Shown here: positions 1 through 54,025 of the stretch, piece by piece
Layout of the letters: each line of letters begins with the position of its first letter
Numbering within the stretch: position 1 is the stretch's first letter
Assembly (NCBI GenBank): GCA_020629875.1
Contig: JAHDCL010000007.1
Coordinates: 1 to 54,025, forward strand
Origin: Hellea sp.
Lineage (GTDB): Bacteria > Pseudomonadota > Alphaproteobacteria > Caulobacterales > Maricaulaceae
Direction of reading: 5' to 3'
Length of the DNA stretch: 54,025 nt
Program-made: the position numbers and the translations under genes
The notes under the pieces: model-generated
The model's input: the letters and a program-made list of their open reading frames with translations, nothing else
Told to the model about the DNA's origin: nothing
Database searches by the model: none

Positions 1-119
1 ATCAGCACGAAGTCGGTTCAAATCTCGGCGATGATTTCAAAGAGATGACAGGCGGAGAGCGCGCGCTAAAAGCTGGCGGTGAGCACAACACAATGAACCA
101 GTTCGAGAATGCGGCTTAG
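1..119 (+). CDS. 3' end of an unknown protein (partial)
   Basis: An open frame enters from the left edge (first full codon at base 3) and ends at a TAG at 117-119, giving the last 38 residues of a protein. The visible tail is hydrophilic, Gly/Glu-rich (for example GDDFKEMTGGERALKAGG) and ends in QFENAA. No membrane segment or recognisable motif is present, and I do not recognise the family. It is taken as real coding because it is open to the edge and is followed by a strong hairpin 30 bases after the stop. It could also be a chance open frame. Confidence 0.5.
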   Translation, partial: QHEVGSNLGDDFKEMTGGERALKAGGEHNTMNQFENAA

Positions 120-149
120 CCTGAACTGCCCTCAGGCAATTCAGGCCAC

Positions 150-176
150 AAACCCGCACACCGAAATTGCGGGTTT
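150..176 (+). terminator. Hairpin, probable terminator of the upstream gene
   Basis: Perfect 8-bp arms AAACCCGC (150-157) and GCGGGTTT (169-176) with an 11-base loop, 30 bases after the stop of the partial gene. The right arm ends in TTT but no longer T run follows, so it may be Rho-assisted or only an RNA 3' end structure. Confidence 0.55.
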
Positions 177-194
177 ACCCAGATATTCAAGAGT

Positions 195-216
195 GTTTGA
201 GACCCTCCCCTCAAAC
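195..216. repeat. Inverted repeat between two terminator-like hairpins
   Basis: Perfect 7-bp arms GTTTGAG (195-201) and CTCAAAC (210-216) with an 8-base loop. It is the second of three consecutive hairpins between the upstream partial gene and the convergent lipoprotein gene. It has no T tail and its function is not known. Confidence 0.4.
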
Positions 217-222
217 AACATG

Positions 223-243
223 ACCCCGCTCATGTGGCGGGGT
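223..243. terminator. Hairpin, possible bidirectional terminator
   Basis: Perfect 7-bp arms ACCCCGC (223-229) and GCGGGGT (237-243), followed on the plus strand by TAAATTT. It lies 46 bases beyond the stop of the minus-strand lipoprotein gene, so it could end transcription from both convergent genes. Confidence 0.5.
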
Positions 244-289
244 TAAATTTATGAAGCTGATAGGTTCATGGGCTCTTGATGGATTTTAC

Positions 290-2023
290 CTATGGCTGCG
301 TAACAATGATTTCCAGCGGAACGGTGACGTCATTGGCTTCGGCCCCCAATCCTTGGCCCAAAGTCACATTTACGTTGTAAGTTCCTATCGGGGCAGAATT
401 AAAAGCGGGGCCATATCCAATATCTGCGCCGGATGAATCTATTGTCGCAACTTCAAAATAGCTTGGACCTGTTGGATTATCTATACTCACCGTGGATATG
501 CCAACATTATTTGGATTTACAAAATCAAGTCTAAACGTACTGTCCGGGGCAGTTGTCATTGTGACACTCTCTTGCACGATACCAACTTCAGTTGGTAAAA
601 CCTCAACGATGATTGTGTCAGTGTAGCTTTGCTCAAACTCAGAGACTGTAAACGTCACTTCGGCTTCATATGTGCCTGCTGTTAAATCCCCGCCAAATGA
701 AAAATCGAGCTCATTAGGCGTACTCCCAAACAGATTTAGAGAAATACTACCCCCGGGCGTGACCGAGCTTACATTTGCCAGAAAACTGGTTTCACCGGGC
801 GGAACACCCTGTGAGCTATTGAGCGGGAATAGGCCGTCAGGGTTATCCAATTCGGCCAAAGCGTTGCCCGTCCCCGTACCTGCGACATACGAAATACTGT
901 CAGCTATGAAACTAATCTCTGCAGGTGGCTGCGGAAGGCCGCCGTCACTCTCTAGGGGAAGGTTAGGCGGCGCTGCATTAATTTCAGCCACGCGCGTTAC
1001 CAAATAATCTGCTACCAAGTCTTGCGCATTATTGGCAGTACCCCCTGAGGCTTGAATATTAGCATCCAAAGCCAAAATGGCTCCGCCAAACATTTCTTGG
1101 AGCGAAATACTGAAAATATCAGGCGGAGATTCTCTGACAATCAGAGCTGGTGGCGCGATAAATGCTCCCGTGATTTCTCCGAAAAGATCGTCAAAAGTAA
1201 ATTCAATGCCATTAGCCTCCAGATCGCTCCCTAAGGCAACAGCAGCGGTTAAAAATCCAGACGATAAAACCGCCGCCTGAAGTTCCGCTTGGTCCACACT
1301 AGCGGGCAATGTCTCAGTCAAATCGATAAAGTTAAGCGCAGAATAATCCTGAGATGTAATCCCCAAAACTTGGGCAATGTAATCTTGCGCGGTTTGCTTA
1401 TCTTGAGGCCGCAAAATAGGTTGCGTACTCTCTCCAGACCCCAAAACGGAACCTGCCTCCACAGCTAATCCAATCATACGGCTCGTTGCGATTGTGGAAA
1501 GAGAATTGAGATTTGTTGTCGTCGTCCCAGCCCCAGGAGTCGTGAGATAGGCTGCGAGTAAGGCTTCATTCTCACCCAATGAGAACTCATCTCCAAAATC
1601 AATAGCAGACCCATTTGCGGGATTTAGGCCGCACCCTATCACAGAGTCGCATTTCATATTGGCATTATTCATATAGGCGAGGACCATAATGTTGGCCGCG
1701 CCATCAGAGTCAGCCACATCTATAGAGAAGCGGCCATCCGCTGACGTGGTGCCTTCACCCAAAGCCACAAAATCTGAGAGCTCTAAAGGTAAGGGATCGG
1801 TTGCATCGACAACGATGACTCTGGCTCCACCCAGCAATCCTTTTGCTGCAACGCCTTCAACCGTAAATTCTGCTGTTGGTGGCGGCGGCGGAGGGGGCGG
1901 AGGCGGAGACACCGAGACACCGGAATTTGATCCACCGCCACCACCGCCGCCGCAAGCTGTCAAAGCTGCTGCTAGAAAGGTGACGGTGCACATCAAAACT
2001 GATTTTTTTAAGTCATTCTGCAA
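290..2023 (-). CDS. Lipoprotein with poly-Gly and poly-Pro linker, function unknown
   Basis: A 577-aa secreted lipoprotein. The N-terminus has a basic start, a hydrophobic stretch and a lipobox (LTAC), so Cys24 should be lipidated. It is followed at once by seven glycines and, after a short Ser/Val stretch, ten prolines (residues about 40-49). The body begins with FTVEGVAAKGLLGGARV, which resembles beta-sandwich domains common at the start of large surface lipoproteins, and the C-terminal third looks like Ig/cadherin-type beta repeats. The start is a TTG at 2021-2023, chosen because AGGAGG sits five bases upstream and the signal peptide begins there. The next ATG would cut into the signal peptide. 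I infer an outer-membrane or surface protein and do not recognise a named family. The neighbouring gloB is co-oriented, with 75 bases between the genes. Confidence 0.8.
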   Translation of the reverse strand: MQNDLKKSVLMCTVTFLAAALTACGGGGGGGSNSGVSVSPPPPPPPPPPTAEFTVEGVAAKGLLGGARVIVVDATDPLPLELSDFVALGEGTTSADGRFSIDVADSDGAANIMVLAYMNNANMKCDSVIGCGLNPANGSAIDFGDEFSLGENEALLAAYLTTPGAGTTTTNLNSLSTIATSRMIGLAVEAGSVLGSGESTQPILRPQDKQTAQDYIAQVLGITSQDYSALNFIDLTETLPASVDQAELQAAVLSSGFLTAAVALGSDLEANGIEFTFDDLFGEITGAFIAPPALIVRESPPDIFSISLQEMFGGAILALDANIQASGGTANNAQDLVADYLVTRVAEINAAPPNLPLESDGGLPQPPAEISFIADSISYVAGTGTGNALAELDNPDGLFPLNSSQGVPPGETSFLANVSSVTPGGSISLNLFGSTPNELDFSFGGDLTAGTYEAEVTFTVSEFEQSYTDTIIVEVLPTEVGIVQESVTMTTAPDSTFRLDFVNPNNVGISTVSIDNPTGPSYFEVATIDSSGADIGYGPAFNSAPIGTYNVNVTLGQGLGAEANDVTVPLEIIVTQP

Positions 2024-2098
2024 AGCGGCCTCCTCTTGGCTCTAAAATGTCTGAAAACAGCCTAAGAATTAACATTAGCTCGCGCCAGAATTATTTGA

Positions 2099-2830
2099 TT
2101 AAAAACTATCCTTTGCGGCGCGTATGTTGCCTAATCTTGCCGCCGTTTCCGCCCGCATGAAGGGGTTGGTGGCTTTTTCCATGGCGACGGTTGTTGGCAC
2201 TGTTGGAATGCCTTGGTCTCGTAAGGTCTTTGCGGTCTCGATATAATCCAAAAGCGCTTGATTATCTGGCTCAACCGTGACGGCAAATTTCGCATTGGAG
2301 AGCGTATATTCATGGGCGCAATAGAGTTTTGTGTCGTCCGGCAATCCTGCAATCGCGGCCATGGAACCGAACATATCTTCGGGTGAGCCTTCAAAAAGGC
2401 GGCCGCAGCCGAGCACGAAAATCGTATCGCCCACAAAGGCGGCTTTTGCATCTGGCACATAATAAATAATGTGGTCCACCGTATGACCAGGCGTGAAAAT
2501 GACTTGGACCTCATGTTTACCAAATTTGAAAACATCTCCGCCGGAGACGCCTTTATCAAGGCCCGGAATACGCCCTTGAATTTGATCCGGACCTGTAATG
2601 GTTAGGCCGTGCTTTTCTTTAAGCATCAGGTTACCGCCTGTGTGGTCGGGATGGTGGTGAGTGTTCCAAATCTGCGTCAGGGTCCAACCACGCTCGGCAC
2701 AAGCCGCTTCAATTTTCGAAACTTCGGGCGTGTCAATTGCTGCCGTCTCCCCGCTCTCGCGGTCATGAATCAGCAGGCCATAATTATCTGACAGGCAAGG
2801 GAAAAGGGCAATTTCAAGGTTCTCACTCAT
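2099..2830 (-). CDS. gloB: Hydroxyacylglutathione hydrolase (glyoxalase II)
   Basis: A 243-aa cytosolic metallo-beta-lactamase-fold enzyme that hydrolyses S-D-lactoylglutathione to D-lactate and glutathione, the second step of methylglyoxal detoxification. The binuclear metal motif THHHPDH is at residues 57-63. Further metal ligands lie in FTPGHTVDH (about 113-121), the FVGDTIF segment and the later CAHEYT. The length is close to the usual 250-260 residues. It starts 16 bases after the stop of the large TonB-family gene on the same strand, so the two may share a transcript, though no functional link is evident. No glyoxalase I gene is in the window. The family assignment is firm from the motif set. 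Confidence 0.95.
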   Translation of the reverse strand: MSENLEIALFPCLSDNYGLLIHDRESGETAAIDTPEVSKIEAACAERGWTLTQIWNTHHHPDHTGGNLMLKEKHGLTITGPDQIQGRIPGLDKGVSGGDVFKFGKHEVQVIFTPGHTVDHIIYYVPDAKAAFVGDTIFVLGCGRLFEGSPEDMFGSMAAIAGLPDDTKLYCAHEYTLSNAKFAVTVEPDNQALLDYIETAKTLRDQGIPTVPTTVAMEKATNPFMRAETAARLGNIRAAKDSF

Positions 2831-2846
2831 ACCCTATTGATAGCGC

Positions 2847-5800
2847 CTACTCCGCACGAAAGACAATACGCTTTTGTTTGCCTGTCGTTGTCACGGCTGT
2901 ACCATTAACTGTTTTAGGCGAAAAACGCATCTTTCGAATAGCTCCCATGGCTTCTTTTTCAAACGCATCAACGAACCTACCGCTATGATCATTTGATAAA
3001 ACGGCAATATTCACGGGACGTCCGGCTGTATCAATATCATAGGAAACCTCGATCGCCACATTTACAAAATAATTGCGGCGTTGAGCGGAGGACGGATAAC
3101 TAGCGCTCGCATTTCTTAACATCGTTGCCTCAACAATAACGTCTTGAATAACGGGAGTTGGGGCCGGTTCTGATATGACAGGCGGCACGCTAGCAACTTT
3201 CACAGCCTCAACCTCAGGCTCAGGCGCGATATAGCTCGGCGTCGCTTCAATGACCGGCGTAAACGCGTCAGCCGCAGGTAAAGTATCTGATATCACTGGC
3301 GTTGAAGGAACAGATTGTACCGTATCATAATAGGTGACGGCCGGAGCGACGTCAGCAACTTGCAGCGCACTCTGCGCCTCTAGCGCAGCCCGCTCTGCTT
3401 CCGCGGCGGCTTGAGCTTGCAAAGCTGCAGCCTCTTGCTCTCGCTCCGCCCGCTTCAATTCTGTTAGAAGCGCACCGGTAATTTTGCTGTTGGTTTCCGC
3501 CATTGAGAACAAGGTTTTGAAATTCGTAATGGCTTCCTTGGTCGCCTTACCTTGCAAGCCGTCTATGTCTCCGGTGTAGAGTCCAAGATTTGACAATCGC
3601 CTTTGTACATCTGTCGTCAATTCAGGGTAATTAATGTCGGCGTCTTCCTTTGCCGTTGGCTTAGCGCTTACCTTTTTGGGCGACGCAGACAGCTTTTTTT
3701 CGGCCTTTTTCGAAGCTGCCTTTTTTGGTTCTGGCTTCGACGCTTTTGACTTTTTCACGGCCGTTTTGGCGCCTGGCGCCGGAGGTTCTGCAATCGGCAT
3801 CATGTCCGGCAATTCAAACGCAAACCCCGTCGGGTCAACAACTTCGGCCAATTTCAGAACAAGGGTATCCTCCTCTATCTCAGTTGGCGTTTTAGCTGAC
3901 TGCAAAACCTCATCCGACTTAACATCTAGCGGTTCTAAAACGGCGCTTATCGCCGGGCTATCCACCATGGTAGGCACGCCTGTTGAACCAGTGTCTGGCA
4001 CTTCGGTTGTGGGGGGTGTTACCTCCGCCGCTAGGCTGCCTGGCGTGGGTGCCAACTTATCGGCAGTTTCCAACGTGGTGAGTTCAGACGCCTTGGGCAT
4101 TTCAATTTTGCTCACAGCGCCCGCGACCTGAGTCGGCTCAGACGTGCTGGACTTCACTTCGAGTTTTGGCGCCGCGGATTGATTAAGGGCCCACCCGCCG
4201 CCTATAAGCGCTAAACCGCCAATGACCGCGCCCAATACCATCAAGCTAGAGCTATGACGGCGCAGAAAGCTTGGGGTGTCCTCTAGCCCCGCCAAGAGAA
4301 CGGGGTCGACCTTTGCATCCTCTTCGCTCTCAATAACATCTTCGACGGCGATGCTTATTTCAGCGTCTTTCTCGCGCGCAAAGCTCTGGCGAACGCGGCC
4401 CATCATGCGATCTTTAAGACCGGGGTTGGGGGCTATCTCATTTACCCGCTCAACATCCTCAGAGGCTGTAAACTCGGCGGAAGCTTCAAGGCTGCGGGCT
4501 TCAAAATCAACCTCAGCAATATCTTCAGGCGCGCCGCCGCGTTCTAAATGTTCGATTGCTTCCTGCTGCGCGGCTTGGCGCGCTTGGCTATCCTCGATGG
4601 CTTGCTGCGTTGCTTCAATTTCCAGACGTAAGTTTTGATCTTGTTCCGCTTGCACAGCGAGCGCCTGCTCCAAAGCTTCAATCTCAACTTTTGCCTGCGC
4701 AAGTTCAGCTTGAGCCGTTTCCAAACTAGATTGAAGTTTTTCGGCTTTATCAGAGGTTGTTGTCACCGCCTGTCCTTTGGCCGCAAGTTTCTCTGAAACA
4801 GATAGAATTTTTCCAGAAACGTCACTCTCTTCTTGACGAAGATGGTCCAGTTCGGCGCGGCGTGCTTCGGCTTTGGCCATTGCCGCCTCAGCCTCTTTCT
4901 GTGCGTGTTGATAGTCGGAATCAGCTTGTGACAACCGAATAGAAAGTGCTTCGCGATCCGCCGTCAATGTTTCAGATTCGCTCTGCAACAATGACAGATC
5001 TGCATTCAATTCGTCCAGTTTTGACGCGGTCTTGTCATAGCTTTCAAAGCGCTTCTCTGCCGTTTCCTCGCTAGTGACCAACAAGCCATGCCGGCTTTTT
5101 AGGTCTTCTTGTTGCGTGGCAATATTCGCAGCGTCGGATTTCGCCTTACGCTTGAGATCTTTGAGCCGAGATTTCAGGCGCAGTTCTTCATTGCGCGTAA
5201 CGTCCAGGCCGGATTCATAGCGCTTTAGAGCTGCTTTGCGGGCCGCTTCTTTCTTGGCAGCAATTTCTCGCTTTCGAGCTTCTTCAATGCGGCGGGCTTC
5301 CTCTGCCAATCGCGCTTCCTCGGCGCGGCGCTCCTCCTCGACGCGGCGCAATTCGTCTTGCTTGAGCCTTTCGGCCTCCTCAAACGCCTTTGCCGCGCGC
5401 TCCATTTCAGCAATACGTTCGGCTTCCATTTTCAGGGCCGCCTCAGCCTCCCTCGCGGCGTCTAAGGCTTTGCGCTGCGCCTCTTCCTTTGCGGCCGCTG
5501 CGGCCTCCATTTTAGCTTTATAGGTCTGAGCTGCACGCTCTGCTTCCTCGGCCCTTAATTCAGCTTCGGACTTGCTGTCTTCTCGCAGCTCAACCTTTGG
5601 GGCTTTGAAGCGCGAAAAAAGCCCTCCCGCCAAACCGGTCGCGACCTCTGCTGCGGCTTCATTTGGTCTGGTTTCGACCTCTGACGTCTCCCAAATTATC
5701 TCTTTTTCTAGATCTAGTTCGGAACAGCGCAACACCACCACATCGCCCGTTTTGATATCACGGGCAAATTCGGCGGGAATGTCGACCTGCGTCGTATCGC

Positions 5801-5978
5801 CCTGCGAGCGACATTCCAGTAACGTCACCTTTTGCTGATCCGTCCAGCCGACGGGCGATAACCACTGATGACCGTTTTTACTCAAACTGACCAAGAGCTG
5901 ATCATTATCACAAGCCTGATCTATGACGATCACACTTGCGCCATTGCCAGCACTCATATCTTTACCTTGAAGCCCCAT
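2847..5978 (-). CDS. Large TonB-family protein: coiled coil, membrane segment, peptidoglycan-binding and TonB C-terminal domains
   Basis: The protein has 1043 aa. The first ~115 residues form a globular domain rich in V, L and D, which I do not recognise. Residues ~135-480 are a long Ala/Glu/Lys/Arg coiled coil. A single membrane segment lies at about 577-599 (VLGAVIGGLALIGG). A Pro/Ala/Lys-rich stretch follows, then a PG_binding_1-like domain at ~779-822 (VQRRLSNLGLYTGDIDG) and a TonB C-terminal domain at ~946-1043. I chose the ATG at 5976-5978 because GGGAGAA lies just upstream; an in-frame start 34 codons earlier has no such site and gives an implausible leader. TonB proteins couple the inner-membrane proton motive force to outer-membrane receptors and are normally only 200-300 aa. 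The N-terminal half, before the membrane segment, should be cytoplasmic and the C-terminal half periplasmic. It could be an envelope scaffold rather than an energy transducer. Confidence 0.85.
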   Translation of the reverse strand: MGLQGKDMSAGNGASVIVIDQACDNDQLLVSLSKNGHQWLSPVGWTDQQKVTLLECRSQGDTTQVDIPAEFARDIKTGDVVVLRCSELDLEKEIIWETSEVETRPNEAAAEVATGLAGGLFSRFKAPKVELREDSKSEAELRAEEAERAAQTYKAKMEAAAAAKEEAQRKALDAAREAEAALKMEAERIAEMERAAKAFEEAERLKQDELRRVEEERRAEEARLAEEARRIEEARKREIAAKKEAARKAALKRYESGLDVTRNEELRLKSRLKDLKRKAKSDAANIATQQEDLKSRHGLLVTSEETAEKRFESYDKTASKLDELNADLSLLQSESETLTADREALSIRLSQADSDYQHAQKEAEAAMAKAEARRAELDHLRQEESDVSGKILSVSEKLAAKGQAVTTTSDKAEKLQSSLETAQAELAQAKVEIEALEQALAVQAEQDQNLRLEIEATQQAIEDSQARQAAQQEAIEHLERGGAPEDIAEVDFEARSLEASAEFTASEDVERVNEIAPNPGLKDRMMGRVRQSFAREKDAEISIAVEDVIESEEDAKVDPVLLAGLEDTPSFLRRHSSSLMVLGAVIGGLALIGGGWALNQSAAPKLEVKSSTSEPTQVAGAVSKIEMPKASELTTLETADKLAPTPGSLAAEVTPPTTEVPDTGSTGVPTMVDSPAISAVLEPLDVKSDEVLQSAKTPTEIEEDTLVLKLAEVVDPTGFAFELPDMMPIAEPPAPGAKTAVKKSKASKPEPKKAASKKAEKKLSASPKKVSAKPTAKEDADINYPELTTDVQRRLSNLGLYTGDIDGLQGKATKEAITNFKTLFSMAETNSKITGALLTELKRAEREQEAAALQAQAAAEAERAALEAQSALQVADVAPAVTYYDTVQSVPSTPVISDTLPAADAFTPVIEATPSYIAPEPEVEAVKVASVPPVISEPAPTPVIQDVIVEATMLRNASASYPSSAQRRNYFVNVAIEVSYDIDTAGRPVNIAVLSNDHSGRFVDAFEKEAMGAIRKMRFSPKTVNGTAVTTTGKQKRIVFRAE

Positions 5979-6186
5979 GAGATTCTCCCGCCTATTAACA
6001 GGGGCAGAAAAGACCGAGTCATATATTGGGCGCAAGACTTCGGCGCGGGCACTGTGGATAAAGTCGATATTCATCCACAATATTTAGTAGTAGAAACCCC
6101 CGCCAGCACAGTATGTGGTGAATATGTAAGGCTCTCGTCACATAAAGCGTCCCAGAGACAGCCTTTTTATGACAGAGTTCGATCTA

Positions 6187-6885
6187 TTATTTAATGTTAA
6201 CGGATGCCATAAAGCTCTTACTCTTCTCGACATCTTTTGGGTTTCCATAAACCTCAATGCTCCCCATCCCAGCGGCATCTGCTTGCACAGATTTAGACGC
6301 ATAAACAGAGATTTCACCCATTCCCGCCAGATCAACATCGACATCTTTACACTTCAAACCTTCGGCGCGAAGTTCGCCCAAACCGGCCATATCAACATCT
6401 AGCGTACCGCAGCTTCCGTGTAGTTCCATATCGCTTATACCCGCCACTTCGACATCGAGGCGGTCACTATCAATACCTTTAATATCACCCGCTCCAATGC
6501 CGGTGATATCAAGAGCTTCGAGTTCTGGCAGGGTAATTATCGCTTTGATGCCGCTATTGTTTTTATTCTTTCGGCCATTCCAATTTATCTTTTTGTCCTC
6601 ATCCTTGTCTTGTGCCAGCACAAGCGTCGAGCCCTTCAAATAGATATTCATATTTTCAACATCTTTGTGCTTGCCGGAGGTGAAGACCGAGAAATCCTTA
6701 CCGACCTGTACGTCCAGCTCATATACGCCCGTGACTCGGATTTTATCGAAACCTGTTATGTTGTGCGTTTCTTCAACGCGGTTATCATCATTAACCTCAT
6801 GGGCCATGGCAGTCGCTGCCGAGAGGATAATAAGCGCGGTGGCACCCGCAGCTTTCATGGCTTTTTGCGTGATATGATTATTCAT
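6187..6885 (-). CDS. DUF2807 (putative head-GIN) secreted protein
   Basis: A 232-aa protein with a signal peptide (cleavage near TAMA-HEV, about residue 28). The rest is a repetitive beta structure with recurring D-V-x-A-G-M/I-G-x-I/L patterns (VAGISDMEL, MAGLGEL, LAGMGEIS, AAGMGSI), typical of the DUF2807 right-handed beta-helix-like family. Proteins of this family are exported and of unclear function; adhesin-like roles have been proposed. AAGGAGA lies eight bases before the ATG. The promoter is unusually well defined and is flanked by two copies of a 17-bp palindrome (see separate entries). It is transcribed alone, 208 bases upstream of the start of the TonB-family gene. Confidence 0.85.
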   Translation of the reverse strand: MNNHITQKAMKAAGATALIILSAATAMAHEVNDDNRVEETHNITGFDKIRVTGVYELDVQVGKDFSVFTSGKHKDVENMNIYLKGSTLVLAQDKDEDKKINWNGRKNKNNSGIKAIITLPELEALDITGIGAGDIKGIDSDRLDVEVAGISDMELHGSCGTLDVDMAGLGELRAEGLKCKDVDVDLAGMGEISVYASKSVQADAAGMGSIEVYGNPKDVEKSKSFMASVNIK

Positions 6886-6895
6886 AATTGTCTCC

Positions 6896-6912
6896 TTATT
6901 GTTTTTCGATAA
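6896..6912. promoter_or_regulatory. Palindromic operator copy 1 (over the -10 of the DUF2807 promoter)
   Basis: The site reads TTATTG-TTTTT-CGATAA, an inverted repeat with one mismatch in six and an A/T5 centre. It overlaps the -10 region (6906-6911) and ends next to the ribosome binding site of the DUF2807 gene. The same motif occurs at 6939-6955 and 40067-40083. This placement would suit a repressor. Confidence 0.65.
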
Positions 6913-6934
6913 AGAAAAATCAATTCGGTGTCAA
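6906..6934 (-). promoter_or_regulatory. Sigma-70-type promoter of the DUF2807 gene
   Basis: On the minus strand, TTGACA (6929-6934) and TATCGA (6906-6911) are separated by 17 bases. The -35 is a perfect consensus. The promoter sits between two copies of the palindrome. It lies 20 bases upstream of the start codon, so the leader is very short. Confidence 0.6.
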
Positions 6935-6938
6935 TATT

Positions 6939-6955
6939 TTATTGAAAAACGATAT
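6939..6955. promoter_or_regulatory. Palindromic operator copy 2 (upstream of the DUF2807 -35)
   Basis: The site reads TTATTG-AAAAA-CGATAT, with the same half-sites and A5 centre as copy 1, 43 bases away centre to centre (about four helical turns). It lies immediately upstream of the -35 hexamer. Confidence 0.65.
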
Positions 6956-6964
6956 GTGGAGTTC

Positions 6965-8032
6965 TTAGCCTTCAGCTTCCATAGCCGCTAAGCGGTTTGC
7001 CTGATCCTCGGCGATAAGGGCATCAATGACATCCCCAAGTTCATCCCCGGCAACGATCTTATCTAGCTTATACAGCGTCAGATTTATACGGTGATCGGTC
7101 AGGCGTCCCTGAGGGTAATTATAGGTACGGATTCGCGCGGATCGATCGCCCGAACCCACTTGGTCTTTTCGATCCTCAGCCCGTTCTGCGTCCACGCGCT
7201 GCTTTTCCATGTCATAGAGCTTCATCTTGAGCAGACGCTCTGCATTGGCGCGGTTCATATGTTGAGATTTCGCATCACAGACCACAACAACACCTGTCGG
7301 AACGTGAGTCATACGCACGGCAGAGTCAGTCTTATTGACGTGTTGCCCGCCCGCCCCTGAGGCACGCATTGTATCAACACGTACATCAGTCATGGAAAAC
7401 CCGATATCAATATCCTCAGGTTCCGGCAGCACGGCCACCGTCGCCGCGGAGGTGTGGATACGGCCCTGCGTTTCTGTCACAGGTACGCGCTGTACCCGGT
7501 GAACACCCATTTCAAATTTCAGTTTCCCGTAAACGCCTGCCCCAGATACCGAGGCAATAATTTCTTTATAGCCCCCCATATCTGCGGGTGAATCGCTCTC
7601 GACCTCAACCTTCCAGCCTTGAAGCTGCGCATAGCGCGAATACATTGAGAAAAGGTCACCGGCAAAAATCGCAGCCTCATCCCCGCCTGTGCCTGCGCGG
7701 ATTTCCAATACGACGGAAGCATTGTCATCTTTATCTTTGGGCAAGAGTAGCAGCGAGACATCTTTTTCAAGTCCAGGAAGCTTATCCTTTAGCGCCTGCA
7801 ATTCCTCTTTCGCCATTGGACCCATTTCAGGATCGTCGAGCATGGCTTGTAAGTCTTCCATCTCGGAACGCACGGATTGCAAGGCCCGTACACCTTCGAC
7901 AACAGGACGCAACTCCGCATAGTCCTTGCCCAGCTGCACAATTTCATCGCTATCCGTTGTCGCCCCCATACGGGCTTCGATTTGTTCAAAACGGTCAACG
8001 ACCTGCGCAAGTTTTATATCCGGGATATTCAT
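6965..8032 (-). CDS. prfA: Peptide chain release factor 1
   Basis: A 355-aa class I release factor that recognises UAA and UAG in the ribosomal A site and triggers peptidyl-tRNA hydrolysis. The GGQ motif is present in [14 protein letters not shown], near residue 230. The stop-codon recognition tripeptide is PVT (in [10 protein letters not shown]), the RF1 P-x-T type rather than the SPF of RF2. The length is normal for RF1 (about 355-360). It starts 17 bases after the TonB-dependent receptor gene on the same strand. In many bacteria prfA is followed by the methyltransferase gene prmC, but here the next gene is the DUF2807 gene and no prmC is seen. Confidence 0.97.
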
Positions 8033-8049
8033 GGCGCGTCGATAAGGGT

Positions 8050-10056
8050 TTAGAACTCAGACGACAAGCCGAAAAACAGGGTTCTTGGTCGTCCGGGGAA
8101 ATAGCGTTCATTCCCAAAGGCAAAATCGGCCCGATCTGCGTAGCGCGTATCAAAGAGGTTATCGATACGGCCAAAGAGCGTAATCGCATCGCTCACTTCA
8201 TAACGCCCTCTGAGAACGAAGATATCATGGCCTGGATATTTGGCTGTATTTCCGGGATTCGTGAAATAGCTCCCCACATGACGCCATTCGATTTCCATTT
8301 GGACGCCTTCACTGGGCGTTACCGTTGCGCGCATATGGGCCAGCGTATTAGGAGCCGTATCGACACGATTATCTTCCGTGATGTTATTCGCCGCAGACCC
8401 TTCATCCAAAGCAAAATCATATGAGTGCTTAGCGAGTGTTCCGTCACCCGATATAGAGAGCCACTTTGTTAGCTGCCCCGTAAAGCTTAGCTCGACCCCG
8501 TTATGACGTGTCTTCCCATTGACGACGTTAAAACCATTGGCATTTCGGAAGAAGAAATTATCTTTCCACATGGTAAAGGCCGCAAGTTCCGTGCTGAAAA
8601 TACCGACTTTCCCTTTGAAACCTGCTTCCAGACTATCCAGAGTTTCGACCTCGGCTTCGCCCGCGATCTGATTTAGCTGTACTGAATAGAGATCTGTGAC
8701 TTGCGGTGCGCGGGAACCTCTAGCGGCGCGCGCATAGACCATATTCTTATCATCAAAGTTATAGCGCAAAGAGGCTTTGGGCGTAATGGTTAGGAAGTCA
8801 TCATTACGGTCTGCCACGCGGATAAAGCGCCCCGACTGACCATCACTGGCTTTGTTATCATAGGTATAGTCCGTGAATTCTGCGCGAGCGCCAATATCGA
8901 GACTGAGATTTTGGGAAAAATCGAAGGCCTTCTGCGCATAAATAGCCCCAACCAGACTCTCTACTTCATAATCATAATGCAGGCCCTCTACGAAAGAGAA
9001 GCGGGACGGATTGTCCTGAAACTCATAGAGAAAGCCATTAGTATATTCAACATCGGCTCCGATGTTAAAGCTATTATCGTAATAAGCACTTTGCAGACCG
9101 ACAGAACTGTGACCATTTTTCTCGAGCGCTTGACCCGGCACGAAATGGCGAAGGAAACGTAATTCCGCGCGGCGGGCATATGGGGTTAGGGCAAGCGTTT
9201 TACCCCCCTCCAGATCGCGTTCAAATCGGGCCTGCGTGCGATAGCTTTTCCCGTCGCGAAAGGCTTCGGGATTGGGGTTGGTGAACCGGATATCATCGTC
9301 CAGATAAACATCATCCCCTTGTATAAAGCCCGCCGTTTCTTGGTTGAGATTATTGAGGGATGAAAGCCAATCGACAGACCAAGCGCCGAAATCATTGTAA
9401 TATTTGAGTTGGAATTTTTGTTGGTCAAACCCACTATCTTCACGAAATCCATTATCGGAGACAACAGAGACAGACGCCCTGAAACTGCCTTGGGTAGCGG
9501 CGGCTTGTACTGAGATTAGTCCATCATCGCTCCCCATAAATTTCACCCGGTTAGGCGCATCAATATCCGAAGATTGGACATTAATCAGGCCATGCACAGC
9601 GTTAGATCCGTATAAGGCTGGTCCAGGCCCTTTAAATACTTCCAGCTTATCGGCAAATTCTGGTCCAGCTTCGAAGAGCCCGTTAACATTCGCAAAACCT
9701 GCCGCCCGTAACGGCACCCCATCTTCGAGATAAAGAAAGGAGCCTGCCCCTGCCCCTCCTGTTAAAACAGGTGACCTAATTGCCGATAAGTGTTCCTGAC
9801 CACTCCCCCGATGAATATTGACCCCCGCCACGCTATTTAGGGCTTCAGCAGGATGAACCGGCGATATTTTGTCCAGAATTTCGTCACCTAGAACATCAAT
9901 ACTACCCGCAACATCTTGCGTAACAATTTGACTGTCATAAATCCCATCTACGAAGATTACCTCGATAGGTTTGGGAATCATCAAGACTTCATCATCCGCG
10001 TTTTGCCCCCATGCAGGAACGGCAAATAATAACGGGATCAAAGCAAAGCGTTTCAT
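8050..10056 (-). CDS. TonB-dependent outer-membrane receptor
   Basis: A 668-aa outer-membrane receptor. The signal peptide is [17 protein letters not shown]. The plug domain covers roughly residues 45-165, with typical segments ([47 protein letters not shown]-like). The rest is a ~22-strand beta-barrel ending in a C-terminal Phe (FGLSSEF), the usual barrel-assembly signal. Such receptors import siderophores, vitamin B12 or saccharides using TonB energy. It is divergently transcribed from a GH42 beta-galactosidase gene with 79 bases between the starts, and a TetR regulator lies just beyond. That context suggests a galactoside or oligosaccharide substrate, though a siderophore receptor cannot be excluded. 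PrfA follows closely and may be co-transcribed. Confidence 0.92.
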
Positions 10057-10135
10057 GAGCTCGCTATGCCCGAAATCCTTGCACGCTCAAACAAAAAGAT
10101 TGACGCAGGTAAAGCAAAATCTCTAAAGCGCTGAT

Positions 10136-12055
10136 ATGAATTTAGGCACCTGCTATTATCCAGAACATTGGCCCCAAGAGATGTGGGCGGGCGATGCGGA
10201 ACGCATGGTAGAGATGGGGATCACCCATGTGAGGATTGCGGAATTTGCATGGTCTCGCATTGAGCCGAGCCGAAATGATTTTAACTGGGACTGGCTTGAT
10301 AACGCCATTGAAACCTTAGCCAGAGCGGGGCTGCAAATCACGATGTGTACGCCCACGGCGACGCCGCCCAAATGGCTTGTTGATGAAACCCCTGACATGC
10401 TCGCCTATACCGCAGAGGGCCAGCCTCGCCGCTTTGGTTCCCGGCGTCACTATTGCTTTTCATCCGAAAGCTACCGCGCCGAAAGCCGCCGTATCACCCA
10501 AGCGGTTGTGGAACGTTATGCGAAGCACCCTGCCGTCACCTCTTGGCAAACAGATAATGAATATGGCTGCCATGACACGGTAGAGAGCTATTCGCCCATG
10601 GCTCTAAGAGCATTTCACAAATGGCTCCAGAATAAGTACAAAACCATCGATGCCTTGAACGCAGCCTGGGGAACTGTATTTTGGTCGCAAGAATATAGCG
10701 ATTTTTCGCAAGTTGATTTTACCGACCGTACCGTCACAGAGGCCAATCCTGCTCACCGCTTAGACTTTCAGCGCTTTAGCTCGGATCAAGTTATCAGTTT
10801 TAACAAAGAGCAAGTGGATATTATTCGGGCTCATACGAAAGCAGATATAACCCATAACGTTATGGGACATTTCACAGCCTTCGACCATTACGCGCTTGGG
10901 GCGGATATCGACATAACGACATGGGATAGCTACCCTCTTGGGTTCCTTGATCAAGAATGGTGGACAGATGCGCAAAAGCTTCGGTGGATGCGAAGTGGTC
11001 ATCCAGATTTTGCAGCTTTTCATCATGATCTTTATCGCGCTTGCTCAAATGGCCGCTGGGGCGTCATGGAGCAGCAGCCTGGCCCTGTAAACTGGGCCCC
11101 GAACAACCCCGCACCGCGAGATGGAATGGCCGGGCTATGGGCCTTAGAAGCGGCGGCTCATGGGGCGGAGTACTGTTCCTACTTCAGATGGCGGCAAGCC
11201 CCCTTTGCACAAGAGCAAAACCACGCGGGACTTTATGATTCCAATAATGTGCTGGCGCAAGGCGGCATCGAGGCAAAGCGTGCTCATCAGGTTTTAGACT
11301 CCTTAGGCCCCCTCAAGCCCTACGCAGCTAAAGTCGCGCTCATTTTTGACTATGACGCTAAGTGGATGTTTGACATCCAACCGCAAGGCACCGGTTGGCA
11401 TTATGAAAAGTTATGTTTTGAGTTCTACACGGTACTGCGCCGTTTCGGCTTGTCCGTGGATATTATCAGTCCTCATCACGAGCTAACAGGATATACCTTA
11501 GCAGTTGCTCCGAGCTTACCGGTTATTCCTGAAGACTTATTCAATCGCGCAAAAAAAGCCGGAACAAGGTTATTCTTTGGCCCTCGATCAGGCTCAAAAA
11601 CCGCCGACTATCAAATCCCCAAGCTCTCCTCGTTCAAAGACCTAAAACACATCCGTTCTGAATCCTTACGCGGGGGAGCCGTGGTAGATGTGGATATGGA
11701 TGAGCAATTCTACCGCGCCAAAATCTGGCGGGACTTCGTCGCGACCCCGCGTAATTGCCGGGCCCGCTTTGATGACGGGTTTCCCGCCTATGTCGAAGCA
11801 GAAATGTTTGATTATGTCGCGGCATGGCCAGAAACAAAGTGGCTTCGGGCGCTCTTGCGAGACCGCCTCGAAAGCTTGGATATACCAACCTATTGGCTAC
11901 CCAAGGATCTGCGCATACGGAGAAGCGAGGATAAGGTATTCGCCTTTAATTATGGCGCGAAAGATATCGATGTAACGCGCTTTAAGAAGGATGGGGAATT
12001 CGTGCACGGATCCGGTATATTACCCCCCGCGAAATTTTGTATTTGGACGACCTAA
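10136..12055 (+). CDS. Beta-galactosidase, glycoside hydrolase family 42
   Basis: A 639-aa cytoplasmic enzyme with no signal peptide. The N-terminal TIM barrel opens with the family hallmark GTCYYPEHWP (residues 4-13). The predicted acid/base is Glu142 in WQTDNEYG, and the predicted nucleophile is Glu312 in GVMEQQPGPVNW. Trimerisation-like and small C-terminal beta domains follow. The length is typical of GH42 (about 640-690). The enzyme hydrolyses terminal beta-galactosides, often short oligosaccharides from plant or algal polysaccharides. It is divergent from a TonB-dependent receptor and convergent with a tetR gene, which it overlaps by four bases, suggesting a small uptake-and-hydrolysis locus. 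The ATG at 10136 is chosen because the conserved barrel strand starts immediately after it, although no strong ribosome binding site precedes it. Confidence 0.95.
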   Translation: MNLGTCYYPEHWPQEMWAGDAERMVEMGITHVRIAEFAWSRIEPSRNDFNWDWLDNAIETLARAGLQITMCTPTATPPKWLVDETPDMLAYTAEGQPRRFGSRRHYCFSSESYRAESRRITQAVVERYAKHPAVTSWQTDNEYGCHDTVESYSPMALRAFHKWLQNKYKTIDALNAAWGTVFWSQEYSDFSQVDFTDRTVTEANPAHRLDFQRFSSDQVISFNKEQVDIIRAHTKADITHNVMGHFTAFDHYALGADIDITTWDSYPLGFLDQEWWTDAQKLRWMRSGHPDFAAFHHDLYRACSNGRWGVMEQQPGPVNWAPNNPAPRDGMAGLWALEAAAHGAEYCSYFRWRQAPFAQEQNHAGLYDSNNVLAQGGIEAKRAHQVLDSLGPLKPYAAKVALIFDYDAKWMFDIQPQGTGWHYEKLCFEFYTVLRRFGLSVDIISPHHELTGYTLAVAPSLPVIPEDLFNRAKKAGTRLFFGPRSGSKTADYQIPKLSSFKDLKHIRSESLRGGAVVDVDMDEQFYRAKIWRDFVATPRNCRARFDDGFPAYVEAEMFDYVAAWPETKWLRALLRDRLESLDIPTYWLPKDLRIRRSEDKVFAFNYGAKDIDVTRFKKDGEFVHGSGILPPAKFCIWTT

Positions 12056-12630
12056 ACCATCGCCAATACAATGCGAGCAACGTAACGATCCAAGACCTCG
12101 TCGGGTGTATTATCTAACTTCATACGAGCATAACTATAAGCTGTGGCAAGGATAATCCGAGCATCTGAAAAGTCTGGACGACCCTCGGGCAGACGTTCCT
12201 GGATCCCTCTTAGCAGCCAATGCTGAAATTCAAGATATTGCGGCCGAACACCATCACCAAAAGACGACGACCAATTTAAAGCAACTTTGAGAACATCAGG
12301 ATAGGTCCGCACCAAAAGCGCATATCGATTTGCCAAATGTTGAATTCGTTGCTGTGGACTAGTCCCGGGCGCCGGCAATTCAGAGAACATGTCCTTAAAA
12401 ACATCATATATATTTTCAAACACTGCCTCTGTAAGGGCCTCTCGTGTGCCAAAATAATTGAATACCGTTGCGGTAGACACGCCAACGCGTTTTGCAATAT
12501 CCCCGTGACCCGCTCGTTCAACGCCCAATTCGCCATAGCAAGCTATCGCAGCATCCATTAATTGCTTGCGCCTAGCTTCTGGTGATAACCGCTTTTTTAG
12601 CAATGACTTTCCCTTAACATCCCAGGACAC
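12052..12630 (-). CDS. TetR family transcriptional regulator
   Basis: A 192-aa regulator. The N-terminal helix-turn-helix domain spans residues ~17-62 (LMDAAIACYGELG, GHGDIAKRVGVSTATVFNYFGTREAL), and the all-helical C-terminal half is the ligand and dimer domain. The start is a GTG at 12628-12630; an in-frame stop just upstream rules out a longer form, and a TTG nine codons in is an alternative. A palindrome (12631-12648) abuts the start, consistent with autorepression. The gene is convergent with, and overlaps, the GH42 gene, so it may control the receptor/galactosidase locus. The ligand is unknown. Confidence 0.9.
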   Translation of the reverse strand: MSWDVKGKSLLKKRLSPEARRKQLMDAAIACYGELGVERAGHGDIAKRVGVSTATVFNYFGTREALTEAVFENIYDVFKDMFSELPAPGTSPQQRIQHLANRYALLVRTYPDVLKVALNWSSSFGDGVRPQYLEFQHWLLRGIQERLPEGRPDFSDARIILATAYSYARMKLDNTPDEVLDRYVARIVLAMV

Positions 12631-12648
12631 GCATTAATCAACTAATGC
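12631..12648. promoter_or_regulatory. Palindrome abutting the tetR start, candidate operator
   Basis: The arms GCATTA (12631-12636) and TAATGC (12643-12648) are perfect inverted repeats around a six-base centre. An 18-bp dyad directly before a TetR-family gene is the usual place for an autoregulatory operator. I saw no second copy in the receptor/galactosidase intergenic region. Confidence 0.5.
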
Positions 12649-12762
12649 ACGCCAAACAAGAGAATTCGAAATCAACCTTGATTATGGTAAATGCCTCTGA
12701 AACCCCTAAGTCTTTGAGAGATTGCGTCTTTTTCGGCATGAAACTTTTGCGCGCCTAGCCTG

Positions 12763-15700
12763 TCATTTTTTCGTGGAAATTTCTAAGGGCTTTCCTTGGC
12801 TGGCGATATTCAAATCTCGTTGAGGGAATGGAATCGTGATACCCGCTTTCTCAAGCACTCTATTTATATCTGTGTGGATCATGTGCCTAACCAAAACTCG
12901 ATCATCGAAGGTCCTTAGGAAAACCCGTAACTCGAAATCGAGCGAGCTTTCGCCAAATCCGACGAAGAAGACTTGTGGCGCAGGAGTATCTAAAACCTTA
13001 TTATTGGACTTTAGAGTTTCGAGCATCAGGTCGCGCGCCTTATCCGTATCAGATCCGTAAGCGATACCCACAGGTACAGTCAGACGGGTAACAGCATTTG
13101 ACAATGTCCAGTTCGTAACGCGTTCACTGATCAGGGCCTCATTAGGAATTAGAATTTCGCGATTATCTAAATCCATAAGAGTCGTGGCGCGAATTTGGAT
13201 CCGAGACACGGTACCACTTTGTTCCCCAATCGTCACATAATCGCCAATACGGACGGGGCGTTCGAAAAGAATAATTAAGCCGGAGATAAAATTGGCGATG
13301 ATTTTCTGGAGACCAAAACCGATACCCACGGATAGGCCTGTGACAATCCAGCGGAGCTGAGACCATTGCAGCCCTAACCTATCAAATCCAATCAAAACGC
13401 CAATCGCGACAATCACATAGCCTAAAATGGTAGTGACGGCGTAGCGAGACCCCGCATCCATACCAGCGCGGTTGAGAACGAAAATCTCCAGAAACCCTGG
13501 CAAGTTCTTTGCAGCAATGAAAGTCAAAACCAATATTACCACAGCCTGAATTAGGCTCCAGAGCGTAATGGGGACTTCAACGTCTCGCATCCCGCCCGCT
13601 TCGTCCATGATTTGGGTCGTATAATCCCCAATCTTCACCTCATTGAAAATAGAGAGTGCCGGCAGTAAGTCCGACCAAATGAGCCACATCATAGCTGCGA
13701 AGCCCAACACAATAAGCGTATTAAGCAATTGGGATGACTGACGGCTCATGGCCTTAACATCGATTTCGCTTGTATCTAAAGGCGGGGGCGGAGGAACCTC
13801 TTCACCCCGCTGTTCTGCCTCTAACTTCTCAGCGCGCGCCTTAGCAGCCGCGTCTCGTTTTTCGATGGCTTGCCGAAATGCGATTTGTCTCTGCGCCACT
13901 AATATTGTGCGCTTGATCAGGCCATGGACAACATAGGTTAGCAAAAATAACCAAGCAGAGAAGAACAAGCGCCCTAATAACTCGCTGGCGGTGTCATAAT
14001 ATCCGAATAAAGACAGGGTTGCGGCGATAAGAGGGAGGCCTACCAAGGCCAAAGTTAAAGGCCCTTTATACCGACTAAAGAAACTGTCATCGCTAAAATT
14101 TGAAGCTAGAATTTTGCGGCGTGACCATAGAATTTTAAACGCAAAATAAGATAGGGACAGCGCTGTGACAACAAAAGCAAAAAGACTAAAACCTTCATAG
14201 ACATTAGGGTCAGCGCTTGACTCCGTGAGCGCGATAAGACCGGTGGAGATACCAGCCAAGGGTATAAACCATCTTAGATGTCTATTCACGGCAGCCCTGA
14301 AGTTCTCCGGCAATCTATAATGGGCTGCAAATAGAGACTTATCTCTATCCCAAGCTCGCCAAGTCAGCAAAAATAACGAGAAAAGCGCGACATACAGAAA
14401 AGTATCACCAAGACCCTCAATTAAAGGGTCGGGCGAATTACTAAGTCCGAAGAGCGTAGAGAGCAGAAGAAACAAGAGAGGAACCGGAAGTGCGATTATG
14501 ATACAAGAAAATATAACGGATGGCGTATGCCAATAATTATCTTTCTGGACGCGTCCAACCTGCTTCGAACGATCAATAATATCTGCCCATAAACGCTCAC
14601 GAGACATCATGCAGCCAATAATCGCGGTTACAAAAACCAAGACCAGAAACCAAAGGGATTGAATTTGAGCGAGGAAAACATTGAATGTTAAAGCGATGTT
14701 CTCAACAGAAAATACTGTAAATATTCCAGTGATGACCTTTGCGGGCCAACCAAAATCAATCCCAGGTACGCTGGGAACCCAAAGTAACTTTTCATCTAAT
14801 AGAGTTTTAAGAACTTTTGTATTTGAAAGAAGATCATTTTGTAACTCATATAAATTAGCTGTTTCGGTGACCCGTGAAGAGGTTGTTGAAACAATTCGCT
14901 GCAAAATTTCCCGACGATTTACCATGAGGACTTGCAAGGCCTCGCGGTCACCTTCAGCCAATTCTGGTAAATCTGGCGTGATCTGACGCGCTTGCGCAAG
15001 GAGCTCATCTCCGTTTACGCGCCCAATAGGCATCGCCCGTAGATTTTCTTGCGCAATAAGACGTCGCTGCGTGACATCAATGCGTGATTTTTGTGTTTCA
15101 TTCATTTGAGATTTGATGACAGCAGGCGATGTGAGTTGGGTAGATAACCGGCGCAAAGTCGCACCGGCTCGACGGTCCAATGCACCTGTCTCAATCAGGT
15201 CCTGAGCCACTCTTAAATCACTTTCGACAATATCTAGATTGGAAATTGTTGCCGCCGTTTGTTTTGACACTTTTGCAACATCAGAGGCCAGGCCGACTAT
15301 TTCGGCGGTCAATTCAATATTTTCCTGCGCTAGGCTAACCACAATTGGATGAGCTTGCTCATAAGATCTCGCCAATTGCTGCGCCTGATACTGCAATTGC
15401 GCCGCTTCATTCAAACGTCTTTGCCCCGTAATTTCCGATAGGTATTGCACCTCTTCTGTCAGCTTTTGGAGTTTGATATTTGCAAGTTGACGACGAGCAT
15501 TGACGATTTCTTGACGTCTGGCCAAACCCGCAATTTCTGTTTCCAACGCCGCTATCTGTGTGCGCCGGTAATAACGGCGAGCTTGCAAGGCTTTTCGGTT
15601 CGCTTCTGCCAGCGTATCCAAATCCCCATCGCCCAAGGCATTCAAACTCGTGGTAATTTCACCAAGTTTTGTCCGCGCTTCATTCAGGTCTTTGGGGGCA

Positions 15701-16200
15701 ACAATCTGTCGGCTCGCAAGGTTTTGCAAGCCTGTATCATAGCCTTCAGACTCTGCGCGCAGCGAGCGCAATTCACTTTCTTTGGCGATAAGGTCTTGCT
15801 CTAGCTGAAGAAGCGCCTCTTCACGCATCGGCTCATCATCAACGGCCGGCAAAGCGACAAGTTCGGACTGAGCCTGATTGATGGCTTCTTCAAGTTCGCC
15901 AAGAGTCTCTGGAGCATTTTCCAGCTCTGTCGTAAAGCGTGTCTGATTTTCCAAATTTTTTGCTGAAGTCGCCAACGCCGTTGTGGCCGTTTCGAGATAA
16001 GTTTTGACCTGGGCAATTTGTTCTTCGGTCAACCCTTCGAGATTTTCAACATCGGCCAGCTCGGCTTCAATAGTGCTGGTCGTAAAGTCAGGTTGGGTCA
16101 AGTTTTGCCCGTTACTTGACTGCGCCAAAGCGATAGGCGCGGAAAAAACTATCGCTAAAACGGCCAAAAAATATAGAGTGTGGAACAGCGAACGTTTCAT
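12763..16200 (-). CDS. MscS-family mechanosensitive channel with large periplasmic domain
   Basis: The protein has 1145 aa. A signal peptide (MKRSLFHTLYFLAVLAIVFSAPIALA) is followed by a long helical, coiled-coil-rich region (~40-470), then about ten membrane segments and a C-terminal MscS domain (from ~residue 955). That domain contains SVGIGFGLQKIIANF and ERPVRIGDYVTIG, the conserved pore-lining and beta-domain segments. This is the MscK/MscM-type architecture: an inner-membrane channel that opens under membrane tension to release osmolytes during hypo-osmotic shock. I placed the start at 16198-16200 because the signal peptide begins there; a start ten codons upstream is possible. A short loop between membrane segments carries a charged insert (RDAAAKARAEKLEAEQRG) and PPPPP. 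The gene is divergent from rfbC with 90 bases between them. Confidence 0.93.
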   Translation of the reverse strand: MKRSLFHTLYFLAVLAIVFSAPIALAQSSNGQNLTQPDFTTSTIEAELADVENLEGLTEEQIAQVKTYLETATTALATSAKNLENQTRFTTELENAPETLGELEEAINQAQSELVALPAVDDEPMREEALLQLEQDLIAKESELRSLRAESEGYDTGLQNLASRQIVAPKDLNEARTKLGEITTSLNALGDGDLDTLAEANRKALQARRYYRRTQIAALETEIAGLARRQEIVNARRQLANIKLQKLTEEVQYLSEITGQRRLNEAAQLQYQAQQLARSYEQAHPIVVSLAQENIELTAEIVGLASDVAKVSKQTAATISNLDIVESDLRVAQDLIETGALDRRAGATLRRLSTQLTSPAVIKSQMNETQKSRIDVTQRRLIAQENLRAMPIGRVNGDELLAQARQITPDLPELAEGDREALQVLMVNRREILQRIVSTTSSRVTETANLYELQNDLLSNTKVLKTLLDEKLLWVPSVPGIDFGWPAKVITGIFTVFSVENIALTFNVFLAQIQSLWFLVLVFVTAIIGCMMSRERLWADIIDRSKQVGRVQKDNYWHTPSVIFSCIIIALPVPLLFLLLSTLFGLSNSPDPLIEGLGDTFLYVALFSLFLLTWRAWDRDKSLFAAHYRLPENFRAAVNRHLRWFIPLAGISTGLIALTESSADPNVYEGFSLFAFVVTALSLSYFAFKILWSRRKILASNFSDDSFFSRYKGPLTLALVGLPLIAATLSLFGYYDTASELLGRLFFSAWLFLLTYVVHGLIKRTILVAQRQIAFRQAIEKRDAAAKARAEKLEAEQRGEEVPPPPPLDTSEIDVKAMSRQSSQLLNTLIVLGFAAMMWLIWSDLLPALSIFNEVKIGDYTTQIMDEAGGMRDVEVPITLWSLIQAVVILVLTFIAAKNLPGFLEIFVLNRAGMDAGSRYAVTTILGYVIVAIGVLIGFDRLGLQWSQLRWIVTGLSVGIGFGLQKIIANFISGLIILFERPVRIGDYVTIGEQSGTVSRIQIRATTLMDLDNREILIPNEALISERVTNWTLSNAVTRLTVPVGIAYGSDTDKARDLMLETLKSNNKVLDTPAPQVFFVGFGESSLDFELRVFLRTFDDRVLVRHMIHTDINRVLEKAGITIPFPQRDLNIASQGKPLEISTKK

Positions 16201-16290
16201 AAAGATTCGATACCGTATTTGGCCGCACATGTCTGCATGAATTTTATGGCCACGTCTTGCGTGAACACTTATTTCGCGTCACAAGCCCTT

Positions 16291-16842
16291 ATGCAATTTG
16301 AAACGTTTTCAATACCGGGCCCCGTCCTTTTCATACCCCAGCAGCATGGCGACAAACGCGGCTTTTTTGCTGAAACCTTCAGAGCAATTGATTTTGAGAA
16401 GGCCACAGGTGCACAGCCCAATTTCGTCCAAGACAACCTCGCTGTTTCCTCGCAAATAGGGACTATCAGAGGCCTTCACTTCCAAGCTCCCCCTCATGCG
16501 CAAGGGAAATTAATATCTTGCCAAAAGGGTGCCATCATGGACGTAATTGTTGACGTTCGCAAAAATTCGCCAACCTACGGTGAGCATCTGTCTGTGGAAC
16601 TTTCGGCCGAAGATCGCGCTTCACTTTGGGTTCCATCCGAGTTTCTGCATGGATACGTGACACGCCAAGCCAATTGTGAAGTCGTGTACAAAGTCACGAA
16701 TTATTATGCGCCCGAAGCCGAAGGTTCGGTCATGTGGAACGACCCAGAGTTAGCAATTAATTGGGGGGTAGCGTCCCCCATAGTCTCTAAGCGAGATCAA
16801 ACGGGACAGCATTTCGCCGACTTTGAGAGCCCGTTCACATGA
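16291..16842 (+). CDS. rfbC: dTDP-4-dehydrorhamnose 3,5-epimerase
   Basis: A 183-aa cupin-fold epimerase that converts dTDP-4-keto-6-deoxyglucose to dTDP-4-keto-L-rhamnose, the third step of dTDP-L-rhamnose synthesis. The conserved opening [10 protein letters not shown] is at 21-30. The catalytic His63 lies in GLHFQ, followed by [18 protein letters not shown], the usual core strands, and [10 protein letters not shown]. The ATG at 16291 is chosen because the protein aligns with the family from there; longer in-frame starts back to 16180 overlap the divergent mscS-like gene. The TGA overlaps the rfbB start by four bases (ATGA), so the genes are translationally coupled. Confidence 0.96.
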
Positions 16843-17858
16843 CGCTCCTCATCACAGGTGGTTGCGGCTTTATCGGTTCTGAGCTTGTCCGCCAAGCAGT
16901 GAGTCAAGGACGAGATGTCGTGAATGTCGACGCCCTAACCTATGCCGCCAATCCCGCAAACCTGACTGCCATAGCCGGTAAGCCAAACTACCGATTTAAG
17001 CAGCTTGATATTCGTGACCGCCCTGCCATGGGTCAATTATTCAGAGACATTCAGCCCGAGGCCGTTATTCATCTCGCTGCCGAATCTCATGTTGATCGCT
17101 CTATTGATGGGGCAGATGATTTCATTAGTACGAATATCACGGGGACCTTCAATCTTCTTGAATGCGCACGCGCAAACGACACCAAGTTTCTGCATGTTTC
17201 CACCGATGAGGTTTATGGCGATTTATCCAATAATGACCCCGCCTTTACGGAAAGCACATCTTATGCGCCCAGCTCACCTTATTCAGCTAGTAAGGCGGCG
17301 AGCGACCATCTCGTGCGGGCTTGGGGCCGGACTTATGACCTCCCCATTCTGATTACGAATTGTTCGAATAATTACGGGCCCTACCAGTTCCCGGAAAAAC
17401 TAATTCCCGTTGTCATTCTCTCCTGCCTCGCGGAGAAGCCTATCCCTGTATATGGCAAAGGCGAAAACATACGTGATTGGCTTTACGTCGGTGACCATTC
17501 CAGCGCCTTACTCAACGTTTTAGATAAAGGTCGGAATAGTCAGACCTACAATATTGGCGGAAATAATGAACGCCGTAATATTGACCTCGTGAAAACCATT
17601 TGCGCCATCATGGATGATGAACGCCCGCGGACTATTGGAACCTACGCTGAGCTGATAGAGTTCGTCACAGACCGTCCAGGTCACGACCGGCGATATGCGG
17701 TTAACGCCTCTAAAATAAAATCAGAATTGGGCTGGGAACCCTCCATTCGCGCAGATGAAGGTTTTGCCCAAACGGTCCGTTGGTATCTCAACAATCGGCC
17801 ATGGTGGGAGCCGCTCTTATCCCGCAGCGGCGTGGGTGAGCGGCTAGGCCTGACATGA
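16839..17858 (+). CDS. rfbB: dTDP-glucose 4,6-dehydratase
   Basis: A 339-aa NAD-dependent short-chain dehydrogenase/reductase of the extended type that converts dTDP-glucose to dTDP-4-keto-6-deoxyglucose. The nucleotide-binding motif GGCGFIG is at 7-13, the catalytic triad region STDEVYG at 121-127 (Thr122, Asp123, Glu124) and the Y-x3-K pair Tyr148/Lys152 in YSASK. The length is typical. It sits in the middle of the rfbC-rfbB-rfbD operon, with ATGA overlaps on both sides. No rfbA (glucose-1-phosphate thymidylyltransferase) lies in the window, so the first step must be coded elsewhere. Confidence 0.97.
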
Positions 17859-18712
17859 GCATTCTCATCTTTGGAAAAAACGGGCAATTATCCCGCGCCT
17901 TACAACGCTCTTTATCGGCGCGGGCGGCTTCATTTATCTGCTATGGCCGCGAAGAAACTGACTTGATTGCCCAGCCAGAGAAAGCGGCGGAGCTTATCCG
18001 CGCGCTCCGGCCTAATGCTGTTATTAATGCTTGTGCCTTTACCGATGTTGACGGCGCGGAAACACTTGGTGCGGAGGCAAACATTCTCAATGCCAAAGCA
18101 CCCGGTATCATGGCTCTTGGCTGCCGCTCCGCCAATATCCCTTTTATCCATATTTCAAGTGACTATGTTTTCGACGGTAAAAAAGCTGAGCCTTATGCCC
18201 CCATGGATAAGCGCAATCCTCTGAATGCCTATGGGCGCAGCAAGGCCGCAGGAGAACGCGCAGTCATAGCCGCAGGTGGACAGAGCCTCATCCTTCGTAC
18301 GTCTTGGGTCTATGACGGCATAGGGAAAAATTTTCTCACCACCATGCTACGCTTAGCCAAGCAACGCACAGAGCTGGATATCGTAAATGATCAATTTGGC
18401 CGGCCGACCTATGCAGGTCATCTCGCAGAAAGCTGCCTTACTGCCCTCGAAGCGATGCCTGCAGTTCCGACGATTTATCATATCAGCAATAGTGGCCCAA
18501 TTATCAGCTGGGCAGATTTCGCGGCAGCCATTTTTGACCGGGCTAAGCTGTATCCAGAGATTAACGAGGTCTCTTCAGCGCAATTTTCTAGCCGGACCGA
18601 ACGACCTAGTAACTCAGCGCTAGACATTCGTGATTTTGAGCGGGACTTTAAATACCCCTTAGAAGCATGGGATGTTGGGCTCGAATTAGCTTTCCAAGAG
18701 ACAAGAATCTAA
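17855..18712 (+). CDS. rfbD: dTDP-4-dehydrorhamnose reductase
   Basis: A 285-aa NADPH-dependent reductase for the last step to dTDP-L-rhamnose, which is used for O-antigen, exopolysaccharide or glycoprotein rhamnose. The N-terminal nucleotide-binding stretch is [14 protein letters not shown]. The Tyr/Lys pair Tyr126/Lys130 lies in [10 protein letters not shown], and the family segment ISSDYVFDG is at 100-108. The gene overlaps rfbB by four bases and lies 13 bases before the ABC ATPase gene. Confidence 0.95.
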
Positions 18713-18725
18713 GTTAAAGACGGGC

Positions 18726-19667
18726 ATGACCAATGCCCCTGCTATCGAGATTAAAAATCTCACCAAGACCTATGCGAAGAGCAAGAAAGCGCCGGCGAAG
18801 ACCGCGCTAAAGGGTGTTGATTTAACTATTCCCCGCGGCTCTATTTTCGGGCTTTTGGGACCCAATGGGGCGGGTAAATCGACGATGATTAATATCCTGG
18901 CGGGGTTGGTGAATAAAACCTCCGGCAGCGCTAAAATTTGCGGCTATGACATTGAAACCCAAACCCGCCAAGCGCGGGCATCTATCGGTATCGTTCCCCA
19001 AGAAATTGCTATGGACGTTTTCTTCACGCCCTATCAAGCCCTTGAACTCCAAGCGGGATATTACGGTGTTCCCAAGGCGCAGCGCCGCAGCGAGGAAATT
19101 CTGGCGGCCCTGGGATTGTCGGATAAGCGAGATGCCTATGTGCGCCAACTCTCAGGCGGAATGAAGCGGCGCTTATTAATTGCCAAAGCTCTTGTTCATA
19201 CCCCGCCAGTCCTCATTCTGGATGAGCCAACAGCGGGCGTTGACATTGAATTAAGGCGTCAGCTCTGGACTTATGTTGAGGAACTGCACCGCCGAGGCAC
19301 GACCATTATTTTGACCACGCATTATCTCGAAGAAGCAGAAACCTTGTGCGACCACATAGCGATTATGCATCACGGCGAAATTGTTGCCAATGAAAGCAAA
19401 ACCAACCTGATGTCCCGACTGGATAAGCGTACATTGCTCATCACCCCCACAGAGACGCTCACCGAGCTGCCAAGCAAACTGGCAGATTTAGAGGCGTCGC
19501 TAAATAAGGATGGGCAAATCGCGATAAACTATCGCAGTGGCACCGACTCGATATCCGCTATGCTGAATCAGGTCAAAGCGGCGGGTTTATCTATTCTAGA
19601 TTTACGCACAGAAGAGCCGGACCTGGAAGACGTCTTCCTCTCCCTCACCTACGCTCAGGACGGCTAG
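18726..19667 (+). CDS. ABC-2-type transporter ATP-binding protein
   Basis: A 313-aa ATPase subunit of an ABC exporter. Walker A is GPNGAGKST (near residues 40-48), the signature is LSGGMKRR, Walker B is VLILDEPTAGVD, and the switch His is in TTHYLEEAE. The ~85-residue C-terminal extension is typical of the YadG/DrrA/CcmA-like branch that pairs with ABC-2 permeases. No permease gene is adjacent: the next gene, pstB, is convergent four bases away. The close spacing to rfbD (13 bases) suggests the last gene of the rhamnose operon. Export of a glycoconjugate is possible, but the sequence does not look like the polysaccharide exporter ATPase Wzt, so the substrate stays open. Confidence 0.92.
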   Translation: MTNAPAIEIKNLTKTYAKSKKAPAKTALKGVDLTIPRGSIFGLLGPNGAGKSTMINILAGLVNKTSGSAKICGYDIETQTRQARASIGIVPQEIAMDVFFTPYQALELQAGYYGVPKAQRRSEEILAALGLSDKRDAYVRQLSGGMKRRLLIAKALVHTPPVLILDEPTAGVDIELRRQLWTYVEELHRRGTTIILTTHYLEEAETLCDHIAIMHHGEIVANESKTNLMSRLDKRTLLITPTETLTELPSKLADLEASLNKDGQIAINYRSGTDSISAMLNQVKAAGLSILDLRTEEPDLEDVFLSLTYAQDG

Positions 19668-19671
19668 GGAA

Positions 19672-20442
19672 TTAACCCGTACGGCCCGTAATATAATCCT
19701 GCGTACGTGTATTGCCGGGATTAGTGAAAATCTTATCCGTATCGTCAAATTCAATAAGATCACCCATATAGAAGAAGGCGGTTTTATCTGACACCCGCGC
19801 AGCCTGCGCCATAGAGTGAGTTACAATGATGATGCAATAGCGCTCTTTAAGCTCTTCAATCAAAGCCTCCAGCTTTGCAGTCGCAATAGGGTCGAGGGCT
19901 GATGCTGGTTCATCCATCAAAATAACTTCGGGCGAGACTGCAATGGCGCGCGCAATAACGAGGCGCTGCTGTTGTCCGCCGGACAACCCTGTACCTGAAA
20001 GTTTAAGGCGGTCTTTGACCTCTTCCCACAGACCAGCACGGCGAAGAGATTTTTCTACCAAGGCATCAAGCTCAGCCTTAGAAGATGTTAAGCCATGAAT
20101 GCGAGGGCCATAAGCCACATTATCATAGATAGATTTTGGGAAGGGGTTTGGCTTCTGAAAGACCATACCGACTTGTGCCCGCAATAAGACCGGGTCGAGG
20201 TTAGGGTCATAAATATCTTGGCCATCCATATGGATTTTCCCGCTAACGCGGCAACCATCAATCGTGTCGTTCATGCGGTTAAATGTCCGCAAAAATGTGG
20301 ACTTGCCGCAGCCTGACGGTCCGATAAAGGCAGTGACGCCGCGATCGGGAATATCGATATCAATCCCGTGCAGCGCTTCGAAATCACCATAATGAACGCG
20401 CACGTCGCGGCAGGTGAATTTAGTATTTATTGTGTCGGTCAT
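19672..20442 (-). CDS. pstB: Phosphate ABC transporter ATP-binding protein
   Basis: A 256-aa ATPase of the high-affinity phosphate importer PstSCAB. Walker A is GPSGCGKST (41-49), the signature LSGGQQQR and Walker [14 protein letters not shown], all diagnostic of PstB. It is the last gene of the porin-pstS-pstC-pstA-pstB operon, 21 bases after pstA. PhoU, which often follows pstB, is instead 22 kb away between phoR and phoB. The operon should be induced by phosphate starvation through the Pho box at 25455-25494. Confidence 0.98.
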
Positions 20443-20463
20443 AAGAGTTCTCTTGCCCGTTTC

Positions 20464-21753
20464 CTAGCGCCGCTGCTCTAATCGGTTCCGTAGCCATATG
20501 GCAAAGCCGTTCATGGTAATCAAGACAACAAGCAGAACAATAATAGCCGCCGATGTCCGCTCTGCCCAAGCGCGCTCAGCACTATCTGACCAGAGGAAGA
20601 TTTGAACAGGTAGGGCCGTTGCAGGTTCTGTAACTGAATTTGGCACCTCTGTGACAAAGGCCACCATACCAATCATCAATAGTGGGGCGGTTTCCCCTAA
20701 AGCTTGCGCCATTCCAATAATCGACCCTGTCAAAATACCGGGGCCTGCCAGCGGCAGCTTTTGTTGGAAAACTGCCTGGGTATGCGAAGCGCCAAGACTG
20801 AGCGCACCATCCACAATAGACGGGCTGACGCCTTGGAGAGCGGAGCGCGTGGCGATGGTAATGGTTGGAAAAACACGCAGCGCCAAAACCATACCACCCA
20901 CAAGCGGAATCGATCGCGGCATGCCCATAAAGTTCAAAAAGACGGCTAGGCCCAAAAGACCAAAGACAATGGAGGGCACCGCGGCAAGGTTATTGATATT
21001 AATTTCAATAAAATCGGTGAATTTGTTCTTAGGCGCAAATTCATCAAGATAAATCGCGGACCCGACACCGATGGGGAACGCCAAAACAAAGGCCACGACC
21101 AAAATCATGATAGAGCCGACAACGGCACTGGCAATACCCGCCAGTTCAGGGTCTCGGCTATCGGGATTCATGAAAAGAATTTTGTTGAATTTCTTTTTGA
21201 TGACCCCTCGCTCTTTGAGCGTGTCAGCCCAAGCGATTTGTTGATTGGACACTTTACGGCGGCTCTCATCCGTATCGCGTTTGATATATCCCTTGAGGAG
21301 CTGATCAATTTGGTCAGAGGCGGGTACGGTGATGGTGACTGTTTTTCCAACAAGGTTAGGGTTCTTATAAACCATCTGGCGAATTTGGTTGGTCGCACCG
21401 GAAGCTGAAACCAGCGCAAAGAGAGCTTGTTTGTCCTTGCGTTTGGTGACTTCGGGAAATTGGCTGTACATGGTGTTTTGAACAACGCGGCGATAATTCG
21501 CGCCGCGAAGCTTTTCAGGGTCGCGGGTGCCATCGGGGGCGAGAATAGATTCTGAAAGTTCAAAATCCATCGTCATAAAGTTTTGCTGAAAGGCGGTGTA
21601 CCCGGTTCCAACAATACTTATCATCAGCCATGCCAAAGCGGCCAAAGCGAAAAGGACAGCGGCGCGGCCCCACATGCGGAAGCGCCATTCTGTGCCGCGG
21701 CGCTTTTTCAGGCGCTTCAGTGCGGCTTTGGATGTAAAAGCTGTTTCGGTCAT
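20464..21753 (-). CDS. pstA: Phosphate ABC transporter permease PstA
   Basis: A 429-aa inner-membrane permease, longer than the ~296-aa E. coli protein because of a ~190-residue N-terminal extension. That extension contains one membrane segment (FALAALAWLMISIVG) and a soluble region, as in the DUF3333-type PstA of alphaproteobacteria. The C-terminal half has the six-helix permease core with an EAA-like loop (ALSLGASHTQAVFQQKLPLAGPG). It forms the channel with PstC. It starts three bases after the pstC stop, so the two are coupled. Confidence 0.96.
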   Translation of the reverse strand: MTETAFTSKAALKRLKKRRGTEWRFRMWGRAAVLFALAALAWLMISIVGTGYTAFQQNFMTMDFELSESILAPDGTRDPEKLRGANYRRVVQNTMYSQFPEVTKRKDKQALFALVSASGATNQIRQMVYKNPNLVGKTVTITVPASDQIDQLLKGYIKRDTDESRRKVSNQQIAWADTLKERGVIKKKFNKILFMNPDSRDPELAGIASAVVGSIMILVVAFVLAFPIGVGSAIYLDEFAPKNKFTDFIEININNLAAVPSIVFGLLGLAVFLNFMGMPRSIPLVGGMVLALRVFPTITIATRSALQGVSPSIVDGALSLGASHTQAVFQQKLPLAGPGILTGSIIGMAQALGETAPLLMIGMVAFVTEVPNSVTEPATALPVQIFLWSDSAERAWAERTSAAIIVLLVVLITMNGFAIWLRNRLEQRR

Positions 21754-21756
21754 AAT

Positions 21757-23001
21757 CTAATACTTCGCCCGATAACGGCGCACCACGGTGAGTGCGACGA
21801 CGTTCAATAAAAGCGTGATGATAAAGAGCACCAAGCCGAGCGCAAAGGCTACGAGTGTTTTGGGACTGTCAAAGTCAGAATCGCCGGTTAAGAGCGCCAC
21901 AATTTGTACGGTGACCGTTGTCACCGCCTCAAAGGGGTTAGCTGTGAGATTAGCCGCCTTACCCGCCGCCATATAGACGATCATCGTCTCGCCAATCGCA
22001 CGGGAGATGGCGAGCATAAACGCGCCAATAATGCCCGGAAGCGCTGCGGTGAATACAACCTTCTTCATCGTCTCTGATTCCGTTGCGCCCAAAGCGTAAG
22101 AGCCATCGCGTAGGGTTTGCGGCACGGCATTGATAACATCACTTGAGAGGGACGAAACAAAAGGAATAATCATCACGCCCATGACGACACCAGCGGCCAA
22201 AGCACTTTGCGTCGGAACAGAGAAGCCAAGACTTTCCGCAAAGCCCCTGACGAAGGGCGCAAAGGTTAGAAGCGCGAAGAAACCATAAACAACTGTTGGG
22301 ACACCTGCGAGTATTTCGATGGCCGGTTTGACCCATTTTTTGACGGCCCCGCTGGCATATTCTGTCAGATAAATTGCAATCATAAGACCCACAGGGCCCG
22401 CAATCGCCATAGCGACCAACATAATCAAGAAGGTTCCAGCAAAAACCGGGATTGCGCCAAATGAACCGCTTTGCCCCACTTGATCAGTACGAAGTGCTGT
22501 TTGCGGCGACCATTGCAGGCCAAAGAGGAAATCCATGAACGGCACTTCTTTGAAGAAGCGAAGGCTTTCGAAGAGGAGTGAGGCGATGATGCCAAGTGTC
22601 GTGAGAACCGCAATAACAGAGAGGAGAATCAGGAAGCCCTGGATAAAGCGCTCAACATAAGTTCGGGCCCGAAACTGCCCGCTAACTTTTCGGCCCGTCA
22701 GGATAATCGCTGCAAGGCCTGTCAAAATCGTGGCCACCAGCCACGCCACGTTAAAGCCTGTGCCGCTGCCCTTAATGAAAAGCCCAATGATGAATATGGC
22801 GAGGGTAGAAAGCCCAACGATCCAAGCCGTAAAATACCCGTGATAGCTGGCCTGAGAGTGCCAGGCCGTTGGCGCCATTCTTCCGCCCGCTGCAGCGCGG
22901 GCTGCACGGAATTTCTCTAATGCCGCGCTACGATTATAGACGAACCCGCCTATTGTCAGCACAGCGATGAGCAACATCATATAGATTGGAATTTGACCCA
23001 C
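21757..23001 (-). CDS. pstC: Phosphate ABC transporter permease PstC
   Basis: A 414-aa inner-membrane permease, about 95 residues longer than E. coli PstC owing to an N-terminal extension with extra membrane segments (IPIYMMLLIAVLTIGGFVY and IVGLSTLAIFIIGLFI). The permease core follows, with the EAA-like loop ALGATESETMKKVVFTAALPG. It pairs with PstA. It is separated from pstS by 125 bases that contain a strong terminator-like hairpin, so its expression is probably lower than that of pstS. Confidence 0.96.
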   Translation of the reverse strand: MGQIPIYMMLLIAVLTIGGFVYNRSAALEKFRAARAAAGGRMAPTAWHSQASYHGYFTAWIVGLSTLAIFIIGLFIKGSGTGFNVAWLVATILTGLAAIILTGRKVSGQFRARTYVERFIQGFLILLSVIAVLTTLGIIASLLFESLRFFKEVPFMDFLFGLQWSPQTALRTDQVGQSGSFGAIPVFAGTFLIMLVAMAIAGPVGLMIAIYLTEYASGAVKKWVKPAIEILAGVPTVVYGFFALLTFAPFVRGFAESLGFSVPTQSALAAGVVMGVMIIPFVSSLSSDVINAVPQTLRDGSYALGATESETMKKVVFTAALPGIIGAFMLAISRAIGETMIVYMAAGKAANLTANPFEAVTTVTVQIVALLTGDSDFDSPKTLVAFALGLVLFIITLLLNVVALTVVRRYRAKY

Positions 23002-23075
23002 TGGATCCCGCCTATTACCTGAATTTCTTTTGGTGCTCTAAGCCACCTTTGTGAAAGCTTTACGACAAAGAAAAA

Positions 23076-23103
23076 GCGGCGTCTAGCTTTCACTAAACGC
23101 CGC
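23076..23103 (-). terminator. Intra-operon terminator/attenuator between pstS and pstC
   Basis: Read on the minus strand, the 11-bp arms (one mismatch) GCGGCGTTTAG and CTAGACGCCGC are followed by TTTTT (23071-23075). It is placed just after pstS. Partial termination or 3' RNA protection here would give more binding protein than permease, as known for many ABC importers. Confidence 0.75.
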
Positions 23104-23126
23104 CTGTTGATGAATATGCGCCAAAA

Positions 23127-24233
23127 TTACTGACTATAAGTGCTTAGATTTTCAACGGCAGTACGAACCGCAGCACGCTCTGCATCAGGCAATGGAACAA
23201 GGCCAATTTCCTCGAGATAACCGCCAGGGCCAGCCGCCGCATCAGAGGTAAACTCAAGTGCGAATTCTTGTAGGCCCGGTGTTTGGCCGACATGGTCCTT
23301 TTTGATGTAAAAATAAAGCGAACGTGCAACTGGGTAATCACCTGCCGCGATATTTTCAAACTCAGGCGCTGTCCCGTCAATATTAGCGCCCTTAATCTTA
23401 TCAGCGTTTTGGTCTAGGAATGAGTATCCAAAGACTCCAACCGCTGTTGGCGTATTGACCAATGTCTGCACCAATGCATTGTCATTTTCGCCGGCGTCAA
23501 TCCACTTTCCATCTTCGCGGAGTGTGTGCGCGATATTCGCGAAAGCTTTTTTGTCTTCCTTGCGTAGCGCCGCAAGACAGTCAACTTTCTTGGCGCCGCC
23601 TTCCATAGCGATTTCGACAAATGCATCACGAGTGCCGGAGGTTGGCGGAGGGCCGTAAGCTTCGATTTTAAAGTCCGGCAGAGCAGGATTAATTTCAGAC
23701 CATGATGTGTAAGGGTTTGCTCGCAACGTGCAATCTGTGTCGGATGTCGGAACCTCTTTGGCAAAGGCCATGTACACATCCTTCAGGCTCATATTCATAA
23801 CCGGCGAGTCGACCGCGTTAGCGAGTACAATACCGTCAAATCCGATTTTGACTTCAACAACGCCTTGCACACCGTTTTTCACGCAATTATCAAACTCAGA
23901 CTTTTTCTGACGACGCGAGGAATTTGTGATGTCTGGCGTGGACTGATCTGCGCCTGAGCAGAAAAGCTTGTGACCACCGCCTGAACCCGTTGATTCGACA
24001 ACAACGTTAAAACCGGTCTTGTTTTTGAATTCCTGCGCAACTTTCGTTGAGAATGGATAAACCGTAGACGACCCAACAACGCGGATGTCTCCACCAGTCG
24101 CGGTTTGAGCAACTTTGGCCGCGTCTTTGACTGTCTCGGCCGCTTTTTCTTTAACCGCAGCTGTGTCGCCACCACCGCAGGCCACTAAGAGAGCGGCACT
24201 TGCAGCGCCTAGAATAAGTGTTTTCATAGTCAT
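23127..24233 (-). CDS. pstS: Phosphate-binding protein PstS (lipoprotein)
   Basis: A 368-aa periplasmic phosphate receptor. A signal peptide ends in a lipobox (LLVAC), so the mature protein is probably lipid-anchored. An Ala/Lys-rich linker precedes the binding fold. Phosphate-binding segments are visible: VGSSTVYPF (~51-59), ESTGSGGGHKLFCSG and the TSGTRDAF loop. The ATG at 24231-24233 is chosen because GAAGG lies eight bases upstream; a GTG three codons earlier overlaps that site and is less likely. It is the second gene of the operon, only 27 bases from the porin stop. The insertions relative to E. coli PstS are typical of the longer alphaproteobacterial form. Confidence 0.95.
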   Translation of the reverse strand: MTMKTLILGAASAALLVACGGGDTAAVKEKAAETVKDAAKVAQTATGGDIRVVGSSTVYPFSTKVAQEFKNKTGFNVVVESTGSGGGHKLFCSGADQSTPDITNSSRRQKKSEFDNCVKNGVQGVVEVKIGFDGIVLANAVDSPVMNMSLKDVYMAFAKEVPTSDTDCTLRANPYTSWSEINPALPDFKIEAYGPPPTSGTRDAFVEIAMEGGAKKVDCLAALRKEDKKAFANIAHTLREDGKWIDAGENDNALVQTLVNTPTAVGVFGYSFLDQNADKIKGANIDGTAPEFENIAAGDYPVARSLYFYIKKDHVGQTPGLQEFALEFTSDAAAGPGGYLEEIGLVPLPDAERAAVRTAVENLSTYSQ

Positions 24234-24260
24234 AACATTCACCTTCGTTAGAATGATTAT

Positions 24261-25400
24261 TTAAAAGTCAAAACCAAAGCGAGCAACAACGCCCTCGCCT
24301 TTATCTGCAGAACCGTTTTCAGCATCTGCGTCAAAATAGTTGATTCCAAAACGCGTTTTGCTTGTAGGCCACCAATCAGCACCTAAAACAATTGTGTCAA
24401 GCTTCCCAGTATATACCGCGTCTTGCAAATCGACACTGTCATACCGCGCAACAAGAGATACCGCACCATATCCGCCCTGACCAAACGGTTTGTGAACCTT
24501 AGGACGATTAAACTTATGGCCTTTGTAAACCTTTTCGCCGCCAAAGAAGACACCCACTTCGCCATAATAACCGCCAAAACTGGCATCTTCATTCGCACCT
24601 TCACCCTTGGCGCTTAGGAAAGAGGCTTCACCAGCCGCCCATAATTTGCCAGTTGTGGCTGCGGCTTCAACACCAAATGTATTATCGCTCTTGGCAAAAC
24701 GGCCCGTATCGATGATCCGAGATGGAGCAACATGTGTATAAGGACGCTGGCGATAACGCAGGTTTGAGCTGTCATCACCTTTTTCCCGGTAACGCCATGA
24801 GGCTCCCAAGTGAACGGTCATGTCATCTGTTTTTATTGGGTTATAAGTTGCACGCGCCGAAGCCGCTTTGCCGCGTTTCGGAGAACCGCCATCAGTACCT
24901 TCAAGGTTCGAGGTGAATACACCCGCAGCGAAAGAGTAATTATCCCCACCTGTCGAGGCGGTAATACCCACACGACGTGAAAATCCAAAAGCGTCGGTAA
25001 ATGCTGAACGCTCTAGCGTTGAAATGAAACGCGACGACGTTTGCTCATCTAATGAAACAGTCGTCTTTTGCTGACCTGCTTTTATTTTCCAAGCGCCGCC
25101 ACCGGGCTTATACTCTATCAACGCATCCTCGAAAACGAGTTTGTCATCTTCGGTGTCGATGGTCGTTTCGACCTTATATTTTAAGTTCTTCGCAAGCTTA
25201 CCTGAGGCATTTACACGAAAGCGGCGAATTTCTTCATCTTGAATTTCGCTATCGGGATCACTTAAGTCCGCAATTGTGTAATCAAGCATGAACCGCCCAC
25301 CAAAATCGATGGTGAAGTCCTGAGCAAAACTGGCTGTCGGTAACGCCATAGTCGCGGCCAAAGCTGAAACGGCTAGGCCGTTCTTAAGATTTATTGTCAT
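24261..25400 (-). CDS. Phosphate-selective porin (OprO/OprP family)
   Basis: A 379-aa outer-membrane porin with a signal peptide (cleavage near ASFA-QDF). The N-terminal strand DFTIDFGGRFMLDYT and the segment IRRFRVNASGKLAKNLKYKVE match the OprO/OprP family. The protein has alternating beta-strands and a C-terminal Phe (VARFGFDF). The barrel carries many Lys and Arg residues, as expected for an anion-selective channel. It is the first gene of the pst operon and directly follows the Pho box, so it very likely admits phosphate or polyphosphate under starvation. AGAGGT precedes the ATG. Confidence 0.93.
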   Translation of the reverse strand: MTINLKNGLAVSALAATMALPTASFAQDFTIDFGGRFMLDYTIADLSDPDSEIQDEEIRRFRVNASGKLAKNLKYKVETTIDTEDDKLVFEDALIEYKPGGGAWKIKAGQQKTTVSLDEQTSSRFISTLERSAFTDAFGFSRRVGITASTGGDNYSFAAGVFTSNLEGTDGGSPKRGKAASARATYNPIKTDDMTVHLGASWRYREKGDDSSNLRYRQRPYTHVAPSRIIDTGRFAKSDNTFGVEAAATTGKLWAAGEASFLSAKGEGANEDASFGGYYGEVGVFFGGEKVYKGHKFNRPKVHKPFGQGGYGAVSLVARYDSVDLQDAVYTGKLDTIVLGADWWPTSKTRFGINYFDADAENGSADKGEGVVARFGFDF

Positions 25401-25454
25401 CGTTCTAACCTCTAAGACGATGTGATGTTGTTGGCGGCGCTATGGCAGAGTCGT

Positions 25455-25494
25455 TTGACAGTTTTTTACATTTTTTATGACAGTTTCGTGACAG
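25455..25494 (-). promoter_or_regulatory. Tandem PhoB box upstream of the porin-pst operon
   Basis: On the minus strand, CTGTCAC (25488-25494) and CTGTCAT (25477-25483) are spaced by GAAA, an almost perfect Pho box (7-4-7). An AT-rich degenerate half-site follows at about 25465-25472, then CTGTCAA at 25455-25461. All lie on an 11-bp period. The box ends 54 bases before the porin start codon. This supports direct activation by PhoB, which is encoded at 42467-43156. Confidence 0.9.
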
Positions 25495-25559
25495 TCACAG
25501 ATTCACATCGGTTTCTGAAATAGCTTTCTTTTCATGCCTATCCTCTCTAACAGAATCGG

Positions 25560-26948
25560 ATGTCTGAAATGCTGACAGAAACCTCGCCGCAAAAAGCGGT
25601 ACTGCCAAATACATGGCTTGGCGAAATGCGTGCTTTGCTCTGGCTAGGCATCCCCATGGCCGCCGCGCAGTTCATTCAGTTTTTTGTCTATTTTATAGAT
25701 ACCGTCATGATTGGCCGTATTAGCCCAGAAGATGTTGCCGCCGCTGGTTTAGGCTCAGTTATTTATTTCGCTTTTTGGATGCTAGGCTCCGGCCCCGTCA
25801 TGGCGGTCTCCCCGCTTGTCTCCCAAGCCATGGGCGCAAACCAAAATGATACGCGCGACGCTCGGCGTTCCGTACGCATGGTTATCTGGGTGATATTTAT
25901 GATGACGCCACTCATCGTCATTATGCTCTCTTTCACCGAAGAACTCCTATTGGCGTTTGGGCAAGATCCGACCGTTTCTGCGAAAGCAGGCAAATATGTC
26001 ATAGCCTTGGCAATCGGATTACCCTTCGCAATGGCTACGATGGCGCTTCGTAATTTTCTCGCCGCTTTAGAAAAAACGCTCATCCCCCTCATATTGGTCG
26101 CCATTGGTACAGCCGTTAATGGAGCTCTGAACTACATATTCATTTTTGGTAACTTTGGTGCTCCACGCCTAGAGTTGGTGGGCGCAGGCATAGCCTCGTC
26201 GCTGGCTTATATCTTCAGCTTTTTTACCTTTGTTTTATATATTCGCGTCGATAGGCGGGCCAATAGCTTTCAGATTTTCAGAAATTTTTGGAAGCCGGAT
26301 TGGGCCCGTTTGAAAGAGGTCGTAATGCTGGGCTGGCCGATAAGCCTGACAACCGTCTTTGAAGGGATGCTATTTAATGCGGCAATCATCGTTATGGGGC
26401 TGATTGGCGTTCTAGAAGCTGCTGCCTACCAGATAGCGCTTAACGTCGCGGCACTCGCCTTTATGCTCCCTTGGGGTATGTCCATGGCGGGGGCCGTAAG
26501 AATTGGGCTGGCAGAGGGTGCGGGTAATAAACCAGCGACACGGCGCGCGGCGAGTACAACTTTAATCGCCTCTATATTTGCAATTATGATTCTAGCCATC
26601 CCCGTGGCGCTCTTCCCAGAATTCACAGCATCGCTCTATCTAAATTTAGAAAATCCAGAGAACGCAGATGTCATCGCATTGGTGGTGGGCTTTTTGCCTA
26701 TTGCGACGGCCTTCATGTTTTTTGACTCCGTTCAGGTAGCCGCGAACCAACTCTTAAGAGGCCTCAAAGACGTCAACTGGCCCATGCTGTTTACTGGTAT
26801 CAGCTATTGGGTCGTCGGCTTTCCCTTAGCTTATTACTTAGCGCTAAAAACAGAGGTTGGCGCGAATGGTGTTTGGTATGGCCTTCTTATCGCCCTGGCC
26901 GTCGCGTCAATCTTGCTCGGAGGCAGGCTGATAAGGCGGCTTCGTTAA
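25560..26948 (+). CDS. MATE family efflux transporter
   Basis: A 462-aa inner-membrane protein with about twelve membrane segments in two similar halves. The first half has the MATE signature region (LWLGIPMAAAQFIQFFVYFIDTVMIG) and PLVSQAMGANQ; the second half repeats it (VVMLGWPISLTTVFEGMLF, MSMAGAVRIGLAEGAG). It exports cationic compounds or drugs in exchange for Na+ or H+, most like the NorM branch. The start ATG at 25560 has only a weak upstream site, and an in-frame ATG three codons later is possible. It is transcribed away from the porin gene, and its 3' end overlaps the convergent DUF1491 gene by four bases. Confidence 0.93.
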   Translation: MSEMLTETSPQKAVLPNTWLGEMRALLWLGIPMAAAQFIQFFVYFIDTVMIGRISPEDVAAAGLGSVIYFAFWMLGSGPVMAVSPLVSQAMGANQNDTRDARRSVRMVIWVIFMMTPLIVIMLSFTEELLLAFGQDPTVSAKAGKYVIALAIGLPFAMATMALRNFLAALEKTLIPLILVAIGTAVNGALNYIFIFGNFGAPRLELVGAGIASSLAYIFSFFTFVLYIRVDRRANSFQIFRNFWKPDWARLKEVVMLGWPISLTTVFEGMLFNAAIIVMGLIGVLEAAAYQIALNVAALAFMLPWGMSMAGAVRIGLAEGAGNKPATRRAASTTLIASIFAIMILAIPVALFPEFTASLYLNLENPENADVIALVVGFLPIATAFMFFDSVQVAANQLLRGLKDVNWPMLFTGISYWVVGFPLAYYLALKTEVGANGVWYGLLIALAVASILLGGRLIRRLR

Positions 26949-27286
26949 CCCCCTTGAGGCAATTCGATCGGCTCGGTCAAAAAATGTCGGCCCTGCCTAT
27001 CTTCAATTTCGACAATCCAGAGATCCGGGTCATCATCGACTCGGTTATTGATATAGAGATCAATTTCGCGCTCTTCCGCGGGCCCTTTTGGAAGCCAAAC
27101 ACGTTCCCCTGCCATGTTGCGTATAGGCCGATACAGAACGGCCTCGCCGTCACCTAATCGAACCTTCACAAGACACGCGCCCGCGTCCTTATCTCCGCGC
27201 TTCACGACAGCTGCAAAGGCGCCTGAGACCTCGGCGCGTCGGATGAGAGCGGAAGTCCAGAAACCGGCTTTTAAATTTGGCGTCAT
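26945..27286 (-). CDS. DUF1491 family protein
   Basis: A 113-aa soluble protein that matches the alphaproteobacterial DUF1491 pattern: LKAGFWTSALIRRAEVSGAF at the N-terminus, RGDKDAGACLVKV, and a C-terminal DPDLWIVEIEDRQGRHF. The function is unknown. The length is normal for the family. It is convergent with the MATE gene (four-base overlap) and divergent from the bcsB-like gene. Confidence 0.88.
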   Translation of the reverse strand: MTPNLKAGFWTSALIRRAEVSGAFAAVVKRGDKDAGACLVKVRLGDGEAVLYRPIRNMAGERVWLPKGPAEEREIDLYINNRVDDDPDLWIVEIEDRQGRHFLTEPIELPQGG

Positions 27287-27396
27287 TCTTGCAACTAACC
27301 TCTAAATTGACAGATCACAGATAAATTCGCGGTACAGGCCATATTTGGCACTTATCTTGCTCCGTTAGCTTTATGTTAATCATAAGGCGTCGGACT

Positions 27397-29880
27397 ATGT
27401 CCCAAAATAATAAAACTGTACGCAATACGGCCCTTTCCGTCCTTCTTTTAGGAGCGATGACGGCCCCTGTCACGGCAAATGCTGCGGTTGCGACGCCTGA
27501 AGGCCGTTCTGTTGTCTACAAAACGAGCCTAAGCGCTATTGAGGGACTGGACGCACGCATTCTGGATTGGCGGAACCCTAGCTTGGAATTCACTTTTGAT
27601 GCCAGCGACACGGATTGGACAGATGGCGTGGAACTTTTACTCTCCGCCGACCCGCTGGGTAAAGTTAATCGCCGCACGCCGTTAATGGTCCAGTTTAACA
27701 ACGGAAAACCGACACCCGTCATTACGCGCGGCCAAGGCTTTGACGCGCGGATACAGCTAGATGCGGCGCGTATTCGTCCGCGTAACAATAGAATTCGGTT
27801 TACCTATAACACACCAGCCGGTGCAGAGTGCCTATCGCCTGAACATGGTGGCTGGCGACTGGACTTTAAGAATAGCCTCGTCATCGTTAAAGCGCGCGCT
27901 AAAGCACGCAATCTCGACATTCGCGAGATTGAGGCCAAGCTGTCAAATCCAGCAACCGCCCCGAAGTCTGTTCGCCTATTAGCTCGCGGTTCGAACACAG
28001 CGAAACTACAAGCCTTAGCGGCACAAGGCGTGGGTCTTCGTATGGACACACTACCCGAATTTAAAACACGCTCAGGAGGAAGTGAGTTCGAAGTTATATT
28101 GGGCCGCCGCGATCAACTCCATGGGTGGGTCTCGGATGAGAAGATTTTAAATAGCTCTGGCCCGCGCCTCATGGTCCATAGAGGCCGCCCCATGCGCCTT
28201 ATCATTACGGGCGATACCGATGCGGAAGTCATGTCCGGTGCTAAGGCCTTTGCTACATACCGGCTCCCAAATGCACATCGTCCAACGACAAGCCCTGGCG
28301 AATTAGATATGCAAATGCCCCTGGGCGCAGATATTGCGCGAGTCGAAGGCACAGAAAATCTTTCCGAGTTGAGCGGAAGCCATTTCGAAAATAGCTGGGG
28401 CCCGAGACCTCAGAAAATTACGTTTAACGTAAATGACCCCATGGTCAGCTCAGGGGAATTACTTCTTCGGCTAGCAAGTGATAACTCTGTCGCCGCCAGC
28501 TCTCGTGTCTCCGTGGATCTGAACGGCAAATCATTGGGTTTCACTTCACTGGACAAATCGCGCAAATCTGTCGCGTTCAAAATTCCCGAGGGCACATTGC
28601 AGGGTACGCATAATATACTCGCTATTACCCCTGAGCTTGAAATCGGAAAAATATCCGGATGTAATTTCGTAGAGCACGGCCCTGGGTTTTACCTTGGCAA
28701 TGGCTCAAAATTAAAAATCCAAACTGCGGAGCCCTCACCCATTGCTGAACTGAGTAAGCTCACCGCGAATGGCGGGGCCTTTTCTATTGCAAAAGCCGGG
28801 AATACGGCGGTCATGCTACCGGCCTCTTCATCCCGTGATTATAATGCCTCGCTCAAGATCATGGCCAAGCTTGCAAAATCCTCTGGTCACGGTTGGACCG
28901 AGGCAAACTATCTGCGCTCAGCTAATTTGACGGCGGTGGGCCCTGATAAAAATGTTCTAATTATTGGGCCTAGCTCATCTCTGAATAGAACCATTCGCGA
29001 TGCCGCGCCGAAGGCTCTCAAATCTGCTCTTAAGGGTCAGAGTTTGGACGGCATGCGCGTCGCCTCAATAGACCGGATTGCTGCCAGTGATGAAGACACA
29101 GCTTTGCGCCTATACGCAGAGCGCCAGGCCAGTGCCGGCCGTATTCGAAATGGCGGGGTGGCCGCGATGTTTCCCTCTCCGAATGGCGAAGGTAAAGTCA
29201 TGGGCGTTATCACAAATACGCCAGGCCAATCATTCTCCAGCGCCGCTGGGCAGCTGCTCAAGCCCCAAGCCTGGCACAATATGGAAGGCAGTGTGGCGCG
29301 TTGGGATAAGTCAAAAGTTCTTATGGCTCAAACCGCTATGGCGGTACCGGGTTTTGTTGGCGCAGAACCGAAAGAGTCTGTGATTGACGGCTTTAAATGG
29401 TCAGGCATTAATTGGCCAACATTCGACCTACCTAAATTTGATAAGGAGGCTGTCGAATTCGGAGAAATTAATACCTCCACACTCCGAGCTAAGTTTAATA
29501 ACTTAAAGACAAGCGGAAAATCTATTTTCTCACGCTCGAAAAAAGAACAGGTTGTCACACCTCGTCTTAAGCCAGAGCATGCAAAAGTTCCTGAGCTTCG
29601 CGGCTTCTCCAAAATTTCTGCCGCACCGACTGGGACTAAGCTAAAAACATGGGCAGCTGACGCGCTGACAAACCTAAGAACGTCTTGGAATAAACTTGAA
29701 GCCGGAAAATCGGTCAAAGCGCTTCAGAGTAAAGTCACACCCATTGGTGATGTGATGAAAGACAAGCTAGGCCTTGACCCATCGGTCAACTCAAACGCGC
29801 TGGCGACAATGATTATCGCAATTCTGGCGGCGCTGTTCTTACTTTTGGGGCTTATGCGTCCTTCGAGGGGCCGCCGTTAA
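27397..29880 (+). CDS. BcsB-like cellulose synthase regulatory subunit (orphan)
   Basis: An 827-aa secreted protein anchored by one C-terminal membrane helix (~801-822, MIIAILAALFLLLGLM). A signal peptide (ALSVLLLGAMTAPVTANA) precedes repeated beta-sandwich domains. The order resembles BcsB, the periplasmic carbohydrate-binding partner of cellulose synthase BcsA, with features such as RIRPRNNRIRFTYNTPA, a cysteine pair region around AECLSPEHGGW, and SGCNFVEHGPGFYLGNGS. The ATG at 27397 is chosen because AAGG is nine bases upstream; an ATG eight codons earlier is possible. No bcsA, bcsC or bcsZ is adjacent. A Lys/Ser-rich region (~670-790) before the anchor is unusual. The BcsB assignment is by overall pattern, not by a catalytic motif. 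Confidence 0.72.
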   Translation: MSQNNKTVRNTALSVLLLGAMTAPVTANAAVATPEGRSVVYKTSLSAIEGLDARILDWRNPSLEFTFDASDTDWTDGVELLLSADPLGKVNRRTPLMVQFNNGKPTPVITRGQGFDARIQLDAARIRPRNNRIRFTYNTPAGAECLSPEHGGWRLDFKNSLVIVKARAKARNLDIREIEAKLSNPATAPKSVRLLARGSNTAKLQALAAQGVGLRMDTLPEFKTRSGGSEFEVILGRRDQLHGWVSDEKILNSSGPRLMVHRGRPMRLIITGDTDAEVMSGAKAFATYRLPNAHRPTTSPGELDMQMPLGADIARVEGTENLSELSGSHFENSWGPRPQKITFNVNDPMVSSGELLLRLASDNSVAASSRVSVDLNGKSLGFTSLDKSRKSVAFKIPEGTLQGTHNILAITPELEIGKISGCNFVEHGPGFYLGNGSKLKIQTAEPSPIAELSKLTANGGAFSIAKAGNTAVMLPASSSRDYNASLKIMAKLAKSSGHGWTEANYLRSANLTAVGPDKNVLIIGPSSSLNRTIRDAAPKALKSALKGQSLDGMRVASIDRIAASDEDTALRLYAERQASAGRIRNGGVAAMFPSPNGEGKVMGVITNTPGQSFSSAAGQLLKPQAWHNMEGSVARWDKSKVLMAQTAMAVPGFVGAEPKESVIDGFKWSGINWPTFDLPKFDKEAVEFGEINTSTLRAKFNNLKTSGKSIFSRSKKEQVVTPRLKPEHAKVPELRGFSKISAAPTGTKLKTWAADALTNLRTSWNKLEAGKSVKALQSKVTPIGDVMKDKLGLDPSVNSNALATMIIAILAALFLLLGLMRPSRGRR

Positions 29881-29902
29881 AAAACGTGAAAAGCATGCCC
29901 GT

Positions 29903-29928
29903 CCCCCCACATTGGTGGTGATGGGGGG
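29903..29928 (+). terminator. Terminator after the bcsB-like gene
   Basis: Perfect arms CCCCCCA (29903-29909) and TGGGGGG (29922-29928), followed by a T-rich stretch (TTTCTTCT), 22 bases after the stop codon. Confidence 0.75.
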
Positions 29929-30017
29929 GAGGTTTCTTCTCGAGATCATTGAACTCAAGCACAGCAACGCGCGCTGAGCCCGCCTCATAAAATTTATTTT
30001 TAATTATTATTATTGGA

Positions 30018-30035
30018 AGGCGCTAAGAGGCGCCT
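30018..30035 (-). terminator. Hairpin after the histidine kinase gene
   Basis: Arms AGGCGC and GCGCCT around a six-base loop, three bases beyond the kinase stop codon. Downstream on the minus strand is an A/T-rich run rather than pure T, so it is a weak intrinsic terminator. Confidence 0.45.
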
Positions 30036-30038
30036 AAG

Positions 30039-31661
30039 CTAAGCCCGCTCCAGCGGCAAGAAAACGTCTACCGTAGTCCCCTCGCCTTCTTGGCTGGCAA
30101 AGGCAACTCTTCCGCCATGAAGTTCTGAGAGAGATTTCACAAGAGAAAGGCCCAGGCCAGTACCGCGTTCTTCAATCATATTCGCACTAGAAGCTTGCTG
30201 ATAGGGTTGACCAATATTAGCGACATCTTCTGCGCTCATGCCTATACCGTGGTCTTGAACCGATACGTTTAGCGTGTCGCCCACAGATTTAGCCGCGATG
30301 ATAACCCGTCCGCCTTTATGTGAGAATTTAATCGCATTTGAGAGCAAGTTTAGCAAAATTTGGCGCAGAGCCTTTCGGTCCGCTTCAATCAATAAAGGTT
30401 CGTTCTCATCTACATCTATAGCCAATACGACTTCTGCTTGATCCGCTGCTGGGCGTATCATTTTGACCGTACTGCGAATAACATCTGCGGCGTCGAAATT
30501 ATCATAATGCAGTTCATATTTACCCGCTTCAACTTTGGACATATCCAGCACATCTCCAATGAGATCGAGCATATGTTGACCACTATCATGAATCAGATCT
30601 GCATATTCCGCATATTTCCCGGGTAGAGGCCCAAAGAGACGCGAGCGCATCATATCGGAAAATCCGATAATCGCATTTAGAGGCGTACGAAGTTCGTGAC
30701 TCACGCCGGCAAAAAATAGTGTTTTGTCATCCGAAGCCTGTTGCGCAACCGCATTAGACCGTAGCATCGTTTCTACGCGTTCCTCTTCTTCGGTGACATC
30801 GCGTAGATGCAAAAGAATTTCTTGTTTATTTATGGGCGTGGCCACGGCCTCAAAATACCCAAGCTCATGAGCTGCAAATTGTGTTTCAAGGCGAGTTGCT
30901 TGGGCCTGTTGACTAGCGCGCGCTTCACTTATGATGGTCTCGATATCTTGTTGTGTGTCCACATCATTAGGCATCAAGGCCCCCAATGGCATTTGCGAAA
31001 GGCCCTCGGCGAAACCAAAGAGTTCACTTGCCTGAGAATTCGAAGACATTAAACGGTCATGACCATCAAAGCGGAGTATCGCGCCGTCAATGGCATTTAG
31101 GAGCGCCTCAGATTCGACCGAGAGGTGCGCGGGAATCTGTGCGTTGGTGGGGACTTGACTAACCTTACCCCGCGCGGCCCCAAACATAGTGGTAATCATC
31201 AGCCCGATAGTCGCGATCAAGCCCGCTTGTTTACCCCATAGACTTTGGGAGTCCGTCGTTTGGTTTTCAGGAATATAACCTTGCTGACCTGCATACCACA
31301 GCAGTGCAGCAAAGATTGCTGCCATAACCATTGCCTCCACGACTTTCTCTTTTTCGAAAAGAGCGGCGGCAGCGGGCGCGCAGAGAAAAAGAACAGCCAT
31401 CGGAACAAAAGCAATCGAAATACAGGCGACTATCGCCAGAGCTAGCCATGCAAAAATCACAAGTAGCTGCGCCCATTCACGGCGCAAAACGGGGGACAAG
31501 AGAAGACTGATAATGGCGGGGGCCGTCGCAATGGCCGCCATAGGCCAAATTGACATGACATCTACACCTTTAACATATGCCCCCAAAAGGGCAGCGGCGA
31601 TTGCCGCGAGCCATATAAGGCTCGGCATTATCAGACCATTATGGCGCGCCGATATAGTCAT
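30039..31661 (-). CDS. Membrane PAS sensor histidine kinase, DivJ/PleC-like
   Basis: A 540-aa hybrid-free histidine kinase. The N-terminal ~165 residues hold about six membrane segments with short loops. A PAS-like domain spans ~190-290 (LLNAIDGAILRFDGHDRLMSSN). The dimerisation and phosphoacceptor domain has His near residue 321 in FFAGVSHELRTPLNAIIGFSDMM. The HATPase domain shows LLNLLSNAIKFSHKGG (N box), DHGIGM (G1) and GTGLGLSLVKSL (G2). The HisKA sequence and multi-pass N-terminus recall DivJ of Caulobacter, which phosphorylates DivK and PleD in cell-cycle control. No cognate regulator gene is adjacent, and another PAS kinase is possible. Confidence 0.9.
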   Translation of the reverse strand: MTISARHNGLIMPSLIWLAAIAAALLGAYVKGVDVMSIWPMAAIATAPAIISLLLSPVLRREWAQLLVIFAWLALAIVACISIAFVPMAVLFLCAPAAAALFEKEKVVEAMVMAAIFAALLWYAGQQGYIPENQTTDSQSLWGKQAGLIATIGLMITTMFGAARGKVSQVPTNAQIPAHLSVESEALLNAIDGAILRFDGHDRLMSSNSQASELFGFAEGLSQMPLGALMPNDVDTQQDIETIISEARASQQAQATRLETQFAAHELGYFEAVATPINKQEILLHLRDVTEEEERVETMLRSNAVAQQASDDKTLFFAGVSHELRTPLNAIIGFSDMMRSRLFGPLPGKYAEYADLIHDSGQHMLDLIGDVLDMSKVEAGKYELHYDNFDAADVIRSTVKMIRPAADQAEVVLAIDVDENEPLLIEADRKALRQILLNLLSNAIKFSHKGGRVIIAAKSVGDTLNVSVQDHGIGMSAEDVANIGQPYQQASSANMIEERGTGLGLSLVKSLSELHGGRVAFASQEGEGTTVDVFLPLERA

Positions 31662-31763
31662 CCCGACTCCAAAAGTTACACGTAGCGCCTAGTAGACTGA
31701 TTCTTGGACCACAAAGCGAGCTTTTTCCCCTCAGAAACACCCCTTCCCACCAAAATACACCCA

Positions 31764-31791
31764 ATAAAAAACCCCGCTAAAAAGCGAGGTT
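31764..31791 (-). terminator. Strong terminator of the M13 peptidase gene
   Basis: On the minus strand, AACCTCGCT and AGCGGGGTT (one mismatch) enclose a short T-rich loop and are followed by a run of T (31764-31769). It begins 9 bases past the peptidase stop codon. The stem is at 31770-31791. Confidence 0.85.
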
Positions 31792-31799
31792 CAGGAGTT

Positions 31800-33863
31800 T
31801 TACCAGATTTTGACACGTTTTTCAGGCGGCAAATACATGTCATCACCCGGCTGTACATCAAAGGCTTCATACCACGCATCGATATTGCGAACGATACCAT
31901 TAGCTCGGAATTCACCAGGGCTGTGCGGTCCATTTTTTATTTGTGCCCTTAACGCCTCTTCGCGCCACTTAATCGCCCAGACTTGCGCCCATGCCATAAA
32001 GAAGCGCTGATCACCTGTGATACCGTCAATCACCGGGGCAGGCTTTCCGCCCAGAGAGCGCTTATAAGCTTCATAGGCCATGGTCACGCCCGTCAAGTCA
32101 CCAATGTTTTCGCCAAGGCTAAGGCGTCCATTGATTGGCTCACCCGGAAGAGGTTCAAACGCGCTATATTGATCTGCCAGCAAGCCCGCACGTGCCTCAT
32201 AAGCTTCAGCGTCTTCTTCTGTCCACCAATCGCGCTGAACCCCATCTCCATCAGATTTGCGCCCCTGGTCATCAAAACCATGGCCCATCTCGTGACCAAT
32301 CACCGCGCCGATACCGCCATAATTCACCGCTGGGTCAGCGGCGGGGTCAAAGAATGGCGCCTGCAAGATAGCAGCTGGGAACACGATTTCATTCAATGTG
32401 GAACTATAATAAGCGTTGACGGTTTGGGGCGTCATTCCCCATTCCTCACGATCAATTGGAGCACCGAGCTTTGATAGCTCGTCCTTGAGGCTCCACTTTC
32501 GCGCGCTTTTAATCGTTCCCATAATGTCATCGCGATTTACGCTCAGACCGTCATAGCTTTCCCATTTATCCGGATAGCCAATTTTTGGACGGAATTTAGC
32601 AAGTTTATACTGAGCTTGCTTCTTCGTATCTTCACCCATCCACTCTAGGCCATCAATGCCGTCTTTAAATGCGGCGCGCAGATTTTCGACGAGGTCCTGC
32701 ATTTGACGTTTGCTATCCGGCGGGAAATGCTGATCAACGTAAACTTTACCGACTAACTCGCCCATAGTTCCGTTAACTTGTTGCACGCCGCGCTTCCAGC
32801 GCTCACGCTGTTGCTCCTGACCGCGTAACGCTGTGCCGTAGAATGCAAACTGCGCTTTATCAATCCGCTTAGGAAGCAGGCCCGCATTGTTCGAAAGTAA
32901 ACCGACGGTCAGATAATCGCGCAACACACCCATATCGGTCTTGGCAAATATTTCAGCAGCGGCTTTCAGCGGCTCTGGCGTTCTAACAACAAAACTTTCC
33001 TGCTGCCCCAAACCTAATTCATCCAACATAATCTGCGTCGGCAGGCCTTTTGTCAGCTCTATTAATTCGGCGCGGCTCATCTTGTTATAGGTTCTGTCCC
33101 GATCACGGAGCTCTACCCGCGTCCAGTAATTTTCTGCCATCGCTGTTTCAAACGCAATAATAGATTCAGCGCGCGCTTTGGCATTATCCTGACCTGCTTC
33201 GCTCAACAGTGTGGTAAGATACTCACTGTAAGCTGTGAGAATATTCTGACCTTTCTCGCTTTCATCAAAATAATAATCTCGGTTTGGCAGTCCAAGGCCA
33301 GACTGCCCAACATAAACCGTGTAATTGTCGTTATCCTTCGCATCGATCCAGACATATTGAGAAAGCGGGGCATCCAAGCTGAGGCTCACATCAGCCATAA
33401 GGCGGGCAACATCCTCATGCGATTCTGCGGAGCGTATTCTGCGCAGGTCTTCAGCGATAGGCGCTAAGCCAGCTGCCTCAATCGCATCCGTATTGGTATA
33501 AGCCGCGAAGAGATCACCAATCCGTTTTTCGTCAGCACTTGGATCAGCTTTGGACGCGGCCGTTTCAATTATCGCCTTTACCCGCTCTTCGGCTTCATCC
33601 GCCAAGACATTGAAACTGCCATAACGGGATTTATCCGCTGGTATTTCAGTGTTGGCGAGCCATGTCCCGTTTACATATTCAAAGAAATTGTCCCCAGGTT
33701 TGACGGAGCTATCCATATTCTCTGTCGCTATACCAAAGCTGCCTAAAACAGCTTGAGCGGCTGGGGTGGTCTCAGGCGCCGTCTTCGTTCCAGCATTGTT
33801 ACAAGCAGCCAAGCTTAGGGTCAGAGCCAAGAGGCTCGGAACCAGTAATTTATTTATAGTCAT
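31800..33863 (-). CDS. M13 family zinc metallopeptidase (lipoprotein)
   Basis: A 687-aa neprilysin-like oligopeptidase. The signal peptide ends in a lipobox (LSLAAC), so it is anchored to a membrane facing the periplasm. The zinc site HEMGH is near residue 522 in GAVIGHEMGHGFDDQG, and the third ligand lies in ENIGDLTG (~580). The substrate-binding NAYYSS segment precedes these. The conserved C-terminal end is DAFDVQPGDDMYLPPEKRVKIW (shortened: the EKRVKIW terminus carries the usual Trp). AAGGGAA lies upstream of the ATG. It degrades short peptides. It lies 31 bases beyond the RND permease gene on the same strand and may be read through from that operon. Confidence 0.94.
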   Translation of the reverse strand: MTINKLLVPSLLALTLSLAACNNAGTKTAPETTPAAQAVLGSFGIATENMDSSVKPGDNFFEYVNGTWLANTEIPADKSRYGSFNVLADEAEERVKAIIETAASKADPSADEKRIGDLFAAYTNTDAIEAAGLAPIAEDLRRIRSAESHEDVARLMADVSLSLDAPLSQYVWIDAKDNDNYTVYVGQSGLGLPNRDYYFDESEKGQNILTAYSEYLTTLLSEAGQDNAKARAESIIAFETAMAENYWTRVELRDRDRTYNKMSRAELIELTKGLPTQIMLDELGLGQQESFVVRTPEPLKAAAEIFAKTDMGVLRDYLTVGLLSNNAGLLPKRIDKAQFAFYGTALRGQEQQRERWKRGVQQVNGTMGELVGKVYVDQHFPPDSKRQMQDLVENLRAAFKDGIDGLEWMGEDTKKQAQYKLAKFRPKIGYPDKWESYDGLSVNRDDIMGTIKSARKWSLKDELSKLGAPIDREEWGMTPQTVNAYYSSTLNEIVFPAAILQAPFFDPAADPAVNYGGIGAVIGHEMGHGFDDQGRKSDGDGVQRDWWTEEDAEAYEARAGLLADQYSAFEPLPGEPINGRLSLGENIGDLTGVTMAYEAYKRSLGGKPAPVIDGITGDQRFFMAWAQVWAIKWREEALRAQIKNGPHSPGEFRANGIVRNIDAWYEAFDVQPGDDMYLPPEKRVKIW

Positions 33864-33894
33864 GCGTGAGTTCCCTTAGTTTATAGACTTTAAT

Positions 33895-36800
33895 TTACTC
33901 TGCCGGTGCCGGCGTGGCCACCGACGTGGGTACATCTTTGATGATGTCTTCATCCAGCTCCATATCATCCAGAGCCAGAGCCATCTCAGGATCATAATTG
34001 GATCCCAGCCCCGGCTGCTTTTCCCCGCGCCATAGGCCGCGGAAGAAACGCGTGATGTCAACCCCAATGCCATACATGGCGGGTACCAACATCAAGGTCA
34101 GGAAGAAGTCAAACAAAACACCAAAAGCCAATGCCACAACCATGGGCTTAAGAAACTCCGCCTGAGTAGATGTTTCAAAAAGAATGGGCGTTATCCCGAT
34201 AAATGTTGTTACCGAAGTCAATAAAATTGGACGGAAACGGGCCACACAACTATCAAGCATCGCCTGATAAGCGCCCACGCCTCTAGCTCTGAGCCGTTGA
34301 ACATAGTCGATGAGTACTAAGTTATCATTCACGGCCACGCCAGAGGCTGCAAAGAAGCCAAAGATACTAAAGATGCCAAACGGAACGCCGGTCACGATAT
34401 TGCCAAATATCATACCGATAAAGGCGAAAGGTATCGCTATCATAATCAAAAGCGGCAGAGCATAGGACCTGAAGGCAATAGCCAGCAAAATATACATCAT
34501 GAGCAAAATAGCGGCGCCGGATATCATAAGCTCTCGGTTAAAAGTATCGATGATTTCATCATCTCCAACCTGAATGCGTGATACCGCCGGATGTTTTAAT
34601 TCCCATTGAGGGAAGAAGTTTTCGTTCAAGTCTTTCTTAATCCGCGCCACTTCCTGCTGATCGCCGCGAACACGCGCGCCTGTGTAATCAACTTGCTTGC
34701 GATCCCGGCGGCGAATGCGCCCCACACCTTCCGCAAACTCAACATCTGCAACAGAGTACAGAGGCACCTCTACGCCGTTTGCGCTACGGATTCGAAGCTC
34801 ATTTAGGCTATCAATACTTTCTCTAGCCGCCTCAGGATAGCGCACCATGACCCGAACATCTTCACCATTTCTTGGAAGGCGCTGCACTTCTCTTCCGTAA
34901 AATGCTTCCCGTACTTGACGGGTAACATCAGCAAGCGTGATCCCAAGTGTCTCTGCGCCGGGTTTCATTAAAAACCGTATTTCGCTGGCAGAACTTTCGA
35001 GGCTGTCATAAGCCCGTACAACGGAACTGTAACTCTCCATCTCCTCTTTTAATTCCAGCAAAGCTACTTTTAGGGCTTCAGGATCGGAGGAGGCAACACC
35101 GTAACGTAACCCGCCACCATTTTCTCCGCCGCCTTCAGTAAAGCCGTAATTAACGCGATAAGCATCCGGAATTGGCCCGACATACTCTTCAAGTTTATCG
35201 GCGATTTCTTTCGTCGATGCATTATTACGCTTGTCCGTGGTCGTAAGACCTAGATACCCCTCAACTTGCCGGCTTTCCGTAATTGTTCCCGGATTGGCGA
35301 TCATCGGGACGCCAGAGGCTAAACCGAAATCCTCTTGCGCATTCTCGTTAAGTTTCGCAATACCGGCATCCACCTGCTGGCGGACCTGTTCGCGTCGCTC
35401 GAAGGTCGTACCTTCTGGGAAGCGTGCGGAAAACTGAATCATGTCAGCTTCGACTTCCGGCAACATAGCTCTCGGCGCGATACCCACGACAAGGAGCGTG
35501 ACAGCCATAAACATCAAACCTACGAACGTCGCCAAGGTAATGTACCGAAACCGAATAATCGCTGCGGCAAACGGACGGAACACATTTTGCGCAAAGCTAA
35601 CGAGGCTATGGGCAATCTTATTTTGCAACCGCATTAAGCGGCCCATATTATCATGATCCAAAGGCCCGAGATGGCGCAAATGAGCCGGTAGAACAAAAAA
35701 TGCTTCTAGGAGCGAGAAAGATAGAACTGCAATCACGACCAGACTAATCTGTGCCAAAATAGCCGCAAACGGTCCCGTCATCAGCAAAAACGGAATGAAC
35801 ATAAGGATAGTCGTGACCACCGCGAAAAATACGGGCTTTGCGACCATATTTGCTCCAGCAATCGCCGCGCGCTCGCCGTGGACGCCATTCTCGACATGGA
35901 AATAGACACTTTCCCCCACAACAATCGCATCATCCACAACAATCCCGATAACAAGTAGGAAGGCAAAGAGTGACAGCATGTTCAGCGTAACCCCGATGGG
36001 GCCTGCAATCGCGAGAGATCCCGTAAATGCTGCTGCGATTCCGATAGTCACCCATACAGCCACAGCCGGGCGTAAAAATAGGAGCAACGTCACGAGGACT
36101 AAGATCATTCCGGAGATAGCGTTCGATCCGATGAGACTCATCCGGCTGTCGAACATCGTCGAGCCATCAAACCATATGCCAAATTCTAGACCAGGGGGAA
36201 GTGTTTCGTTGATGTCTTTCTCAAACTTACGAATAGCTTTACCAGCTTCGGTGATATCCATCTTGTCGGGACTTAGAACACGGAAAATAGCCGCTGGCTT
36301 ACCCCGGAAGGTGGCAGCAAATTTATTATCATCAAAGCCGTCAATAACCGTGGCAATATCACCTACGCGAACAACACCTCCTTCAGCGGTTTGCCGGATA
36401 ATAATTTTTTCGAAATCGGCTTTATTGTCGGCAAGATTTCTAGCTCTTAGCTGCAAATTTCCGCCAGTTGTTTCGACTGTACCCGCTGATTGATTGACCG
36501 AAGTTCCCGATATTGCCTGAGCCACTTGCGAAAATGTCAGGTTATAGCGTCGCAGGGCATCCTCTGAAATTTCAATTGTGACCTGCTCAGGAACCTTAGA
36601 AATTTGCTCCGTCAGCTGAAGTCCCGTCAACTTGGTTAGCTCCAGACGCATCTCATTGCCCGCACGTTGGAGCGTCAAACGATCAGCATCACCATAAAGG
36701 GCGAGATACATAATATCGGGGCGAGCATCCCAGCGATAAACTTGTGGGCGGAAACTATCCGTCGGGAGGTTACGAATACCGTCAACACGAGATTTAACCT

Positions 36801-37122
36801 CATCTAATAGCTTTTCGTAATCTACGCCCAACTTTGTACGGACATTTACCTGCCCGCCACCTTCATAAGCCGTCGATTCGATGTAATCTATGCCATCCAG
36901 ACCATCTACGGCTTCCTCCGCGCGCGTGACCAGCTGTTCGGCGGCATCGCGCGGGCTAGCGCCCGGCCAAGACATTGAGATGGTGATACCGTTAAATGTT
37001 GTTTGTGGAATGAATTCACGCTCGAGATTATTATAGCCGAAAATACCGACCATAAACATCACAAACATAAGTAAATTTGCAGCGACAGGGTTTTTAACAA
37101 ACCATGCAATCAAACCTCTCAT
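33895..37122 (-). CDS. RND multidrug efflux permease (AcrB-like)
   Basis: A 1075-aa inner-membrane proton-driven pump. It shows the typical start (LIAWFVKNPVAANLLMFVMF), two large periplasmic loops, a second membrane block and the TM4 motif GIVVDDAIVVGE with its proton-relay Asp pair (~392-393). It extrudes hydrophobic compounds together with the adaptor and outer-membrane factor genes that precede it. The start ATG shares one base with the adaptor stop codon (TAATG). The C-terminus carries an acidic tail of about 35 residues (ALALDDMELDEDIIKD) beyond the family's usual end. The substrate is unknown. Confidence 0.96.
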   Translation of the reverse strand: MRGLIAWFVKNPVAANLLMFVMFMVGIFGYNNLEREFIPQTTFNGITISMSWPGASPRDAAEQLVTRAEEAVDGLDGIDYIESTAYEGGGQVNVRTKLGVDYEKLLDEVKSRVDGIRNLPTDSFRPQVYRWDARPDIMYLALYGDADRLTLQRAGNEMRLELTKLTGLQLTEQISKVPEQVTIEISEDALRRYNLTFSQVAQAISGTSVNQSAGTVETTGGNLQLRARNLADNKADFEKIIIRQTAEGGVVRVGDIATVIDGFDDNKFAATFRGKPAAIFRVLSPDKMDITEAGKAIRKFEKDINETLPPGLEFGIWFDGSTMFDSRMSLIGSNAISGMILVLVTLLLFLRPAVAVWVTIGIAAAFTGSLAIAGPIGVTLNMLSLFAFLLVIGIVVDDAIVVGESVYFHVENGVHGERAAIAGANMVAKPVFFAVVTTILMFIPFLLMTGPFAAILAQISLVVIAVLSFSLLEAFFVLPAHLRHLGPLDHDNMGRLMRLQNKIAHSLVSFAQNVFRPFAAAIIRFRYITLATFVGLMFMAVTLLVVGIAPRAMLPEVEADMIQFSARFPEGTTFERREQVRQQVDAGIAKLNENAQEDFGLASGVPMIANPGTITESRQVEGYLGLTTTDKRNNASTKEIADKLEEYVGPIPDAYRVNYGFTEGGGENGGGLRYGVASSDPEALKVALLELKEEMESYSSVVRAYDSLESSASEIRFLMKPGAETLGITLADVTRQVREAFYGREVQRLPRNGEDVRVMVRYPEAARESIDSLNELRIRSANGVEVPLYSVADVEFAEGVGRIRRRDRKQVDYTGARVRGDQQEVARIKKDLNENFFPQWELKHPAVSRIQVGDDEIIDTFNRELMISGAAILLMMYILLAIAFRSYALPLLIMIAIPFAFIGMIFGNIVTGVPFGIFSIFGFFAASGVAVNDNLVLIDYVQRLRARGVGAYQAMLDSCVARFRPILLTSVTTFIGITPILFETSTQAEFLKPMVVALAFGVLFDFFLTLMLVPAMYGIGVDITRFFRGLWRGEKQPGLGSNYDPEMALALDDMELDEDIIKDVPTSVATPAPAE

Positions 37123-38561
37123 TACTCTACTCCGGTCTTGGGCGTTGCTCCGCTCCCTTCAGAGGATGAAGCATTTTTCTCACCCTCATCCTTCTTATCG
37201 CTCTTCTTTAACGGGCGTTCAGTCTTGGGCTCTTCTTCATCCGACTTTTTCTTACCCCAACGGCTCTTCTTCTCGCCCTCTTCTGCCTTTTTCTCTTTCG
37301 CCTTTTTCATCCACTCGGGTTCAGGCGGATCAACCAAAACAATCGACGGGTCATTTGCATCCAGCACTTTTAACGTCATTGTGACGCGGGATCTTTCCAT
37401 GGGCGAGAGTATGACTAATTCGCCTTTTTCAACCCCGCCAGTCAGATAAGCTTCTTGAGCATTAGTATCCAGAACAGTCGTTTGTCTTATCTCGGCTTTA
37501 CCCTTGTCATCAACCACATAGACTTCGTCGGCAGGACGCAGGCCGTCTCTTGGCAAGATAATCACATCTTGATATGTCTTGCCATTCACATTTGCGTCAA
37601 CAAATAGGCCCGGCGGCAAGGCTACGCCGCTCTCTGACCGACCTTCTCCATAAGGATCAAAAACTTCTGCAATGGCGAAAAGAGCCCTTGTTTGCGTATC
37701 ATACGTACTATCTGTTCGCATAAGCTTCGCGTTCCACTTCCGCCGCTCACCAGCGATCGTCGCGGATAAGGTGACATCAGGTGCAGATGCTCTATCTTTG
37801 GCAACATATCCAAATGGTAAATCAATTTTTGAAAGATCATCATCCGTAAGAGGAAGCCTCACCTCCACAACATCCGTCGAAAAAATACGCCCTAATGTCC
37901 GCCCCGGCGTGACGTATTGGCCAAGATCAGAGCTTTTGGTTCTCACTCGTCCATTAAAAGGAGCTTTCACTTCTGTTCGTGTGAGTTGAAGACGCGCGGA
38001 TTGTAGCTCCGCCTCTGCCGCTTGCAATGCAGCTTGGGCTTGAGCTTGTTGCGGAAGACGAAGCGCCAAAGGACTTGGCTCACCGCGGCCCAACTCCTCA
38101 TAATCTCTCTTGGCAATGGCACCTTCTGCCTTTTCGCGTACAAGTGTTTGCTCGGCCTGTGCCACGCTTGCTTGTGCTCTAATCACAGCGACTTTATAAT
38201 CAGCATCTTCGATGCGTAGCAGCGTCTCTCCCTTTCGGATGATACCACCTTCGATAAAATTGCGGGACACGTAGACAATCTTGCCGCCGACTTCAGGAAC
38301 GAGATCAATCTCGGTACGAGGCCTCGTCTCCCCTTGCGTACTTACCTGAAGCTGAACATCCTCTTGGAGCGCATAAGCAGCCATAACGGCCAAGGTGTTA
38401 AACGGACGTTTCTTCTCCTCCGGCTTTTGGTTGGAGGCCACAATCGCAATCGTCGCCACCACGAATAGCAGTAATACCCCTATCGGAATACCAATAATCA
38501 GAAGTTTTCGTAGAAAACCTCCACTACGCTTCACCGTGGGCGCTTGTGACTCTGAAGACAT
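37122..38561 (-). CDS. RND periplasmic adaptor (membrane fusion protein)
   Basis: A 479-aa adaptor with one N-terminal membrane segment (LLIIGIPIGVLLLFVVATIAIVA), a lipoyl-like beta domain (GGKIVYVSRNFIEGGIIRKGETLLRIED), an alpha-hairpin (~115-185), the second lipoyl half (APFNGRVRTKSSDLGQYVTPG), beta-barrel and membrane-proximal domains. It bridges the RND pump and the outer-membrane channel. Unusually, it ends in a ~75-residue low-complexity tail very rich in Lys, Glu and Ser (EKKAEEGEKKSRWGKKKSDEE). It is the middle gene of the operon. Confidence 0.95.
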   Translation of the reverse strand: MSSESQAPTVKRSGGFLRKLLIIGIPIGVLLLFVVATIAIVASNQKPEEKKRPFNTLAVMAAYALQEDVQLQVSTQGETRPRTEIDLVPEVGGKIVYVSRNFIEGGIIRKGETLLRIEDADYKVAVIRAQASVAQAEQTLVREKAEGAIAKRDYEELGRGEPSPLALRLPQQAQAQAALQAAEAELQSARLQLTRTEVKAPFNGRVRTKSSDLGQYVTPGRTLGRIFSTDVVEVRLPLTDDDLSKIDLPFGYVAKDRASAPDVTLSATIAGERRKWNAKLMRTDSTYDTQTRALFAIAEVFDPYGEGRSESGVALPPGLFVDANVNGKTYQDVIILPRDGLRPADEVYVVDDKGKAEIRQTTVLDTNAQEAYLTGGVEKGELVILSPMERSRVTMTLKVLDANDPSIVLVDPPEPEWMKKAKEKKAEEGEKKSRWGKKKSDEEEPKTERPLKKSDKKDEGEKNASSSEGSGATPKTGVE

Positions 38562-38576
38562 AACTAATATTCCATT

Positions 38577-40010
38577 TTAGGGCGCAAGGCCCGCGACGTC
38601 ATACGGCCCAAGGCCGCCATTTGTTTCTAAACCACCGCCAAGCGCAACATGCATACGCACGCGATTACTTAAGCGTTCTTTGCGGGCGCCAATAAGCTGC
38701 CCTTCAGCAGATAAACGACGTGATTGTGCGTCCAATAACTGAAGAATTGTAGCTAACCCCTCAGTATAACGCAATTCAAGACGGTTTTCCGCCTCTTGCG
38801 CTTCTTGTAGGGCGGTTCTTAGCGCCACTTCGCGCTCATATAGGCGTTGCTCTGCATCAAGCGCATTCTCTACTTCCAGATAAGCTCCTAAAGCTGTTCC
38901 AGCATAGCCTTCTAGTTGTTGGCGAAGTATGGCTTCCTGCTGAGCTATATTGGCTTTTAAACGTCCGCCTTGGAAAATCGGTGCCGTTAATCCTGCGGCA
39001 ATTGACCCAACAAGTGCATCAAGGTTGAAAAGACTTTTCACCCCTCCCGCTGCTGCCGATCCACTTCCGTCCAAAGTCAAGCGCGGTAGAAGGTTTTTAC
39101 GCGCAACATCAATCTGAAGACCCTGCGCTTGGAGGCGGCGCTCAGCGGCCAGTAAGTCAGGTCGCCTACGCAGCACGTAGCCCGGCGTCGCAGCACCCGA
39201 TAATGGCGGCAAGGTAGGAAGGTCCGCTGCCGCTTGAAGCTCCTCCGCCGGATAACGACGGAGCAAAATTTCTAAGCCGCGCGTAACAGACGACAATCGC
39301 TGACGCCGACTGGCTTGGAGCGCCTGCGCATTTGCGACGGATGAGCGCGCGAGACGAACATCAGAAGAACCGGTCACGCCGCCCTCAAAACGACGCTGTG
39401 TTAAGCGCAAAGCGCGTTCCTGTGTCTCCACATCTCGCTCAGATAATTCTGTTAAGAGCCGCGCCTCTATAAGGTCGAACCAAGCTTGGCTGACCTGCCC
39501 GGCAATCGACAGACGCGCACCAGCATAATCTGCGGTCGTGGCAGCCGCTTCGAGTTCGCTAGCTTCGACGCCATCTTTTATGCGCCCCCATAAATCCGCT
39601 TCCCAACTGGCGGATACGCCTCCAGAAAGGTTAGTCGAGCTAAAAGCAGACGAACCTGCATTTTCACTACGTGAAACATTGGAGCTCGCGCTGACGGACG
39701 GCAGGCGGTCCGCGGCCGAGATATCCGCGCGCGCCAAAGCCGCATCAACACTTGCGGCCGCAGCTCTAATATTAGTATTGGCTTCTAGAGCCTCACTTAC
39801 CAATTGCGTGAGCGCTCCATCCGAAAAACTTCCGACCCAATCCGTCGTGGGCAAGTCTTCAGGGGCAGGTTCATCCCATTTCGGGGCTATTGGCGTGACC
39901 TCTTGGGCCACCACTGACGTCGGCTCGGGCTTGATCTTGGATAGGTCATTTAGGCTGGCACACCCAGATAGACCGATCACGCTCGCCGATAATAGAATCG
40001 TAAAACGCAT
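38577..40010 (-). CDS. Outer-membrane efflux lipoprotein, NodT family
   Basis: A 477-aa TolC-like outer-membrane factor. The lipobox GLSGC gives a lipid-anchored N-terminus. Two repeats of the long helical hairpin and beta segment are visible, with the family patterns LVSEALEANTNIRAAAASVDAA, GGVSASWEADLWGR and RRRPDLLAAERRLQAQ. It forms the exit duct for the RND pump. It is first in the three-gene operon, 15 bases before the adaptor gene. AGAGGAGA precedes the ATG, and a clear promoter with an adjacent palindrome lies upstream. Confidence 0.95.
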   Translation of the reverse strand: MRFTILLSASVIGLSGCASLNDLSKIKPEPTSVVAQEVTPIAPKWDEPAPEDLPTTDWVGSFSDGALTQLVSEALEANTNIRAAAASVDAALARADISAADRLPSVSASSNVSRSENAGSSAFSSTNLSGGVSASWEADLWGRIKDGVEASELEAAATTADYAGARLSIAGQVSQAWFDLIEARLLTELSERDVETQERALRLTQRRFEGGVTGSSDVRLARSSVANAQALQASRRQRLSSVTRGLEILLRRYPAEELQAAADLPTLPPLSGAATPGYVLRRRPDLLAAERRLQAQGLQIDVARKNLLPRLTLDGSGSAAAGGVKSLFNLDALVGSIAAGLTAPIFQGGRLKANIAQQEAILRQQLEGYAGTALGAYLEVENALDAEQRLYEREVALRTALQEAQEAENRLELRYTEGLATILQLLDAQSRRLSAEGQLIGARKERLSNRVRMHVALGGGLETNGGLGPYDVAGLAP

Positions 40011-40031
40011 TGAATTGTCTCCTCTGTCGCC

Positions 40032-40059
40032 TAAATAGCACTCACTTAGCGAAAGTCAA
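40032..40059 (-). promoter_or_regulatory. Promoter of the RND efflux operon
   Basis: On the minus strand, TTGACT (40054-40059) and TATTTA (40032-40037) are separated by 16 bases. The promoter lies 21 bases before the NodT-like start codon. Confidence 0.55.
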
Positions 40060-40066
40060 TTAATTA

Positions 40067-40083
40067 TTATTGAAAAACAATAA
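40067..40083. promoter_or_regulatory. Palindromic operator copy 3 (beside the RND efflux promoter)
   Basis: The site reads TTATTG-AAAAA-CAATAA, a perfect inverted repeat around A5. It lies seven bases upstream of the efflux -35 hexamer and matches the two copies at the DUF2807 promoter (6896-6912, 6939-6955). The intergenic region (40011-40268) has no other gene that I can support. Confidence 0.65.
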
Positions 40084-40268
40084 AACTTAGACAAATTCGC
40101 CTCTCACTTTATTATACGCTTTAACTCCCCTTTTCTGTCTCGATTGAGTAAATATATTTAAATTTTGGACAGGTAGACAAATATGGGCGCCAAACCCGAT
40201 TTTACTTGCCAGGGACGGTTATATTCGGCTTATGGCTTAGATATCATGGACTACCCAAACGGATCATC

Positions 40269-41633
40269 GTGAAAAATACTCCTACACAGAGGCGCTTATC
40301 CTCGCAGGACTTGACGGTTATATTATCTGTCCTTGCCATTAGTCTCTTAACCCTAAGCATACTGTTCAGCGTCTCCCTTATGCCCACGTTGATTATCATC
40401 GCGATTGGCTCACTTTCTATGATTTTTTACGGCCGCCTTGAGGACAAAATGGCGGAAGAGAATTTATCCGGGTCCTTAACAGCCCAATCAGAAGAAGACT
40501 ATCTGGCAGCACAAGCCAATTTAGCTGACAATATTGAAGATGCCGTTGTCATGCTGGATCAGAGAGAACGCGTCATTTACGCGAACCCCTCGGCAGAAAA
40601 GTTACTTAAAATCAAAAGGCTCGGCCGCCCCCTTTCGACCTATGTCAGAGAGCCTGGCATTCGCCCGGTTATTCAGCAAGCTCTGGCCGGAGAATCTACA
40701 GAGGCGATAACCTATCACGTGGAAGACCCCACAGATCGGCATATTCGCCTCATGGCCTCCCCCTTCACCCTCGATATTTTCGACCCGCCTCGTCCGATGG
40801 CGCTTATTTTTTTCTATGATGTTACGGAATATATGCTCGCCCACACGCAGCGCGCAGACTTTCTAGCCAATGCCTCACATGAGCTTAAAACGCCAATCGC
40901 ATCTCTCCTCGGTTATATGGAAACACTACGCGGCCATGCCAAAGATGACCCCGAAGCGCAGGACAAATTCTTGGGCATCATGCAAAGTCAAGCAGAGCGC
41001 ATGCAGCGCTTAATTGATGATTTATTATCCCTGCGGCGTATTGAGCAGATCGAACACATTGCCCCTAATGAAACTGCCGATCTTTATCTTGCCACCAAGG
41101 CCGCTATGGAAGCGGTGGAGCCTTTGGCGCGCAAACGCAACGTTACCATCCAGCTGAGCGGCCCAAAGAAAGCCCTTGTGACCGGACATCAAGATGAGCT
41201 TGTCCAGCTGATTTTGAACCTTTTAGATAATGCCGTAAAAATCTCTGCGCCTACTTCCAAGGTAACAATGTCCATCGAAGAGGAAGATAATTGGCAACCA
41301 GGGCAAGCCTTTTCTGAAACGCAGTTTTCTTCCAACGCCAGCAATCGACGCATTGTCTCCCCAGTCACGCCCCAGAAATCACATTTCGTTTTGCGACTCC
41401 GAGATGAGGGCCCAGGTTTCGCTCGTGATCATTTGCCTCGCCTTGGTGAGCGCTTTTACAGAATTGCCGGCGATCTAAGCTCAAAAGAAAAAGGCACGGG
41501 GCTGGGGCTTGCGATTGTAAAACACATTACGCGACGCCATCGCGGAGGCCTTCTTATTCAAAGCGCGCCCGGCGAGGGAACTGAGTTTACGATTTTACTA
41601 CCCGCCGCAGTTTCTGAAATCTCCGAAACATAA
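40269..41633 (+). CDS. phoR: Phosphate regulon sensor kinase PhoR
   Basis: A 454-aa membrane histidine kinase. Two membrane segments lie near the N-terminus (VILSVLAISLLTLSILF and MPTLIIIAIGSLSMIFY) with almost no periplasmic loop, as in PhoR. A PAS domain follows (ANLADNIEDAVVMLDQRERVIYAN). The phosphoacceptor His204 is in FLANASHELKTPIASLLGYMETL, and the HATPase domain has LILNLLDNAVKISAP and GTGLGLAIVKHI. I chose the GTG at 40269, which gives a normal PhoR N-terminus; a TTG at 40206 is in frame but lacks a ribosome binding site and adds an odd leader. PhoR senses Pst/PhoU status and phosphorylates PhoB. It is followed by phoU and phoB. Confidence 0.93.
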   Translation: MKNTPTQRRLSSQDLTVILSVLAISLLTLSILFSVSLMPTLIIIAIGSLSMIFYGRLEDKMAEENLSGSLTAQSEEDYLAAQANLADNIEDAVVMLDQRERVIYANPSAEKLLKIKRLGRPLSTYVREPGIRPVIQQALAGESTEAITYHVEDPTDRHIRLMASPFTLDIFDPPRPMALIFFYDVTEYMLAHTQRADFLANASHELKTPIASLLGYMETLRGHAKDDPEAQDKFLGIMQSQAERMQRLIDDLLSLRRIEQIEHIAPNETADLYLATKAAMEAVEPLARKRNVTIQLSGPKKALVTGHQDELVQLILNLLDNAVKISAPTSKVTMSIEEEDNWQPGQAFSETQFSSNASNRRIVSPVTPQKSHFVLRLRDEGPGFARDHLPRLGERFYRIAGDLSSKEKGTGLGLAIVKHITRRHRGGLLIQSAPGEGTEFTILLPAAVSEISET

Positions 41634-41638
41634 TACAA

Positions 41639-41667
41639 CTGTCACATCATTGTAATATTACTGTCAC
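41639..41667 (+). promoter_or_regulatory. Pho box upstream of phoU
   Basis: Three half-sites lie on an 11-bp period: CTGTCAC (41639-41645), TTGTAAT (41650-41656) and CTGTCAC (41661-41667). A -10-like TATTCT follows at 41685-41690. It sits in the 119-base gap between phoR and phoU, so phoU-phoB should have their own PhoB-dependent promoter. Confidence 0.8.
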
Positions 41668-41752
41668 ACATTACGGGAATATGTTATTCTGTAAGCTGCG
41701 AAGGTTAGACTGAATCGCCATTGGGCATCGGTGCAGTAAAAGGAATATAGGA

Positions 41753-42451
41753 ATGCAAAAATTGGCAGATCACATTGTCTCCGGATATGATGACGACTTA
41801 AACCAGCTAACTACAGCCTTGTCTGAACTGGGCGGCTTGGTTGAAACGATGACGTCTGACTCAGTTAAATCCATTAAAAAGCGCGATTCTGAATTAGCCC
41901 AAAAAGTCATCGAGATGGATAAGCGCGCCAATATACTCCAAGAACAAATTGATGAGGATGCTTTGCGCCTAATGGCGTTACGCCATCCCATGGCAACTGA
42001 CTTACGCCGTACTATCGGCGCCATACGATGCGCCAATGACTTAGAGCGCGTAGGTGACCTAGCAGAAGGCATTGCGCGCCGGGCAGTCTCCATCAATGAA
42101 GAAGACAAAATTGACCTTGCTAAAGGTGTCGGCCGCATTGGCAAGCTTGTTAAGTCACAGCTCTCGGGGGCGTTAGATGCACTTCTTCGAGAAGATGCCG
42201 ATAAAGCCTTACAAGTCTGGGTCGCGGATGAAGATGTCGACGAAATGTATAATGCGATCTTCCGCGAACTGCTCACTTATATGATGGGTGACCCGCGAAC
42301 AATTACGGCCTGTGCAAGCTTCCTTTTTGTGGCAAAAAACCTTGAACGCATTGGCGATCACGCCACCAATATTTGTGAATCAGTTTATTTTACTGTTCAC
42401 GGCAAGCAGCTCGTAAATGACCCTTCCATTGAGAGCTCCCGCTCCCACTAA
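41753..42451 (+). CDS. phoU: Phosphate-specific transport system accessory protein PhoU
   Basis: A 232-aa cytosolic all-helical protein with the two three-helix PhoU repeats. The hallmark metal-binding motif segments are IGAIRCANDLERVGDLAEGI and FLFVAKNLERIGDHATNICE. It conveys the state of the Pst transporter to PhoR and restrains signalling when phosphate is plentiful. AAAAGGA precedes the ATG. It lies between phoR and phoB instead of after pstB. Confidence 0.97.
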   Translation: MQKLADHIVSGYDDDLNQLTTALSELGGLVETMTSDSVKSIKKRDSELAQKVIEMDKRANILQEQIDEDALRLMALRHPMATDLRRTIGAIRCANDLERVGDLAEGIARRAVSINEEDKIDLAKGVGRIGKLVKSQLSGALDALLREDADKALQVWVADEDVDEMYNAIFRELLTYMMGDPRTITACASFLFVAKNLERIGDHATNICESVYFTVHGKQLVNDPSIESSRSH

Positions 42452-42466
42452 ATCAGGACCGCCCTC

Positions 42467-43156
42467 ATGCAGCCTTATGTCTTAGTCGTTGAAGATGAAG
42501 ATGCTCTAGCAACTTTATTGGAATATAATTTCCAAAAAGAAGGCTACGAAGTCGGTATGGCTGGCGACGGGGAAGAAGCTCTTATCATGGCGGCGGAGCG
42601 CACGCCTGATATTATCCTCATGGACTGGATGTTACCCAAGTTGTCAGGGGTCGAGGCCTGCCGCCGATTGCGGCGCCGCGAGGAAACACGAAACACACCG
42701 GTTATTATGCTCACTGCCCGCGGAGATGAGACCGATCGCATTACAGGTCTTGATTACGGAGCGGATGACTACATGGTCAAACCATTTTCCATCCCCGAAC
42801 TTTTTGCACGAACGCGTGCGCTCCTGCGGCGGGCTAGCCCTAGCCTTCTCGAAGATGTCATCCGTCAAGGCGACATTGAAATCGACACGAAGGCGTTCCG
42901 CGTAAAATGTGGGGACACGCAAATTCATCTTGGTCCAACGGAATTTCGCCTATTGGATCATTTTATGCGCCACCCGGGGCGTGTCTTCTCTCGGGAACAA
43001 TTGCTTGACGCTGTCTGGGGGCGGGATGTCTATGTCGAAGCAAGAACTGTAGATGTACATATCGGACGCTTGCGCAAAGCCCTGAAGAAGAACCGCACAT
43101 CTGACCCCATCCGCACCGTGCGATCCGCAGGATACGCTTTTGAAATAGCGGCTTAA
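42467..43156 (+). CDS. phoB: Phosphate regulon response regulator PhoB
   Basis: A 229-aa OmpR/PhoB-type regulator. The receiver domain (1-120) has the acidic pocket around Glu9-Asp10-Glu11, phosphoacceptor Asp53 in ILMDWMLP and Lys105 in MVKPFS. The C-terminal winged helix (about 130-227) contains LLDHFMRHPGRVFSREQLLDAVWG and RTVDVHIGRLRKAL, the DNA-recognition region. It should bind the Pho boxes at 25455-25494 and 41639-41667. The gene starts 15 bases after phoU. The 3' end is four bases from the convergent Lrp-type gene. Confidence 0.97.
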   Translation: MQPYVLVVEDEDALATLLEYNFQKEGYEVGMAGDGEEALIMAAERTPDIILMDWMLPKLSGVEACRRLRRREETRNTPVIMLTARGDETDRITGLDYGADDYMVKPFSIPELFARTRALLRRASPSLLEDVIRQGDIEIDTKAFRVKCGDTQIHLGPTEFRLLDHFMRHPGRVFSREQLLDAVWGRDVYVEARTVDVHIGRLRKALKKNRTSDPIRTVRSAGYAFEIAA

Positions 43157-43160
43157 CGCA

Positions 43161-43628
43161 CTAGCGACCGAGCGGAAGCTCCGTTGTGAATTTCATTTTC
43201 TCCATAGCAAAGCTTGCTGAAACGTCAGACAATTTAATCTTGGCTATGAGGCGTTGATAAGCATGGTCATAATCTGCCACGCTACCCACAACTAACTTCA
43301 GTATATAATCCACGTCCCCTGCGAGACGGTAAAATTCAACAATCTCGGGCATTGACTTAACGGCTTTGTCAAACCGCTCGGCCCAGTCCTTGGAATGGTC
43401 GTCCGTACGAACCGCCACAAACACCGTTAGCGGTAAGCCCACTTTTTCATTATCTATTAACGCGACTCTTCGCTCTATTATGCCGTCCGCTTCAAGACGC
43501 TGAACACGCCGCCAACATGTATTTAAAGACAGCCCAACTTCGCTGGCAATAGATTCAAGGGAGCGCGTCGCATCTACTTGCAGGATGTTTAATATTCTAA
43601 CATCATTATCATCAAGGCTTTTTTCCAT
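43161..43628 (-). CDS. Lrp/AsnC family transcriptional regulator
   Basis: A 155-aa regulator. The N-terminal winged helix-turn-helix spans ~5-62 (LDDNDVRILNILQVDATRSLESIASEVGLSLNTCWRRVQRLEADG), followed by a RAM-type ligand and dimer domain (VGLPLTVFVAVRT, DYILKLVVGSVADYDHAYQRLI). The length is normal. Members respond to amino acids or related metabolites. A perfect inverted repeat lies 16 bases upstream of the start (43645-43681), probably for autoregulation. The nearby cysteine-synthase-like gene is a possible target, but nothing in the sequence proves it. Confidence 0.93.
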   Translation of the reverse strand: MEKSLDDNDVRILNILQVDATRSLESIASEVGLSLNTCWRRVQRLEADGIIERRVALIDNEKVGLPLTVFVAVRTDDHSKDWAERFDKAVKSMPEIVEFYRLAGDVDYILKLVVGSVADYDHAYQRLIAKIKLSDVSASFAMEKMKFTTELPLGR

Positions 43629-43644
43629 GGGGCCAATATATGAG

Positions 43645-43681
43645 AAATTTTTACTAAAATCGAGGAATTATGTAAAAATTT
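43645..43681. promoter_or_regulatory. Inverted repeat upstream of the Lrp-type gene
   Basis: Perfect 10-bp arms AAATTTTTAC (43645-43654) and GTAAAAATTT (43672-43681) with a 17-base spacer. They are placed between the regulator start and the rest of the 254-base divergent region. This is a candidate autoregulatory site. The rest of that region (43682-43882) has an open but start-less 39-codon stretch ending at 43795 and no gene I can support. Confidence 0.55.
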
Positions 43682-43882
43682 TGGCCAACCCTTCTTAAAT
43701 TTGGTCGTAATATTGATGACGTAGAGCTGACTGAGAACCCTCCAGCACTGCGCGGTCTTGTCGTTTCGGCACTTGAAAAATGTACTGCCTCTTAGGTGTT
43801 TGCTAACAATGATGATGAGGCATTTCTTAAAACAACACATATAGGTTTCGCTTCGTCAAATACTGGGAAGTTCATATTGGGG

Positions 43883-45232
43883 ATGAAGTTGGCTTATAGA
43901 AATCTACTTCGTAAATACGTCAAAGACCATGCAGGACATTTCGCTGTCACTACGGCCTTGGTAGCCTTACCATTGCTCATGGGCGTCTCAATTGCGCTCG
44001 ACAGCAATCGCATGGAAAGTGAGCGAACTAAACTCAAGGCAGCATTGGATACCGCCGCTCTTGCAGCGGTCACAAACCAAACACTTTCAACCTCAGAACG
44101 CCGTGACTATGCGGAGAAACGCTTCTGGGACAACATTCACACGAGTCACGAGGTCCGCGTGAAGGTCACTAACTCTGGAAGTGAACGCGTTGAAATTTCC
44201 GGTGAAATCGAAATACCGACACTCATGGCAGGCGTTATCGGAAAAGAAGCCGTGATTGTCCAAGAGACCTCTGCATCAGAAATTACCAAGGGCGCAACCG
44301 TTTGTATGCTGGCGCTTGATGAAGATTCGGCGAGAACTTTTGAAGTGACAGAGGGTGCAACTCTGAATGCCAATTGTAGCGTTCAGGTCAATTCTCTTCA
44401 CGAAAAAGCGGCCGTCATCGATTTAGGCGGCAAAGCCGCAGCTGAGAGCTTTTGCGTCGCCGGCGGGGCAGAAGGAACTTACTCCCCTTATGTGAATACG
44501 GAGTGCGCAGCAGCGAATAATCCATATGAAGAGATAAATGTTCCAGAACCCGGCCAATGCATAAGTGAGCAAGAACTCCAAGTAAAAGTTGCAGATTGGC
44601 GCGCCGAGCGAGATGCGATTGAAAATCATGAGATTGAAGAAAATGCCCGCTGGAACCTTGCGACTCAAGAAGGGCGGATATGGTACCCAACCTATTTCGA
44701 AAAATTGCATCTACAGCCAGGGAATTACTGCAATGGCTTGTTTCTTGAGGGCAAAGAATTCATTTTAGATCCTGGCACATACCATATTACCGGCGGCTCA
44801 CTTGTCTTTGGCCTTGGGACTGAGCTCATAGGTGATGGTGTTACATTTGTTCTGCATAACAGCGCGAATGCGGAAATCAGAGATGGTTCAGTCCTCAACT
44901 TAAAAGGCCCTTCAGACGGCCCGCTAAAGGGCCTCGTGTTTGCGCAATCATTAGGAAAGACATCTATAGATAATCCGTCTTATCCTGATGCAACGACGAC
45001 CATTACGGAGGGCGCAATCCTGAACATCTTGGGTACAATCTATTTGCCAACACAAAGAATTAATTTCTTGGGCGGTAGCTTGGCCAAAACGCACGCCCCT
45101 GCAACATCGTTCATTGCGCATCAAATCAGCATTGGTGACGGCGCCAATATCGCGGTCTCTGCCGACCATATAGCTGCAGATATTCCTCCAATTCTGCCTC
45201 GCTCTGATGATAGTGCGCGCCTCGTGGAATAA
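43883..45232 (+). CDS. TadG-like pilus-assembly-type secreted protein
   Basis: A 449-aa protein. The N-terminus (residues ~15-45) has the TadE/TadG-like segment HFAVTTALVALPLLMGVSIALDSNRM followed by LKAALDTAALAA, the usual start of proteins linked to Flp (Tad) pili. The C-terminal third (~270-430) is a beta-rich repeat resembling polymer-forming or pectate-lyase-like folds (GKEFILDPGTYHITGGSL, AEIRDGSVLNLKG, GAILNILGTIYLP). I chose the ATG at 43883 because the conserved segment follows soon after; earlier in-frame starts add an atypical leader. No other tad genes are nearby. It is probably exported, but its role is not known. Confidence 0.75.
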   Translation: MKLAYRNLLRKYVKDHAGHFAVTTALVALPLLMGVSIALDSNRMESERTKLKAALDTAALAAVTNQTLSTSERRDYAEKRFWDNIHTSHEVRVKVTNSGSERVEISGEIEIPTLMAGVIGKEAVIVQETSASEITKGATVCMLALDEDSARTFEVTEGATLNANCSVQVNSLHEKAAVIDLGGKAAAESFCVAGGAEGTYSPYVNTECAAANNPYEEINVPEPGQCISEQELQVKVADWRAERDAIENHEIEENARWNLATQEGRIWYPTYFEKLHLQPGNYCNGLFLEGKEFILDPGTYHITGGSLVFGLGTELIGDGVTFVLHNSANAEIRDGSVLNLKGPSDGPLKGLVFAQSLGKTSIDNPSYPDATTTITEGAILNILGTIYLPTQRINFLGGSLAKTHAPATSFIAHQISIGDGANIAVSADHIAADIPPILPRSDDSARLVE

Positions 45233-45322
45233 AGCGCCGGCCTTTCCAGATAGTGTGCTACTAAAGAACAGGTTCACCGGGTCAAAACCAAAAAGTATTT
45301 TACCTGCAGCGAAAAATAAAAA

Positions 45323-45348
45323 AATATTTCATCATATATTGAAATATT
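45323..45348. promoter_or_regulatory. Inverted repeat in the promoter region of the cysteine-synthase-like gene
   Basis: Perfect 9-bp arms AATATTTCA (45323-45331) and TGAAATATT (45340-45348) with an 8-base spacer, in a very AT-rich stretch about 65 bases upstream of the start codon. It could be an operator or simply AT-rich dyad symmetry. Confidence 0.4.
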
Positions 45349-45386
45349 GATATAAATTATTGCGAAGAAATCATCGCGCTATCGGA

Positions 45387-45414
45387 ATAACCTTACAAAA
45401 AAGGGTAAGGTTAT
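45387..45414 (+). promoter_or_regulatory. Hairpin covering the ribosome binding site and start codon
   Basis: Perfect 10-bp arms ATAACCTTAC (45387-45396) and GTAAGGTTAT (45405-45414) with an 8-base purine-rich loop. The right arm contains the AAGG ribosome binding site and the first two bases of the ATG at 45413, so in mRNA both would be paired. It could be a translational switch or a DNA operator. Confidence 0.65.
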
Positions 45415-46450
45415 GAGATATTCATTAGACATGTCTACGCAAAAGCAGAAGCCCAGCAAACTTCCGCCAATGTTTCATACAATTGATCAGCTTGTCGGGA
45501 ACACACCGCTTATCAAGCTCAATCTTGCCTATAAGAACAACGCTGTTAGTCTTTTTGCCAAACTGGAATATTTTAACCTCTCAGGCTCGATTAAAGACCG
45601 CATGGCATTAGAAGTCCTGCGAAGCGCTTATAAATCAGGCGCTTTGCGCAAAGGTGACTTGATTGTCGAAGCGACCAGCGGAAATGCCGGAATCGCCTTT
45701 TGCGCTTTGGGACGTGCCCTCGGTCACCAAGTCCGCATTTATATGCCCGATTGGATGAGCCAAGAACGTATAGCCCTCATGAAAAGCTATGGGGCGGACG
45801 TCCGCCTCGTCAGCCATGCTGATGGCGGTTTTGTGGGGTCTATTCAAATGGCTGAAGACTTAGCGCGCACCCGAAATGATGTCTTCCTCCCGCGGCAATT
45901 TTCTAACAAAGATAATTGCAACGCCCATTGCCGCACAACGGGACCAGAAATCATACACCAGCTAGGCTGTGTGCCAGACGCCTTTGTCGCCGGCGTTGGA
46001 ACAGGGGGAACCGTGATGGGTGTCGGGCGCGCCTTAAAAGCCTATGACAACACCGTTAAAATTCACCCCATGGAACCCGCTGAAAGCCCGACCCTGACAA
46101 CGGGCCACAAAGTGGGCAAACACCGTATTCAAGGCGTTTCAGATGAGTTCATTCCTGAAATTGTTTGCCTTCAAACTTTGGACGATATTGTTTGCGTCAA
46201 TGATGGCGACGGCATCATCATGGCCCAAAAACTCAGTGCAGAGCTGGGCTTAGCCGTCGGCATTTCCTCGGGCGCTAATTTCATTGCCGCGCTGAAAGTC
46301 CATCAAGCTATGGGCGGAGTGCCCAAAGTCGTCACCATATTTTGTGATGATAATAAAAAATATCTGTCGACAGACCTCACCAAAACCGAGCCTGTCAAAC
46401 CTGGTTATCTATCAACTGATGTCGAGCTTTTTGGCTATGAGGTCTGCTGA
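45413..46450 (+). CDS. Cysteine synthase-like PLP enzyme (fold type II)
   Basis: A 345-aa PLP-dependent enzyme of the O-acetylserine sulfhydrylase / cystathionine beta-synthase family. The PLP lysine is in SGSIKDRMA (~61-69), the substrate loop TSGNAGIAF, the phosphate-binding [12 protein letters not shown] and the C-terminal segment QGVSDEFIP. It probably makes cysteine from O-acetylserine (or O-phosphoserine) and sulfide, closest to the CysM/CysK group. The ~20-residue N-terminal extension before [17 protein letters not shown] is slightly longer than usual; an ATG six codons in is an alternative start. No other sulfur gene is adjacent. Translation may be controlled by the hairpin over its start. 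Confidence 0.9.
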
Positions 46451-46470
46451 GCGCCGCGATTAGGGCGCTC
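46449..46470. terminator. Hairpin between convergent genes
   Basis: Arms GAGCGCC (46449-46455) and GGCGCTC (46464-46470) lie at the end of the cysteine-synthase-like gene, overlapping its stop. The M1 peptidase gene converges 12 bases further on. There is no T run. It probably marks transcript ends in both directions. Confidence 0.5.
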
Positions 46471-46481
46471 CGCTGATAGGC

Positions 46482-49238
46482 CTATCGCGCCTGCAACGCC
46501 GCCGTTAATTCTTCCGCCTTGGCCTCTTTCAGGGCCGCGCAAAGTTCGATGCGTTCAACCGTTTGCGCAAGGCTGCGCTCATAGCCGGGGATGATGTCCG
46601 CTTGGCTTTCGAAAAAGGCTTTGGCCTCATCGCGCGCTTCGAGGGAACAGCCGCGTGCAAAGCCAGGCATTCCGCCCAGACGTACATCCGGGACTTTGCG
46701 CTCAACAAAGACGGCGAAATTTTCTTTCAGCCACGTCCATGTGTCCTCGCTGTGCTCGTCAGAATTCATCAGGCCGCTAATGAGGGAATTAGCTTGGCGT
46801 CCTGTAAGTGGGCTGTCTTCGTCCAAAGCCAGACTGCGAAGCTTATTAGCAATCCCTTTATCAGTGGTTGCGGAGAGCGCGCCTAGGGCCGTGCCTTTTT
46901 CAAAAGCGGAACCATTGGTCGCAAGCTCCAATAAAGGTGCATAAGCTTTTTCGCCATTGGCTTTCATGGCTTGCGCCAAAGCGAGGCCTGCTAAATTGGG
47001 AGCGACGGCTTTCTTATTTGCTTTGCCGTTTAGCCCCAAATAAGCCGCGCCTTTGGCCGCCATCTCTGCGGTAAGCTTTTCATCTTGTCCTAAATAGACA
47101 AGACGTGAGGCCAGTGTCGGGACAAGGAGGTTACCATCAACCGTATCTTTACCGACATTCGCCGCGTAACGATCGGCAAACATATCGCGCACGAGCCGCG
47201 CGACGCCGTCTTTGGCATCGAGTTCACTATCCATAAAGCCGAGCAAAGCCCCTGCCCCTGACGCCACATCATATTCAGGATGTTTGGCGAAAGCTTCCAG
47301 GCCTTTGAGGAAGACGGCGCTCTCAACTTCGCCTGCGCGGAAGGCTGCAACGAGACTGTCTTGGGTTGAGAGGGCTTCGCGGGTGTTAAGTTTGTCGAGA
47401 TTTTTGAGGAGTGCTGTCCAGCTTCGATTATCTAACTCAGGATTGTCTTCGAAGCCAGCAAGGTCATAGTCAGCAAGCGTAAAACGATAATATCCCGCGC
47501 CATTTTCATTAGGCATTATATATGCCGCACGGGACTTTAACTCGAAATAGATATTTTCATCAGCCTCCGTTAACAAAGTGCATTTCTTCTCAACGGTTCC
47601 GTCATCAAACCCAAACCGAGCGCAGAAAGGGATTTGCCAAGTTTGGCCTTGCGTCGTTTTTGAGCCTAACGGTGCATAACGGAACTGTTTAACATTAACG
47701 AACGTTTTTGGACCTTCGCTTTCCATCTTAACTCTCACCAATGGCAAGCCTGGCTGATCGACAAAGCTTTTCATCGCGTCGACCACGTCAGGACTCCCTG
47801 ACCCATCAGCAATACTTTGAAAAAAATCGTCGCCCGTCGCCACGCCGTCCTTATAACGCTCCATATGTAGGCGCACGCCGTCGCGGAATTTGTCTTCGCC
47901 GACATAGCTTTCAAACATATCGAGCACGCCGCCGCCTTTACGGTAGGTAATGCCGTCAAATTGGTCCATAACATTTTCAGACCGCGCCAAGGGCTCGCGC
48001 ACTTTGCGGGTGGTCGAGAGCGTGTCGATATTCATGGCGCCCAAAGAGGCGTTGAGCGTGACGCGGTCATAATTCGCGTCTGGGTAAGCGATATCGATCG
48101 CCTTATTACCCATCCATGTCGCGAAGGCTTCGTTCAGCCAAATATCTTCCCACCAGACAGGCGTGACCAGATTACCAAACCATTGATGGGCGAGCTCATG
48201 CGAATGGACGCGATTATAGGCGCGCTTCTGACGGAGCGGTGCGCCTTCATCCATCAGCATGAGGTATTCGCGGTAAACAATAGCGCCCGGATTTTCCATC
48301 GCGCCAAAAGCATATTCTGGCGCGGCGATAATATCGAGTTTTTCATAAGGGTAAGGCGTTCCGAAATATTCTTCCAGCGCGGTGAGGATGGCTTCTGTCC
48401 CAGCAAGGCCAAAAGAAATTTCATCGCCTGAACCTTGGGCCGTGATGCCGCGTTGCGCTAACGGAGTTTTACGAATGCTATTGGGCGGGATATCGCCAAA
48501 ATCATTCACATCATATGGACCTGCGCCAAACGCCACCAAATAGGTCGGCAACGGACGGGTCGTCGCAAAGTCATGTTTAATCCAGCCCTCTTCCGTTGTG
48601 CTGGTTCCGACTTCTGGCGTATTAGCATAAACGAAATCAGAGTCTGGCGCGGTGATAGACAGCGTGAATGGCACTTTATATTTCGGCTCATCAAAACTCG
48701 GAAAGGCTTCGCGTGCGCCCAGCGGTTCAAATTGCGTGACGATATAACCTTCTCCGCCGCGTTTGACCTGATAGGCTGAATTAAGCGCTTGGTTATAGGG
48801 TGTTTCATAGGCAATTTTTAGCGTTGCCTTACCCGCAGGCAGAACAGTTTCAGACGTTAAGTTCGCAACACCTGACGGCGCATCCTCTGCTGACATCTCT
48901 GTAAAGACCAAAGGCTTTTGCTCGCCGCTAATCATGGCCGTCGCGGAACTCACCGTCATGTGTTTCCCGTGTAGCCAAATCTTATCGGTCGGCTTTAAAA
49001 TCTCGACATCAATTTCAACAACGCCGCTAAACCCTTCGGCGTCAGGGTCCATTTTCATATCCACACGGTAACTTTGCGGGACGACGTTACCGGGCAGCTG
49101 TGCATGAGGAATGGCGTCAACACGGAAGACCTCATCTGTGGTCAGCGGAGAGTCACCGGAGGAAACTTCTGACTGCTGACAGGCCGCCAGTGATAAACTC
49201 ATAACGCCGGTAAGAGCGATGTTGCGGATAAGTGTCAT
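46482..49238 (-). CDS. M1 family aminopeptidase (lipoprotein)
   Basis: A 918-aa zinc aminopeptidase. The lipobox (LSLAAC) indicates an envelope anchor facing the periplasm. The exopeptidase motif GAMEN is near residue 311. The zinc motif HELAHQW is near 347, with the downstream Glu ligand in WLNEAFATW. The ERAP1-like helical C-terminal domain fills the last ~350 residues. The ATG at 49236-49238 is preferred because GGGA lies seven bases upstream; an ATG two codons earlier is too close. It removes N-terminal residues from peptides. The M13 peptidase lipoprotein elsewhere in the window could work alongside it on peptide nutrients. Confidence 0.95.
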   Translation of the reverse strand: MTLIRNIALTGVMSLSLAACQQSEVSSGDSPLTTDEVFRVDAIPHAQLPGNVVPQSYRVDMKMDPDAEGFSGVVEIDVEILKPTDKIWLHGKHMTVSSATAMISGEQKPLVFTEMSAEDAPSGVANLTSETVLPAGKATLKIAYETPYNQALNSAYQVKRGGEGYIVTQFEPLGAREAFPSFDEPKYKVPFTLSITAPDSDFVYANTPEVGTSTTEEGWIKHDFATTRPLPTYLVAFGAGPYDVNDFGDIPPNSIRKTPLAQRGITAQGSGDEISFGLAGTEAILTALEEYFGTPYPYEKLDIIAAPEYAFGAMENPGAIVYREYLMLMDEGAPLRQKRAYNRVHSHELAHQWFGNLVTPVWWEDIWLNEAFATWMGNKAIDIAYPDANYDRVTLNASLGAMNIDTLSTTRKVREPLARSENVMDQFDGITYRKGGGVLDMFESYVGEDKFRDGVRLHMERYKDGVATGDDFFQSIADGSGSPDVVDAMKSFVDQPGLPLVRVKMESEGPKTFVNVKQFRYAPLGSKTTQGQTWQIPFCARFGFDDGTVEKKCTLLTEADENIYFELKSRAAYIMPNENGAGYYRFTLADYDLAGFEDNPELDNRSWTALLKNLDKLNTREALSTQDSLVAAFRAGEVESAVFLKGLEAFAKHPEYDVASGAGALLGFMDSELDAKDGVARLVRDMFADRYAANVGKDTVDGNLLVPTLASRLVYLGQDEKLTAEMAAKGAAYLGLNGKANKKAVAPNLAGLALAQAMKANGEKAYAPLLELATNGSAFEKGTALGALSATTDKGIANKLRSLALDEDSPLTGRQANSLISGLMNSDEHSEDTWTWLKENFAVFVERKVPDVRLGGMPGFARGCSLEARDEAKAFFESQADIIPGYERSLAQTVERIELCAALKEAKAEELTAALQAR

Positions 49239-49346
49239 GGCCATGTCCCATTTTGTTTATTTCATTCATTCTAGGCTTTAAGGCCTGCGCCGCACAAATA
49301 TTTTCTAAAGACGTGACGCCGCAGCTCATATTTGGCACAAGACGCT

Positions 49347-49766
49347 ATGCTTCGGATAACCCCTCGCATAACTGTCCCCTTTGATGAGATTGAGATGACG
49401 GCCATTCGCGCCCAAGGCCCCGGCGGGCAAAACGTCAATAAGGTGAGCTCGGCCATCCATCTACGTTATGATATCAACGTCTCATCTTTGCTCGAGGGTC
49501 AGAAGGATCGCGTAAAATCCTTTCGCGATAAACGTATCACCAAAGACGGCGTCATTGTCATCAAAGCGCAAAACCACCGCACCCAAGAGCGCAATAAGCA
49601 AGAAGCCTTAGACCGTCTCCAAGCCCTCCTCGCTGAAGCCTTAAAACCAAAAACCTATCGGCGTCCCACCCGCCCGAGTTATGGCGCGGTTAAGCGGCGG
49701 CTTAAAAAGAAGACCGAGCGCAGTGAGGTTAAGAAACTCAGGGGTAAAATCCGAGACTTTGATTAA
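49347..49766 (+). CDS. arfB: Peptidyl-tRNA hydrolase ArfB (ribosome rescue)
   Basis: A 139-aa homologue of E. coli YaeJ/ArfB that frees stalled ribosomes by hydrolysing peptidyl-tRNA when no stop codon is in the A site. The GGQ motif is at 26-28 in RAQGPGGQNVNKVSSAIHLR. The C-terminal tail is highly basic (YGAVKRRLKKKTERSEVKKLRGK) and would enter the empty mRNA channel. The ATG at 49347 is chosen by alignment to the family start; a TTG five codons earlier is less likely. It lies 47 bases before the primase-like gene on the same strand, so a shared transcript is possible. Confidence 0.95.
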   Translation: MLRITPRITVPFDEIEMTAIRAQGPGGQNVNKVSSAIHLRYDINVSSLLEGQKDRVKSFRDKRITKDGVIVIKAQNHRTQERNKQEALDRLQALLAEALKPKTYRRPTRPSYGAVKRRLKKKTERSEVKKLRGKIRDFD

Positions 49767-49813
49767 AGTCATCAGCCATTCCCAAGCCCTCTTTTTCCCG
49801 CTACACACCCGTC

Positions 49814-51031
49814 ATGGCAACGCCGCATGAGATAATTGGGGAAGAATGGGCGGAGCGCGCGGGCGAGCTGGCCGATTGGGCGATGGAGCGCCTCGTTAAC
49901 CGCAAAGATGTTTGGGGGCAGTATTCTGTCCTAACGCCTGCTGAGCGCCGCCGTGAAGGCAAAAGCTATAAAGCTATGACGCTGCCGAAAAAGGAAATGC
50001 GCGGCGAGGATATGGTGACGATTGATAAGCTGACTCGTCACTTTGCCAGCCGCCATCACCGCAAGCCGCAAATTATCGGGCTTCATGCAAAGTCAAAGGA
50101 AACGACGTCGCGCTGGTTTGGTATCGATATCGACCTGCATGATGAGCATAAATTGGGTGCCGAAGATCATCAGCGCCGCAATCTGAACTGTGCCCTGAAA
50201 TGGTGGAAGGAGCTTCAGCAAAAGGGCTATGACCCCATGCTCTTTGATACCAATACCCAAGGCGGCTATCACCTCTGGGTTCTCTTTGAGGACCCCGCAC
50301 CGACAGTTGATATTTACGCCATGGTCAAAGGCATCGTCGAGACCTGGGAAGAAAACGGTCTGGATGAGGAGCCGGAGACATTTCCGAAAAAAGTCAAAGA
50401 GGATAGTCTGGGCTCTTGGTTTCGCCTGCCGGGGCTGCACCATACGCGCTATCATTATAGCTCGCTTTGGTCCGGGGATGATTGGCTCGATGATCCGTGG
50501 CTGACAGGACACAACGCCATTGACGTGATGCTCGAAGCGCGAGGCGGCCCGCCCCCACCGCGCATTGATACCGCCGATCCCGCCATGAGTGAGCTGCTCA
50601 CCCGTGGCCGCATGAGTAAAATTTCTATCGCCGCCAATCAGCGAAAATTTAAACGCACAGGCCGTGCCAAAGTCTGTATTGATTTGGACGGCGTGCTGGC
50701 GCTGCGTGTGAAGTCTGGCAAACGCACAGAGATAGGCCCGCCCATTGATGGCGCGGTCGAGTTTACCCGCGAGATTAATGACTATGCTGATATTATCGTG
50801 CTGACCTCGCGCATGGCGGATCTCTCGGGCCAAGAGCGGGACGAGATGAAAGCCAAAATCGAAACATGGCTTGACCGACACAGCCTCGCCTATACCTCCG
50901 TCCATGACGGCCAAGGCAAACCGCCCGCCCATGCCTATATTGACGATAAAGGCGTCTCCTGCCGCCCCGAATATGATGGGCAAAGAGCTTTCACGCAGGC
51001 CTTGGGCTTGGTAGGAAAGCTGTGTGAGTGA
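49814..51031 (+). CDS. Archaeo-eukaryotic primase-like domain fused to HAD phosphatase domain
   Basis: The protein has 405 aa. Residues ~65-245 look like an archaeo-eukaryotic primase (AEP/PrimPol) domain. The metal-binding DxD is Asp105/Asp107 in WFGIDIDLHD, a conserved His153 lies in TQGGYHLWVLF, and SWFRLPGLHHTRYHYSSLW (201-219) resembles the third motif. Residues ~285-395 look like a HAD phosphatase: Asp290/Asp292 in CIDLDGVLA, Thr331-Ser332 in IVLTSR and Asp377/Asp378 in AYIDDKG. AEP domains synthesise primers or fill gaps, and HAD domains in such fusions can remove terminal phosphates. It heads an operon ending in an ATP-dependent DNA ligase. No ribosome binding site precedes the ATG. 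The domain calls rest on motifs; the biochemical role is inferred. Confidence 0.75.
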   Translation: MATPHEIIGEEWAERAGELADWAMERLVNRKDVWGQYSVLTPAERRREGKSYKAMTLPKKEMRGEDMVTIDKLTRHFASRHHRKPQIIGLHAKSKETTSRWFGIDIDLHDEHKLGAEDHQRRNLNCALKWWKELQQKGYDPMLFDTNTQGGYHLWVLFEDPAPTVDIYAMVKGIVETWEENGLDEEPETFPKKVKEDSLGSWFRLPGLHHTRYHYSSLWSGDDWLDDPWLTGHNAIDVMLEARGGPPPPRIDTADPAMSELLTRGRMSKISIAANQRKFKRTGRAKVCIDLDGVLALRVKSGKRTEIGPPIDGAVEFTREINDYADIIVLTSRMADLSGQERDEMKAKIETWLDRHSLAYTSVHDGQGKPPAHAYIDDKGVSCRPEYDGQRAFTQALGLVGKLCE

Positions 51032-51037
51032 GGGACC

Positions 51038-51667
51038 ATGCCGCGTAAGTTAGAATTCATATTTGGCAATGAAGCCTTTAAAGTTGCCATTCACAAGGTG
51101 GACCGGTCCAAGGTTTATGGCCGTGTGGAGACGGAGACCTTTGACGCCAATATGAAGCCTTGCACGCTGGCGACGCTCGCGCGGGACGGGCGGACGATTA
51201 TTCCTTATGGCGGCACGGCGAGCGGTTATGTGAACACCGAAGGGCTCTGGGTAACGCGGGATGAGCTTATCCCGATTAATCGCGATGGCGAGGAAATCTC
51301 CGAAGTCGAGTCCAGTTTCAAAGCCCCGACCAAGCTCACCGAAGAAGTCGATATTGAGACCTTTCTGGATCACCCCATAAGGCTCGCTTACCGTCTCGAC
51401 GCCGAAACCGAGATAAATGACGGCCTGATGCAAAAGCTGAAAGCGGGCGCGATTTATCAATTCCCCTTCTCTTATCGCGGCGGCATTTATCACGACCCCG
51501 CCTTTTTGATGATGGGCGAGGATGATGTTCTCTGGATGCTTATCGGGCATAAGAGCGAGATAGAATTTGTCGGCTTTGAACAGGCGGCCATTTGCGCGGC
51601 CCGCGCAGAAGAGCTCGGCGAAGATGATAGCGGCGAAACCGACGCCTTTGACTTTGATATGTTGTAG
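51038..51667 (+). CDS. Unknown protein in the primase-ligase operon
   Basis: A 209-aa soluble, beta-rich acidic protein with no signal peptide or membrane segment. The central stretch (IIPYGGTASGYVNTEGLWV, then RDELIPI, then FLDHPIRLAYRLDAE) has a general layout reminiscent of the Ku core beta-barrel, where similar turns precede a KPYYLAPD-like segment, but the match is weak. The N-terminus KVDRSKVYGRVETE and the C-terminal half (FPFSYRGGIYHDPAFLMM) are well-ordered globular sequence. AGGGA sits five bases before the ATG. It starts six bases after the primase-HAD gene, so the two are probably made together. Function not recognised. Confidence 0.75.
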   Translation: MPRKLEFIFGNEAFKVAIHKVDRSKVYGRVETETFDANMKPCTLATLARDGRTIIPYGGTASGYVNTEGLWVTRDELIPINRDGEEISEVESSFKAPTKLTEEVDIETFLDHPIRLAYRLDAETEINDGLMQKLKAGAIYQFPFSYRGGIYHDPAFLMMGEDDVLWMLIGHKSEIEFVGFEQAAICAARAEELGEDDSGETDAFDFDML

Positions 51668-51669
51668 TT

Positions 51670-52011
51670 ATGTTAGAGCAAGAAAAAATATGCTCGCAAA
51701 ATGGGGTGGAATTATACCCTGCGCTTTCTAATCAAATGATTGGCGTCTCTGATAATTTTGGAGATAAAAGTTTGACCAACCATGGCCTACGCCATGCCCC
51801 AGAAAAAGGCACCTGTGGTTGGTATCTATGGTCAGGGGACTATTCCCAAGCCGATGACTTTTTCAAACCAATGCATGTCAGCCACATGGAATCTAAATTT
51901 CCCAATTTAGTAAAGTTTTTGGGATTACCTCCGGGTTGGCGATTTTTGGTTGGGGATGACCATGAAGATATATGGTTCGATGCTAGTCTCTTGGATTTGG
52001 GGAATAACTAA
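51670..52011 (+). CDS. Small Imm33/DUF2185-like protein inserted in the operon
   Basis: A 113-aa soluble protein. The C-terminal part (GTCGWYLWSGDY, FFKPMHVSHM, FLGLPPGWRFLVGDDHEDIWFD) resembles the DUF2185/Imm33 immunity-like domain, recalled by pattern and not confirmed. The base composition is visibly more AT-rich than the flanking genes, and codon choice differs (TTA, AAA, TTT common). No ribosome binding site precedes the ATG, which is two bases after the previous stop. Its stop overlaps the next start by one base (TAATG). It could be a recent insertion into an older operon or an immunity-type accessory. Confidence 0.65.
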   Translation: MLEQEKICSQNGVELYPALSNQMIGVSDNFGDKSLTNHGLRHAPEKGTCGWYLWSGDYSQADDFFKPMHVSHMESKFPNLVKFLGLPPGWRFLVGDDHEDIWFDASLLDLGNN

Positions 52012-52721
52012 TGCCTAACGTCAATCTCTCAGATGCGCGGATGCGCGATGCCGTTGTTAAGGCGGAGTCGACGCGTCAGCGGCGCACGATATTCTATCAG
52101 GGCCCGAAAAAGCTCCCTGCCTATACGCGCAAAGTATTGAAAGGCGCGGTGCATCAAGATTATGAATCCATGCTGGAGATTTATAAAACGCCTGAGGCTT
52201 TGGGCGCGGCCCTCGCTGAGGGAGACCCTGAGATTGATTTTGAGCGGGACGGTATGTTCCTCTGGGATTTATCGCGGGTTTATATCAATCCCAAAGAAGA
52301 GTTGGTTTACCGCATTCAGCAAGAAGAGGTGGTTTATAATCCCGATGGCTCTGTACGGGAACGGCGCGAGCAAAGACGGCTGGAAGCCAATGTCGATGAA
52401 GAGATTCCCCTGACATGGACGGGGAAGATGATTCCCAAAGCCGAAGCCATTCGCAAATTCGTTTTCGCAACCAAGCTTCAGATCGTGCATATTAATGGCC
52501 TGACCTATGACTTTCTTTATGAGATGGCTAAGGAACTGCATGAGGCGAAATCACTGATGATTGTGGGCGCGGGGCCGAGCGGTAAAGCGCCGCTGATTTT
52601 CCGCTCACGCTCCCTCCCTTATCGCGGCTTTTTGGAAGGCCGGATTGACGGCGATAAATATATACTGCTTCTGCATCTCTCGAACTTGGAGCTGAAAGTG
52701 CCGGAGGCAGATGATGCCTAA
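52011..52721 (+). CDS. Unknown protein in the primase-ligase operon
   Basis: A 236-aa charged, soluble protein, rich in Arg and Glu, with no signal peptide or membrane segment. Distinct stretches are TIFYQGPKKLPAYTRKVL near the N-terminus, LVYRIQQEEVVYNPDGSVRER in the middle, and LMIVGAGPSGKAPLIFRSR followed by YILLLHLSNLELKV at the end. The GAGPSGKAP loop looks like a turn rather than a Walker A (no GKS/T). GGGGA lies about eight bases before the ATG. It overlaps the ligase start by eight bases, so its product is probably made in step with the ligase. Family not recognised; a DNA-binding or scaffold role is only a guess. Confidence 0.75.
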   Translation: MPNVNLSDARMRDAVVKAESTRQRRTIFYQGPKKLPAYTRKVLKGAVHQDYESMLEIYKTPEALGAALAEGDPEIDFERDGMFLWDLSRVYINPKEELVYRIQQEEVVYNPDGSVRERREQRRLEANVDEEIPLTWTGKMIPKAEAIRKFVFATKLQIVHINGLTYDFLYEMAKELHEAKSLMIVGAGPSGKAPLIFRSRSLPYRGFLEGRIDGDKYILLLHLSNLELKVPEADDA

Positions 52722-54025
52722 GCTCTATAATGAAGAGAATATGCGGGCTGTGCTCGGCCCTTATCGTATCGGCTCCATCGATGATCTAAACGAAGACGGA
52801 TTGCTCCGCATTGCGCGTATGCGGCGGCGTCAGCTCGGTCAGATGACAATGGCGCTTGATACGGAAAGTGCCAAACGCCGCATCCCCGACGGGGAGTATC
52901 AGATTAGCCAGAAAATCGATGGTGAGTTTACGATGCTCATTTATCGAGATGGCGAGGCCTGTATTCTCAACCCCGGTAAAACCTTACGCGCAGGCGCACC
53001 TTTCCTTGAGGAAGCCATTAGCCACCTTAAAAATGCGGGCGTGAAAAAAGCGCTTATCGGCGGTGAATTTTATGTGCAGCGCACAGAAGAGTTTCGCAAG
53101 AAAGACGGCAAAGCCACACGTGTTCACGACATTGTCCGTATAGGCCGCAAACCGACCACCGATGAAGAGCTAGGACAGCTCGGTTTTGCCTGTTTCAATA
53201 TTTACGACCTGGACGGCCATGACCTGTCTATGGATTACACAGCCTCGATTTCGAAACTCTCTGAGATATTTGGCGGCGGGAAACTTATTCACCCTGTCAA
53301 AACCGTAAACGGGGAAAATTTCGCCGCAGTCCTGAAGCAATATGATATTTGGGTTACAGAAGGCGGGCATGAAGGTGTGGTCGCGCGCTCCCCCAATGCC
53401 GGTGTGTTTAAGGTTAAGCCTAAGCATAATCTCGACCTCGCCGTCATCGGATTTACCGAGAGCACAGATGATCGCCAAGGCATGCTGCATGATATGCTGC
53501 TCGCGATTGTTCGCGGCGATGGGAGCTATCAAATTGTCACCCGTGTCGGCGGCGGCTTTTCCGATGAGCAGCGCAAATTGATTTTAAAGCAGCTCCAAGC
53601 GCGCGTGGTGGAAAGTGACTTTCACGAGGTGAATTCCGCGCGCGTGGCTTACCAAATGGTGGAGCCAGGATTGGTGGCTGAGATCACCTGTCTGGATTTG
53701 GTGGCCATGACATCGCGCGGTAACCCGATTGATAAGATGGTATTGGAATGGAACGCGGATGAAGCGCGCTGGGAAGGGCTTCGCCGCCTTCCGCTCTGCT
53801 CGATTATCTCGCCGCAATTTGTCCGCTTTCGCGATGATAAACAGGCACAAAAAGATGATGTCCGTCTGGCCCAGCTCACCGACATTGTCGAAATACCTGA
53901 TGTGAACCGCGTGGCCGAAGAAATTGTGCTACCCGAATCTAAAATCATTAAGCGGGCCGTGGCGCTTAAAGAACTTCGCGGGGCAACCATGGTGCGCAAA
54001 ATCGTGCTCTGGAAAACCAATAAAG
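52714..54025 (+). CDS. ATP-dependent DNA ligase (3' end beyond the window)
   Basis: The open frame runs to the window edge, so 437 residues are visible. The nucleotidyltransferase core is clear: motif I QKIDG with the AMP-accepting Lys67, a conserved Glu118 in LIGGEFYV (motif III region), EGVVAR (motif IV, ~220-225) and FKVKPKH (motif V, ~232-238). An OB-fold-like region follows (VIGFTES onward). It seals nicks in DNA using ATP, unlike the NAD-dependent LigA used in replication. I prefer the second of two adjacent ATG codons (52714) because GGAGG is six bases upstream. The start overlaps the preceding gene by eight bases. The ~60 residues before motif I and the extended C-terminal part do not match LigD's usual polymerase or phosphoesterase domains. 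Confidence 0.88.
   Translation, partial: MPKLYNEENMRAVLGPYRIGSIDDLNEDGLLRIARMRRRQLGQMTMALDTESAKRRIPDGEYQISQKIDGEFTMLIYRDGEACILNPGKTLRAGAPFLEEAISHLKNAGVKKALIGGEFYVQRTEEFRKKDGKATRVHDIVRIGRKPTTDEELGQLGFACFNIYDLDGHDLSMDYTASISKLSEIFGGGKLIHPVKTVNGENFAAVLKQYDIWVTEGGHEGVVARSPNAGVFKVKPKHNLDLAVIGFTESTDDRQGMLHDMLLAIVRGDGSYQIVTRVGGGFSDEQRKLILKQLQARVVESDFHEVNSARVAYQMVEPGLVAEITCLDLVAMTSRGNPIDKMVLEWNADEARWEGLRRLPLCSIISPQFVRFRDDKQAQKDDVRLAQLTDIVEIPDVNRVAEEIVLPESKIIKRAVALKELRGATMVRKIVLWKTNK

Follow-up and report, generated by a model that had tools for sequence, protein, structure and literature searches.

A conserved proteobacterial operon linking an AEP-HAD fusion, a predicted Ku-fold protein and an ATP-dependent DNA ligase: a probable split DNA end-joining system

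The window analysed here, 54025 nt in length, is an entire contig, and five ORFs on the + strand follow one another up to its end. Re-derivation of these ORFs from the window confirmed the spans given in the original prediction, which had described five tightly spaced genes with gaps of 6 and 2 bases followed by overlaps of 1 and 8 bases. ORF1 runs from 49814 to 51031 (405 aa), ORF2 from 51038 to 51667 (209 aa), ORF3 from 51670 to 52011 (113 aa), and ORF4 from 52011 to 52721 (236 aa); ORF5 starts at 52711 or 52714 and continues to the contig end (at least 437 aa). ORF1 and ORF2 are separated by 6 bases and ORF2 and ORF3 by 2, while ORF3 and ORF4 share 1 base. The last overlap (ORF4/ORF5) measures 11 bases with the first ATG and 8 with the second, the Met residue of the latter being the start in most relatives compared; the described value of 8 is that of the second-ATG start. 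Because the window is the whole contig, the ligase gene (p5) is truncated by the contig end; its product is about 490 aa long in relatives. An extension past 54025 had been proposed, and the loci of relatives supply it by showing an EEP nuclease gene beyond the ligase. The features of the locus are as follows:

49814..51031, + strand: p1, fusion of an AEP primase-polymerase (aa 61-213) and a HAD phosphatase (about aa 277-384), from Pfam, PHROGs and PDB matches
50126..50134, + strand: AEP motif I, D105-x-D107, invariant in 26/26 sequences (coordinates calculated from the ORF start)
50681..50692, + strand: HAD motif I, DLDG (aa 290-293), with D290 and D292 invariant in 26/26 sequences
51038..51667, + strand: p2, predicted Ku fold, its core spanning about aa 1-174 and followed by an acidic tail that is probably disordered, from AlphaFold, Foldseek, VIA and BFVD
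51647..51664, + strand: C-terminal tip of p2, FDFDML, with the consensus [LFI][DS]Fx[MV][LM]-end in 29/29 aligned p2 sequences
51670..52011, + strand: Imm33-like gene, taken as a passenger (Pfam PF24719, 122.7 bits)
52011..52721, + strand: p4, candidate second Ku-like subunit, from AlphaFold, Foldseek and VIA
52714..54025, + strand: p5, ATP-dependent DNA ligase, incomplete at the contig end (PF04679, TIGR02779, PDB 2cfm)
52912..52914, + strand: codon of the ligase nucleotidyl-lysine in KxDGE (K67, numbering of locus L008), invariant in 22/22 sequences

The reading of p1 as a primase-like AEP domain fused to a HAD phosphatase was borne out by matches in Pfam, PHROGs and the PDB. The sole Pfam match of p1 at E<=1 is to the AEP-TOTE family (PF22548; 30.2 bits, cut-off 27), and p1 of locus L042 scores 33.2 bits against the same family. 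The AEP stretch additionally matches PDB 7nqf (E 2.3e-4). The HAD part is visible in PHROGs, where p1 matches phrog_1238 (2.2e-10) and the polynucleotide kinase family phrog_415 (2.3e-4), and the same part of p1 aligns with PDB chain 1xpj, annotated as a "hypothetical protein" (E 5.4e-7). In NCBIfam, the only match is PrimPol_Msp, a model of CRISPR-associated primase-polymerases, at 20.1 bits against a cut-off of 200; no match to the LigD/Prim-PolC AEP family appeared at E<=1 in either Pfam or NCBIfam. Judged by these HMMs, the AEP domain of p1 is nearest to AEP-TOTE and weakly related to the CRISPR-associated model, not to LigD.

For p5, the Pfam match is DNA_ligase_A_C (PF04679; 40.1 bits, 5.1e-10), whereas DNA_ligase_A_M reaches 20.8 bits, under its cut-off of 26.2, and 29.1 bits in the full-length relative of locus L008. 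Its best NCBIfam match is the NHEJ ligase domain model TIGR02779 (6.4e-12; 45.3 bits vs a cut-off of 227.75), and the truncated protein also falls short of the LigD cut-off of TIGR02776 (36.3 bits vs 373.2). Among PDB entries, p5 matches the thermostable DNA ligase 2cfm (E 3.3e-13). The residues of all three activities are kept in relatives, as the original prediction had anticipated for the DxD motif and the ligase Lys: AEP D105, D107 and H153 and HAD D290, D292, T331, K369, D377 and D378 are present in 26/26 p1 sequences, and K67, D69 and E71 of the ligase in 22/22 p5 sequences, which thus carry the KxDG active site. A candidate third acidic AEP residue, D237, occurs in 24/26 p1 sequences, with one E and one N in the others. 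The scored AEP, HAD and ligase residues are presumed to be catalytic by analogy with the familiar motifs of these families.

The conservation of the gene set was assessed over 37 loci, namely the window and 36 loci found via gene 4 (p4). Since these 36 were retrieved with two patterns from the p4 N-terminus, more distant relatives will have been missed. In the tblastn table, member order and strand are identical in 37/37 loci, each with 2 to 5 members, in the order AEP-HAD, p2, p4, ligase, EEP nuclease; the proposed co-occurrence of the homologues thus holds, and the shared gene order is not a matter of chance, except for the Imm33-like gene. In loci L033 and L043, p5 does not adjoin p4. Where p2 is absent from the p4 locus, it is located elsewhere in the genome (3/3), and the same applies to p1 (6/6), while the contigs of L019 and L032 merely begin in p2. 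In one gammaproteobacterial order, p2 was found in 18/48 genomes, which are exactly the 18 known p4 carriers. The EEP nuclease gene, a further member lying beyond the window, occurs in 26/37 loci, several contigs ending at that point, and its product is nearest to exonuclease III chains in the PDB (E 1.4e-16). Conversely, blastp of the Imm33-like protein against the ORFs of the loci collected by that stage returned only copies of the window. Its listing as an operon member was therefore not sustained, and a toxin-immunity link was rejected, as the gene was found in the window alone. Of the predicted membership, the AEP-HAD fusion, the two partner proteins and the ligase stand as conserved, the Imm33-like gene is excluded, and the EEP nuclease had been missing from the list. 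As a separate observation, a Ter/TelA stress module was considered for the opposite-strand genes beside the operon in L008 and dismissed: their Pfam assignments are DUF6638, AAA and two genes without a family over the cut-off, and they were not found in the flank clusters of other loci.

The AEP-TOTE match, which exceeds the Pfam cut-off, and the patchy distribution of the operon (6/99 relatives, its own genome counted) would both fit a system, centred on a TOTE-type AEP, that acts against phages or other genetic elements. Such a role is nonetheless very unlikely. At E<=1, PADLOC returned a single match, RT_UG10_large for p1 (E 0.089), and none for the other four proteins, and no TPR or TBP family was detected in p1-p5 of the window (E<=1) or in p1, p2, p5 and p6 of L042 (E<=0.5). 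Furthermore, the flanking genes vary between lineages, searches of the plasmid collection with p1 and p4 returned nothing, and among phages p4 and p5 gave no match and p1 a match to its HAD part only. A mobile element was likewise set aside on these searches; two viral contigs matched the HAD part at 35%, and viral contigs otherwise gave nothing.

Neither p2 nor p4 has a Pfam or NCBIfam match at E<=1, and their assignment relies on AlphaFold models built from 29 (p2) and 30 (p4) sequences. The p2 model has a pLDDT of 69.9, with 64 residues at 90 or above and low confidence in stretches 25-34 and 44-52. When it was compared with the PDB by Foldseek, 50/50 among the matches listed were Ku or Ku-complex entries; the best, 9vnq_A, has an E of 3.6e-7 with a TM of only 0.45/0.42 and an rmsd of 11.3. 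Among the viral structures of BFVD, only two matches have an E <0.001, and both are annotated as Ku. The VIA comparison gave a Z of 11.6 to 9i91_A (rmsd 5.4 across 153 residues), and the bacterial Ku rows 9i91_A, 9vnq_A and 8v53_B lie together at Z 11.3-11.6 and rmsd 5.3-5.7, with 150-158 residues aligned. Judged by its predicted structure, p2 has a Ku fold. The original prediction had implied a gene set without Ku, a view that p2 contradicts at the level of predicted fold and to which p4 is a candidate second exception.

The same VIA comparison bears on another reading of the fold, namely that p2 and p4 are barrels of the SPOC/Ku type that bind proteins or peptides, not DNA-encircling Ku rings. 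The SPOC and INTS13-INTS14 chains 5kxf (Z 9.4) and 6sn1_B (Z 9.5) align with p2 over about 100 residues at an rmsd of 3.2-3.3, level in Z with many eukaryotic Ku rows, and the two low-confidence stretches of the model leave some room for this reading. The bacterial Ku rows, however, score higher and align over longer stretches, albeit with a worse rmsd, and the uniformity of the Foldseek matches, the DNA-end enzymes encoded by adjoining genes and the lysine-rich tails of some p4 proteins also argue for Ku, making a peptide-binding barrel improbable. Beyond its core, p2 ends in the conserved tip listed above, a pattern defined after inspection of the alignment, which we take to resemble the acidic tip of SSB. 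In the search of the p2 profile against PDB sequences, the best match is a phage head-closure protein (46 positions, E 0.0018), a likeness that is taken as local only.

By comparison, the p4 model is poor (pLDDT 50.6). Ku or Ku-complex entries make up 45/46 of its first Foldseek rows, with a best E of 0.011 and none <0.001, and its VIA Z of 6.6 falls inside the range that the tool labels as a common arrangement. From this model, a role of p4 as another Ku-like subunit is possible. Some relatives of p4 carry lysine-rich tails, seven of which consist of 37-44% K+R, and others carry a SAM domain; a long basic tail is absent from the p4 of the window and from the other Hellea-type copies. Lysine-rich ends are also found in two canonical Ku proteins of relatives.

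A proof of Ku homology by sequence was attempted and failed. For both p2 and p4, hhalign against Ku gave a probability <1%, and 10/60 and 13/60 permutations, respectively, reached the observed score. Against a profile of 45 Ku sequences, p2 scored 18.8, lower than the unrelated EEP (21.7) and AEP (21.0) controls, and an ungapped-window comparison showed no excess over the permuted null. The two proteins show little likeness to each other (hhalign E 0.017, probability 2.6%); their profile score of 20.2 exceeds 59/60 permutations, whereas an unrelated pair, Ku vs EEP, scores 22.0. By profile search, canonical machinery was likewise not recognised in the carriers: Ku (PF02735) gave a match in 0/37 carrier genomes, as did LigD_N, the profile of the LigD phosphoesterase (PF13298), in place of which the HAD domain is present. 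Canonical Ku occurs in 17/99 relatives of the order and in 1/48 and 43/249 genomes elsewhere; with such a low background in these groups, neither replacement of Ku by the operon nor mutual exclusion is claimed.

Taken as a whole, the operon is probably a self-contained DNA end-joining system, divergent and split into separate genes, that uses a Ku-like clamp and shares the logic and, in part, the fold of Ku-LigD. We infer this activity, as well as the pairing of p2 with p4, the substrates, the sequence in which the steps occur and the biological role, whereas the gene content and its order, the co-occurrence, the retained motif residues and the predicted Ku fold of p2 come directly from the computational comparisons. 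In the proposed scheme, p2, probably paired with p4, would act as a divergent Ku-like clamp on the ends of a double-strand break. The exonuclease III-like EEP nuclease could then trim blocked 3' ends, and the HAD domain of p1 would remove terminal phosphates in place of the LigD phosphoesterase. The AEP domain of p1 would fill in or extend the ends, which would finally be sealed by p5. A more specific version is put forward tentatively: p2 and p4 may form a heterodimeric Ku that sequence searches miss, with a TOTE-type AEP, HAD, EEP and a separate ligase replacing LigD, and with exchange of the set between alpha- and gammaproteobacteria.

The enzymes alone could also serve gap or excision repair similar to that of mycobacterial LigC/Prim-PolC, with AEP filling short gaps, EEP cutting abasic sites or trimming 3' ends, HAD cleaning phosphates, the ligase sealing nicks, and the partners acting as scaffolds, not as a break clamp. 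Precedent exists in the excerpted account of an AEP-ligase operon acting with base excision repair enzymes (PMC5663958). The exonuclease III matches of EEP agree with such a role, as does a UDG-superfamily glycosylase gene 4.3-4.4 kb upstream of p1 in the Granulosicoccaceae loci L041, L043 and L046 (identity PF03167, from a scan of L043 only). This glycosylase, however, is confined to those three loci, with other genes between it and p1; the AEP matches are to AEP-TOTE and CRISPR-associated PrimPol, not to LigD; and gap repair has no need of the Ku fold predicted for p2. Gap repair is thus an unlikely account of the operon, and end joining is preferred.

In the open PMC papers searched, neither a description nor a published name of the gene set was found, including any NHEJ or mobile-element name, as foreseen in the original prediction. 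Its conserved operon with polymerase-, phosphatase-like and ligase genes and two unknown partners is upheld, whereas the Imm33-like membership, the absence of Ku and the omission of EEP are not. If the end-joining reading is correct, bacterial Ku-based end joining would be wider than HMM searches for Ku and LigD reveal and would reach lineages that count as devoid of it in such searches. A bacterial Ku made of two proteins would parallel eukaryotic Ku70/80 and be testable with two small proteins. Likewise, with polymerase-phosphatase, nuclease and ligase as separate proteins, each step could be studied apart, unlike in the fused LigD.

Several known systems share parts of this arrangement. TOTE conflict systems, whose name stands for TPR, OB, TBP and Effector in the excerpted source (PMC12458937), have in common with the operon an AEP domain that Pfam assigns to AEP-TOTE; no TPR or TBP family, however, came up in those proteins of the operon that were scanned, and ligase, Ku-fold and EEP genes are found instead. 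The mycobacterial LigC/Prim-PolC operon similarly links an AEP gene with an ATP-dependent ligase gene, although the excerpted account names no Ku-fold, HAD or EEP gene there (PMC5663958), and the AEP of the present operon has AEP-TOTE as its nearest family. Some bacteria carry two Ku genes per operon, much as two candidate Ku-like genes lie together here, but p2 and p4 fall outside the Ku HMM and are barely alike. Ku-LigD NHEJ, as in Mycobacterium tuberculosis and Bacillus subtilis, differs in that the operon divides the parts among separate genes, its AEP lies closest to AEP-TOTE, HAD takes the place of the LigD phosphoesterase and an EEP nuclease is added. Moreover, the predicted Ku of the operon is invisible to PF02735 and perhaps consists of two subunits, whereas bacterial Ku is described as a homodimer in the excerpted source (PMC12784961). 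Both systems nevertheless link a Ku fold (predicted here) with an AEP, an ATP-dependent ligase and an enzyme acting on end phosphates; the best NCBIfam match of the operon ligase, below its cut-off, is the NHEJ ligase domain model, and some of the operon p4 proteins bear lysine-rich C-terminal tails.

The gene set described in the original prediction was largely borne out: all five open reading frames and their tight spacing are present in the window, with an AEP domain fused to a HAD domain in the first gene product (p1) and an ATP-dependent DNA ligase as the fifth (p5; Pfam, NCBIfam). The AEP domain of p1 matches PF22548 (30.2 bits, Pfam cut-off 27), and its HAD domain is matched by PHROGs and, across the HAD stretch, by PDB entry 1xpj, a hypothetical protein (5.4e-7). 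The partners encoded by genes 2 and 4 (p2 and p4) returned no Pfam or NCBIfam match at E ≤ 1. Contig C78, from a 2.59 Mb genome in 126 contigs, makes up the entire window and breaks off within the ligase gene. The Imm33-like gene, which the original prediction counted as a member of the set, was found in the window only among the loci compared. It and the gene preceding p1 are located as follows:

Window 51670-52011: Imm33-like gene (gene 3; PF24719, 122.7 bits), between p2 and p4, overlapping p4 by one base.
Window 49332-49766, same strand as p1: gene for a release-factor-like protein with an RF-1 domain, ending 47 bases upstream of p1.

The ligase of locus L008 (15191-16681) carries a conserved C-terminal extension of ~110 residues (about aa 380-496) that has no Pfam match and is mostly missing from the window copy at the contig end. 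Separately, two viral contigs (L015 and L016, 8001-8297) encode a small HAD-like protein (121-aa ORF) with 35% identity to the HAD part of p1.

The p5 ligase is present in 6 of 99 relatives, own genome counted. Full-length p1 was found in the own genome alone among 385 class members, with one additional match to the HAD part (AEP-HAD alignment search), and p4 in the own genome alone among 398 phylum members (p4 alignment search). The p4 alignment, run against the GTDB genome collection, yielded 36 further loci, with labels including Hellea, Granulosicoccaceae, Thiotrichaceae, and Neomegalonema. Relatives encode a sixth member downstream of the ligase, past the point where the window's contig stops: an EEP-family protein (p6; PF03372). 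By tblastn, p4 occurs in all 37 loci, as follows from their selection through p4, p2 in 34, p5 in 33, p1 in 31, and p6 in 26; 22 loci have five members, 8 have four, 5 have three, and 2 have two. For members present, order and strand are identical in 37/37 loci; conservation of gene order across genomes was a check that the original prediction had proposed. In three loci (L025, L038, L040) p2 is not adjacent to p4, yet it is encoded elsewhere in each genome; likewise, p1 lies elsewhere in all six genomes without it in the locus, two of which (L019, L032) have contigs that merely start within p2. For example, genome G827 has p1 and p2 together on one contig and p4 and p5 on another. In the order of genome G844, p2 carriers number 18 among 48 genomes and coincide exactly with the 18 known carriers of p4. 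Differing inserted genes interrupt the operon between members, and flanks vary among lineages:

L008 9939-13155: insert, DUF1800 protein and neighbours.
L011 937-1917: insert, NAD-dependent epimerase family protein.
L037 9746-11083: insert, 445-aa protein.
L012 3440-3934: insert, 164-aa protein.
L041 2143-2682, L043 2193-2759, and L046 2172-2714: UDG-superfamily glycosylase gene, 4.3 to 4.4 kb upstream of p1, a flank common to all three (PF03167, 32 bits, from a scan of L043 only).

In L033 and L043, p4 is followed by other genes rather than by an adjacent p5. The operon is split in two Thiotrichaceae MAGs (L038 2000-4474; L040 9001-14197), where p4 lies away from p1 and p2, which are located elsewhere in the genome, and other genes separate p4 from the ligase; in L038, p4 sits behind deformylase and formyltransferase genes.

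A tree of p4 and p5 was built for the 32 of 37 loci having both genes and sufficient ligase sequence. The eight Hellea-type rows form one clade (100/100), the closest row being the Thiotrichales-labelled L025, and Neomegalonema, labelled as alphaproteobacteria, is placed within the gammaproteobacteria. The simplest reading of this unrooted tree, with labels taken from MAGs, would be transfer between classes. The operon of a Rickettsiales-labelled contig (L020) groups with the Hellea-type rows; this contig is perhaps mislabelled or from a mixed bin.

Profile searches found neither Ku (PF02735) nor the LigD phosphoesterase in any of the 37 carriers. Among 99 relatives, 17 have Ku, and the six carriers there are not among these 17; Ku is also present in 43 of 249 genomes of a phylum sample. 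In the order of G844, one of 48 genomes gave a partial match, the sole canonical Ku trace:

G863 C1:515237-515455 (L088): partial match to Ku, covering positions 94-175 of 190, in an open frame of 85 aa.

Single absences in carriers mean little, because just 4 of the 37 have a listed completeness of 90% or more with contamination of 5% or less, and most carry no listed value.

A model of p2 built from 29 sequences had a mean pLDDT of 69.9 (64 residues at or above 90; tail 175-209 below 50). All 50 best PDB matches listed by Foldseek are Ku or Ku-complex entries, the top one being Bacillus subtilis Ku (9vnq_A; E 3.6e-7 at a probability of 1.00, although TM was 0.45/0.42 with an rmsd of 11.3), and the only two matches under 0.001 among viral models are both named Ku. 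VIA-align placed p2 on Mycobacterium tuberculosis Ku (9i91_A) with Z 11.6, rmsd 5.4, and 153 aligned residues. A rival reading, that p2 is a SPOC-like barrel, draws on its alignments to SPOC (5kxf) and INTS13-INTS14 (6sn1_B), whose Z of 9.4-9.5 equals that of many eukaryotic Ku rows. For p4, the model was poor (pLDDT 50.6); 45 of the first 46 Foldseek matches, none with E <0.001, and the first 38 VIA matches (Z ≤6.6, graded weak by the tool) are Ku or Ku-complex entries. Since the models point to Ku but profile comparison linked neither protein to Ku at the sequence level, we term p2 a predicted and p4 only a candidate Ku-fold protein. Direct hhalign comparison of p2 with p4 gave E 0.017 and a probability of 2.6%; the score of 20.2 was reached by 1 of 60 column permutations, but the unrelated pair Ku-EEP scored 22.0.

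In all 29 sequences, p2 ends in an acidic linker followed by a tip, [LFI][DS]Fx[MV][LM], a pattern defined after inspecting the alignment; by analogy with SSB, we take this tip to be a docking peptide. Complete p4 proteins extend 1 to 286 residues past position 232. Those of the Hellea type, the window's included, have just 4 to 13 such residues and thus lack a long basic tail; in seven loci (L026, L029, L030, L032, L034, L038, L040) tails of 56-137 residues contain 37-44% K+R. A SAM domain follows a long linker at the end of all eight scanned p4 proteins >400 aa (L035, L036, L039, L042, L044, L045, L050, L052). Bacterial Ku proteins are described as having extended C-termini that vary (PMC9638933).

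The solved chains closest to the EEP protein are exonuclease III (2jc4 and 6fk4, 1.4e-16) and then NExo (6fk5, 1.1e-15), with LINE-1 endonuclease close behind (6.4e-15). Residues N7, E35, H112, D143, N145, D228, and H229, presumably catalytic by the family's motifs, are invariant in 16/16 sequences.

The original prediction called the operon possibly undescribed, and no description of it was found in the open PMC literature. In the most likely mechanism, break ends would be gripped by a clamp of p2 or p2-p4, cleaned by EEP and HAD, filled by AEP, and sealed by the ligase. Structure prediction supports the presence of a Ku-fold protein in the set, and the remaining steps are proposed from domain identity. 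The same enzymes might instead serve gap or excision repair, in the fashion of LigC/Prim-PolC, or a defence role. We favour end joining and propose that the operon may be a divergent, split end-joining system, with p2 as its predicted Ku-fold protein.
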